Both the position numbers and the translations under genes were made by a program. 35,622 bases of DNA from Actinomyces sp. ICM47 (lineage in GTDB: Bacteria > Actinomycetota > Actinomycetes > Actinomycetales > Actinomycetaceae): the NCBI RefSeq assembly GCF_000278725.1, contig NZ_ALCA01000078.1:1-35622 (forward strand), read 5' to 3'. Shown here in pieces: positions 1-35,622 of this stretch. The notes below the pieces were generated by a model. It saw nothing but the letters and a program-made list of their open reading frames with translations, ran no database searches and had not been told where the DNA came from. Numbering within the stretch: position 1 is the first letter of the stretch; each line of letters begins with the position of its first letter.

Positions 1-173
1 GAGCCGTTATCGACGATGATCAGGCGGTCGCCCTGGCGCAGTTGGGGGGCGATCGAGCGGGCGGCCCGCAGGGTCAGGGGCGCGTTCTTCCAGTTAACGA
101 GGACGACGCGGGCGCTGCGCCGCGCGGCTCCGGTCTGTTCTCCCGCGCCGGGGGTGTTCGTCCCGGCGTTCAT
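1..173 (-). CDS. Glycosyltransferase family 2, N-terminal part (cut by window edge)
   Basis: The first 57 or so codons of a minus-strand gene whose remainder lies before position 1. After about 20 unstructured residues the protein reads RVVLVNWKNAPLTLRAARSI and then LIIVDNGS, the first beta strand and the V-D-N-G-S nucleotide-binding turn of GT-A fold family 2 enzymes of the rhamnosyltransferase/WcaA type. It would transfer a sugar from a nucleotide donor during polysaccharide assembly at the inner membrane face. Its ATG overlaps the TGA of the upstream GT4 gene in an ATGA, so the two are very likely cotranscribed and translationally coupled. Acceptor and sugar cannot be inferred. Confidence 0.8.
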   Translation of the reverse strand, partial: MNAGTNTPGAGEQTGAARRSARVVLVNWKNAPLTLRAARSIAPQLRQGDRLIIVDNG

Positions 174-1288
174 TGGGTGCCCGCCAGCGTCTCGTAGAGG
201 CGGGCGTGGGCGGCTGCTGAGGCTTCCCACGTGTAGTCGGTGGCGCGGGCGAGGCCGGCCGCGGCTAGGCGGTCGTGCTCGCTTCCGGCGGCGGCCTCCA
301 GGGCGTCGGCGAGGGCACGAGCGTCGGTGGCCGGTACAAGGAGACCCGCGTCGGTGCCCGTGATCTCCGCCATGCAGGTGTCGGCGCTGGTGACGACGGG
401 GGTGCCGTGCGCCATAGCCTCAAGGACGGGCAGCCCGAAGCCCTCCCAGATCGAGGGGAACGTGAAGACACGCGCTCCTGCATAGGCGCAGGCGAGGTCG
501 GTGTCATCGAGGCGTCCGAGGACGTGGGTGCGTTCGGCGGGCAGGTCCCCCCACTCGGGGTCTTCTCCCCACCCAGCGGGACCCACGAGGACCAGGTCGA
601 GATCCGTGGACGAGGCCATGGCGCGGTATGCGCGCAGCAGCGTCGGCAGGTTCTTGCGGGGTTCGCGAGTGCCGACCCACAGGATGTAGGGGCGGGTCAG
701 GCCGTGGCGGGCGCGGAAGCCCTCCACCTGGGAGTCGGTGACGGGCGTGTGGGTGAGGCCGTGCGGGATGACGGTGATGAGTCCCTCGTCGATGCCCGCC
801 TCGATGCAGTCGCGCGCGGTCGCCTCGGAGGGGACGATGACCGCGTCGGCACGGTGCCTGGTGATGTCGAGGGCACGGTTAAAGTAGGCGGCCCCGTGGG
901 AGGTGAAGTGGCTGGCATCGCGCAGGAACGCGACGTCGTGAACGGTGACCACCAGCGGCCGCGAGGTCGGGGGAATCGCCCAGGTGGTCGCGTGCACGAC
1001 CTGCGCTTCCCCGCCCGATCCGACGCCGAGCATCCGGTCCACGCGCGGCATGCTCAGGCGGTCCCACGCTGCGTACAGGAGGCGGCGCGGCAGCGCGGAG
1101 TTGAGCACAGGAATCGTCAGGCCTACCTCTTCCGGGGTGGGTTCGCCCGCGCCGTGTCGCGCGGCGATGCCGACGGCGCGTACCCCCTGCGCGGCCAGGC
1201 GAGAGGCCACTTCCACGATGTATCGTCCCGAGCCTCCGGGCACGGGCTGCCACATCTGCTCAACTACCATTCCGACGCGTACGCTCAT
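170..1288 (-). CDS. Glycosyltransferase family 4 (GT-B fold)
   Basis: A 372-residue GT4 enzyme. The N-terminus (MSVRVGMVVEQMWQPVPGGSGRYI) has the glycine-rich G-x-G-R-Y loop. Mid-protein comes LWVGTREPRKNL, the phosphate-binding motif that follows the domain linker. Near the C-terminus is WEGFGLPVLEAMAHGTPVV with the E-x7-E nucleotide-sugar motif. This start was chosen over an upstream in-frame one because residue 1 begins the first Rossmann strand and a TATCCT box lies exactly six bases upstream (leaderless pattern). A longer reading would run through the intergenic dyad into the divergent gene. It is related to the GT4 gene at 1380 that it faces, so the pair may have arisen by duplication. 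Mannosyl- or glucosyltransferase activity is possible; the substrate is unknown. Confidence 0.9.
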   Translation of the reverse strand: MSVRVGMVVEQMWQPVPGGSGRYIVEVASRLAAQGVRAVGIAARHGAGEPTPEEVGLTIPVLNSALPRRLLYAAWDRLSMPRVDRMLGVGSGGEAQVVHATTWAIPPTSRPLVVTVHDVAFLRDASHFTSHGAAYFNRALDITRHRADAVIVPSEATARDCIEAGIDEGLITVIPHGLTHTPVTDSQVEGFRARHGLTRPYILWVGTREPRKNLPTLLRAYRAMASSTDLDLVLVGPAGWGEDPEWGDLPAERTHVLGRLDDTDLACAYAGARVFTFPSIWEGFGLPVLEAMAHGTPVVTSADTCMAEITGTDAGLLVPATDARALADALEAAAGSEHDRLAAAGLARATDYTWEASAAAHARLYETLAGTQ

Positions 1289-1294
1289 GCTTCC

Positions 1295-1300
1295 AGGATA
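1295..1300 (-). promoter_or_regulatory. -10 box for a leaderless GT4 transcript
   Basis: On the minus strand TATCCT is followed by six bases (GGAAGC) and the ATG of the GT4 gene. No Shine-Dalgarno sequence has usable spacing. The geometry places the transcription start at or next to the A of the ATG. Confidence 0.55.
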
Positions 1301-1307
1301 GTTGAGA

Positions 1308-1345
1308 TGTATGTCAGCGTCTGCCCGGCCAGATACTGACATACA
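1308..1345. promoter_or_regulatory. 38-bp dyad between divergent glycosyltransferase genes
   Basis: Outer arms TGTATGTCAG (1308-1317) and CTGACATACA (1336-1345) are exact inverted copies. Inside them TCTG (1320-1323) and CAGA (1330-1333) also pair symmetrically around the CCCGGC centre. The right arm overlaps TACAAT (1342-1347), a good -10 box for the plus-strand GT4 gene starting at 1380. The left arm lies 20 bases upstream of the minus-strand gene. This is the shape of an operator for a dimeric or tetrameric regulator controlling both directions. The regulator is not identifiable here. Confidence 0.6.
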
Positions 1346-1379
1346 ATGGGAAAATCCTTCGCAACGACCGGAGACCATT

Positions 1380-2528
1380 ATGCCTTCCTCTCTCTCGTCC
1401 AAGCCCGTCCGCGTCCTCATGGACGCCACTGCGATCCCCGCGAACCTCGGCGGAGTGGGCCGCTACGTGGACGATCTGGTGCCCGAACTCGAGGCCCAGG
1501 GCGTTGAACTCACGATGGCGGTGCAAGAGCGCGACGCAGAGCACTTTGCCACGCGCCTGCCATCCGCTCGCATCATCCCGATTTCCCCTCGCTTCGAGTC
1601 ACGTCCGATGCGTTTCGCGTGGGAGCAGACGGGGTTGCCCTCGCTCATCCGCAAGGTTCGCCCCGACGTGCTCCACTCCCCTCACTACACGTGCCCGCAG
1701 TTCCCGGGCGTGCCCGTCGTCATCACCCTGCACGACGCAACGTTCTTCTCCCACCCGCAGGCACACTCGCGTACGAAGCAAAAGTTCTTCACGTTCGCGA
1801 TCCGCCGCGCGATCCGTCGGGCCGCTGCGCTCGTCGTGCCTTCCGAGGCGACGCGCGATGAGACGATCAAGTACGCGGGCGGTGACCCCTCGCAGTTCTA
1901 CGTCGCCTACCACGGCGTAGACCGATCAATCTTCCACCCCGTGGATGACGCTGAGCGTGCGCGTGTCAAGAAGTCCCTCGGCCTGGATGGCCAGGAGTAC
2001 ATCGGTTTCCTCGGCACTCTCGAGCCCCGCAAGAACGTCCCGAACCTGGTGCGCGGTTGGACGCAGGCGGTCTCGGACCTGCCCAATCCTCCCGCACTGG
2101 TTCTGGCCGGCGGCAAGGGCTGGGATGAGGACATTGACCCGGCCCTGGCGGCAGTCCCCTCGCACCTGACGGTTCTGCGTCCCGGCTACCTGCCCCTGGA
2201 GGACCTGCCCGGTTTCCTCTCCGGATGCCTCGTCCTGGCCTACCCCTCGATCGCGGAGGGCTTCGGTCTGCCCGTTCTCGAGGCCATGAGCTGTGGGGCT
2301 GCGACGCTCACGACGCGCCTGACGTCCCTGCCCGAGGTCGGCGGGGACGCGGTCGACTACTGCGACATCACTCCCGAGTCGATCGCCGACGCCCTCACCA
2401 CCCTGATGAACGATCCGCAGCGCCGCGCCCGGCTGGGGCAGGCCGCCATCGCTCGCTCCGAGGAGTTCACCTGGGAACGGGCAGCTGAAGTCCACGCGCA
2501 GGCATTCCGCGCCGCAGCCGGACTCTGA
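1380..2528 (+). CDS. Glycosyltransferase family 4 (GT-B fold)
   Basis: A 382-residue GT4 enzyme. Visible features in order: the N-terminal strand RVLMDATAIPANLGGVGRYVDDL with the glycine loop; the HDATFF segment; LVVPSEATRDE in the linker; IGFLGTLEPRKNVPNLVRG; and AEGFGLPVLEAMSCGAATLT with the E-x7-E donor-binding motif. Length is normal for the family. The ATG at 1380 is preceded by GGAG at reasonable spacing. An earlier in-frame start at 1302 would put the -10 box and dyad inside the coding region and is rejected. It is followed after 36 bases by the DUF2142 membrane protein, probably the same transcript. Likely role: adding a hexose to a lipid-linked surface polysaccharide; the sugar is unknown. 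Confidence 0.9.
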   Translation: MPSSLSSKPVRVLMDATAIPANLGGVGRYVDDLVPELEAQGVELTMAVQERDAEHFATRLPSARIIPISPRFESRPMRFAWEQTGLPSLIRKVRPDVLHSPHYTCPQFPGVPVVITLHDATFFSHPQAHSRTKQKFFTFAIRRAIRRAAALVVPSEATRDETIKYAGGDPSQFYVAYHGVDRSIFHPVDDAERARVKKSLGLDGQEYIGFLGTLEPRKNVPNLVRGWTQAVSDLPNPPALVLAGGKGWDEDIDPALAAVPSHLTVLRPGYLPLEDLPGFLSGCLVLAYPSIAEGFGLPVLEAMSCGAATLTTRLTSLPEVGGDAVDYCDITPESIADALTTLMNDPQRRARLGQAAIARSEEFTWERAAEVHAQAFRAAAGL

Positions 2529-2564
2529 TCCCCAACGTACCGCGACACACAAGGACTGCCTGCT

Positions 2565-4220
2565 ATGACCACTCACGACCATCCCAGCGACGAGGCGAAG
2601 CCCTTGAAGGACGAGTTCGCTACGGAGACGGATCTGCCTGAGGAAGCTGTGCGCTCCCTGGACACTGATCGCACTGAGGACAAGGACGCGGATCAGCCCG
2701 GCGAGGCACCGGCACCGCATTCAGCTTCCTTCCGCAACCGCTTTGGTTTGTCCACCCGCGCCTGGCGCGTGATCGGCGTTATCGGCCTCGTGCTGTCCGT
2801 GTGCGGCGTTGGCCTCGCGTGGGCCGTGTCGTCCCCGCTCGGGGCCTCCCCCGACGACGACTACCACCTGGGTTCCATCTGGTGTCCTCCCCCGCTGGCG
2901 GATTCCGGTTGTACGACCGGCTACACCGAACGTGGAACCTTCGGCCCGGTCGTTCCCGAGACCATCTCCGCCACCAGGGTCGCGTGCTACGCGTTCCACG
3001 GGAATGAATCTGCCGTCTGCTCGCTCAACAACTCGGACGAGCGCACGATGGTAACCGACCGTTGGGATGACGGCAACTACCCGTGGGGCTACTACCAATT
3101 CCACCACCACTTCATCGCTCACGACGCCGACCGGGCGGGTGTGACGATGCGTCTCATCAACGTCAGTATCGCCATTGTTCTCATCGGGGCGATCGGCGCA
3201 CTCATGCCGAGCGCGATGCGCCGCGGCTACGTGTTGGCGATTCTGGCGGCATGGACGCCGATGGGCATCTATTTCATTGCCTCCAACAACCCCTCTTCGT
3301 GGGCCTTCACAGGCGTGTTCGCCTTCGCGGCTGGTCTATGGTCGGCCACGCAGTCCTATGGGTGGCGGCGTTGGTCCCTGCTCGGTGCTGCCGCTCTGGG
3401 CGCTGTCCTGTCGTGTACCTCACGCGGCGACTCCGCCTTCTTCCTGTTCGTCATCACCGTCGCCCTCGCGTTCGCGGTGCGTTGGCGTCGCGAGCACTGG
3501 CCCGAGGCCACGCTTGCCATCGTTGCCTCGATCATCGGCATCATCGTCATGCGCTCAACGAACGTCGCGAGCACCCACCTGACGACGGCGCAGGGCGAGT
3601 CTCGCTCACTCATTGACCTGCTCGGTGACAACATGTCCTTCCTGCCGCAGTACCTCGCCGGTTTCTACGGCTACCGCTGGGGACCGGGATGGCTGGACGT
3701 GAACTACGACGGCTCTATCTCGACCGTTGGCCTCCTGATCGCGGGTGCCGTCTTTATCGCTGGTGCGCGCACCTGGTCGTGGCGCAAGCTGATGACACTG
3801 CTGACGCTGGTTGGCGCGATGGCTGGCGTCCCGACCCTGATCGGTATTCTCCAGGAGTTCAACAACGTGGCCACCTACCAGGCGCGCTACATGATGCCTC
3901 TGTGGATCGTGTTCCTGTTCTTCCTGCTGACGATGGATCGGCGCGAGCGCTTGGTCTCGCGTTCGCAAGCTGTCGTGCTCGGCGTGCTGGCGGCAGGGAC
4001 CCAGTTCTGGGCGTTGTTCCTCCTGCTGTTGCGCTACACCCACGGGTCCTCGGTCCTCCTGTTCAACCTGAGTCAGACGGCCGGGTGGTGGTGGCCGGGT
4101 GCCCCCATCGGCCCGAACACGGTCTGGGCGATTGGCACGGTTTCTTTCGCTGCGGCCATTGCTTTCGCGTTCCTCTTAACGCGTGAAGAACTCGACCAGA
4201 AGCCCGCTCTCGAGTCCTGA
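2565..4220 (+). CDS. DUF2142-type polytopic membrane protein
   Basis: A 551-residue integral membrane protein. Residues 1-65 are hydrophilic and acidic. A first transmembrane helix spans about 68-90. It is followed directly by PDDDYHLGS (about 96-104), which matches the P-D-x-x-x-H motif typical of DUF2142 proteins and resembles the first periplasmic loop of GT-C glycosyltransferases. About ten more hydrophobic segments follow. An AAGGA ribosome site precedes the ATG. DUF2142 genes are regularly found in polysaccharide loci, as here, so transfer of a lipid-linked sugar on the outer membrane face is a reasonable inference but unproven. The long acidic N-terminal tail is longer than most members carry. 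Confidence 0.8.
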   Translation: MTTHDHPSDEAKPLKDEFATETDLPEEAVRSLDTDRTEDKDADQPGEAPAPHSASFRNRFGLSTRAWRVIGVIGLVLSVCGVGLAWAVSSPLGASPDDDYHLGSIWCPPPLADSGCTTGYTERGTFGPVVPETISATRVACYAFHGNESAVCSLNNSDERTMVTDRWDDGNYPWGYYQFHHHFIAHDADRAGVTMRLINVSIAIVLIGAIGALMPSAMRRGYVLAILAAWTPMGIYFIASNNPSSWAFTGVFAFAAGLWSATQSYGWRRWSLLGAAALGAVLSCTSRGDSAFFLFVITVALAFAVRWRREHWPEATLAIVASIIGIIVMRSTNVASTHLTTAQGESRSLIDLLGDNMSFLPQYLAGFYGYRWGPGWLDVNYDGSISTVGLLIAGAVFIAGARTWSWRKLMTLLTLVGAMAGVPTLIGILQEFNNVATYQARYMMPLWIVFLFFLLTMDRRERLVSRSQAVVLGVLAAGTQFWALFLLLLRYTHGSSVLLFNLSQTAGWWWPGAPIGPNTVWAIGTVSFAAAIAFAFLLTREELDQKPALES

Positions 4221-4229
4221 TTCTCCTTC

Positions 4230-4269
4230 GTGCGCCCAGGTGCCTGCCCGGCAGGTTGCCTGGGCGCAC
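4230..4269 (+). terminator. Hairpin terminator after the DUF2142 gene
   Basis: GTGCGCCCAGG (4230-4240) pairs perfectly with CCTGGGCGCAC (4259-4269). The loop can form an inner CCTGCC/GGCAGG stem. It begins ten bases after the stop codon. There is no T-run, as is common in GC-rich actinobacteria. Confidence 0.7.
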
Positions 4270-4334
4270 GCGTATTCGGGTGACGAGGCCGTGGCGGGTT
4301 CGTCGGCTAGAGGCGGATTCAGGCGCTTCGATGC

Positions 4335-4450
4335 GCACGTGAACCCGCTATGAAGAGCGTGGGTCCTCTCTTCCGCACGTGAACCCGCTCATCGGAGCAT
4401 GGGCGGGGTCGCCCACGTGCGGAACAGAGGGTTTGCGTGCGGAACAGAGG
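4335..4450. repeat. Clustered direct and inverted intergenic repeats
   Basis: GCACGTGAACCCGCT occurs at 4335-4349 and 4375-4389. CGTGCGGAACAGAGG occurs at 4416-4430 and 4436-4450. The two families are themselves inverted relatives: 4365-4381 pairs with 4414-4430 over 17 positions with one mismatch, giving a long stem-loop. The cluster lies between convergent genes and could terminate transcription on both strands or be a genome-wide intergenic repeat. No coding potential is seen. Confidence 0.65.
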
Positions 4451-4485
4451 CCGCGCGGTAGATGATGATCGACCGAACGCGTTCC

Positions 4486-5478
4486 CTACAGGTCGACAGA
4501 GCGACCGGTGGCGGCCGAAGCGAGGATGGCCTCGACGACGCGCAGGTTGTCCAGGGCCTCGTCCATGGTGACGTGCTCGCTGCCCACGCCGAGAATCGCG
4601 TCGCGGAAGCGCTCGTGTTCGAGGGCGAGGGGCTCGCGCTTGGTGAGCGCATAGCGCACGACCTGGCCCTCGCTGACCCCGCGGAAGGCCGCGATGGCGT
4701 CCCACTGCAGGGGCGCGTGGCCGTTCTCGTAGAAGGTCAGGTCCCCCATGGCGGTGTCGGCGACGAGCGCGCCGCGCTCCCCCGTCACGATGGTCGTACG
4801 GTCCTTGTAGGGGGTCAGCCAGTTGACGAGGTGGTTGACGAGAATGCCGCCGGCAAGCACGCCCGAGGCAACCATCATGTCCTCGTGAGGCCTGCCCGAG
4901 CGCGCGGAAGTGCGCGCGTAGATGCTCTCGTAGGGGGCACCGGCCACCCACGCGGCCAGGTCCACGTCGTGCGTGGCTAGGTCCTTCACCACGCCGACGT
5001 CGCTGATGCGCGCGGGGAAGGGCGACTGGCGGCGCGTCGCGATCTGCTCGATGTCGCCGAGCTGGCCTTGAGCGATCCGCCGACGCATGTCGATGAGCGC
5101 CGGGTTGCAGCGCTCGACGTAGCCGACGGCACCCACGAGGCCCGCACGCGCGAAGGCGTCGCGGATGCGCCGGCCCGCCTCCACGCTCGTGGCGAGGGGC
5201 TTTTCGACGAGGGTGTGTACCCCGGCCTCGGCGAGCGCTAGAGCTGCGGCTTCGTGGTGGGCGGTGGGGGCAGCGATGATCGCCGCGTCGATGCCGGCCT
5301 CGATCAGTTCCTCGACGCCGCCGAGGACGGGCAGGTTGCCGGCGACGCCGAAGCGGTCGCCGCCCGGATCCGCGAGCGCGACGAGGTCTACCCCCCGCGT
5401 GGCGCGGGCGTTGCGCACGTGGTGTCGGCCCATCGAGCCAATGCCGAGGATTCCTAAGCGAATACTCACGTCAGGCAC
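4486..5478 (-). CDS. Gfo/Idh/MocA oxidoreductase, sugar-nucleotide 3-dehydrogenase type
   Basis: A 330-residue NAD(P)-dependent dehydrogenase. The N-terminal Rossmann fold starts with LGILGIGSMGRHHVRNARA (G-x-G-x-x-G-x-x-H). VEKPLATS gives the family E-K-P motif. RISDVGVVKDLATHDVDLAAW carries the D-V-G-V-x-x-D-L-x-x-H-D-x-D signature of the WbpB/WlbA/GnnA branch, which oxidises C3 of UDP-GlcNAc or UDP-GlcNAcA. The gene is followed upstream on the same strand by an aminotransferase and a hexapeptide acetyltransferase, the expected partners. The start is a GTG overlapping the aminotransferase end by 8 bases; a GTG at 5469 is an alternative. No UDP-GlcNAc 6-dehydrogenase is in the window, so the acidic (WbpB) and neutral (GnnA) versions cannot be told apart. 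Confidence 0.88.
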   Translation of the reverse strand: MPDVSIRLGILGIGSMGRHHVRNARATRGVDLVALADPGGDRFGVAGNLPVLGGVEELIEAGIDAAIIAAPTAHHEAAALALAEAGVHTLVEKPLATSVEAGRRIRDAFARAGLVGAVGYVERCNPALIDMRRRIAQGQLGDIEQIATRRQSPFPARISDVGVVKDLATHDVDLAAWVAGAPYESIYARTSARSGRPHEDMMVASGVLAGGILVNHLVNWLTPYKDRTTIVTGERGALVADTAMGDLTFYENGHAPLQWDAIAAFRGVSEGQVVRYALTKREPLALEHERFRDAILGVGSEHVTMDEALDNLRVVEAILASAATGRSVDL

Positions 5479-6568
5479 CCGCCTCCGCGAGCGCGTTGAC
5501 GCCGTGTGCGATGCGCTCCAGCTCGATGGGCGTCAGCGACGGGTAGATCGGCAGGGAGAGGACCTGGTCGGCTGCCTCGCGTGTGGCCGGAAGCTCCAGA
5601 CCGGGGGCGAAGCGGGCCAGGGAGGGCAGCTCGTGGTTCGGGATCGGGTAGTAGACGCCCGAGCCGACGCCGTACTCCTCACGCAGGGCGGCGGCGAAAC
5701 CATCGCGGTCTTCGGGCACGCGGATCGTGTACTGGTGGTAGACGTGCGTGGCACCGGGGGCGACGTGCGGGACGGTGACACCTCGCAGGTGAGCGTCCAG
5801 GAAGGCGGCGTTGTCCTGACGTTTGCGCGTCCACGCGCTGACCTTGGTGAGCTGCACCCGACCGATGGCCGCGTGGATGTCGGTCATGCGGTTGTTGAGG
5901 CCCACGATTTCGTTGGCGTAGCGCGTCTCCATGCCCTGGTTGCGCGCGAGCTTCACCCCGCGGATGACGCTGGGGTCGGTCGAGGTGACCATGCCGCCCT
6001 CGCCGCTGGTCATGTTCTTCGTCGGGTAGAAGGAGAAGGCCGCGAAGGTGCCGAAAGAGCCGACCGCGCGCCCGTGCAGGGTGGCACCGTGGGCCTGGGC
6101 GGCGTCTTCAAAGAGCATGAGTCCATGCGCGTCGGCAATCGCCTGAAGCGCCTCCATGGGCGCGGGGTGGCCGTAGAGGTGGACGGGCATGATGGCCCGT
6201 GTATGAGGCGTGATTGCGGCTTCGACAGCGGCCGGTGACAGTGTGAACGTGAGCGGGTCGATATCGGCGAACACGGGGGTCGCGCCTGTGATGGCGACCG
6301 AGTTCGCGGTGGCAGCGAAGGTGAAGGAGGGGACGATGACCTCGTCACCCGGCCCGATCCCGGCGGCGAGCAGGCCCAAGTGCAGGGCTGAGGTTCCCGA
6401 GTTGACCGCGACGGCGTGGGTTCCGGGCACGAGGGTGGCGGCAAACTCCTCCTCGAAGGCGGCGACCTGCGGCCCCTGGGCGATCATGCCCGTACGCATG
6501 ACGGCGGCGACCGCGTCGATTTCCTCCTCGCCGATGAGCGGGCGTGCGGGTGGAATGAAGGGCTGCAT
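5471..6568 (-). CDS. DegT/DnrJ/EryC1 family sugar-nucleotide aminotransferase
   Basis: A 365-residue PLP enzyme. The core shows NSGTSALHLGL (about 56-66) for phosphate binding, FEDAAQAHGA with the ring-nitrogen aspartate near 155, and FSFYPTKNMTSGEGGM with the Schiff-base lysine at about 184. It would transfer an amino group from glutamate to the 3-keto sugar nucleotide made by the neighbouring dehydrogenase (WbpE/WlbC/GnnB role). The ATG at 6568 is in a TGATG overlap with the end of the acetyltransferase gene, indicating translational coupling. The GTG one codon earlier is less likely. Full length and intact. Confidence 0.9.
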   Translation of the reverse strand: MQPFIPPARPLIGEEEIDAVAAVMRTGMIAQGPQVAAFEEEFAATLVPGTHAVAVNSGTSALHLGLLAAGIGPGDEVIVPSFTFAATANSVAITGATPVFADIDPLTFTLSPAAVEAAITPHTRAIMPVHLYGHPAPMEALQAIADAHGLMLFEDAAQAHGATLHGRAVGSFGTFAAFSFYPTKNMTSGEGGMVTSTDPSVIRGVKLARNQGMETRYANEIVGLNNRMTDIHAAIGRVQLTKVSAWTRKRQDNAAFLDAHLRGVTVPHVAPGATHVYHQYTIRVPEDRDGFAAALREEYGVGSGVYYPIPNHELPSLARFAPGLELPATREAADQVLSLPIYPSLTPIELERIAHGVNALAEAGA

Positions 6569-7242
6569 CACTGGTGGTCCTCATGGGTCTGGGCCTGTGT
6601 GTCGGCGGTGTTCGGGGACGAGGCCTGGGTTTCCTCCGGCGTCAGGGTGCCGTTTCGCTCGATGTAGCGGCGGCCCGAGGCCGGGCACACCCACGCGACT
6701 GTCCCGGCCTCGCGGTCGGGTGCAGCGTCGGGGTCGACGACCACGAGGGGTACCCCGGCCTCGCCGACCCATCCGACGCGGCGCGCGGGCACGCCGACGA
6801 CGAGGGCGTAGGGGGCGACGTCGCGGGTGACGACAGAGCCTGCTCCGATGCTTGCCCACGCGCCGATGCGCACGGGGGCCACGCATACGGCGCGCGCGCC
6901 GATGGCGGCACCGTGCTCGACGGTGACGCCGACGCGGTGCCAATCCGACGCGCGCTTCAGGGTTCCGTCGGGATTGATGGCGCGGGGGCAGTGGTCGTTC
7001 GTGAGGACGGCTGCGGGGCCGACGAAGACGCCGTCGGCCAGGGAGGCGGGTTCGTAGACGAGGGCGTAGTTCTGGATCTTGCAGCGCGCACCTACCCGAA
7101 CGCCTTCGCCAATGTAAGCCCCGCGTCCGATGATCGTCTCTTCGCCGATACGGGCGTTTTCGCGAACCTGGGCCAGGTGCCACACGCGGGCGCTGGGCGC
7201 AACCTGCGCGCTGGGTGCCACGTCGGCGCTGGGCTTGATCAC
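6568..7242 (-). CDS. Left-handed beta-helix sugar-nucleotide N-acetyltransferase (WbpD/WlbB-like)
   Basis: A 224-residue acyltransferase. Residues 1-160 are hexapeptide repeats of the [LIV]-G-x-x-x-x type (for example ARIGEETIIGRGAYIGEGVRVG and GAAIGARAVCVAPVRIGAWASIGAGSVV). VLTNDHCPRA holds the catalytic-region histidine of this family. The tail VCPASGRRYIE resembles the C-terminal segment of WbpD-type enzymes. It would acetylate the 3-amino group added by the aminotransferase, giving a 2,3-diacetamido sugar nucleotide. The GTG start at 7242 has AAGGGAGA at good spacing. The much longer open frame upstream overlaps the divergent GT2 gene and has no matching homology. It is the first gene of the three-gene sugar unit. 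Confidence 0.88.
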   Translation of the reverse strand: MIKPSADVAPSAQVAPSARVWHLAQVRENARIGEETIIGRGAYIGEGVRVGARCKIQNYALVYEPASLADGVFVGPAAVLTNDHCPRAINPDGTLKRASDWHRVGVTVEHGAAIGARAVCVAPVRIGAWASIGAGSVVTRDVAPYALVVGVPARRVGWVGEAGVPLVVVDPDAAPDREAGTVAWVCPASGRRYIERNGTLTPEETQASSPNTADTQAQTHEDHQ

Positions 7243-7332
7243 GGTATCTCCCTTGTGTTGTCCTATAGGCACGATCACGCACATCAGGTACGCCCCGTCG
7301 GATAGCAACACTATAGGCGCGTAGCCTGCCCT

Positions 7333-8031
7333 ATGTGCGACACTGGAGAAATGCAGCAGCGCTCCGACACGTGGGTCGTCATCCCCGCGTTTAACGAGGC
7401 GCCCGTCATCGGGGGCGTCATCGCGGGCGTGCGCGCTCTTTTTCCCCGAGTCCTCGTCGTGGACGATGCCTCCGGCGACGACACCGCCGCTCTCGCTCGC
7501 CGCGCCGGCGCCTACACGGCGGTCCACCCGCTGAACCTGGGACAGGGCGCTGCCCTGCAGACCGGCTTCGATGCGGCCCTCGCCCGCGGGGCCCGCTACG
7601 TGGTGACTTTTGATGCCGATGGCCAGCACGATCCCGCCGACGCCGCGGCGATGGTTGATCGCGCGCGCAGAGAGGACCTTGCCTTCGTCCTCGGGTCCCG
7701 TTTCCTCGACGGTGGAGGCACCCAAGTCGGCGCGCTCAAGCGCGCTCTGCTGCACGTCGGTGCGATGGCCGCTCACGCCCGCACCGGCATGGCGCTCACC
7801 GACACGCACAATGGCCTGCGCGTCATCCGTGCCGACGCCCTCGCCCACGTGCACCTGACCCAGGGACGCATGGCCCACGCCTCGCAGATCGTCTCCCAGC
7901 TGGCTGGCTGCGGCCTTCCAGGTGCCGAACATCCCGTGACGATCTCCTACACGGACTATTCGCGCGCGAAGGGCCAGCCGCTGCTGAATTCCGTCAACAT
8001 CGTCGTCGACCTTGTGTTGGGAGAACGATGA
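7333..8031 (+). CDS. Glycosyltransferase family 2 (polyprenyl-phosphate type)
   Basis: A 232-residue GT-A enzyme. WVVIPAFNEAPVIGGVI is the first strand, VLVVDDASGDDT the nucleotide-binding turn and VVTFDADGQHDP the D-x-D metal site. It resembles dolichol/undecaprenyl-phosphate mannosyl- or glucosyltransferases, although it has no membrane domain of its own. The next gene, overlapping by ATGA, is a small DUF2304 membrane protein, a pair seen repeatedly in actinobacterial polysaccharide loci. TAGCCT five bases before the ATG at 7333 suggests a leaderless start. An ATG at 7351 (GGAG only two bases away) would shorten it by six residues. Confidence 0.88.
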   Translation: MCDTGEMQQRSDTWVVIPAFNEAPVIGGVIAGVRALFPRVLVVDDASGDDTAALARRAGAYTAVHPLNLGQGAALQTGFDAALARGARYVVTFDADGQHDPADAAAMVDRARREDLAFVLGSRFLDGGGTQVGALKRALLHVGAMAAHARTGMALTDTHNGLRVIRADALAHVHLTQGRMAHASQIVSQLAGCGLPGAEHPVTISYTDYSRAKGQPLLNSVNIVVDLVLGER

Positions 8032-8498
8032 GCGCCTACCTGCTGATTCGTGTCCTTCTGCTGCTCGCACTCGCCGTCATCGCGTGGTGGCTCACGCGCC
8101 CGGTCTCCTCCGCGTCCTCCCTCGCGATGCGCCGCATCGGGATCGGCGCACTCGTCGCTGCTGCCGTTGTCGCAATCCTCGTGCCGTCCCTGGCGAACAG
8201 GCTGGCGCACGTGATCGGCGTTGATCGCGGGGTGAACCTGATAGTCTACGGCCTTGTCGTCGCGTTGATCGCTCAGATGGTCACCGCCTACCGGCGCGAA
8301 GCGCGCATGGAGGCACGTGTGGCGGCGCTCGCGCGTGCGCTAGCGCTGGCGGGGGTGCGTCCTCCTGACGAGGCAGTGGTTTCCACCGGCGATCACTCCC
8401 CTGAGACGAGGGATCCTCAGCAAGTGGAACACGCCGCTTCCCCACCACATTCCCCGACAAACACGACCGATAACGATATGGTTACAAGTGATGAGTAA
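8028..8498 (+). CDS. DUF2304 small membrane protein
   Basis: A 156-residue protein. Three hydrophobic segments are visible at about 4-22, 37-57 and 66-85, followed by a charged helix (YRREARMEARVAALARALALAG) and a disordered, acidic C-terminal tail. This topology and its position directly after a GT2 gene (4-base ATGA overlap) match DUF2304, thought to help the soluble GT2 partner at the membrane or to move the lipid-linked sugar. That role is inference. Its end overlaps the start of the LCP gene by 8 bases, so 7333-11687 is probably one operon. Confidence 0.82.
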   Translation: MSAYLLIRVLLLLALAVIAWWLTRPVSSASSLAMRRIGIGALVAAAVVAILVPSLANRLAHVIGVDRGVNLIVYGLVVALIAQMVTAYRREARMEARVAALARALALAGVRPPDEAVVSTGDHSPETRDPQQVEHAASPPHSPTNTTDNDMVTSDE

Positions 8499-9810
8499 CA
8501 TGAATCTGCGACCGATCCAGCACTCGGCTGTTAACTTTGGGCGCTTTGGCCTCCTGCGATATACGCTCACCATCCTGATGGTCGGCGCTCTCTTCGCCAC
8601 GTCAACGGCGTGCTTCCTCTACGCCAAAATCAGTGCCGATTTCGCCGACCGAGTCGTGGACATCGGCGACTATCAGATCGACGGGAACGCTCAGGCGACC
8701 CCGGATTCGTTTGACGGCCGCGCCCTCAACATTCTCGTCGTCGGCACGGACTCGCGTAACGGCGACAGCGGCAATGTCGGTGCAGGTGACGAGGAGGAGG
8801 TCCCCGGCCTTCGCAACGACTCGACGATGGTTATCCACGTCAGCGCCGACCGCTCTCGTGTTCAGGTCGTGTCGATTCCGCGCGACACGCTGGTCGATAT
8901 CCCCGCGTGTAAGCACCGCGACGGATCGACCAGCGAGCCCATCGAAGAAGAGATGTTCAACAACTCCATGTTCTACGGTGCCGACGGTGGTAACACCGAC
9001 GCCGACATCGCGCCCGGTATTGCGTGCGTGAAGTCGACCATCGAGAACATGTCGGGCATGACGATCGATTCCTTCATGGTCGTGAACTTCGCCGGCTTCA
9101 TCAAGATGATCGACGCCCTGGGCGGTATCTGGTTCAACATCCCTAATCACATCGAAGATGAGTCCGCTCAGCTGTACATCGACGCGGGATGCTGGAAGTT
9201 GGACGGCACTCAGTCGCTGGCCTACATGCGCTCGCGCAAGGGCCAGGGCGATGGCTCCGACATCTCTCGTATCGGCCGCCAACAGCAGCTCATCTCCGCG
9301 ATGCTTCGCGAGCTTCAGGCCAAGGACTACGTCACCGACTCCGGCGCGCTCCTCACCTTCCTGCAGGCCGCGATCCAGTCTGTCAACGTCTCCCCGAACC
9401 TGGGCGATGCCAGCGCAGATACTAATTTGCTGCTCAATGTCCTGTCGAAGATCGACCGCACGAACATCCAGTTTGTGACGATGCCCGTCGAAGAGCCCTA
9501 CTGGGATCCGAACCGACGCATTGCTGCTGAACCGATGGCCCGCAACATGTGGACCGCGCTCAAGCAGGACAAGGCGCTGCCCGTGGGTACGACCTACACG
9601 GATGGCAACGGCGCGCAGCTGGTGGTCCCCGACCCGAAGGCTGCACAGGCCGTGCCCTCGCCGACGCCCTCTGCGGCCGACACTCAGAACGCCGGTCAGC
9701 CCCAGAGCACCACGGACAATACCGAGCAGTCGGCCTCCGTTGAGAACAACGCAGCCAACGAGGCTGCCGCCCAGAAGAACGCCGCCACCTGCCCGCCGAA
9801 AGACAAATGA
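8491..9810 (+). CDS. LytR-CpsA-Psr (LCP) family cell-wall glycopolymer ligase
   Basis: A 439-residue membrane-anchored protein. A cytoplasmic N-terminus is followed by one transmembrane helix (about 22-46). The LCP catalytic domain begins at ALNILVVGTDSRNG. It includes RNDSTMVIHVS and VVSIPRDTLVDIP, whose arginines and aspartates bind the polyprenyl pyrophosphate, and continues to LAYMRSRKGQGDGSDISRIGRQQQLI. The last 70 residues are Pro/Ser/Asn/Gln-rich. LCP proteins transfer lipid-linked polysaccharide to peptidoglycan outside the membrane. It lies in an operon with GT2 and DUF2304 genes and overlaps the second LCP gene (ATGA), so this locus most likely ends in wall attachment of its product. 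Confidence 0.93.
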   Translation: MSNMNLRPIQHSAVNFGRFGLLRYTLTILMVGALFATSTACFLYAKISADFADRVVDIGDYQIDGNAQATPDSFDGRALNILVVGTDSRNGDSGNVGAGDEEEVPGLRNDSTMVIHVSADRSRVQVVSIPRDTLVDIPACKHRDGSTSEPIEEEMFNNSMFYGADGGNTDADIAPGIACVKSTIENMSGMTIDSFMVVNFAGFIKMIDALGGIWFNIPNHIEDESAQLYIDAGCWKLDGTQSLAYMRSRKGQGDGSDISRIGRQQQLISAMLRELQAKDYVTDSGALLTFLQAAIQSVNVSPNLGDASADTNLLLNVLSKIDRTNIQFVTMPVEEPYWDPNRRIAAEPMARNMWTALKQDKALPVGTTYTDGNGAQLVVPDPKAAQAVPSPTPSAADTQNAGQPQSTTDNTEQSASVENNAANEAAAQKNAATCPPKDK

Positions 9811-11687
9811 GCACTCCTCCCTCGTTCACGCCCAACCCGAAACGACGCCGCCCCGACTTCGATGACGCGCACGTCATCGGCCAGGAGGCTCCCTCCGGCG
9901 CGCCCGTCCCCCCGTCTGAGGGGATCGCGCCGCAGATGTGGAGGATTTCCGAGGACGGTGCCGACTCCTCGCGCCCGCTGATGCCGCCGACCCTGGATCA
10001 GCCCCAGCGCGATCCGTCCTCGCTGTTTCCGAGGCGTTCCGCTCCTACCCCGCCCCCGTCGTTCGCGCCGGGATCGGCCGCGCGCAAGTCGTTGCGCACG
10101 CGCCAGGCGGACTCGTCACAGAACCCGTCGTCCTCCCCCCAGGCGACGCACCCTGTCCCGACACCGTCGTCCTCCCCCCAGGCGACGCACCCTGTCCCGA
10201 CACCGTCGTCCTCCCCCCAGGCGACGTACCCTGTTCCGACACCTGCGTCCTCCCCCAAGGGGGCGTATCCTGTTCCGACACCTGCGTCCTCCGCCCGTCG
10301 GAGTGCGCCGGTTCCGAATCCGCCTGCCACGCCCGACGAGACGACGGTTGCTCCGAACCCGCCTGCCACGCCCGACGAGACGACGGTTGCTCCGAACCCG
10401 CCGTCCTTCGCGCCTGGCTCCAGCAACGCTGCAACGTCCCGCACCCCAGCGGCTCCCAGCTTCGCACCCGGTTCCGGCAACACTGCGACGCCCCGCACCC
10501 CTGCGGCTCCCAGCTTCGCACCTGGCTCCAGCAACACTGCAACGCCCCGCACCCCAGCGGCTCCCAGCTTCGCGCCCGGCTCCGGCAACGCTGCAACGCC
10601 CCGCACCCCAGCGGCTCCCAGCTTCGCGCCCTCGGGTAACGGGCCGCGCCAGGCGAGCGCCACACGCTCCCAGGCAGTCCCCGACCCGGTCCCCACACCC
10701 GGCGCTACGCCGTCGCGCACCGCTCCGGCGACAGCTCCGAGGCCTCGGCGCAAGCGCCGCCGACGCCTGGTCCTCAAGACGCTGTCTGTTCTCCTGGTCA
10801 TTGTTCTCGCGTGGGGCGGATTCCTCGTGTGGGACGCGAACACGAACATCGGGCGCGTGAGCGCACTGTCGGGCGCCTCGGATACGGCCGGTACGACGTA
10901 CCTGTTGGCCGGTTCGGACTCGCGTGCGGACGGCGCCGTGCAGGACGGCTTTGAGGGATCCGAGCGCGCTGACTCGATCATGCTGGTCAACATCGCGGCG
11001 AACGGCCAGGCTGTTGCTGTGTCGATTCCCCGCGATACCTACGCTGAGATTCCCGGCGTCGGCTGGGACAAGATCAACGCTTCCTACGCCTACGGCGGCC
11101 CCCAGCTCCTGGTCGAGACAGTCGAGAAGCTGACGGGTTTGACCGTCGATCACTTCGTGCAGATCGGCATGGGTGCGGTGCCCGACATGGTGGACGCGGT
11201 CGGCGGCGTGGAGCTGTGCTACGACCACGACTCGAACGACGAGTATTCGGGCCTGAACTGGACTGCTGGCTGCCACACGGTGGACGGCCCCACCGCCCTG
11301 CAGTTCTCGCGTATGCGATACCAGGATCCGGAGGGCGATATCGGTCGTACGAAGCGTCAGCGTCAGGTGATCTCCAAGGTCGTGTCCGAGGCCGCATCCC
11401 CCGCGACCCTCATCAACCCCGCGCGGACCCTACGCGTGGAGCGCGCTGGTTCCAAGTCGTTCACTGTCGATGAGGATTCCTCGATCATGACGGTTGCTTC
11501 CCTCGTGATGGCGCTGCGCAGCGCCTCGTCCGACGAGCTGATGGGTGTCCCGCCCATCGAGTCGCTGGACTATACGACCAGCGCGGGTGCCTCGGCGGTC
11601 CTGCTGCGTGACGAGACGGCCCCTGACTTCTTCGCCAAGCTGCGCTCCGGCAAACTCACGACCTCGGATCTCAACCAGATCGGCTGA
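9807..11687 (+). CDS. LCP family protein with long proline-rich repeat N-terminus
   Basis: A 626-residue LCP protein. Residues 1-315 are predicted cytoplasmic, disordered and Pro/Ala/Ser/Thr-rich, with seven 13-residue and four 18-residue tandem repeats. PRPRRKRRRR precedes a transmembrane helix at about 321-342. The catalytic domain runs from TTYLLAGSDSRAD through SERADSIMLVNI and VAVSIPRDTYAEIP to LQFSRMRYQDPEGDIGRTKRQRQVI, with all the expected Arg/Asp residues. It is much longer than usual LCP proteins (about 300-450) only because of the repeat tail. Role: wall attachment of the glycopolymer, perhaps partly redundant with the preceding LCP. The tail could recruit cytoplasmic or membrane partners; that is inference. 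Overlaps the preceding gene by 4 bases. Confidence 0.93.
   Translation: MSTPPSFTPNPKRRRPDFDDAHVIGQEAPSGAPVPPSEGIAPQMWRISEDGADSSRPLMPPTLDQPQRDPSSLFPRRSAPTPPPSFAPGSAARKSLRTRQADSSQNPSSSPQATHPVPTPSSSPQATHPVPTPSSSPQATYPVPTPASSPKGAYPVPTPASSARRSAPVPNPPATPDETTVAPNPPATPDETTVAPNPPSFAPGSSNAATSRTPAAPSFAPGSGNTATPRTPAAPSFAPGSSNTATPRTPAAPSFAPGSGNAATPRTPAAPSFAPSGNGPRQASATRSQAVPDPVPTPGATPSRTAPATAPRPRRKRRRRLVLKTLSVLLVIVLAWGGFLVWDANTNIGRVSALSGASDTAGTTYLLAGSDSRADGAVQDGFEGSERADSIMLVNIAANGQAVAVSIPRDTYAEIPGVGWDKINASYAYGGPQLLVETVEKLTGLTVDHFVQIGMGAVPDMVDAVGGVELCYDHDSNDEYSGLNWTAGCHTVDGPTALQFSRMRYQDPEGDIGRTKRQRQVISKVVSEAASPATLINPARTLRVERAGSKSFTVDEDSSIMTVASLVMALRSASSDELMGVPPIESLDYTTSAGASAVLLRDETAPDFFAKLRSGKLTTSDLNQIG
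10128..10400 (+). repeat. Seven in-frame 39-bp tandem repeats in the LCP gene
   Basis: Seven 13-residue units (residues 108-198), from SSSPQATHPVPTP through ASSPKGAYPVPTP to PATPDETTVAPNP. The first three are nearly identical in DNA, and the last two are identical to each other in protein. All lengths are multiples of three, so copy-number change would keep the frame. Confidence 0.9.
10401..10616 (+). repeat. Four in-frame 54-bp tandem repeats in the LCP gene
   Basis: Four 18-residue units of the type PSFAPGSGNTATPRTPAA (residues 199-270), plus a partial fifth. DNA similarity between units is high, indicating recent expansion. They follow the 39-bp array without a gap. Confidence 0.9.
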
Positions 11688-11717
11688 CGTCCTCAGGTGC
11701 GCCCGAGCGCAGAACAA

Positions 11718-11761
11718 GCCGCGGCCTCGTTCCCTCACAACAGAAGGGACGAGGCCGCGGC
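11718..11761. terminator. Bidirectional terminator between LCP gene and galE
   Basis: GCCGCGGCCTCGT pairs with ACGAGGCCGCGGC, extended by a CCC/GGG block with one bulged T, and a short loop. It sits between two convergent genes, so it can serve both. It shares the GGCCTCGT core with other terminators in the window. Confidence 0.8.
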
Positions 11762-11784
11762 CGTGTCAGGCGTTAAAGAGGCTC

Positions 11785-12780
11785 TCAGGCACCGGGTACC
11801 GTGATGGGTCGCGGACCTGCCTGCCAGCCTTCCCAGGCGGAAGTGAGGATCTCGTCGAGACCGTTGTTGGCCTTCCAGCCCAGGTCCACGCCGATGGACA
11901 GCGGGTCACCGATGAGCTTGGGCGGATCGCCGGCGCGGCGCTCGAGGACCTCGACGGGGAAGTCCCAGCCGATGACGCGGCGCAGGCCGTCGATGATCTC
12001 CTGGACGGAGGTGCCCAGGCCGGTACCGACGTTGTAAGTGTGGTGGTCGGGCTGGCGGCCTTCGGCGAGGACGTCGAGGGCGGCGATGTGGGCCTCGGCC
12101 AGGTCCATGACGTGGATGTAGTCGCGCACGCAGGTGCCGTCCGGGGTGTCGTAGTCGGCACCGAAGATCTTGGCGCTCTCCCCGCGCTCGAGGCGGTCGA
12201 GAACCATGGGGATGAGGTTCATGATGGCGGGGTCGGCCAGGTCGGGCCAGCCGGCACCGGCGACGTTGAAGTAGCGCAGGCCGATCCACTTCAGATCCCA
12301 TGCGCGCTCGCAGTCGGCCATCATCCACTCGCCGATCAGCTTGGTTTCGCCGTAGGGGTTGATGGGGTGGCCAGCCATGTCTTCGGTGACGACCTCGGCG
12401 GTGGGCATGCCGTAGACGGCGGCGGAGGAGGAGAAAATCATCTGGTCGACGCCCGCGTCCTCCATGGCAGCCAGGACGTTGGCCATGCCGCCGATGTTCT
12501 GCGCGTAGTACCAGGCGGGGCGCTTGACGGATTCTCCGACCTGCTTGCGGGCGGAGAAGTGGATGACGGCGGTGACGTCCTCGTCCATCATGAGGGTGGA
12601 CAGGGTGGACCGCGCTTCGTCCGTGGCGACGTCGAGGCGAACCAGGGGCGTATCCCCGACCCGGGCGGCGTTCGAGGTGGACAGGTCGTCGACGACGACG
12701 ACGCGATCCCCGCGCTGACGCAGGAGGCGGACAACATGGGCGCCGATGTAGCCGGCACCGCCACAAACGAGAATGCTCAT
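11785..12780 (-). CDS. galE: UDP-glucose 4-epimerase
   Basis: A 331-residue short-chain dehydrogenase/reductase. VCGGAGYIGAHVV (5-17) is the NAD-binding G-x-x-G-x-x-G. SSSAAVYG includes the catalytic serine (about 118-120). NPYGETK gives the Y-x-x-x-K pair (Y143, K147). RYFNVAGA and the late CVRDYIHVMDLAEAH segment are typical of GalE. It interconverts UDP-glucose and UDP-galactose (possibly also the N-acetyl forms), supplying galactosyl donors for the surface polysaccharide next to it. The start is leaderless-type: TATCCT ends six bases before the ATG. It converges on the LCP operon and follows purE on the same strand after 61 bases holding a hairpin, so it is probably transcribed on its own. 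Confidence 0.95.
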   Translation of the reverse strand: MSILVCGGAGYIGAHVVRLLRQRGDRVVVVDDLSTSNAARVGDTPLVRLDVATDEARSTLSTLMMDEDVTAVIHFSARKQVGESVKRPAWYYAQNIGGMANVLAAMEDAGVDQMIFSSSAAVYGMPTAEVVTEDMAGHPINPYGETKLIGEWMMADCERAWDLKWIGLRYFNVAGAGWPDLADPAIMNLIPMVLDRLERGESAKIFGADYDTPDGTCVRDYIHVMDLAEAHIAALDVLAEGRQPDHHTYNVGTGLGTSVQEIIDGLRRVIGWDFPVEVLERRAGDPPKLIGDPLSIGVDLGWKANNGLDEILTSAWEGWQAGPRPITVPGA

Positions 12781-12786
12781 GGCTTC

Positions 12787-12792
12787 AGGATA
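12787..12792 (-). promoter_or_regulatory. -10 box for leaderless galE
   Basis: On the minus strand TATCCT, then GAAGCC, then ATG. It is the same hexamer and spacing as at the GT4 gene starting at 1288. No ribosome site is visible. Confidence 0.55.
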
Positions 12793-12806
12793 CGACGGTG
12801 GGAGCG

Positions 12807-12826
12807 CCCGCGCCTACCCGCGCGGG
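12807..12826 (-). terminator. Short GC hairpin after purE
   Basis: CCCGCGC (12807-12813) pairs with GCGCGGG (12820-12826) around a six-base loop, 16 bases after the purE stop. It is all GC with no T-tract; a weak terminator or attenuator before galE. Confidence 0.4.
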
Positions 12827-12841
12827 GCTTGTGGGGGCTTG

Positions 12842-13396
12842 TCAGTAGTCCTCGGCGACGCGCTTGGCGAGGGCTGCGCCCTTGGCGCTGGCGACGTCGC
12901 GCAGGTCCTTCTGGAAGTCGCGCATGTGTGCGCGCAGACCTTCACACCACGGTCCTTCTCCGGCGCCGAGGATACGGGCCGCGAGCAGCCCGGCGTTGCG
13001 CGCGCCCGCGATGGACACGGTCGCGACGGGTACGCCGGCGGGCATTTGGACGATGGAGTGCAGGGAGTCCACGCCGTCGAGGTGCTTGAGGGGAACGGGC
13101 ACGCCGATGACGGGCAGCTCGGTGAGGGCGGCAAGCATGCCGGGAAGGTGGGCGGCACCGCCGGCTCCGGCGATGATGACGCGCAGCCCCCGCTCCGAGG
13201 CGCTCCTCCCGTAGGCGACCATGTCCTCGGGCATGCGGTGGGCGGAGACGACGCCGACTTCGCAGCCGATGGCGAACTCGGCGAGGGCTGCGACGGCGGG
13301 TTCCATGGTGGGCCAGTCGGAGTCGGAACCCATGACAACGCCGACGAGGGGGTTGTCGCTGGTGGCCGTGAGCTGGATGTCGAGGTCGGTGGTCAT
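12842..13396 (-). CDS. purE: N5-carboxyaminoimidazole ribonucleotide mutase
   Basis: A 184-residue class I Pur[17 protein letters not shown] (17-31) forms the phosphate/substrate loop, [11 protein letters not shown] holds the catalytic histidine (about 53), and [28 protein letters not shown] is the conserved core. It converts N5-CAIR to CAIR in purine synthesis. AAAGGA lies before the ATG at 13396; an in-frame start further upstream is not supported. It is downstream of purK on the same strand with a 64-base gap, so the two consecutive steps are coexpressed. The final helix (RVAEDY) is complete. Confidence 0.95.
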
Positions 13397-13460
13397 GGGC
13401 GGTCCTTTCGGGAGGGGACGAGGCCGGGGCGCTCTCGCCGTTCGGCCGACGGTTGGGGGG

Positions 13461-14615
13461 TCAGTCGGTGGCGGAGGTGCCGTGCAGGGCCTCAACGGCG
13501 GCCCGTGCGCGCGTCAGGGCCACGTCCGGGTCCTTGTCGACGACGGTGACGTGGCCGAGCTTGCGGCCCGGGCGCACCTCTTTGCCGTAGAGGTGGACTT
13601 TCGCTCCGCCTCCCCCGGCTTCATAGGCGGCGGCGAGGGCACGCGCGGGCTGGTTGTAGGCGGAACCCAGCAGGTTAACCATGACGACGTGCGTGCCCGG
13701 GGCCTTGAGGTCGGTAGAGCCGAGTGGCAGGTCCAGGACGGCGCGCAGGTGTTGCTCGAACTGGCTGGTGACGGCCCCATCGATGGTCCAGTGTCCGGTG
13801 TTGTGGGGGCGCATGGCCAGCTCGTTGACGAGGACGCGCTCGTCCGCTCCCTCTCCGACGACGAACATCTCGACGGCCAGGACGCCGGTGACGCCCAGCT
13901 CCCCGGCAATGCGTTCTCCGATGCGGCGCGCTTCGTCCGCTGTCTCGGGTCGGATACCGGTCGCGGGAGCCGTGACCTCAGCACACACGCCGCCCACTTG
14001 GACGGTGGAGGCGACGGGCCAGGAGGCAACCTCGCCCGAGGGGGTGCGCGCCAGCAGGGCCGCCACTTCACCCGTGAAGGGCACCAGGGCCTCGGCCAGG
14101 AGCGGGCCGCTTCCCCACCATGACTCGACGTCGGCGGGGCTGTGGGCCACCGCGACGCCGTGGCCGTCGTAGCCGCCTCGTGGAGTCTTGACGATGAGGG
14201 GCCAGCCGATGACCGCTCCGAAACGCTCCAGCTCAGCCGCGTTATCGACGCGCGCCCATGCCGGGCAGGGGATGCCCATCTCACTCAAGCGCGCGCGCAT
14301 CTGAAGCTTGTCCTGGGCGTACAGGAGAGCGGCGGCCGGGGGTTGCACGGAGACGACGCGCGCGGCCTCCTCCATGGTTTGGGCAGGAATATGCTCATGT
14401 TCGAAAGTGAGGACGTCCGCACCGTCGATGAGCGCGCGAACGGCGTCCAGATCCTTGGGGGCACCGACAGCCTTGTCGACGGTCACCAGACCGGTCGACC
14501 CATCCTCGGCCTCGACGAGGGCCCGAAGGTTAATGCCGAGCGCGATAGCGCTCTCCTGCATCATGCGTGCCAGCTGTCCGCCGCCGATGACGGCCACGGT
14601 GGGAGGAGTCAACAT
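13461..14615 (-). CDS. purK: N5-carboxyaminoimidazole ribonucleotide synthase
   Basis: A 384-residue ATP-grasp enzyme. [19 protein letters not shown] at the N-terminus is the PurK signature. [18 protein letters not shown] is the ATP-grasp lysine and glycine loop. VLAVEMFV, then [19 protein letters not shown], give the metal-binding and substrate region. It carboxylates AIR to N5-CAIR using ATP and bicarbonate, the step before PurE. The ATG at 14615 was preferred to TTG/GTG codons upstream because the family's N-terminal strand begins right after it. Only 33 bases separate it from the sensor kinase gene on the same strand. Confidence 0.95.
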
Positions 14616-14648
14616 ATCGCGTTCCACGCCTCCCAATCTACCGCTCTC

Positions 14649-15977
14649 CTAGAAGCGACGCGAGCGGCGTCCCATGGAAATGAGCGGCCCTTCGGGCATG
14701 ACGCGATCAGGGTCCAGGGACGCCGGGATTGCGGCGACGGATATCGTGAAAACGGGGGGAATGTTGGACTTGAGTTCCAGGCGCCCGCCCATCGCCTGGG
14801 CCAGGTCGTGGGCGAGGGCCAGGCCGATGCCCGTCGAACCGTGTCCAGACACACCCTTTTCGAAGATGTCGGGTGCCAGGGCTTCGTCGATACCTTCGCC
14901 TTCGTCGCTGACCTCAATGATAACGCCGCGTTTGGAGGAACCGGCGTGCGCCCACACGCGCGTCATTCCATCTCCGTAACGCAGGGAGTTTTCGATGAGC
15001 GTGGCCAGCACCTGTCCGAGTTTGCCGGCGTCGGCCAGGATTGGGCGCTCGGCCTCGTCGAGAAAGACGAGGGGACGGCCTGCCGCCTTAAACTGGTCCT
15101 CCCACTCTTCGCGGGCGGTGTTGAAGACTTCGAGGATGTGGATGGCCTCGGTTTGCCCACCGTTTTGGCGCTTGGAGACATCGAGGAGTTCGGAAACGAC
15201 GTTGGTCATGCGCTCGACCTGTTCGAGGCAGGTGCGGGCTTCGGCACGCACTTCCTCCTCGGAGGAGATGAGTTCAATTTCCTCCAGGCGCATCGACAGG
15301 GCAGTGAGCGGCGTGCGCAGCTGGTGGGAGGCGTCGGCGGCGGCTTGGCGCTCGGCGGCGAGGCGTCCGGCCATGCGCTCGCCTGTGCGGGCGAGTTCCT
15401 CGGAGACCAGGTCGATCTCTTCGATGCCGGATTCTTCAACGCGGGCGCGCACGCCGCCGGAGCCGATCTGCTCAGCCTGTGCGGCCAGGTAGATGAGGGG
15501 CGCGGACAGGGAACGCGAGAGCGAGCGAGCCATGAGCAAGCCGATCAGCATAGAGCCGATCATGCCAGCACCGAACATGCCGCACGCCCACAGGATGCGG
15601 GTGGTCGCGCCCGAGGCTGAGGAGGTGAGCTGGACACTCACGCCGCTCGGGGACTCCGCAAAGGCTGTCATCGTGCGCCCGATCGGCTCAGTCTCGTCCG
15701 TAATGAGGTTGTGGCCGGGCACGAGAATACGGTAGCTGAGTTCGTCACGGCCCTCATTCTGGTCGGCGACGAGCGCCGCTACTGACTCAGCGTCCGTGCT
15801 TTCGCCCGCCGCGTTGCGACGGTCGATGCTCTGAACGATGCGCTGGGCAGCGACTTCCAGGTCACGCTGCTCGGAAGCCCAGATAGACACCGAGGCAAAA
15901 AACGCGCCGGGCAGGCCCATGACGACGCACACGACAGCGACGACGGAGACAATCATCCTCACCGCGCGTGCGCGCAT
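14649..15977 (-). CDS. Two-component sensor histidine kinase
   Basis: A 442-residue membrane kinase. TM1 spans about 8-30, an extracellular sensor segment about 32-124, and TM2 about 127-150. A HAMP-like linker follows, then ADASHQLRTPLTAL with the phosphorylated histidine near 218. The ATPase domain shows LIENSLRYGD (N box), VSDEGEGID (G1) and GSTGIGLALAHDLA (G2). AAAGGAGGG precedes the ATG. It is directly downstream of its OmpR-type regulator (23 bases), the usual actinobacterial order. The extracellular domain has no recognised ligand fold. Downstream purK is close enough to share the transcript. Confidence 0.93.
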   Translation of the reverse strand: MRARAVRMIVSVVAVVCVVMGLPGAFFASVSIWASEQRDLEVAAQRIVQSIDRRNAAGESTDAESVAALVADQNEGRDELSYRILVPGHNLITDETEPIGRTMTAFAESPSGVSVQLTSSASGATTRILWACGMFGAGMIGSMLIGLLMARSLSRSLSAPLIYLAAQAEQIGSGGVRARVEESGIEEIDLVSEELARTGERMAGRLAAERQAAADASHQLRTPLTALSMRLEEIELISSEEEVRAEARTCLEQVERMTNVVSELLDVSKRQNGGQTEAIHILEVFNTAREEWEDQFKAAGRPLVFLDEAERPILADAGKLGQVLATLIENSLRYGDGMTRVWAHAGSSKRGVIIEVSDEGEGIDEALAPDIFEKGVSGHGSTGIGLALAHDLAQAMGGRLELKSNIPPVFTISVAAIPASLDPDRVMPEGPLISMGRRSRRF

Positions 15978-16000
15978 GGTGACCCTCCTTTAGCGACGGA

Positions 16001-16678
16001 TTAGCGCGCGCTTTCGAATCGGAAGCCCATCCCGCGCACGGTTGTAATGTAGTGCGGGTCGGTCGCGTCATCGCCGAGTTTACGACGCAGCCAGGACACG
16101 TGCATGTCCAGGGTCTTGGTGGAGCCGGTCGGGTCGGACCCCCAGACCTCGCGCATGAGCGCGTCGCGAGCGACGACGGACCCGGCCTCGCGCAGCAGAA
16201 CGCGCAGCAGGTCGAACTCCTTGGCCGTCAGGCTCAGCTCCACATCGCCGACGAAGGCGCGATGGGCTGCGACGTCCACGCGGATGTCCTGGGCGCGCAG
16301 CTCGCCTTCAGCGGGTTCTGCGACCTGACGACGCAGGAGCGCGCGTACGCGGGCGAGCAGCTCGGCCAGACGGAAGGGCTTGGTCACGTAGTCGTCCGCG
16401 CCCGCGTCGAGGCCGACAACCATGTCAACTTCGTCTGTGCGTGCGGTGAGAATGAGGATCGGGACCCGGTTTCCGGCGGCGCGGATCTCACGGGCGACGT
16501 CGAGGCCGTCCATGTCAGGCAGGCCGAGGTCCAGTACGACCAGGTCGACGTTGCGTGTGTCGGCCAGGGCTGCACCGCCCGTGGCGTGCGCGCGCACGTC
16601 GTATCCTTCCCTGCCCAGGGCCCGCGCGAGGGGCTCGGAGATGGCCGGATCGTCTTCAACGAGGAGAACTGTAGTCAC
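16001..16678 (-). CDS. OmpR/PhoB-family response regulator
   Basis: A 225-residue regulator. The receiver domain has the acidic pocket VEDD (7-10), phospho-acceptor D50 in VVLDLGLPDMDG, and the conserved lysine near 100 in YVTKPF. A winged-helix DNA-binding domain follows (LTAKEFDLLRVLLREAGSVVARDALMREVWG, then DMHVSWLRRKLGDD and ITTVRGMGFRF). The start is GTG. TAAGAT ends six bases before it, so the message is probably leaderless. It is paired with the kinase at 14649-15977. The regulon is unknown, but the linkage to purKE and the cyclase is noted. Confidence 0.93.
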   Translation of the reverse strand: MTTVLLVEDDPAISEPLARALGREGYDVRAHATGGAALADTRNVDLVVLDLGLPDMDGLDVAREIRAAGNRVPILILTARTDEVDMVVGLDAGADDYVTKPFRLAELLARVRALLRRQVAEPAEGELRAQDIRVDVAAHRAFVGDVELSLTAKEFDLLRVLLREAGSVVARDALMREVWGSDPTGSTKTLDMHVSWLRRKLGDDATDPHYITTVRGMGFRFESAR

Positions 16679-16684
16679 GCTCTC

Positions 16685-16690
16685 ATCTTA
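16685..16690 (-). promoter_or_regulatory. -10 box for leaderless response regulator
   Basis: On the minus strand TAAGAT is followed by six bases (GAGAGC) and the GTG start. This suggests the two-component genes have their own promoter as well as any read-through from the cyclase gene. Confidence 0.5.
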
Positions 16691-16775
16691 GCAATTCCGA
16701 ACCAAAACTTTCACCTCTCTTGACCCAAAAAACATGGGCGTCAGAAGTCAACGAAAGACGCTGAGAACGCTCGCG

Positions 16776-17810
16776 TCAGGCGACACGAGCAGAGAGCAGG
16801 TAGGGAGAAACAGGCCCAAAACCGCGCAAGTCTGCGGTCGGGAACTCCTCAAGTTCGTACCCTTCGCCACCCTTGCCAGCGGCGATCGCAGCCGCGGTGG
16901 CAGGATCGGTGAGTATCTTACCGACCGGTGCGATGTCCACGAGGCGAGACGCCAAATTAACGGTCGGACCGAAGACATCGCCGGAGCGCGAAAAGACGTC
17001 ACCACGCACAAAAGACGCGCGTACGGGAAGCATTTCATCGTCCGCGTTGAGACGCTCAATGAGGGCGGTCGCCACGCGCAATCCGGTGGGCAGGTCATCG
17101 GCGATGTAGAGAACCGCGTCGCCGATCATCTTGACGACGCGACCGCCCTCTTCGATGACCGCCGTCCGACTTTCTTCCTCGAAGCGCTCGATGAGGCCGA
17201 CCAGAGCATCCCCGAGAATCGTCGAGGACGAGGTGTAGGACACCATGTCCACGAAGCCGAGGCAACGATTGAGCGGGAAGCGGCTGTGACGCTCCTCGTG
17301 ACCGCGTTGAGAGACCTCGCGGTCAAAGCGCGAGAGGGTCGCCTCGAGCTGACGACGCCAGGAGTACACGAACATCTCCTGGAAGACGTCGATGTGCTCA
17401 CGCATGTGGTCGAGCACGTACATGCGAGCCGTCGTGTCATCCAGCATGAGCCGACGCATCGAGTCCTCCACCAGGGCCTCGAACTGCCACAGGGCGAGGC
17501 GGTCGGCCAGGTGGGAGTTGGCACGCAGGAGCGAGCGCGACGTGGCGGTGTCGATGACGCCGGACTCGACGAGGTCGTGCCACTTGCCAAACACGTCGAG
17601 GTCACGCTGGGAGAACATCTGTTCATCCGGATCGGGGGCCTGGAAGCCCAGGGCGATCCAGAACTGTAAGACACGCTCGATCGGAGTGTCCGTCGCCTCG
17701 GCGAGGTCACGGGCAGAGTATGTGAGATGACCACCGAGCAGCTGGGGAACATAGCTGGTTGCGGTGAGGTCATCGGGAGATGCATGGGACGATGTCGCAC
17801 GCTCATCCAT
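16776..17810 (-). CDS. Class III adenylate cyclase with N-terminal regulatory domain
   Basis: A 344-residue soluble protein. Residues 25-160 are helical and begin with a MerR-like YSARDLAEATDTPIERVLQFW segment, resembling the regulatory region of actinobacterial cyclases such as Rv1264. The catalytic domain (about 178-340) has metal aspartates D188 in CLGFVDMVSYT and D231 in VVKMIGDAVLYIA, the purine-selecting K227 and D278, and transition-state N285/R289 in GDVFGPTVNLASRL. All catalytic residues are present, so cAMP synthesis is expected. AAGGAGGG precedes the ATG at 17810; a longer frame to 17888 is rejected. The gene lies upstream of, and in line with, the two-component system. Confidence 0.92.
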   Translation of the reverse strand: MDERATSSHASPDDLTATSYVPQLLGGHLTYSARDLAEATDTPIERVLQFWIALGFQAPDPDEQMFSQRDLDVFGKWHDLVESGVIDTATSRSLLRANSHLADRLALWQFEALVEDSMRRLMLDDTTARMYVLDHMREHIDVFQEMFVYSWRRQLEATLSRFDREVSQRGHEERHSRFPLNRCLGFVDMVSYTSSSTILGDALVGLIERFEEESRTAVIEEGGRVVKMIGDAVLYIADDLPTGLRVATALIERLNADDEMLPVRASFVRGDVFSRSGDVFGPTVNLASRLVDIAPVGKILTDPATAAAIAAGKGGEGYELEEFPTADLRGFGPVSPYLLSARVA

Positions 17811-17860
17811 CGCGAATCCCTCCTTGTCAGGCTGACTCAACACCACATCAGCGGATGATA

Positions 17861-17903
17861 AGTATAGTAGATCACGCTTTAAGGTCACAGTAAATTATGA
17901 CCT
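17861..17903 (-). promoter_or_regulatory. Promoter and overlapping inverted repeat of the cyclase gene
   Basis: Minus-strand -35 TGTGAC (17884-17889) and -10 TATACT (17861-17866) are separated by 17 bases. AGGTCA (17882-17887) and TGACCT (17898-17903) form an inverted repeat spaced by 10 bases, whose one half covers the -35 box. The position suits a repressor. The half sites contain GTCA/TGAC, loosely like CRP-type sites, so cAMP feedback is possible but not shown. Confidence 0.6.
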
Positions 17904-18036
17904 CACGCACTGACAATTGTAGTAGACTGATTGATTTTCCACCACTCATTTGCACATTTACCTGCGACAACTCCGTTTTTTGCACTATTTTGCAGCTTGA
18001 CTGCGCGCGACGTGACACATGGTCCACAATGTGCCT

Positions 18037-18738
18037 ATGCGCCTCGTTCTTGCCTCCGCCTCCCCCGCCCGCCGCGCCACGTTAATCGCGGCGGGCATCA
18101 CACCAATCGTCAGGGTGTCCACCGTCGACGAGGACGCCGTCCTCGCCGCCCTGCCCGGCGGGCGCGCATTCTCGGGAGGCACAACCACCCCCACCGACGA
18201 GGTGGCGGCCCTCGCCGCCGCCAAGTGCACGGACGTGTGCGAGGCCCTGACCCAGGGAGACCCAGAACTGCCCGAGGGGGATCCCGTCCTCGTCGTCGGC
18301 TGCGACTCGATGCTCGAGATTGACAGTCAGATGCTCGGCAAGCCCCACACTCCCGAGGTTGCCCGCGAGCGCATCCGCGCCATGCGCCGCACGAGCGCCA
18401 CCCTGTGGACGGGACACTCGGCAGCGATCCTCGCCCCAGCCTCGTCGACCGACGGGAGGACGGGCACGCGCACGGTAAGCGCAAGCGTCACCCGCTCCGC
18501 CTCGACCCAGGTCCACTTCGGAGACATCTCGGACGCAGAGATCGACGCGTACGTGGCGACGGGCGAGCCGCTGCACGTGGCAGGATCCTTTACAGTAGAT
18601 GGCTTGGGCGGTCCCTTCATCGAGGGCGTGACGGGCGATTATCACTCGGTCGTCGGCATCTCGTTGCCGCTGCTGCGCTCCATGGCCTCCGAGCTGGGCG
18701 TGTTTTGGCCGGACCTGTGGGATGCGCCGCGCACCTAA
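18037..18738 (+). CDS. maf: Maf-like nucleotide pyrophosphatase
   Basis: A 233-residue Maf/YhdE family protein. MRLVLASASPARRATLIAAGI is the diagnostic N-terminus (S-x-S-P-R-R type). TDEVAALAAAKC, then VVGCDSML with the catalytic aspartate, TSATLWTGHSA, and FTVDGLGGPFIEGVTGDYHSVVGISLPLL follow in the expected order. The family hydrolyses non-canonical or modified nucleoside triphosphates (dTTP/UTP or m7GTP types). The ATG at 18037 was chosen because the Maf fold begins there; the frame extends to 18019 without support. CACAAT six bases upstream gives a weak leaderless pattern. The following dapD is 44 bases away. Confidence 0.93.
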   Translation: MRLVLASASPARRATLIAAGITPIVRVSTVDEDAVLAALPGGRAFSGGTTTPTDEVAALAAAKCTDVCEALTQGDPELPEGDPVLVVGCDSMLEIDSQMLGKPHTPEVARERIRAMRRTSATLWTGHSAAILAPASSTDGRTGTRTVSASVTRSASTQVHFGDISDAEIDAYVATGEPLHVAGSFTVDGLGGPFIEGVTGDYHSVVGISLPLLRSMASELGVFWPDLWDAPRT

Positions 18739-18770
18739 GTTTCACTCCTCAACGACCCGCGTAATCCCCG

Positions 18771-18776
18771 TACTGT
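18771..18776 (+). promoter_or_regulatory. -10 box for leaderless dapD
   Basis: TACTGT, then AGGGGC, then ATG. The same six-base spacer sequence (AGGGGC) precedes dapC, which has TAGGGT as its box. Confidence 0.5.
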
Positions 18777-18782
18777 AGGGGC

Positions 18783-19739
18783 ATGGATAACAGCACTGCA
18801 TGGGGCGTCGGCCTCGCAACGATCACCCTGGACGGAACAACTCTCGACACGTGGTATCCCGCCCCGCACCTGGGCGAACCCGGGAGCGATGAGGAGCTGG
18901 CAACTTCGCTGGCCCTGCTGGAGCGCGTGGACGATGCGCGCCGCGTGCGTACCGTCGTCGTGACGACGACGATTGACCTGACCGCGGCCCCCGCCTCGAC
19001 CGAGGACGCTTACCTGCGCCTGCACTTGCTTTCCCACCGCCTGGCGGCGCCCAACACGATCAACCTGGACGGTATCTTCGCGGTGCTGCCCAACGTCGTG
19101 TGGACGGATGCGGGTCCGTGTGCGGTCGCCGATTTCGAGGCCACCCGCCTGCGCCTGCGCGCCCGCGACGGCCGCCCCGTGACCGTGCAGGGCATCGACA
19201 AGTTCCCGCCGATGGTCAACTACGTGCTGCCCTCGGGCGTACGTATCGCCGACGGCACCCGTGTGCGCCTGGGTGCCTACCTGTCCGAGGGCACGACCGT
19301 CATGCACGCCGGCTTCGTCAACTTCAACGCGGGCACGCTGGGTCGCTCCATGGTCGAGGGCCGCGTCTCGCAGGGCGTCGTCATCGGCGATGGCTCGGAC
19401 GTGGGCGGCGGCGCCTCCACGATGGGCACGCTCTCGGGTGGCGGCAAGCAGCGCGTGCGCCTGGGCGAGCGCTGCCTGCTGGGTGCGAACTCGGGCCTGG
19501 GCATCGCTCTGGGCGACGACTGCGTGGTCGAGGCCGGCCTGTACGTGACCGCCGGCGCGAAGGTGACGCTCATTGATTCCTCCGGCGAGGCTGAGCCGCG
19601 CACGATTGCAGCGCGCGAGCTGTCGGGTGCGTCGAACATTCTGTTCCGCCGCAACTCTCAGACGGGTCGCATCGAAGCCATCGCCCGCGCGGGCGTCGTG
19701 GGCATCGAGCTTAACGACGCGCTGCACGCGTCGAACTGA
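18783..19739 (+). CDS. dapD: 2,3,4,5-tetrahydropyridine-2,6-dicarboxylate N-succinyltransferase
   Basis: A 318-residue actinobacterial-type DapD. The N-terminal half is alpha/beta and ends in [22 protein letters not shown] left-handed beta-helix follows: [90 protein letters not shown]. It transfers succinyl from succinyl-CoA to tetrahydrodipicolinate in lysine/diaminopimelate synthesis. dapC, the next step, lies convergent immediately downstream. The full length matches the family. Confidence 0.96.
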
Positions 19740-19746
19740 CGAGGAC

Positions 19747-19795
19747 ACACCAAACGAGGCCGGGGCGCGTCATGCGTCCCGGCCTCGTTCGGTGT
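19747..19795. terminator. Strong bidirectional terminator between dapD and dapC
   Basis: An 18-bp stem with a single mismatch: ACACCAAACGAGGCCGGG (19747-19764) against CCCGGCCTCGTTCGGTGT (19778-19795). It lies between convergent stops and uses the GGCCTCGT core seen in other terminators here. Confidence 0.85.
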
Positions 19796-19803
19796 AGAAA
19801 CCG

Positions 19804-20949
19804 TCAGCGGGCGGACCATGCCTCGCGGATGCGGCTGGCCGCGGCTGCCACGCGCTCGTCGCTGGCGGTGAGGGCCACGCGCACGCGCCCGTGGGCAGCG
19901 GTGCCGTAGAAGTTGCCGGGAGCGGCGAGGATGCCAAGTTCGGCCAGTCGGTCCACGAGCGCCCACGAGTCGGTCAGGTTGGCGGGGTCGGCTACCCACA
20001 GGTACAGGCCGGCCGCACTGTCGGGGTCAACGTCGAGGCCGGCGTCGGTCAGGGCCTCGAGGAGGAGGGTGCGTCGCGCGGCGTAGACCTGCCGCTGATC
20101 CTCGACGTGCTCGGTGTCAGTCAGGGCGAGGGCCATCGCATGTTGGACGGGGGCGGGCACCATGAGCCCGGAGTGCTTACGCGCGTTCACGATGGGGGCG
20201 ACCAGCGCGGGGTCGCCGTAGATGAGGGCGGCGCGGTAGCCCGCGAGGTTTGACTGCTTGGACAGCGAGTACAGGACGAGGAGGCCGCTCGCGTCACCGT
20301 CGCAGACATCGACATCCAGCAGGGAGGGCACGCCCTCGCTCACATAGGGTTCGGCCCAGGGCAGGGCCGCGTAGCACTCGTCGGACACAACGACAACGCC
20401 GTGGGAGCGCGCCCACGCGACGACTCCGCGCAGCTCGTCCTTACTCATGACGTGTCCGTCGGGATTGCCGGGCGAGTTCAGGTAGACGAGGGTGGCCTCG
20501 GGCCACGAGTCGGGGTTCGTCGGGTCGACGGGGACGGGAGTCGCTCCAGCCAGGCGGGCACCGATGTCGTAGGTCGGGTAGGCAACCTCGGGAACCAGGA
20601 CGGTGTCGCCGGGGCGTACGCCGAGCAGGAAGGGGAGCCAGGCGACGGCTTCCTTCGAGCCAATCGTAGGAATCACGCCGCCGGGGCCGACATCGACCAT
20701 GCCCCGTCGCGCCCCCCAAGCGAGGATCGCATCGCGCACCTCAGCGGTGCCAATCACCGTCGGGTAGCCGTGCGCGTTGGATGCCTCGGCGAGCGCATCT
20801 CGGATGAACGCGGGGGTGTCGTCGACGGGCGTGCCGACGCTCAGATCACAGATTCCCCCGGGATGTGCAGCTGCGCGCGCTTTGGCGGGCGCAAGCTGAT
20901 CCCAGGGGAATTCGGGCAGGTCGAGGGGGCGAGGCAGCGTAGTTGTCAT
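19804..20949 (-). CDS. dapC: Succinyldiaminopimelate transaminase
   Basis: A 381-residue class I PLP aminotransferase. DLSVGTPVDDTP near the N-terminus, YLNSPGNPDG (156-165), VVSDECYAAL with the PLP-ring aspartate (D190), and YSLSKQSNLAGYR with the Schiff-base lysine (K231) and following arginine mark the actinobacterial DapC subgroup. It converts N-succinyl-2-amino-6-ketopimelate to N-succinyl-diaminopimelate, the step after DapD. fdxA is 19 bases upstream, the arrangement common in actinobacteria. A TAGGGT box six bases before the ATG sits inside that gap, so an extra leaderless transcript is likely. Confidence 0.94.
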   Translation of the reverse strand: MTTTLPRPLDLPEFPWDQLAPAKARAAAHPGGICDLSVGTPVDDTPAFIRDALAEASNAHGYPTVIGTAEVRDAILAWGARRGMVDVGPGGVIPTIGSKEAVAWLPFLLGVRPGDTVLVPEVAYPTYDIGARLAGATPVPVDPTNPDSWPEATLVYLNSPGNPDGHVMSKDELRGVVAWARSHGVVVVSDECYAALPWAEPYVSEGVPSLLDVDVCDGDASGLLVLYSLSKQSNLAGYRAALIYGDPALVAPIVNARKHSGLMVPAPVQHAMALALTDTEHVEDQRQVYAARRTLLLEALTDAGLDVDPDSAAGLYLWVADPANLTDSWALVDRLAELGILAAPGNFYGTAAHGRVRVALTASDERVAAAASRIREAWSAR

Positions 20950-20955
20950 GCCCCT

Positions 20956-20961
20956 ACCCTA
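20956..20961 (-). promoter_or_regulatory. -10 box for leaderless dapC
   Basis: On the minus strand TAGGGT, then AGGGGC, then ATG, within the 19-base gap after fdxA. Any -35 would lie in the fdxA 3' end. Confidence 0.5.
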
Positions 20962-20968
20962 TCGACTG

Positions 20969-21310
20969 TCAGAGGTTTTCGGCCTTCCATTCCTCATTCT
21001 GAGGAGGCAGCGCGGCAATCATCGGGTCGTCGTAGTCCTGGACGCCGGTCTTCTGGGCACCGCCGGGGCTTCCCAGCTCGTTGAAGAAATCGACGTTGGC
21101 GCGCAGGTAGTCCGCCCATTCCTCGGGCAGGTCATCCTCGTAGAAGATCGCTTCGGTGGGGCACACGGGCTCGCACGCGCCGCAGTCCACGCACTCCTCG
21201 GGGTGAATGTAGAGCGTGCGCTCCCCCTCGTAGATGCAGTCGACGGGGCACTCGTCCACGCACGCGCGATCCTTGACGTCCACGCACGGCTGCGCGATGA
21301 CGTAGGTCAT
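20969..21310 (-). CDS. fdxA: 7Fe ferredoxin
   Basis: A 113-residue ferredoxin. [33 protein letters not shown] carries cysteines for the [3Fe-4S] cluster, and [23 protein letters not shown] gives the [4Fe-4S] C-x2-C-x2-C-x3-C-P motif. The C-terminal 45 residues form the extension typical of FdxA/FdxC. It carries low-potential electrons; partners are not in the window. AGGAGG lies at good spacing before the ATG. It is upstream of and probably cotranscribed with dapC. Confidence 0.95.
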
Positions 21311-21350
21311 GAGACGTTCCTCCTGGTCAGTTCTAAAGACTCGTTGATTC

Positions 21351-21356
21351 TATTAT
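21351..21356 (+). promoter_or_regulatory. -10 box for leaderless small SH3-like gene
   Basis: TATTAT, then TCACGT, then ATG at 21363. This is the closest match to consensus TATAAT among the leaderless boxes in the window. Confidence 0.6.
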
Positions 21357-21362
21357 TCACGT

Positions 21363-21689
21363 ATGAGTAGCCCCGAGTCACCCACCGCACATATTCCCGC
21401 GGAAAACGGCGCATTGTCGCCGCATGCCCAGCGCGCGCACGCCGACGCAGGAGAGCAAATTTCCGCACGCCCTCTTCGCGCAATTCCCGATCTGCCGTGG
21501 ATGCGCTTCGAGGTCGGCGAGAGAATCGTCATCCGTTACCGCCTGGCAGACGGTCTGCACGACGCCCTGGGAGAGGCCTTAGAGGTGGCTCCCACCCACG
21601 TCACGGTCGCGACGAGGCGTGGGCCGGTTCGCGTGGATGCCCGCACGATGGTGACGGGCAAGAAGGTGCCTCCCCCGCCCACGATCTAG
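21363..21689 (+). CDS. Small actinobacterial protein with SH3-like domain
   Basis: A 108-residue hypothetical protein. Residues 1-40 are low-complexity. Residues 41-105 (LPWMRFEVGERIVIRYRLADG, then THVTVATRRGPVRVDARTMVTGKKVPPPP) look like a small SH3-like barrel. The pattern (V-I-R-Y-R-L, G-E, R-G-P-V-x-V, K-x-V-P-P) resembles the N-terminal domain that precedes GNAT acetyltransferase domains in actinobacterial proteins such as Rv0428c, here without the acetyltransferase part. Function unknown. It is divergent from fdxA across 52 bases and converges on typA. Similarity is judged by eye only. Confidence 0.75.
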   Translation: MSSPESPTAHIPAENGALSPHAQRAHADAGEQISARPLRAIPDLPWMRFEVGERIVIRYRLADGLHDALGEALEVAPTHVTVATRRGPVRVDARTMVTGKKVPPPPTI

Positions 21690-21715
21690 CGGGCGGAGGG
21701 GCGCACTCGGGTGGG

Positions 21716-23635
21716 TCAGCGGTTGGCGCGGCGCTCGCGAGCGGCGATCTTGAAGCGCTCCTGAGCGTCCAGGACGACCTTGCGCACGCGCACGGCCTCG
21801 GGGGTGACCTCGACGCACTCGTCGTTGGCCGCGAACTCGAGGGACTCCTCGAGGGTCAGCTTGCGCGAGGGAGTCAGCGACTCGTACACGTCTGCGGTCG
21901 CGCTGCGGGTGTTCGTCTGCTTCTTCTCGCGGCAGATGTTCACGTCCATGTCCTCGCCGCGCGGGTTCTCGCCCACGACCTGACCCTCGTAGACCTCCGA
22001 GGAGGGTTCGACGATGAAGGAGCCGCGCTCCTGCAGGTTCGTCATCGCGTAGGGGGTGGCCTGGCCAGCACGGTCGGCGACGAGCGAGCCGGTGAGGCGC
22101 TGCTCGATGGTGCCCTGCCAGGGGGCGTAGCCCTCGGCGATGGACGACGCGATGCCGGTGCCGCGCGTTTCGGTGAGGAAACGCGTGCGGAAGCCGATGA
22201 GGCCGCGGGCGGGGACGACGAACTCGAGGCGAATCCACCCCGACCCGTGGTTCGCCATGGTTTCCATGCGGCCCTTGCGGGCGGCCATGAGCTGCGTGAT
22301 GGCACCGAGGTACTCTTCGGGGATGTCGATCGTCATGCGCTCCATGGGCTCGCTGAGGACGCCGTCGATCTCCTTGGTGACGACCTGCGGCTTGCCGACG
22401 GTCAGCTCGAAGCCCTCGCGGCGCATCTGCTCAACGAGGATCGCCAGGGCGAGTTCGCCTCGGCCCTGAACTTCCCAGGCGTCGGGACGCTCGGTGGGCA
22501 GGACCTTCAGCGACACGTTGCCGATGAGTTCTCGGTCCAGGCGGTCCTTGACCTGACGCGCCGTGACCTTGGCACCCTTGACGCGACCCGCCATGGGCGA
22601 GGTGTTGATGCCAATCGTCATAGAGATCGCCGGGTCGTCGACCGTGATGAGTGGGAGGGGACGCGGATCCTCGAGGTCAACGAGGGACTCGCCGATCATG
22701 ATGTCTTCGATGCCGGCGACGGCGACGATGTCGCCGGGCGCAGCGGAGTCGGTCGAGACGCGCTCGAGGCCCTCGGTGGCCAGCAGCTCGGAGATGTGCA
22801 CGCGCTGGATGGTGCCGTCGTGGCGGGCCAATCCCACGTCGGCCCCCTTCTTGAGGGTGCCGTTGTGGATGCGCAGCAGGGCCAGACGGCCCAGGAAGGG
22901 CGAGGCATCCAGGTTGGTGACGTGCGCCTGCAGGGGCATGTCCTCGTCGTAGGAGGGGCCGGGGATGCGGCTGAGGATAGTCTCGAACAGGGGTTCGAGG
23001 TTCTCGGTGGGCAGCTGGCCGTCGCCCGGGTTCTCGAGGGAGCACTTGCCGGCCTTAGCGGAGGCGTACACGACGGGGACGTCCATGAGGGAGTCCACGT
23101 CGATGTCGATGCCCTCGTTCATAAGGTCCTCGCCGAGGGAGAGCAGCAGGTCGGTCGTCTCGGAGACGACCTCGTCGATACGCGAGTCGGGGCGGTCAAC
23201 CTTGTTGACGACGACGATGACGGGCAGGTGGGCCTGGAGGGCCTTGCGCAGCACGAAGCGGGTCTGCGGGAGTGGGCCTTCGGAGGCGTCAACCATGAGG
23301 ACGACACCGTCGACCATGGACAGGCCGCGCTCAACCTCGCCGCCGAAGTCGGCGTGGCCGGGGGTGTCGATAACGTTGATGGTGACGCCGTCCTGAAGGC
23401 CCAGGGCCTGCGCGGCGGGGCCGCGATAGTGGACGGCGGTGTTCTTGGCGAGAATGGTGATGCCCTTTTCTCGTTCAAGATCGCCGGAGTCCATGACGCG
23501 CTCGCCGGTCTTTTCGACCGTGTCGCGCTCGGAGAACGCTCCGGATTGCCAGAGCATTGCGTCAACCAGCGTGGTCTTTCCGTGATCGACGTGTGCGACG
23601 ATCGCGACGTTTCGCAGGTCGGGACGCGTGGGCAT
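21716..23635 (-). CDS. typA: Ribosome-associated GTPase BipA/TypA
   Basis: A 639-residue translational GTPase. The G domain shows [10 protein letters not shown] (G1, about 14-23), GITILAKNT (G2), [14 protein letters not shown] (G3) and [11 protein letters not shown] (G4). EF-G-like domains follow, and the C-terminal TypA-specific domain includes [22 protein letters not shown] and [14 protein letters not shown]. It binds the ribosome and affects 50S assembly and stress adaptation. Length is normal. GAGGAG lies seven bases before the ATG at 23635; the open frame continues upstream to 23911 without homology and overlaps the divergent gene, so it is rejected. Confidence 0.96.
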
Positions 23636-23862
23636 ATCTGGACTCCTCACATGTGGACACCTATTATTGCGTGTGATGGGGCACAGAAGCCCGGTTGACA
23701 ATCGGACGGCTGACCGATTCCACGCACATACCTCTCCAGAATATCGGCATACGGAGGGCCTATGCGCATGCCATCCTGCGAAATCCACCACGTCACCACC
23801 CCACCCAGCTGGACCGATTGGTCTATTTGCTGAGAAACAACCCCTCCACTTAACTGATAGAT

Positions 23863-24717
23863 ATGAGCGACATCGCCACCTTCTCTGCCACTGTCCCCTC
23901 AGCCTCGGCACAGATCACCCCTTTCGGGGCACACCTCCTGTCCTGGCATCCAACCAACGATGATGACGTCCTATGGCTTTCCTCCCGCGCCGTGCTCGAC
24001 GGCACGACAGCAATCCGCGGTGGCGTCCCCCTCTGTCTTCCCTGGTTCGGGGGCCCTGATGACTCCCCATCACGACCAGGGCCGGGCGCGGGGGCTCACG
24101 GATTTGCCCGCACCTCCATGTGGAAGCTCCGCTCCTCGTCCCACCCCACGAACGACGCCCCGGCCTCGTTCTCTTTCGAGCTGCACCACACGGGCGAGAC
24201 CTCCATGCTCTACCCCCATTCCTTCTGCGCGCGCCTCGATGTGAGCGCGGGTGACGAGCTGAGCATGAGCCTGACCCTGACGAACGAGGACGATCACCCC
24301 TTCGCGATTGAGGCCGCCATGCACACCTACCTGCGCGTCGGGGACGTCAAGGACGTGAGCATCGAGGGCTTGGACGGCGAGCGCTACTTCGACAAGGTGC
24401 GCGGCCGCTACGTCACTCAGTGCGGGGACCTGAGCTTCGTGGGTTTCACTGACCGCATCTACACGACGACGCAGCAGGTCAGCGTCATCGACCCCAAGCT
24501 GGACCGACGCATCATCGTGGATAAGAACGGCTCCGGCTCCACCATCGTGTGGAACCCCTGGTCACAGGGTGCGGCCACCATGAGCGATATCGGCGAGGGC
24601 GAGTGGCAGCACTTCGTGTGCGTAGAGACCGCGGCGGTGCGCGAGAGGGCGCTGACGCTGTGGCCGGGCCACCCTCACATCATGACGCAGACCCTCGCCG
24701 TGGAGACGCTGGACTGA
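23863..24717 (+). CDS. Aldose 1-epimerase family protein (hexose-6-phosphate mutarotase-like)
   Basis: A 284-residue galactose-mutarotase fold protein. ITPFGAHLLSWHP, IRGGVPLCLPWFGGPD, and GAHGFARTSMWKL (containing the conserved H-G-F-A-R) match the YeaD-type D-hexose-6-phosphate mutarotases. AAMHTYLRVGDV and the late VWNPWSQG with the FVCVETAA segment supply the other conserved histidine and glutamate. It would speed alpha/beta interconversion of hexose phosphates. No clear ribosome site precedes the ATG. The downstream acyltransferase follows after 47 bases. Confidence 0.88.
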   Translation: MSDIATFSATVPSASAQITPFGAHLLSWHPTNDDDVLWLSSRAVLDGTTAIRGGVPLCLPWFGGPDDSPSRPGPGAGAHGFARTSMWKLRSSSHPTNDAPASFSFELHHTGETSMLYPHSFCARLDVSAGDELSMSLTLTNEDDHPFAIEAAMHTYLRVGDVKDVSIEGLDGERYFDKVRGRYVTQCGDLSFVGFTDRIYTTTQQVSVIDPKLDRRIIVDKNGSGSTIVWNPWSQGAATMSDIGEGEWQHFVCVETAAVRERALTLWPGHPHIMTQTLAVETLD

Positions 24718-24764
24718 GCGGCCCGCGGGTAGGATTGAGGGCAGCTACGACCAGAAAGGCCACC

Positions 24765-25343
24765 ATGGCTCTCACCTCCGCGATTGCGTCCGCCTACCTG
24801 TCTGTTTCCCGGTGGAAGCTGTCTACGCAGCCCCTGCCGGACAAGGTCATCGTTATCGGTGCCCCGCACACCTCGAATTGGGACGGCGTCTTCATGGCGA
24901 TTTCCATGTGGAAGTCGGGGCGCACGTTCTCGTTCCTGGTGAAGGATTCCGTGGTGAAGGCCCCGGTGCTGGGTTGGTTCGTCAAGAAGATCGGCGCGGT
25001 TCCCGTGGAGCGCAGCGCGGCCCACGGCCTCGTCGAGCAGGTCGCCCAGCGTATCCGCGAGTCCGACTCGTTCACGCTGTGCATCACCCCGAAGGGGACG
25101 CGTTCGCCGCGTGAGTTCTGGAAGTCGGGCTTCTACCGCATCGCCATGGAGGCGGATGTGCCGATCCAGCTGGGCTTCATCGACCGCAACACCCGCACCT
25201 TCGGGTGGGGGCCGACGTACCGTCTGACGGGTGATGTGCGGGCCGACATGGACGTGATTCGCGCGTTTTACGCGGGCAAGGTGGGCGTCAAGCCCGCCAA
25301 GACCTCGGTCCCGCGTCTGCGTTCCGAGGACGAGGCGTCGTGA
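24765..25343 (+). CDS. PlsC-type 1-acylglycerol-3-phosphate acyltransferase family protein
   Basis: A 192-residue small acyltransferase. VIVIGAPHTSNWDGVF contains the H-x4-D catalytic motif, GAVPVERS the glycerophosphate-binding segment, and ITPKGTRSPREFWKSGFYRIAMEADVPI the third and fourth motifs of the family. It has no obvious membrane helix, like other short members of this branch. It could acylate lysophosphatidate or a lipoglycan acceptor. GAAAGG precedes the ATG at 24765; the longer frame to 24549 lies inside the previous gene. Its stop overlaps the next gene's GTG (GTGA), indicating coupling. Confidence 0.85.
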   Translation: MALTSAIASAYLSVSRWKLSTQPLPDKVIVIGAPHTSNWDGVFMAISMWKSGRTFSFLVKDSVVKAPVLGWFVKKIGAVPVERSAAHGLVEQVAQRIRESDSFTLCITPKGTRSPREFWKSGFYRIAMEADVPIQLGFIDRNTRTFGWGPTYRLTGDVRADMDVIRAFYAGKVGVKPAKTSVPRLRSEDEAS

Positions 25344-26305
25344 GGGGTGCACGCGCAATGGCCTGCGCCGGTGGGGCGCTGGCGCTGTGTGCGCTCGGTG
25401 CGCCCGCTGTCGCGGATGATCCGACGCCGATTCACCTGGCTGAGGTCTACGACATCACTCCGGGGGTGTCCGCCACCCACGAGGTGACGCTCTCGACGGA
25501 TCATCCGCTCATCGGCGAGCAGTGCCAATCGATGGGGACGGGCGCGCAAGCGTCCTCCGCCGTGCTGGTTGATGTCAACGGTATCGACGGCTGCCGCTTC
25601 ACGTGGGTGCTGCCCAGTGCGGGGTCGGAGGTCGTGACGGTCGACTCTGGCGGCGTTTTCCACTTTCATTCGGAATCCGCCCGCCTTCTCGAGGGGTTTT
25701 CCACGCCCGAGGCCGTCGCCACCATCGACTCTGTCACGCTGGTCGCGCACGCCTCCGAGATCGTCGAGGCCTCGGAAGGTGGGGCCGTCACGTCCGCGGG
25801 CGTCTCAACGAAGACGGACGCGAGCACGGTCACGTGGACGAATGTGCGCGACGATGTGACCGCGACGGGCACGGTGGACGCCGATGCGGCGGCCGCGTCC
25901 CCCACGCCTTCCGTTTCTCCCACACCGTCCCCGTCGCCATCACCGAGCCGGGAACGAGGCGGGGGTTCCGCGCGCTCGTCCCTGACCCCGATCCTTGCGA
26001 TCACCGGCGGCGTCCTCGCGCTGGTTCTCGTGGGCGCGTTCATTCGGTGGATTCGCCGGTCGCGTCAGGCGGCGGCCGACGCCCAATTCGATTGGGATGC
26101 ATCCGTGCGAGCGTCGCAGCGCGAGGCCGCCTTGGAGGCGAAGACGGGAGCAGCGCCCTACGCGTCCCCCACGCCTGGGTCCGCGCTGTCGGCGCTCACG
26201 CCTGCGCCGCCCGCACTGGGGGCCGATTCGCCTCGCGAAGACCCCACGGATATGCCGCCCACCCCGGAGTCCAGCGAGCGCTTCGCTCCCCCGACGGACG
26301 ACTGA
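25340..26305 (+). CDS. Secreted, membrane-anchored LppM-like protein
   Basis: A 321-residue protein. Residues 1-25 form a signal peptide ending APAVA-DD. Residues 28-180 are an extracellular domain with the pattern IHLAEVYDITPGVSATHEVTL, then LVAHASEIVEASEGGAV, then TKTDASTVTWTNV, resembling the LppM/DUF3153 fold of actinobacterial envelope proteins. A Thr/Pro/Ser linker (188-204), one transmembrane helix (about 216-236) and a charged cytoplasmic tail of about 80 residues rich in Pro/Ala follow. There is no lipobox cysteine, unlike true LppM. The GTG start overlaps the acyltransferase stop. A role in envelope lipid or lipoglycan handling is suggested only by resemblance and context. Confidence 0.7.
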   Translation: MRGARAMACAGGALALCALGAPAVADDPTPIHLAEVYDITPGVSATHEVTLSTDHPLIGEQCQSMGTGAQASSAVLVDVNGIDGCRFTWVLPSAGSEVVTVDSGGVFHFHSESARLLEGFSTPEAVATIDSVTLVAHASEIVEASEGGAVTSAGVSTKTDASTVTWTNVRDDVTATGTVDADAAAASPTPSVSPTPSPSPSPSRERGGGSARSSLTPILAITGGVLALVLVGAFIRWIRRSRQAAADAQFDWDASVRASQREAALEAKTGAAPYASPTPGSALSALTPAPPALGADSPREDPTDMPPTPESSERFAPPTDD

Positions 26306-26310
26306 TCATT

Positions 26311-26323
26311 CGAGCGATGCTCG
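26311..26323. terminator. Small hairpin between convergent genes
   Basis: CGAGC-GAT-GCTCG, a 5-bp stem with a 3-base loop in the 24 bases between the LppM-like gene and the glutamine synthetase family gene. Weak; may contribute to termination. Confidence 0.3.
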
Positions 26324-26329
26324 GGTGTT

Positions 26330-27823
26330 CTAGCCGATGTGGAAGTAACGCTCGACGAGTTCTTCGACGGACACCCGCGAGTCGGCCAGGTCGTCTCGCA
26401 GGTGCATGTCGCCCAGCTCGACCAGGCGCGCGGCCCACGAGTCAATGAGACCGACCGGGAACACACCGCCTTCCTCGTAGTCTTCGCGCTGCGTGAGAAG
26501 GCGGCCCGCGGCCTCGAAACACGACGAGGGCAGCTGGTCGAGGCCGGGGGTCTGTGAGGCGTCACCGTCAACTTTGCGCTTGCGCGCGTAATCGGCCATG
26601 CCGGGCCGTGTCAGCCCTATGCGCGCGGCAACCACGATACCTGCCAGGAGCAGATGGATGGCCGCCGACCCGTCCGGGCTGCGCAGCTCGATGGTCTGCG
26701 AGTCGTTAGGAAGTCCTGCGATGGGCGGCTCGTTCGGGTTCGCGTCCCGGAACATCGAGTCGTCGATATTCTGCCACCCGAGGGGCACGCGCACGAGGAC
26801 CGAGCGGTTACGGTCACCCCAGCAGATCGCGGTCGGCGCCTCCTGATGAGGCACGAGGCGCAGGAACGAGGTAGGCACGGTGTTCCCGAAAGCCGTCAGC
26901 GACGCGGCGTGCGACAGGTAGCCGCCGATGACTTTCAGGGCCGCCTCCGTGAGGCCCGATCCCGTAGAGAACTGGTTGACGCCGTCCTTGACCAGGCGGG
27001 TGTGGAAGTGCATGCCGGATCCGGCCTGACCCACCGCAATCTTGGGCGAGAAGGACACTTCGATGCCGTATGAGTGGGCGACCTCGCGCAGCACCCACTT
27101 GGCCAGCACCATCTGATCGGCCGCGGCGCACGCGTCTACGGGCAGGAACTCGATCTCCTGCTGGATCATCTGACGCCCATCCGACACGAAGTTACCGACC
27201 TCGGAGTGAGCGTATTTGACGGCGCACCCCATGCTCACCAGGTGGAGCAGGGTCTCGGTACGTACGTCCTCCCACTTCGAGAACGGCCCAGACTCGTGGT
27301 AGCCACGCTGGGGTTCGACCCGGAACAGCGGGTCCTCCGGGGAGAAGAGGTAGTACTCGAGTTCGCCGAGGGCCTCGAGGGTGCAGCCTGTCTCCGCTTC
27401 GAGGGCGCGCTGAGCCTTGCGCAGGATCTCCTGCGGGGCCGAGGCCAGGGGCGCTCCGCTCACATCGTAGAAACCGCACAGGAACTCCACCGTGGGGATC
27501 GCGGAGAAAGGGTTGAGGAACGCGGTGGCCAGGCGCGGTACCACGTACAGGTCGGAGGACGTTGCCTCGACGAAGGAGAAGAGCGAGGATCCGTCGACGC
27601 GCTCACCGAGGGTGAGGACACGGTCGAGATGCGCCTTGGATTGAATCGCAAAGTTAAGGGTCTTCAGCCGACCATCTCCGCCGACGTAGCGAAGGTTGAG
27701 CATCGAGATCCGATTGTCTTCGATGTATCCGATGATGTCGGCCTTCGTGAACTCTTGCGCGGGCTTCCCTAAGGCTTGCACGAGGGGATTCGGGCTGAGG
27801 GAGACGGTGTCAGTCGAGAGCAT
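26330..27823 (-). CDS. Glutamine synthetase family protein
   Basis: A 497-residue GS-fold protein. ELEYYLF provides the first metal-site glutamates. FSPKIAVGQAGSGMHFHTRLVKDG is the G-S-G-M-H-x-H loop binding ATP and glutamate. AICWGDRNRSVLVRVPLG holds the substrate arginines, and IELRSPDGSAAIHLLLAG matches the late E-x-R-x-x-D segment. Compared with classic GlnA (about 445-475 aa) it diverges in the N-terminal domain and lacks the adenylylation-site region, so it may be a divergent glutamine synthetase or a gamma-glutamyl ligase on another amine. The start at 27823 has GAGGAG six bases away; two earlier in-frame codons are less likely. Monocistronic, convergent with the LppM-like gene. Confidence 0.85.
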   Translation of the reverse strand: MLSTDTVSLSPNPLVQALGKPAQEFTKADIIGYIEDNRISMLNLRYVGGDGRLKTLNFAIQSKAHLDRVLTLGERVDGSSLFSFVEATSSDLYVVPRLATAFLNPFSAIPTVEFLCGFYDVSGAPLASAPQEILRKAQRALEAETGCTLEALGELEYYLFSPEDPLFRVEPQRGYHESGPFSKWEDVRTETLLHLVSMGCAVKYAHSEVGNFVSDGRQMIQQEIEFLPVDACAAADQMVLAKWVLREVAHSYGIEVSFSPKIAVGQAGSGMHFHTRLVKDGVNQFSTGSGLTEAALKVIGGYLSHAASLTAFGNTVPTSFLRLVPHQEAPTAICWGDRNRSVLVRVPLGWQNIDDSMFRDANPNEPPIAGLPNDSQTIELRSPDGSAAIHLLLAGIVVAARIGLTRPGMADYARKRKVDGDASQTPGLDQLPSSCFEAAGRLLTQREDYEEGGVFPVGLIDSWAARLVELGDMHLRDDLADSRVSVEELVERYFHIG

Positions 27824-28047
27824 CTCAAACTCCTCTTTGAGCATGACTTGTTTCACACGATCACCCCACACGTTACCACCACACGACTACCCCAACACCC
27901 GCACGCCACCATCCGATGTCCACTTTTTCGCGACCATTCCCCGTCAAACAAATACAGTGTCTTAGTGACGCTTGTTACACTTTTACTAGCCGCACATTAG
28001 GAGATTTAACGGCGATCGCAGCTTTATCCGTCCCCCACGATCCCACA

Positions 28048-28821
28048 ATGCGCCCCGCGTGTTCCTGGCGCAGTGTCTTCATCGACTCAGCGCACACGTT
28101 CTGGCCAGTGCCCCACGTGGAGCTTCTCCTCATCATCATGGCCAGGTATCATCTCAACGTCCTGCACTGGCGACTCGCCAACGACACGGCATGGCGCATC
28201 CCGATCCCCAGCTTCCACCTTCTCACCGGCGCAGGAGCACAAGCGCCCCGCCCGGCAACCGATGGGCACGCGACCTCCCTCCGATTAGGAGGCGGCCTCG
28301 CACACCCACCCCACTGCGCACACGGCTTTTACTCCGAGGCCGACATCCGCCACCTCGTCACCTACGCGGCGGCTCGCGACATTCGCATCATCCCCGAAAT
28401 CTCCTTCCCCCCACGTACAGATGCCCCGATCCGCGCCTACCCCACGTACAGATGCCCCGATCCGCGCCTATCCCACGATGAGCAACCCGAGCCTCGTCCG
28501 CTCCCCCACACACACGGGCGAGACGGCCCCACGGCCACATACGACTCCACACCGTTCGAGCAGGCGCACCAGCTCCACTCACGACTGCCGGAGGCCATGT
28601 CAACCGAACGATTACGAGGAGTCGAAGCCCTCATCCACCCCACCAGGATCACGAGTTCAGACCCGGCCTTCCTCCACCTACTCCCCCACCTCCTCGTCAC
28701 CGCCGAGGCCGCATGGCATGGATCAGTCACACTACCGTGGAAGCAGCTCTCCCCTCTGATCGACAACGAGCTCACTTACCTGCGCCACACCGTTGCCTAC
28801 TGGAAGACACCGCGGACATAA
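28048..28821 (+). pseudogene. GH20 beta-N-acetylhexosaminidase remnant with internal deletion
   Basis: The first 110 codons match the start of a GH20 catalytic barrel: CSWRSVFIDSAHTFWPV, MARYHLNVLHWRLANDTAWRIPI, FYSEADIRHLVTYAAARDIRIIPEI. After a 31-bp tandem duplication and a low-complexity stretch, the last 70 codons match the family's end: GVEALIHPTRI, LLPHLLVTAEAAWHG. The middle of the barrel, including the catalytic Asp-Glu pair, is missing, roughly 150-200 residues. The reading frame is still open, so a non-catalytic protein might be made, but loss of function is more likely. The functional gene would have cleaved terminal GlcNAc/GalNAc. The frame is open upstream to 27916; no clear ribosome site is seen at either start. 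Confidence 0.75.
28409..28470 (+). repeat. 31-bp perfect tandem duplication in the GH20 remnant
   Basis: Two identical 31-base units (28409-28439, 28440-28470), each starting CCCCACGTACAG. Because 31 is not a multiple of three, the second copy is read in another frame (APIRAYP versus YRCPDPRL), marking an event after or during decay of the gene. Confidence 0.9.
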
Positions 28822-28824
28822 GTG

Positions 28825-28856
28825 AGGGCCGCGCGCCAATTCAGACACGCGGCCCT
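28825..28856. terminator. Hairpin between GH20 remnant and MerR gene
   Basis: AGGGCCGCG (28825-28833) pairs with CGCGGCCCT (28848-28856), a 9-bp perfect stem with a 14-base loop, just after the remnant's stop and before the convergent regulator's end. Confidence 0.6.
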
Positions 28857-28913
28857 GTGCCCCCTAGCGGGGCGAGGTCCGGAGCAGGCATGGAACCCCA
28901 CCCCGCCAGGCTC

Positions 28914-29378
28914 CTATGAGCGCGGCGACCACGATTTCAAGCGCTCAGCAAGTTCACGCGCGCAAGTATCCAAGCGCTCAGCTTCTAGCGCGTCCTCACG
29001 TTTGACTGCACGCCAATACTCGACCTTTGTGTGCAAGAACTCACGGCGCAATTCGATGATCTGCGCCTCCTCCTGAAGGCGCGCATCCTGCTGCTCAAGG
29101 AGGGAAATAAACTCGGAAATATCACGGTCTACACCCAAACCCGAGCGCACATAGTCCCGCATATCAGCAATCGACATACCCGACGCCGACAGACACGCGA
29201 CCCAGGTGAGCAGCTCCAGGTCACCCTCCGTATAGATACGATGCCCACTCGAGGGATCGCGCGCAATGGCAGGAATAACGCTGACATCCTCGTAATAGCG
29301 CAGGGTGGATGGGGGCAAGCCAACGAGCGCCGCTACCTCCTTAATAGAGTACGTGCGCCCGGAGCCTGTTCCTGCCAT
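28914..29378 (-). CDS. MerR-family transcriptional regulator
   Basis: A 154-residue regulator. Residues 9-75 are the MerR winged helix: YSIKEVAALVGLPPSTLRYYEDVSVIP, then HRIYTEGDLELLTWVACLSASGMSIADMRDYV. A long dimerisation helix follows at about 88-125 (ISEFISLLEQQDARLQEEAQIIELRREFL). There are no metal-binding cysteines, so a metal sensor is unlikely; it resembles the small-molecule or stress-responsive group. The start is leaderless-type, with TAGGGT six bases before the ATG. Its own promoter carries a dyad inside a 19-base spacer, which suggests autoregulation. No obvious partner gene is divergent; the neighbour upstream is a GNAT gene on the same strand. Confidence 0.92.
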   Translation of the reverse strand: MAGTGSGRTYSIKEVAALVGLPPSTLRYYEDVSVIPAIARDPSSGHRIYTEGDLELLTWVACLSASGMSIADMRDYVRSGLGVDRDISEFISLLEQQDARLQEEAQIIELRREFLHTKVEYWRAVKREDALEAERLDTCARELAERLKSWSPRS

Positions 29379-29384
29379 GACCTC

Positions 29385-29415
29385 ACCCTAAAAGACCTCA
29401 AGCCCTTGAAGTCAA
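29385..29415 (-). promoter_or_regulatory. MerR-type promoter with dyad in a 19-base spacer
   Basis: Minus-strand -35 TTGACT (29410-29415) and -10 TAGGGT (29385-29390) are 19 bases apart. CCTCAAG (29396-29402) and CTTGAAG (29405-29411) form a near-perfect inverted repeat between them. Long spacers containing a dyad are characteristic of promoters that MerR proteins bend and activate. Confidence 0.65.
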
Positions 29416-29523
29416 GCGGAATTGGGGGACGTGCATCACGCGGCGCGACCTGCACAAAGATCGCGTCCGCGTGACCGTGCGGCCACTCACGACCGCGACG
29501 GGAGTTCGACCGCTAGACCACCA

Positions 29524-30153
29524 TCATCGGAGAAGCTCCGCTCGATGCTGGAAGGCCCAAATCGAGAAGGGTTCATCTCGCATTTTCTTCTCCGCACGCC
29601 CCAGCAGCTCGCAGCCACCATTCGTATAAAAGCGAGCATTGGATTCCGTACACGTCACCAGTCCGTACGCGCGCCCACCCCGCTTCGCCACAAAGTCGGG
29701 AAGGACTTTGGCAACGAGCCATCGGCCTACTCCCCGACCCTGCATCCGCTTATCGACCGACAAAATCTCGAGATACCAGTCAAAATCGCCATTATCGATA
29801 GCGACCTGATCTCCGTCGTAGGCCGCCTGGGCAAAGTCAGCCACCAAGAGCGGAGATGCGTAGCGGAAGAGGCGATACCCGCCGCTGACCACGTTACGCC
29901 ACAAGCCGATTGGCCGATCATGCATGAGTGCAACGGCGATAACCTGTCCCTCATGTTCAACGACGAGAGCGTTTCTGGAGGCCAGGTAGGCTTTCGCCAT
30001 CATCTCGTTGAGGACAGCCAGACATTGTGGGTAACGCTCCGTCTGGTAGACATATGGCTTGAGCGTGAGATGAAATGGATAGTCAAGAAATCCTTCCGTG
30101 ATAATGCGTGTCATTTCAGGAATATCTGCACTCGTTGCGGGCCGACACTTCAC
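29524..30153 (-). CDS. GNAT-family N-acetyltransferase
   Basis: A 209-residue acetyltransferase. LEILSVDKRMQGRGVGRWLVAKVLPDF is motif A with the acetyl-CoA-binding Q-G-R-G-V-G loop, preceded by a strand at ALVVEHEGQVIAVALM. TCTESNARFYTNGGCELLGR gives motif B with the tyrosine. The substrate is unknown; the layout resembles small-molecule acetyltransferases often found near regulators. The start is GTG with AGGAGG six bases away. The 145 bases between it and the MerR gene hold that gene's promoter and otherwise nothing recognisable. Confidence 0.85.
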   Translation of the reverse strand: MKCRPATSADIPEMTRIITEGFLDYPFHLTLKPYVYQTERYPQCLAVLNEMMAKAYLASRNALVVEHEGQVIAVALMHDRPIGLWRNVVSGGYRLFRYASPLLVADFAQAAYDGDQVAIDNGDFDWYLEILSVDKRMQGRGVGRWLVAKVLPDFVAKRGGRAYGLVTCTESNARFYTNGGCELLGRAEKKMRDEPFSIWAFQHRAELLR

Positions 30154-30202
30154 AGCGCCCCTCCTCTGTTAGACCAGATAGCACCTCGTAATAAGGTCGA
30201 AA

Positions 30203-30216
30203 ACCTGACGTCAGGT
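30203..30216. promoter_or_regulatory. 14-bp perfect palindrome upstream of the GNAT gene
   Basis: ACCTGACGTCAGGT, self-complementary over all 14 positions, about 50 bases upstream of the GNAT start and 180 upstream of the repeat-protein start. A plausible operator; the regulator is unknown. Confidence 0.45.
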
Positions 30217-30340
30217 AGACGGTTGTCATACTACGCGATGATTTCTCAGGAGACCTTGTCAGTTAGAGGATTTTTTCTTTGACATGCGAGGCATACCAAC
30301 TTGACGTTCGGTCAGACATTCTCGGGCATCGTCCCCTCCA

Positions 30341-30369
30341 TTGCTTTGCGCGCGCGAACAGACGATAAT
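30341..30369 (+). promoter_or_regulatory. Promoter of the repeat-rich membrane protein
   Basis: TTGCTT (30341-30346), 17 bases, then GATAAT (30364-30369). Transcription would start near 30376, with AGGAGG 6-7 bases before the ATG at 30397. This is a conventional leadered promoter, unlike the leaderless ones elsewhere in the window. Confidence 0.6.
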
Positions 30370-30396
30370 CGAGTGACCTAGATCCAGGAGGATTGC

Positions 30397-32535
30397 ATGC
30401 GACTTTTCCGCACCCTGTGCGCAACGCTCGGGACCCTATTCATCGTGTCGACCCCGTCGTTAGGGGCCTACGCAGCCGCGATCCCGCCTTTGTCGGAGAC
30501 GTCCGTCCTGGCTACGGACGTCCACCTCACTGACGCGGCATCGGCCCTTTCTGTGGAGAACAAGGGCAGCGCCACCGTGGCCGCACCGTTGCGTGCCGCC
30601 GCTGAGGAGGCATCGTCGACTCCATCTTTGTGGCTATTGACCGCCCTGATCATCAGCATCATCATCCTTGTTCTGGTGGTCGTCTTCATCGTCTACGCCT
30701 TGCGTTCACAGAAGGCCAAGAAGAAGTCACAGGCTCAGCGTGTGCCCCCCTCAGGCCAGGGAAGCGTTCCTTTCCCGGCACGGCCCGGCATGCCCGAGGC
30801 CTCGGCATACACTGGTGGTCCCGCTCAGTTCGGTCAGGGAGCAACGTACAACCCCTACCCTGCGCAGAATGCGACACCCGGTGACCCGACGCCGCGCGAA
30901 ACGGGCTTCGTCTGGCAACGACAGACGGGGCCCGCCCCGACTGTTCCTCCGCAGCCCATCTACGCTCCCACAGCTGGCGGCATCCCCGGCCAGCCTCTCG
31001 GTGCTCCCATGGGCATGCCCCCCTCCGATCAGCGCGGCCCCAATTCTGCGACACCCCAGCACGAGCCGCAGCAGCCCACGATGGGTGGTGCCGCGGTGGT
31101 CCGCGGTACCGCTTCCATGTCGGGTGAGAAGACAGAACTGCTCACGACATTTGGCGGTTCAGATCCCGATGCGAAGACGCAGTTGTTCGGCACCTACGAC
31201 GACCAAGCCGACCCCGACGCCAAGACGCAGTTGTTCGGCACCTACGACGACCAAGCCGACCCCGACGCCAAGACACAGCTATTCGGCACCTACGACGACC
31301 AAGCCGCACCTGTCGCGGCTCCCGCTGCTGAGCCGGTCGAGGCACCCAAGACGGAACCGGTCGCGGCGTCCCATGGAGCAGCACCCGCAGCCCCCATTCC
31401 TGCGCCTGCACCTGAGACCACCCCTGCGACGCCCGAAGACCCCGGCGTGCTCACCGTCAAGCTCCCGCGCTACAAGCCCGAGGCGCAGTCCCAGCCCGCA
31501 CCCGCACAAGAACCCCAACCCGAGCAACCCGCACCCGCTGAGCCAGCTGCGACACCCGAAGACCCCGGCATGCTCACCGTCAAGCTCCCACGCTTCAAGC
31601 CCGAAGCACAGGCACAACCCGCACCCGAAGCCGAGTCCGCCGCAGCACCCGAAGACCCCGGCATGCTCACCGTCAAGCTCCCACGCTTCAAGCCCGAGGC
31701 ACAGTCCCAGCCCGCACCCGCACAAGAACCCCAACCCGAGCAGCCTGCCCCCGCTCAGTCCGCCGCGCAGCCGGAGCAGGTCGACGCACCCGCTCCCGAG
31801 CAAGCGCCGGCCGAGGCACCTCAGTACGTTGACGTCCCGACCGTCAAGCTGCTGCGGGTCCCCACCCAGCAAGCATCTGCCGCGTCGCCCGAGCAGGCCG
31901 CACCTCCTGAGCCGGAACACGTCGCGTCGCCCGAAGCGTCCTCCGCCCCCGCATCGACTGGCGCACCTCAGCCGGTTGCCGCGCCGCAGCCACGCGTCGC
32001 GCCCGAGGCGATGCCCGCCCCGGCCTCGTCCCTTGGGGATGACTCGGATGAAGGCGTGCCCACCGTGCAGATGCCTCAGTTCGACAGGATGGATTCCTTC
32101 GACTGGGACTCCCCCGCCGCGAGCCAGCAGGCCCCGCAAGCCCAGCAGGCACCGCAGACTCCTGCGGTGCCGGCCGCGCCGCAGATGCAGGTACCTCAGC
32201 AGCCCATGCCGACGGCACCCGCTCAGCCCTTCCCGCCGGTAGATCAGGGCGCTGCCGCGCAGCAGGTTCCCACGGTACCCCAGGCTCCCGAGCAATCCGG
32301 CGGCTTCCAGGAGAGCTGGACCTCGCAGTTCTCGTGGAGCGAAGAGATCCGTCCGGAGCCGCAAGCGCAGAAGAAGCGCCGCTGGCCCTGGTCGAAGCGC
32401 CGCAAGCAGAAGGGTGAAGAAGAGGCCGCACAGGCGCTGCCCGAGGGCAATGCGCCCGGCGCTACCGCGCACATGCCGGTGATCGCCGTCGACGCGCAGG
32501 ACGACGACTGGCAGAACTGGAACTCACGGAACTGA
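30397..32535 (+). CDS. Single-pass membrane protein with repeated Thr-centred motifs
   Basis: A 712-residue protein of unrecognised family. Residues 1-28 form a signal peptide (ends GAYAAA), 29-77 a short extracellular part, 78-102 one transmembrane helix, followed by KKK. About 600 disordered Pro/Ala/Gln/Glu-rich residues follow in the cytoplasm. Within them: EKTELLTTFG, three copies of DAKTQLFGTYDDQ (16-residue period, 256-303), three copies of PEDPG-[VM]-LTVKLPR-[YF]-KPEAQ (346-455), then DVPTVKLLR and GVPTVQMPQFD. All centre on T-x-x-[L/F/M] with acidic residues nearby, matching what actinobacterial Ser/Thr kinases phosphorylate and FHA domains bind. A basic KKRRWPWSKRRKQK and an acidic, Trp-containing tail end it. 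A signalling scaffold is inferred, not shown. Confidence 0.8.
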   Translation: MRLFRTLCATLGTLFIVSTPSLGAYAAAIPPLSETSVLATDVHLTDAASALSVENKGSATVAAPLRAAAEEASSTPSLWLLTALIISIIILVLVVVFIVYALRSQKAKKKSQAQRVPPSGQGSVPFPARPGMPEASAYTGGPAQFGQGATYNPYPAQNATPGDPTPRETGFVWQRQTGPAPTVPPQPIYAPTAGGIPGQPLGAPMGMPPSDQRGPNSATPQHEPQQPTMGGAAVVRGTASMSGEKTELLTTFGGSDPDAKTQLFGTYDDQADPDAKTQLFGTYDDQADPDAKTQLFGTYDDQAAPVAAPAAEPVEAPKTEPVAASHGAAPAAPIPAPAPETTPATPEDPGVLTVKLPRYKPEAQSQPAPAQEPQPEQPAPAEPAATPEDPGMLTVKLPRFKPEAQAQPAPEAESAAAPEDPGMLTVKLPRFKPEAQSQPAPAQEPQPEQPAPAQSAAQPEQVDAPAPEQAPAEAPQYVDVPTVKLLRVPTQQASAASPEQAAPPEPEHVASPEASSAPASTGAPQPVAAPQPRVAPEAMPAPASSLGDDSDEGVPTVQMPQFDRMDSFDWDSPAASQQAPQAQQAPQTPAVPAAPQMQVPQQPMPTAPAQPFPPVDQGAAAQQVPTVPQAPEQSGGFQESWTSQFSWSEEIRPEPQAQKKRRWPWSKRRKQKGEEEAAQALPEGNAPGATAHMPVIAVDAQDDDWQNWNSRN
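31162..31305 (+). repeat. Three 48-bp tandem repeats
   Basis: Residues 256-303: three 16-residue units D-P-D-A-K-T-Q-L-F-G-T-Y-D-D-Q-A, nearly identical in DNA, so recently expanded or kept uniform by conversion. Confidence 0.9.
31432..31761 (+). repeat. Three long repeats with LTVKLPR core
   Basis: Residues about 346-455: three units starting PEDPG and containing LTVKLPR. Units one and three share the long Pro/Gln spacer (QSQPAPAQEPQPEQPAPA); the middle unit has a shorter one. Confidence 0.85.
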
Positions 32536-32545
32536 CGTGTGAGAC

Positions 32546-32579
32546 CCGAGGGGCGTTCGTTAGTGCGAGCGCCCCTCGG
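32546..32579. terminator. Terminator of the repeat protein gene
   Basis: CCGAGGGGCG (32546-32555) pairs with CGCCCCTCGG (32570-32579) and is followed by TTGTTGT, a classical intrinsic terminator for the plus strand. It overlaps the last codons of the convergent EcsC gene. Confidence 0.8.
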
Positions 32580-33657
32580 TTGTTGTCTCTTCCAGGGTGG
32601 AGGCGTTATCGGCGCTGATTTCGTCGGCCACCGCAGCGCTCACGACGCCCGTGGAGTCTTCCCCGGCCTCGTCAATGTATCCGTAGCGTTCCGCGAGGAA
32701 GCGTTCCCGGTAGAGGTGGTCGGCCGTGTCGCCGATCGTGCGCATGAGGGAGGCATTCAGAAACGCGCCCACGAGGATGCCAATGAACGGCACGATTTGG
32801 GCAACCTTCATGCCCGCCAGGCGCGAGCCAAGGGAAGCAACCAAGGGGTTCACGGCAGCCGAGATCGCGTTGGTCCCGACGGCATCCATTGGCCCTTGCT
32901 TGGCGATGTCACGCACGACCTTGTTGACGGCGATCAACGTCGTTTGCTTTTCGACAACCTGGTTGCCGGTAGCGCGTTTCGGATCGATCGCCTGGGAGAG
33001 AACCATCGTGGCGAAATGGTTTTCCGCGGGATCAACCGTGTCGTAGCCGTAATAGGCCGCCGTGTGGGAGACCAGGCGCGTCGCAGCGCCCAGGAACGTT
33101 ACGATGTCGAGGGCGAGCGCAAAGGTCGTGATCGCAATGCCGGGGGCCGAGATGATCCCCAGGCCGAGGACGGCAGCGACCGAACCTCCCGTCGCGACGA
33201 TGCTGGTCAGCGCACCTTCGATAGCCACGGCGCTCGAATACGCGATCTTCAGGTGAGGTCTCACCGGGCGAATCTGGTCGAGGCTCAAACCGAGGCTACG
33301 GATATCCTCCAGCCGCTCAACATCGTAACCCGCCTCTCGGTAAGACTTCAGAATGCGCTCGCGACGCACCGAGGCCTCGGATACCGACGTCGCCTTCTCC
33401 ATAAGGCGCAGCGCCGACGAAGACATCGTCGAGGCGATGGCCGCGCCGCCGGGGACCTTTCGCGCGAGCCTGACTGCCTTCCTGACAGGTGCCATTGCGT
33501 AGGCGCGCAGGCGCTGGGAAATGACGCGAGGACGCAGGGGACTAATCTGTGCCTCTTTCCACTGCTGAATCTCGTCCCATTGGGCCGCGTCGGCGGCGCT
33601 CATGCGGGCACGTGTGTCGTCGGGCGCAGGTCCCTCAGTCGTAGCCTCTTCCTTCAC
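32560..33657 (-). CDS. EcsC family protein
   Basis: A 365-residue protein. After about 60 charged N-terminal residues come ISPLRPRVISQRLRAYAMAPVRKAVRLARKVPGG, amphipathic helices, and a central hydrophobic alanine/glycine-rich region (YSSAVAIEGALTSIVATGGSVAAVLGLGIISAPGIAITTFALALDIVTFLG) typical of EcsC proteins, ending in FIGILVGAFLNASLMRTIGDTADHLYRERFL. EcsC was first named beside a Bacillus ABC exporter and its activity is unclear; association with membranes is likely. No transporter gene adjoins it here. The GTG start has TAGGGT six bases upstream (leaderless pattern). It converges on the repeat protein gene. Confidence 0.85.
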   Translation of the reverse strand: MKEEATTEGPAPDDTRARMSAADAAQWDEIQQWKEAQISPLRPRVISQRLRAYAMAPVRKAVRLARKVPGGAAIASTMSSSALRLMEKATSVSEASVRRERILKSYREAGYDVERLEDIRSLGLSLDQIRPVRPHLKIAYSSAVAIEGALTSIVATGGSVAAVLGLGIISAPGIAITTFALALDIVTFLGAATRLVSHTAAYYGYDTVDPAENHFATMVLSQAIDPKRATGNQVVEKQTTLIAVNKVVRDIAKQGPMDAVGTNAISAAVNPLVASLGSRLAGMKVAQIVPFIGILVGAFLNASLMRTIGDTADHLYRERFLAERYGYIDEAGEDSTGVVSAAVADEISADNASTLEETTTEGRSH

Positions 33658-33663
33658 GCCTCC

Positions 33664-33669
33664 ACCCTA
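33664..33669 (-). promoter_or_regulatory. -10 box for leaderless EcsC gene
   Basis: On the minus strand TAGGGT, then GGAGGC, then GTG. A GGAGG is present but only one base from the start codon, too close for normal ribosome pairing. Confidence 0.45.
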
Positions 33670-33765
33670 CACAGCGGCGTCCTCCCATGCCCCTCGGACG
33701 TTTCCTCTCCCCTGTTATGCTTGTGTTTCGGTACTCACTCATGACCTCACGTGGGAGGAACGTCC

Positions 33766-34584
33766 GTGGATTCGCGCTCACAGCTCATCGCGCAGATCAA
33801 TGCTCTGCATGAAGAACAAGAACACCAGAAGATCATTGCGCTCATCGAACGCGATGCGCCAACATCGCTGGACTACGAGCTGACTGGCCTGCTGGCGCGC
33901 GCCTACATTAACTACGCGCAGCCGTACATGGATTCCTTCAAGGAACTCATCGGGCACGCCGTCGAGCTGCTGCGCGGCGTTGAAGCAGAGGGCATGGCAG
34001 ACCCGGTGTGGTACTACCGCATTGGTACCGCCCTGTACTGGCAGGATGAGGAGGAGAGCGCGCTGACCTACCTCGAGCAGTGCCTCGCCATGGATCCAAC
34101 CAACGAGCACGCGCCGGAGGTCATCGAGCAGTGCAAGCGCGCCCTTGATCGCCGCCGGGTTGTGCGTCCCGTCGAACTCAAGCGCCTCGTCGACTTCTTC
34201 GAAACGAATGACTACGCCTACGACGTGAAGGACAACCGCCTGCACACGGGTTTCACGAACGGCTTCTACGTGTTCTCGGTCGTCAATGACGGCGCGGATG
34301 TGAGCATGTGGGGCGCTGTGCGCGAAGAGGTCTCGATGGAGCTGCGTTCGCGTCTCCTGCAGGCTTGTAACGACTGGAACGCGTCCACGACGTGGCCCAA
34401 GGTCTACGTCGCATCTCTGGACGACGGCCGTCAGCGCCTGTGCGCCGAGCAGTATGTGACTGCCCGTCTGGGCCTGACTGACTCGCAGCTGTTCGTCAAT
34501 CTTGATCGTTTCATCTCGAGTGCCGAGTCTTTCTTCAAGGATCAGATCGAGCGCATCCCTGCCCTGGGCGGCACGGAGGAGTAA
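33766..34584 (+). CDS. TPR and YbjN-domain protein
   Basis: A 272-residue soluble protein. Residues 1-130 are helical and TPR-like (YELTGLLARAYINYAQPYMDSFKELIGHAVELLRG, then WYYRIGTALYWQDEEESALTYLEQCLAMDPTNEHA). Residues 138-255 match the YbjN fold: LKRLVDFFETNDYAYDVKDNRLHTGFTNGFYVFSVV, and LLQACNDWNASTTWPKVYVASLDDGRQRLCAEQYV. YbjN proteins resemble secretion chaperones and influence motility and stress in other bacteria; the role here is unknown. The GTG at 33766 was chosen because GGGAGGA lies six bases before it; a GTG five codons earlier lacks a site. Confidence 0.85.
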   Translation: MDSRSQLIAQINALHEEQEHQKIIALIERDAPTSLDYELTGLLARAYINYAQPYMDSFKELIGHAVELLRGVEAEGMADPVWYYRIGTALYWQDEEESALTYLEQCLAMDPTNEHAPEVIEQCKRALDRRRVVRPVELKRLVDFFETNDYAYDVKDNRLHTGFTNGFYVFSVVNDGADVSMWGAVREEVSMELRSRLLQACNDWNASTTWPKVYVASLDDGRQRLCAEQYVTARLGLTDSQLFVNLDRFISSAESFFKDQIERIPALGGTEE

Positions 34585-34600
34585 ACGCCCTAACCCGTCC

Positions 34601-34650
34601 GCGCCACCGCTCCGGTGAGCCGCGAGCGCGCGCTGACCCGGGCCTCGTCC
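34601..34650 (+). repeat. 50-bp direct repeat, left copy
   Basis: Matches 35573-35622 at 48 of 50 positions. Its right end (34636-34650) is the left arm of the terminator behind the YbjN gene. The two copies bracket the toxin-antitoxin module. Confidence 0.9.
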
Positions 34651-34669
34651 CCGTCGACGAGGCCCGGGT
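34636..34669 (+). terminator. Terminator after the YbjN gene
   Basis: CCCGGGCCTCGTC (34637-34649) pairs perfectly with GACGAGGCCCGGG (34656-34668), extended by an A-T pair, and is followed by TTCGTTATGT. It carries the GGCCTCGT core. Confidence 0.85.
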
Positions 34670-34708
34670 TCGTTATGTGCTCAGCTGTCGCCACTCGCCC
34701 CGATCCGG

Positions 34709-34721
34709 CATACAATGTATG
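34709..34721 (+). promoter_or_regulatory. -10 box and overlapping operator-like dyad of the antitoxin gene
   Basis: CATAC-AAT-GTATG is an inverted repeat (34709-34721) that contains TACAAT (34711-34716), a good -10 box 28 bases before the start. Ribbon-helix-helix antitoxins usually repress their own operon from such sites. Confidence 0.6.
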
Positions 34722-34743
34722 TACGAGCGGAAAGGAGCGCGAC

Positions 34744-35043
34744 ATGTCTGCGCACGCAACTGCCACAAAGTCATCTCGCATCAACCTGCGTTTGACGCCT
34801 GCGCAGGAGGAAAAGCTGCGCTACGTCGCGAGCACTACGCAGACGTCGCTGAGCGATTTTGTCCTCGCGTCCGCCCTGGAACGCGCGGATCAGGTGCTGG
34901 AGGACCGCACGGAGTTCGTCGCAACAGACGAGGATTTCGAGCGTCTGTTGGAGGCCCTGGACGCGCCGCTTCCGACGACAAAAATCCAAGCGCTCGCCGC
35001 CCGCCCCTCCCCCGTCGGATCGACGCTGACATGGACGGACTAG
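34744..35043 (+). CDS. DUF1778 ribbon-helix-helix antitoxin (TacA-like)
   Basis: A 99-residue antitoxin. SRINLRLTPAQEEKLRYVASTTQTSLSDFVLASALERADQVLED is the ribbon-helix-helix DNA-binding domain of DUF1778 proteins. FVATDEDFERLLEALDAPLPTTKIQALA is the C-terminal segment that wraps and blocks the partner toxin. AAAGGAG precedes the ATG at 34744, whereas the frame is open further upstream into the terminator repeat. It overlaps the toxin gene by 13 bases. Expected role: neutralise the acetyltransferase toxin and repress the operon. Confidence 0.92.
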   Translation: MSAHATATKSSRINLRLTPAQEEKLRYVASTTQTSLSDFVLASALERADQVLEDRTEFVATDEDFERLLEALDAPLPTTKIQALAARPSPVGSTLTWTD

Positions 35044-35558
35044 AGCTCCCGGTGCTCGATGCTCCCCGCCGGTTGGCGCGCCATGACAAGCGCAGCGATT
35101 TCACGTGTGGAAACGACGAACTGGACACCTGGTTTCACCGCTATGCGTGGCAAAACCAGCGGGCCAACAACGCGGTGACCTACGTGTGCCAGCAGAGCGG
35201 GCGTATCGCCGGCTACTACGCGCTAGCGGCAGCGACGATTCGGCGCGAGTGGTCGCCGGATGACTGTGCTGCCCACCGACCCCGGTCAATCCCGTGCATG
35301 CTCCTGGCCAGGCTCGCGGTTGACCGCCGAGTACAGGGGCAGGGTGTGGGCGCGACGCTCCTGCTCGACGCGCTTCGCCGGACTCTCGCGGCATCGGACC
35401 AGTTCGGAATCGCCGCGCTGCTCATCCACTGCAAGGACGAGCACGCACGCGACTTCTACACGCATCACGTTGACGCACTGGTCTCGCCTATCGCCCCGCT
35501 GCAGCTCATCGTGCCGACGCAAACGATTGCACTCGCGTTGGGTACCGCGCACGAGTAG
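35031..35558 (+). CDS. GNAT toxin of a TacAT-type toxin-antitoxin pair
   Basis: A 175-residue acetyltransferase. FTCGNDELDTWFHRYAWQNQRANNAVTYV is the signature N-terminus of TacT/AtaT-type toxins. IAGYYALAAATI is the central strand, LLARLAVDRRVQGQGVGATLLLDALRRT the acetyl-CoA loop, and HARDFYTHHVDALVSP holds the catalytic tyrosine. Known relatives acetylate the amino group of charged tRNAs and stop translation. The usual F-Y-x-x-x-G-F is altered to FYTHHVDAL, so the substrate pocket end differs. The ATG lies inside the antitoxin gene (13-base overlap), typical of coupled modules. Confidence 0.9.
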   Translation: MDGLELPVLDAPRRLARHDKRSDFTCGNDELDTWFHRYAWQNQRANNAVTYVCQQSGRIAGYYALAAATIRREWSPDDCAAHRPRSIPCMLLARLAVDRRVQGQGVGATLLLDALRRTLAASDQFGIAALLIHCKDEHARDFYTHHVDALVSPIAPLQLIVPTQTIALALGTAHE

Positions 35559-35572
35559 CTGTCCTCCGCCAC

Positions 35573-35622
35573 GCGCCGCCGCTTCGGTGAGCCGCGAGCG
35601 CGCGCTGACCCGGGCCTCGTCC
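35573..35622 (+). repeat. 50-bp direct repeat, right copy (runs off the window)
   Basis: Copy of 34601-34650 with two differences, starting 14 bases after the toxin stop. The end of the window cuts it at the loop of the terminator it should contain, so a second terminator hairpin probably follows. Confidence 0.9.

Follow-up and report, generated by a model that had tools for sequence, protein, structure and literature searches.

We identified, in the 35,622-nucleotide stretch of Actinomyces sp. ICM47 contig NZ_ALCA01000078.1 analyzed here (the window), a gene for a single-helix membrane protein, hereafter the scaffold, whose long tail carries an array of nine T-x-x-[LFM] motifs with constrained threonines and +3 residues. 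According to the best available reading of its sequence, the scaffold may be a membrane-tethered multivalent docking platform for phosphothreonine readers, and we set the probability of this reading slightly short of one half because the motifs misfit the patterns associated with the kinases PknA and PknB.

The features of the gene and its product are collected in table 1. The topology put forward in the first-pass annotation held in its main part: hydropathy recovered one membrane helix, which is followed by a tail of 609 residues. The proposed signal peptide was recognized by eye and escaped the threshold of the hydropathy scan; between it, as so placed, and the helix lie about 49 outer residues. 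The tail is rich in Pro, Ala and Gln (112 Pro, 103 Ala), and because a basic stretch, RSQKAKKKSQ, directly follows the helix, it is probably cytoplasmic under the positive-inside rule. No family in Pfam or NCBIfam matched the protein above cut-off; in particular, the Pfam search gave no FHA domain, and neither collection gave an FHA or BRCT domain match of the MDC1 type. Matches to nucleoporin FG, HSP20 and other Pfam entries lay below cut-off, were explained by composition and were rejected. Conservation within the tail, as seen in alignment A1, peaked at the C-terminal peptide (VDAQDDDW...QNWNSR) and the basic Trp patch upstream of it, and the peptide surpassed the motif array in conservation.

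Table 1. Features of the scaffold gene and of the protein it encodes, in coordinates of the window.
Feature	Position	Strand	Remark
Scaffold gene, 712 aa	30397..32535	+	Open reading frame as given in the first-pass annotation
Signal peptide, about residues 1-28	30397..30480	+	By eye; below hydropathy-scan threshold
Membrane helix, about residues 78-104	30628..30708	+	Hydropathy
PRETGFVW motif, residues 166-173	30892..30915	+	Control motif
KTELL, class 1, Thr246	31129..31143	+	
Three 48-bp tandem copies coding DPDAKTQLFGTYDDQA	31162..31305	+	
KTQLF, class 1, Thr261	31174..31188	+	
KTQLF, class 1, Thr277	31222..31236	+	
KTQLF, class 1, Thr293	31270..31284	+	
LTVKLP, class 2, Thr353	31450..31467	+	
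LTVKLP, class 2, Thr394	31573..31590	+	
LTVKLP, class 2, Thr425	31666..31683	+	
PTVKLL, class 2, Thr482	31837..31854	+	
PTVQMP, class 2, Thr556	32059..32076	+	Site B, found family-wide
Basic Trp patch KKRRWPWSKRRKQK, residues 659-672	32371..32412	+	Alignments A1, A2
Conserved C-terminal peptide PVIAVDAQDDDWQNWNSRN, residues 694-712	32476..32532	+	Invariant alignment columns

All nine motifs were present as the first-pass annotation had written them (one KTELL, three KTQLF, three LTVKLP, one PTVKLL and one PTVQMP), and the acidic residues that it had noticed nearby were found as an Asp or Glu within the six residues before the threonine in 9/9 motifs. Class 1, K-T-[EQ]-L-[LF], consists of one single copy and three copies within the 48-bp tandem repeats, and class 2, T-V-[KQ]-[LM]-[PL], of five spaced copies. 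A feature absent from that annotation lies at +6, where all nine motifs have an aromatic or branched hydrophobic residue (TELLTTF, TQLFGTY, TVKLPRY/F, TVKLLRV and TVQMPQF). Three other T-x-x-[LIMF] occurrences, at Thr238, Thr642 and Thr690, lie outside the array. The nine-motif observation stands and is stronger than first stated.

We compared the threonine contexts of the tail with chance expectation. L/I/M/F stood at +3 of 12/37 tail threonines, against a shuffle mean of 2.9 (0/2000 shuffles reached 12), and at +6 of 10/37 (0/2000 shuffles as high); position -2 was likewise raised (8/37 versus 2.9 shuffled; 6/2000). Because the repeats inflate these shuffle figures, distinct contexts were also counted: L/I/M/F occupied +3 in 8 of 30 distinct threonine contexts (binomial p 0.0018), and hydrophobic residues occupied +3 and +6 jointly in six of the 30 (p 1.6e-6), a count that includes the unconserved Thr690. 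The same two counts for serine contexts were 3/33 and 0/33. A sample from a relative's genome, made up of 20 spaced pieces of 20 kb each (400 kb; 319 predicted ORFs, 118,006 aa), contained 24 occurrences of the strict motif, one of them the scaffold orthologue itself, and at most one per ORF versus nine in the scaffold, a comparison that is only descriptive because the pattern was written after the window had been seen. No preference for threonine over serine emerged in this sample for the motif's proline form ([DE] among the five preceding residues, then x..[LIMF]P.[VFIYLM]; Thr 10, Ser 21; 1.36 versus 2.53 per 1000 residues), which also occurred with Ala (24), Gly (20), Gln (11), Val (9) and Asn (3) in that position. 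Acidic threonines in disordered context gave no peak at +3 in the same sample (65/555, with 40 to 69 at other offsets). With neither a threonine preference nor a +3 peak in the 319 ORFs, a genome-wide general code was unsupported and was set aside. An MscS-like protein of a related genome (G005; L093:11544-14678) has a long disordered tail with DETQVI, DETAVM, DSDATQVLPSV and DETLVM, possibly a second tail of threonine motifs, and an MltG-like protein of the same genome (L100:3647-5095) has an N-terminal tail with FDEVTDTGAMPRVS, near class 2; as regards a general code, these two tails and PknB are anecdotes.

A protein search with the scaffold returned 95 proteins, comprising 11 of the window subgroup, five that form a second subgroup (P0012-P0016, with 53% identity in alignment A2) and 79 others, and two scans of genome contigs gave none and then five loci, labelled Schaalia odontolytica, Schaalia sp., Actinomyces sp., Xylanimonas and Sanguibacter. 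The gene at the loci labelled Xylanimonas cellulosilytica (L001) and Sanguibacter keddieii (L002) is nearly the same as in Schaalia odontolytica, and these two labels may be wrong. At genus level, the scaffold family was present in 10/35 genomes. Across the larger family, 17/200 genomes matched, the 10 known ones over long stretches; the seven further genomes, whose matches covered nothing but a stalk-like part of the profile (E 4e-8 to 4e-4), were not counted. A profile search with distant rows returned at least 16 proteins, none of them new among the matches listed; when the class 1 array alone served as query, 11 proteins were retrieved, each a member of the scaffold family.

In most relatives, the motifs number two, site A (TMLIP or TTLLP) and site B (TAQI, TAQF, TAQL, TAQM or TTQM), and the protein also has an ectodomain of ~200 residues and a long EPEPVV stalk; by pattern, locus L083 has site B alone, and at L084 a sequence gap breaks the gene. 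The window and P0012 subgroups have neither ectodomain nor stalk and carry 6 to 9 motifs in full-length members, counts that may be affected where metagenome assembly collapsed repeats. At the same place in the outgroup genome G011, an ectodomain-like start and the helix are kept, and the tail is short, with no T-x-x-[LIMF] seen. The array is lineage-specific, and on the simplest reading of these sequences it would have grown inside one clade. The ectodomain of the relatives had no Pfam match; its top Foldseek match was the folded domain of LppM (Rv2171; PDB 2nc8), a weak match (E 4.4e-3, probability 0.99, TM 0.44). The window protein lacks this ectodomain, and the relation to LppM is a lead only.

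We addressed constraint on the motifs in a set of 106 sequences (the window, 95 proteins and 10 loci) divided into groups of 12, 5 and 89, which, given the close kin among them, we counted as about eight lineages by our own estimate. The anchors used for counting lie outside the tested residues; they overlap and miss altered copies. The class 2 threonine was present in 34/34 instances of the window subgroup and 14/14 of the P0012 subgroup with the V[KQ] anchor, in 25/25 and 9/9 with the DPG anchor and in 10/10 and 9/9 with the VDVP anchor; the class 1 threonine was present in 37/37 and 16/16, and +3 was L or F throughout these anchored counts. The nine motif columns of the alignment held threonine or a gap only, and no Ser, Val, Ile or Ala replaced a motif threonine in any anchored or aligned instance among the 106 sequences. 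At site B, threonine was kept in 10/10 of the group of 12 (two end earlier), 5/5 and 89/89, with M, I, F or L at +3, and site A had Thr and Ile in the 80 of 89 relatives that fit its pattern. Between the two array subgroups, the motif threonine was identical at 7/7 alignable motifs versus 9/22 other tail threonines (Fisher p 0.007), and the +3 and +6 residues were identical at 5/7 and 2/7, respectively; L, F, M and I replace one another at +3, and +6 drifts (Y, F, V, A), with Ala at site B of the P0012 group.

The control threonines varied. Thr642 was kept in the P0012 group and was Asn in 89/89 others; Thr690 was Ser in 5/5 of the P0012 group and Ser (87) or Ala (2) in the others; Thr238 was Gln in the P0012 group; and the PR[DE]TGF threonine was Thr in 76, Ser in 9 and Ala in 2 of the 87 matched among 89 relatives. 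The site B threonine codon varied by lineage (ACC, ACA, ACG). The three 48-bp copies showed synonymous differences alone: copies 1 and 3 differed at six bases, two of them in one Leu codon and one in the Thr codon, none of which altered the protein. The chance of six synonymous changes was ~6e-5 by simple counting, in which mutation bias and the sharing of one codon by two of the changes are disregarded. In the P0012 subgroup, the class 1 copies have diverged (RTELL, KTQIL, KTQLL, KTEFL) with the core intact. These results agreed with the selection on the threonine and its +3 position suggested in the first-pass annotation, both being kept in the 106 sequences while spacers, most other threonines and repeat number change; the orthologue alignment that it had named as a refutation test, with Thr and +3 scored against spacers, left its proposal of an FHA docking platform unrefuted.

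The FHA and Ser/Thr kinase genes on which that proposal depends were found in related genomes. All 15 related genomes tested, which include the ten that bear the scaffold, gave FHA matches (4 to 10 each), and all nine genomes tested for kinases, which exclude G010, gave Ser/Thr kinase matches (seven or eight each, one weak and partial). In particular, G005 encodes a PASTA PknB kinase, an FhaA with its N-terminal domain, an FhaB-like protein and a GarA/OdhI homologue. The GarA homologues of the relatives carry PT[AST]TS[IVL][FL] in 12/12 distinct N-termini, and their PknB carries ATEVLP before the helix in 9/9 loci; both sites are T-x-x-hydrophobic, and KTQLFG of the scaffold is close to the GarA site TS[IVL][FL]. 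By coordinates, no FHA or kinase match lay near the scaffold gene in G004 and G005. Our literature search returned nothing on FHA and kinase specificity, nor on a threonine kinase of Schaalia odontolytica; Prisic et al. 2010 is reportedly a study of mycobacterial kinase specificity. In M. tuberculosis, 88% of the phosphopeptides that fall on PknA/PknB inhibition carry threonine, and Glu-x-x-Thr and Thr-x-Pro are tied to PknA/PknB-dependent sites (PMC5845002). Neither Glu at -3 nor Pro at +2 was found in any of the nine window motifs, which have Asp at -3 in 4/9 and Pro at -1 in 2/9; at site B of the relatives, Glu stands at -3 in at least 86/89.

The folded domains of MDC1 are FHA and BRCT. 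Its four TQXF motifs, once phosphorylated, recruit FHA proteins, and this cluster is read in animals by the FHA domains of RNF8 and Pellino (PMC11884936). Like MDC1, the scaffold carries multiple T-x-x-hydrophobic sites within a flexible stretch, of which three are T-Q-L-F and six are related T-x-x-[LM] sites; unlike MDC1, it is a bacterial membrane protein without the MDC1 domains, and it is not homologous. FHA domains bind phosphothreonine and not phosphoserine (PMC4037201, PMC11884936), and the FHA domain of RNF8 prefers Tyr or Phe at +3, but the same paper cautions against taking +3 as a general rule (PMC4037201). In GarA/OdhI of other actinobacteria, C. glutamicum among them, the N-terminus, once phosphorylated, becomes a ligand of the FHA domain of that very protein (PMC2784874). 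The scaffold resembles GarA/OdhI in its T-x-[LIV]-[FL] site; however, GarA is a soluble single-site switch with the FHA domain in the same chain, whereas the scaffold has many sites and no FHA domain. Because the defining domains of the MDC1 and GarA families were not found, the scaffold was placed in neither. The nearest printed analogue found is MSMEG_0692/Rv0312, a one-helix protein called "proline and threonine-rich" that co-purified with M. smegmatis FhaA, as did MviN and CwsA; these partners of FhaA sit at the mycobacterial pole, and the co-purification was cross-linked, so that contacts are direct or indirect (PMC11898655). The scaffold is likewise a single-helix, Pro/Thr-rich membrane protein, and MSMEG_0692/Rv0312 was recovered with an FHA protein; the two are likened by description and not by sequence, and the "ATP binding" listed for MSMEG_0692/Rv0312 has no sign in the scaffold. 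No bacterial phosphothreonine array was recognized in the literature searched, which was available in part. To our knowledge, known bacterial FHA ligands are single or paired sites, and a hydrophobic +6 residue figures in no known FHA rule.

If the scaffold is a phosphothreonine docking platform, Ser/Thr kinases, probably membrane kinases, would phosphorylate the threonines of the motifs along the flexible tail, and FHA proteins such as FhaA, FhaB-like proteins or GarA homologues would bind several pThr-x-x-hydrophobic sites at once; we propose that the FHA concentration at the membrane would therefore rise with the number of phosphorylated sites. The C-terminal peptide and the basic Trp patch might, speculatively, hold a second partner or the membrane. 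This proposal is favored by the threonine and +3 residue (L/F/M/I) kept in every anchored instance, also where the site B codon varies, where copies 1 and 3 differ synonymously and where the P0012 copies have diverged around an intact core. The absence of serine from motif positions accords with the reading of pThr and not pSer by FHA domains (PMC4037201, PMC11884936), and FHA proteins in 15/15 and kinases in 9/9 related genomes, together with the likeness of KTQLFG to the relatives' GarA site, point the same way. Against it stand the misfit of 0/9 motifs to Glu -3 or Pro +2 (PMC5845002), the proline form of the genome sample (Thr 10 versus Ser 21), the lack of FHA or kinase matches near the gene in G004 and G005 and the close kinship of the sequences, about eight lineages. 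FHA binding also leaves +6, which is Ala at site B of the P0012 group, unexplained, and the +6 residue leaves room for a motif that works independently of phosphorylation. The repeats would then be T-x-x-hydrophobic-x-x-hydrophobic motifs that dock a cytoplasmic partner in extended form, for example a cell-division or polar-growth protein, with the threonine serving shape or hydrogen bonding. Such docking, which we hold to be rather unlikely, would suit the hydrophobic +3 and +6 residues of all nine window motifs, the genome sample without threonine preference and the conserved C-terminal peptide as a sign of other fixed docking segments in the tail; however, the threonine is never Val, Ile, Ser or Ala, while +6 drifts and +3 swaps.

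Two further alternatives were considered. The acidic residues before 9/9 threonines, the many equivalent sites and the kinases in 9/9 related genomes tested would also be expected of a multi-site kinase substrate in which phosphorylation alters charge, extension or membrane contact without being read by FHA domains, but a charge effect needs neither a fixed hydrophobic residue at +3 nor threonine over serine, and we give this possibility a small share of the probability. Near-neutral expansion of the repeats within a spacer of low complexity is very improbable. The Pro/Ala-rich tail, the finding of the array in just two subgroups of the family and the loose copy number (6 to 9 motifs in full-length members) would agree with it, but the threonine and +3 are kept in the diverged copies and at the single-copy site B, and the base changes that separate copies 1 and 3, six in all, are without exception synonymous (~6e-5, simple count). 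Returning to docking through phosphothreonine, we also considered a bolder form by analogy with MDC1, which is conceivable and on balance doubtful: the ectodomain would have been lost and a pair of pThr sites expanded to an array of about nine, which would draw FHA proteins together beneath the membrane in a cluster or condensate under kinase control, tuned in each strain by its repeat number. If true, bacteria too would use multivalent phospho-dependent docking to concentrate regulators; the natural series of repeat numbers would let avidity be measured, and in oral actinobacteria Ser/Thr kinases would be linked to the cell envelope by a path open to experiment.

Judged by eye, the genes around the scaffold at locus L004 follow the order of the window (glutamine synthetase, GH20-like protein, MerR regulator, acetyltransferase, scaffold, EcsC-like protein and TPR/YbjN protein). 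The gene upstream at L004 was rejected as a scaffold relative, its resemblance being confined to the signal region. A close orthologue of the neighboring TPR/YbjN protein (73-80% identical) was present in exactly the 10/35 genomes that bear the scaffold, a co-occurrence that may be plain kinship. In G011 (L174:13647-16215), the TPR/YbjN gene stands in three tandem copies downstream of the motif-free counterpart, and G012 has three tandem copies too. Elsewhere in the window, the GH20-family gene at 27916-28821 encodes 301 aa versus 422 aa in its L004 counterpart and contains a 31-bp tandem duplication at 28409-28477; this gene may be degraded. A LytR-CpsA-Psr protein encoded at 9807-11687 has an N-terminal tail with Pro/Thr-rich tandem repeats of 39 bp and 54 bp (10125-10631). 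At 34615-35558, a TacA-type antitoxin frame is followed by an overlapping acetyltransferase frame, likely a toxin-antitoxin pair.
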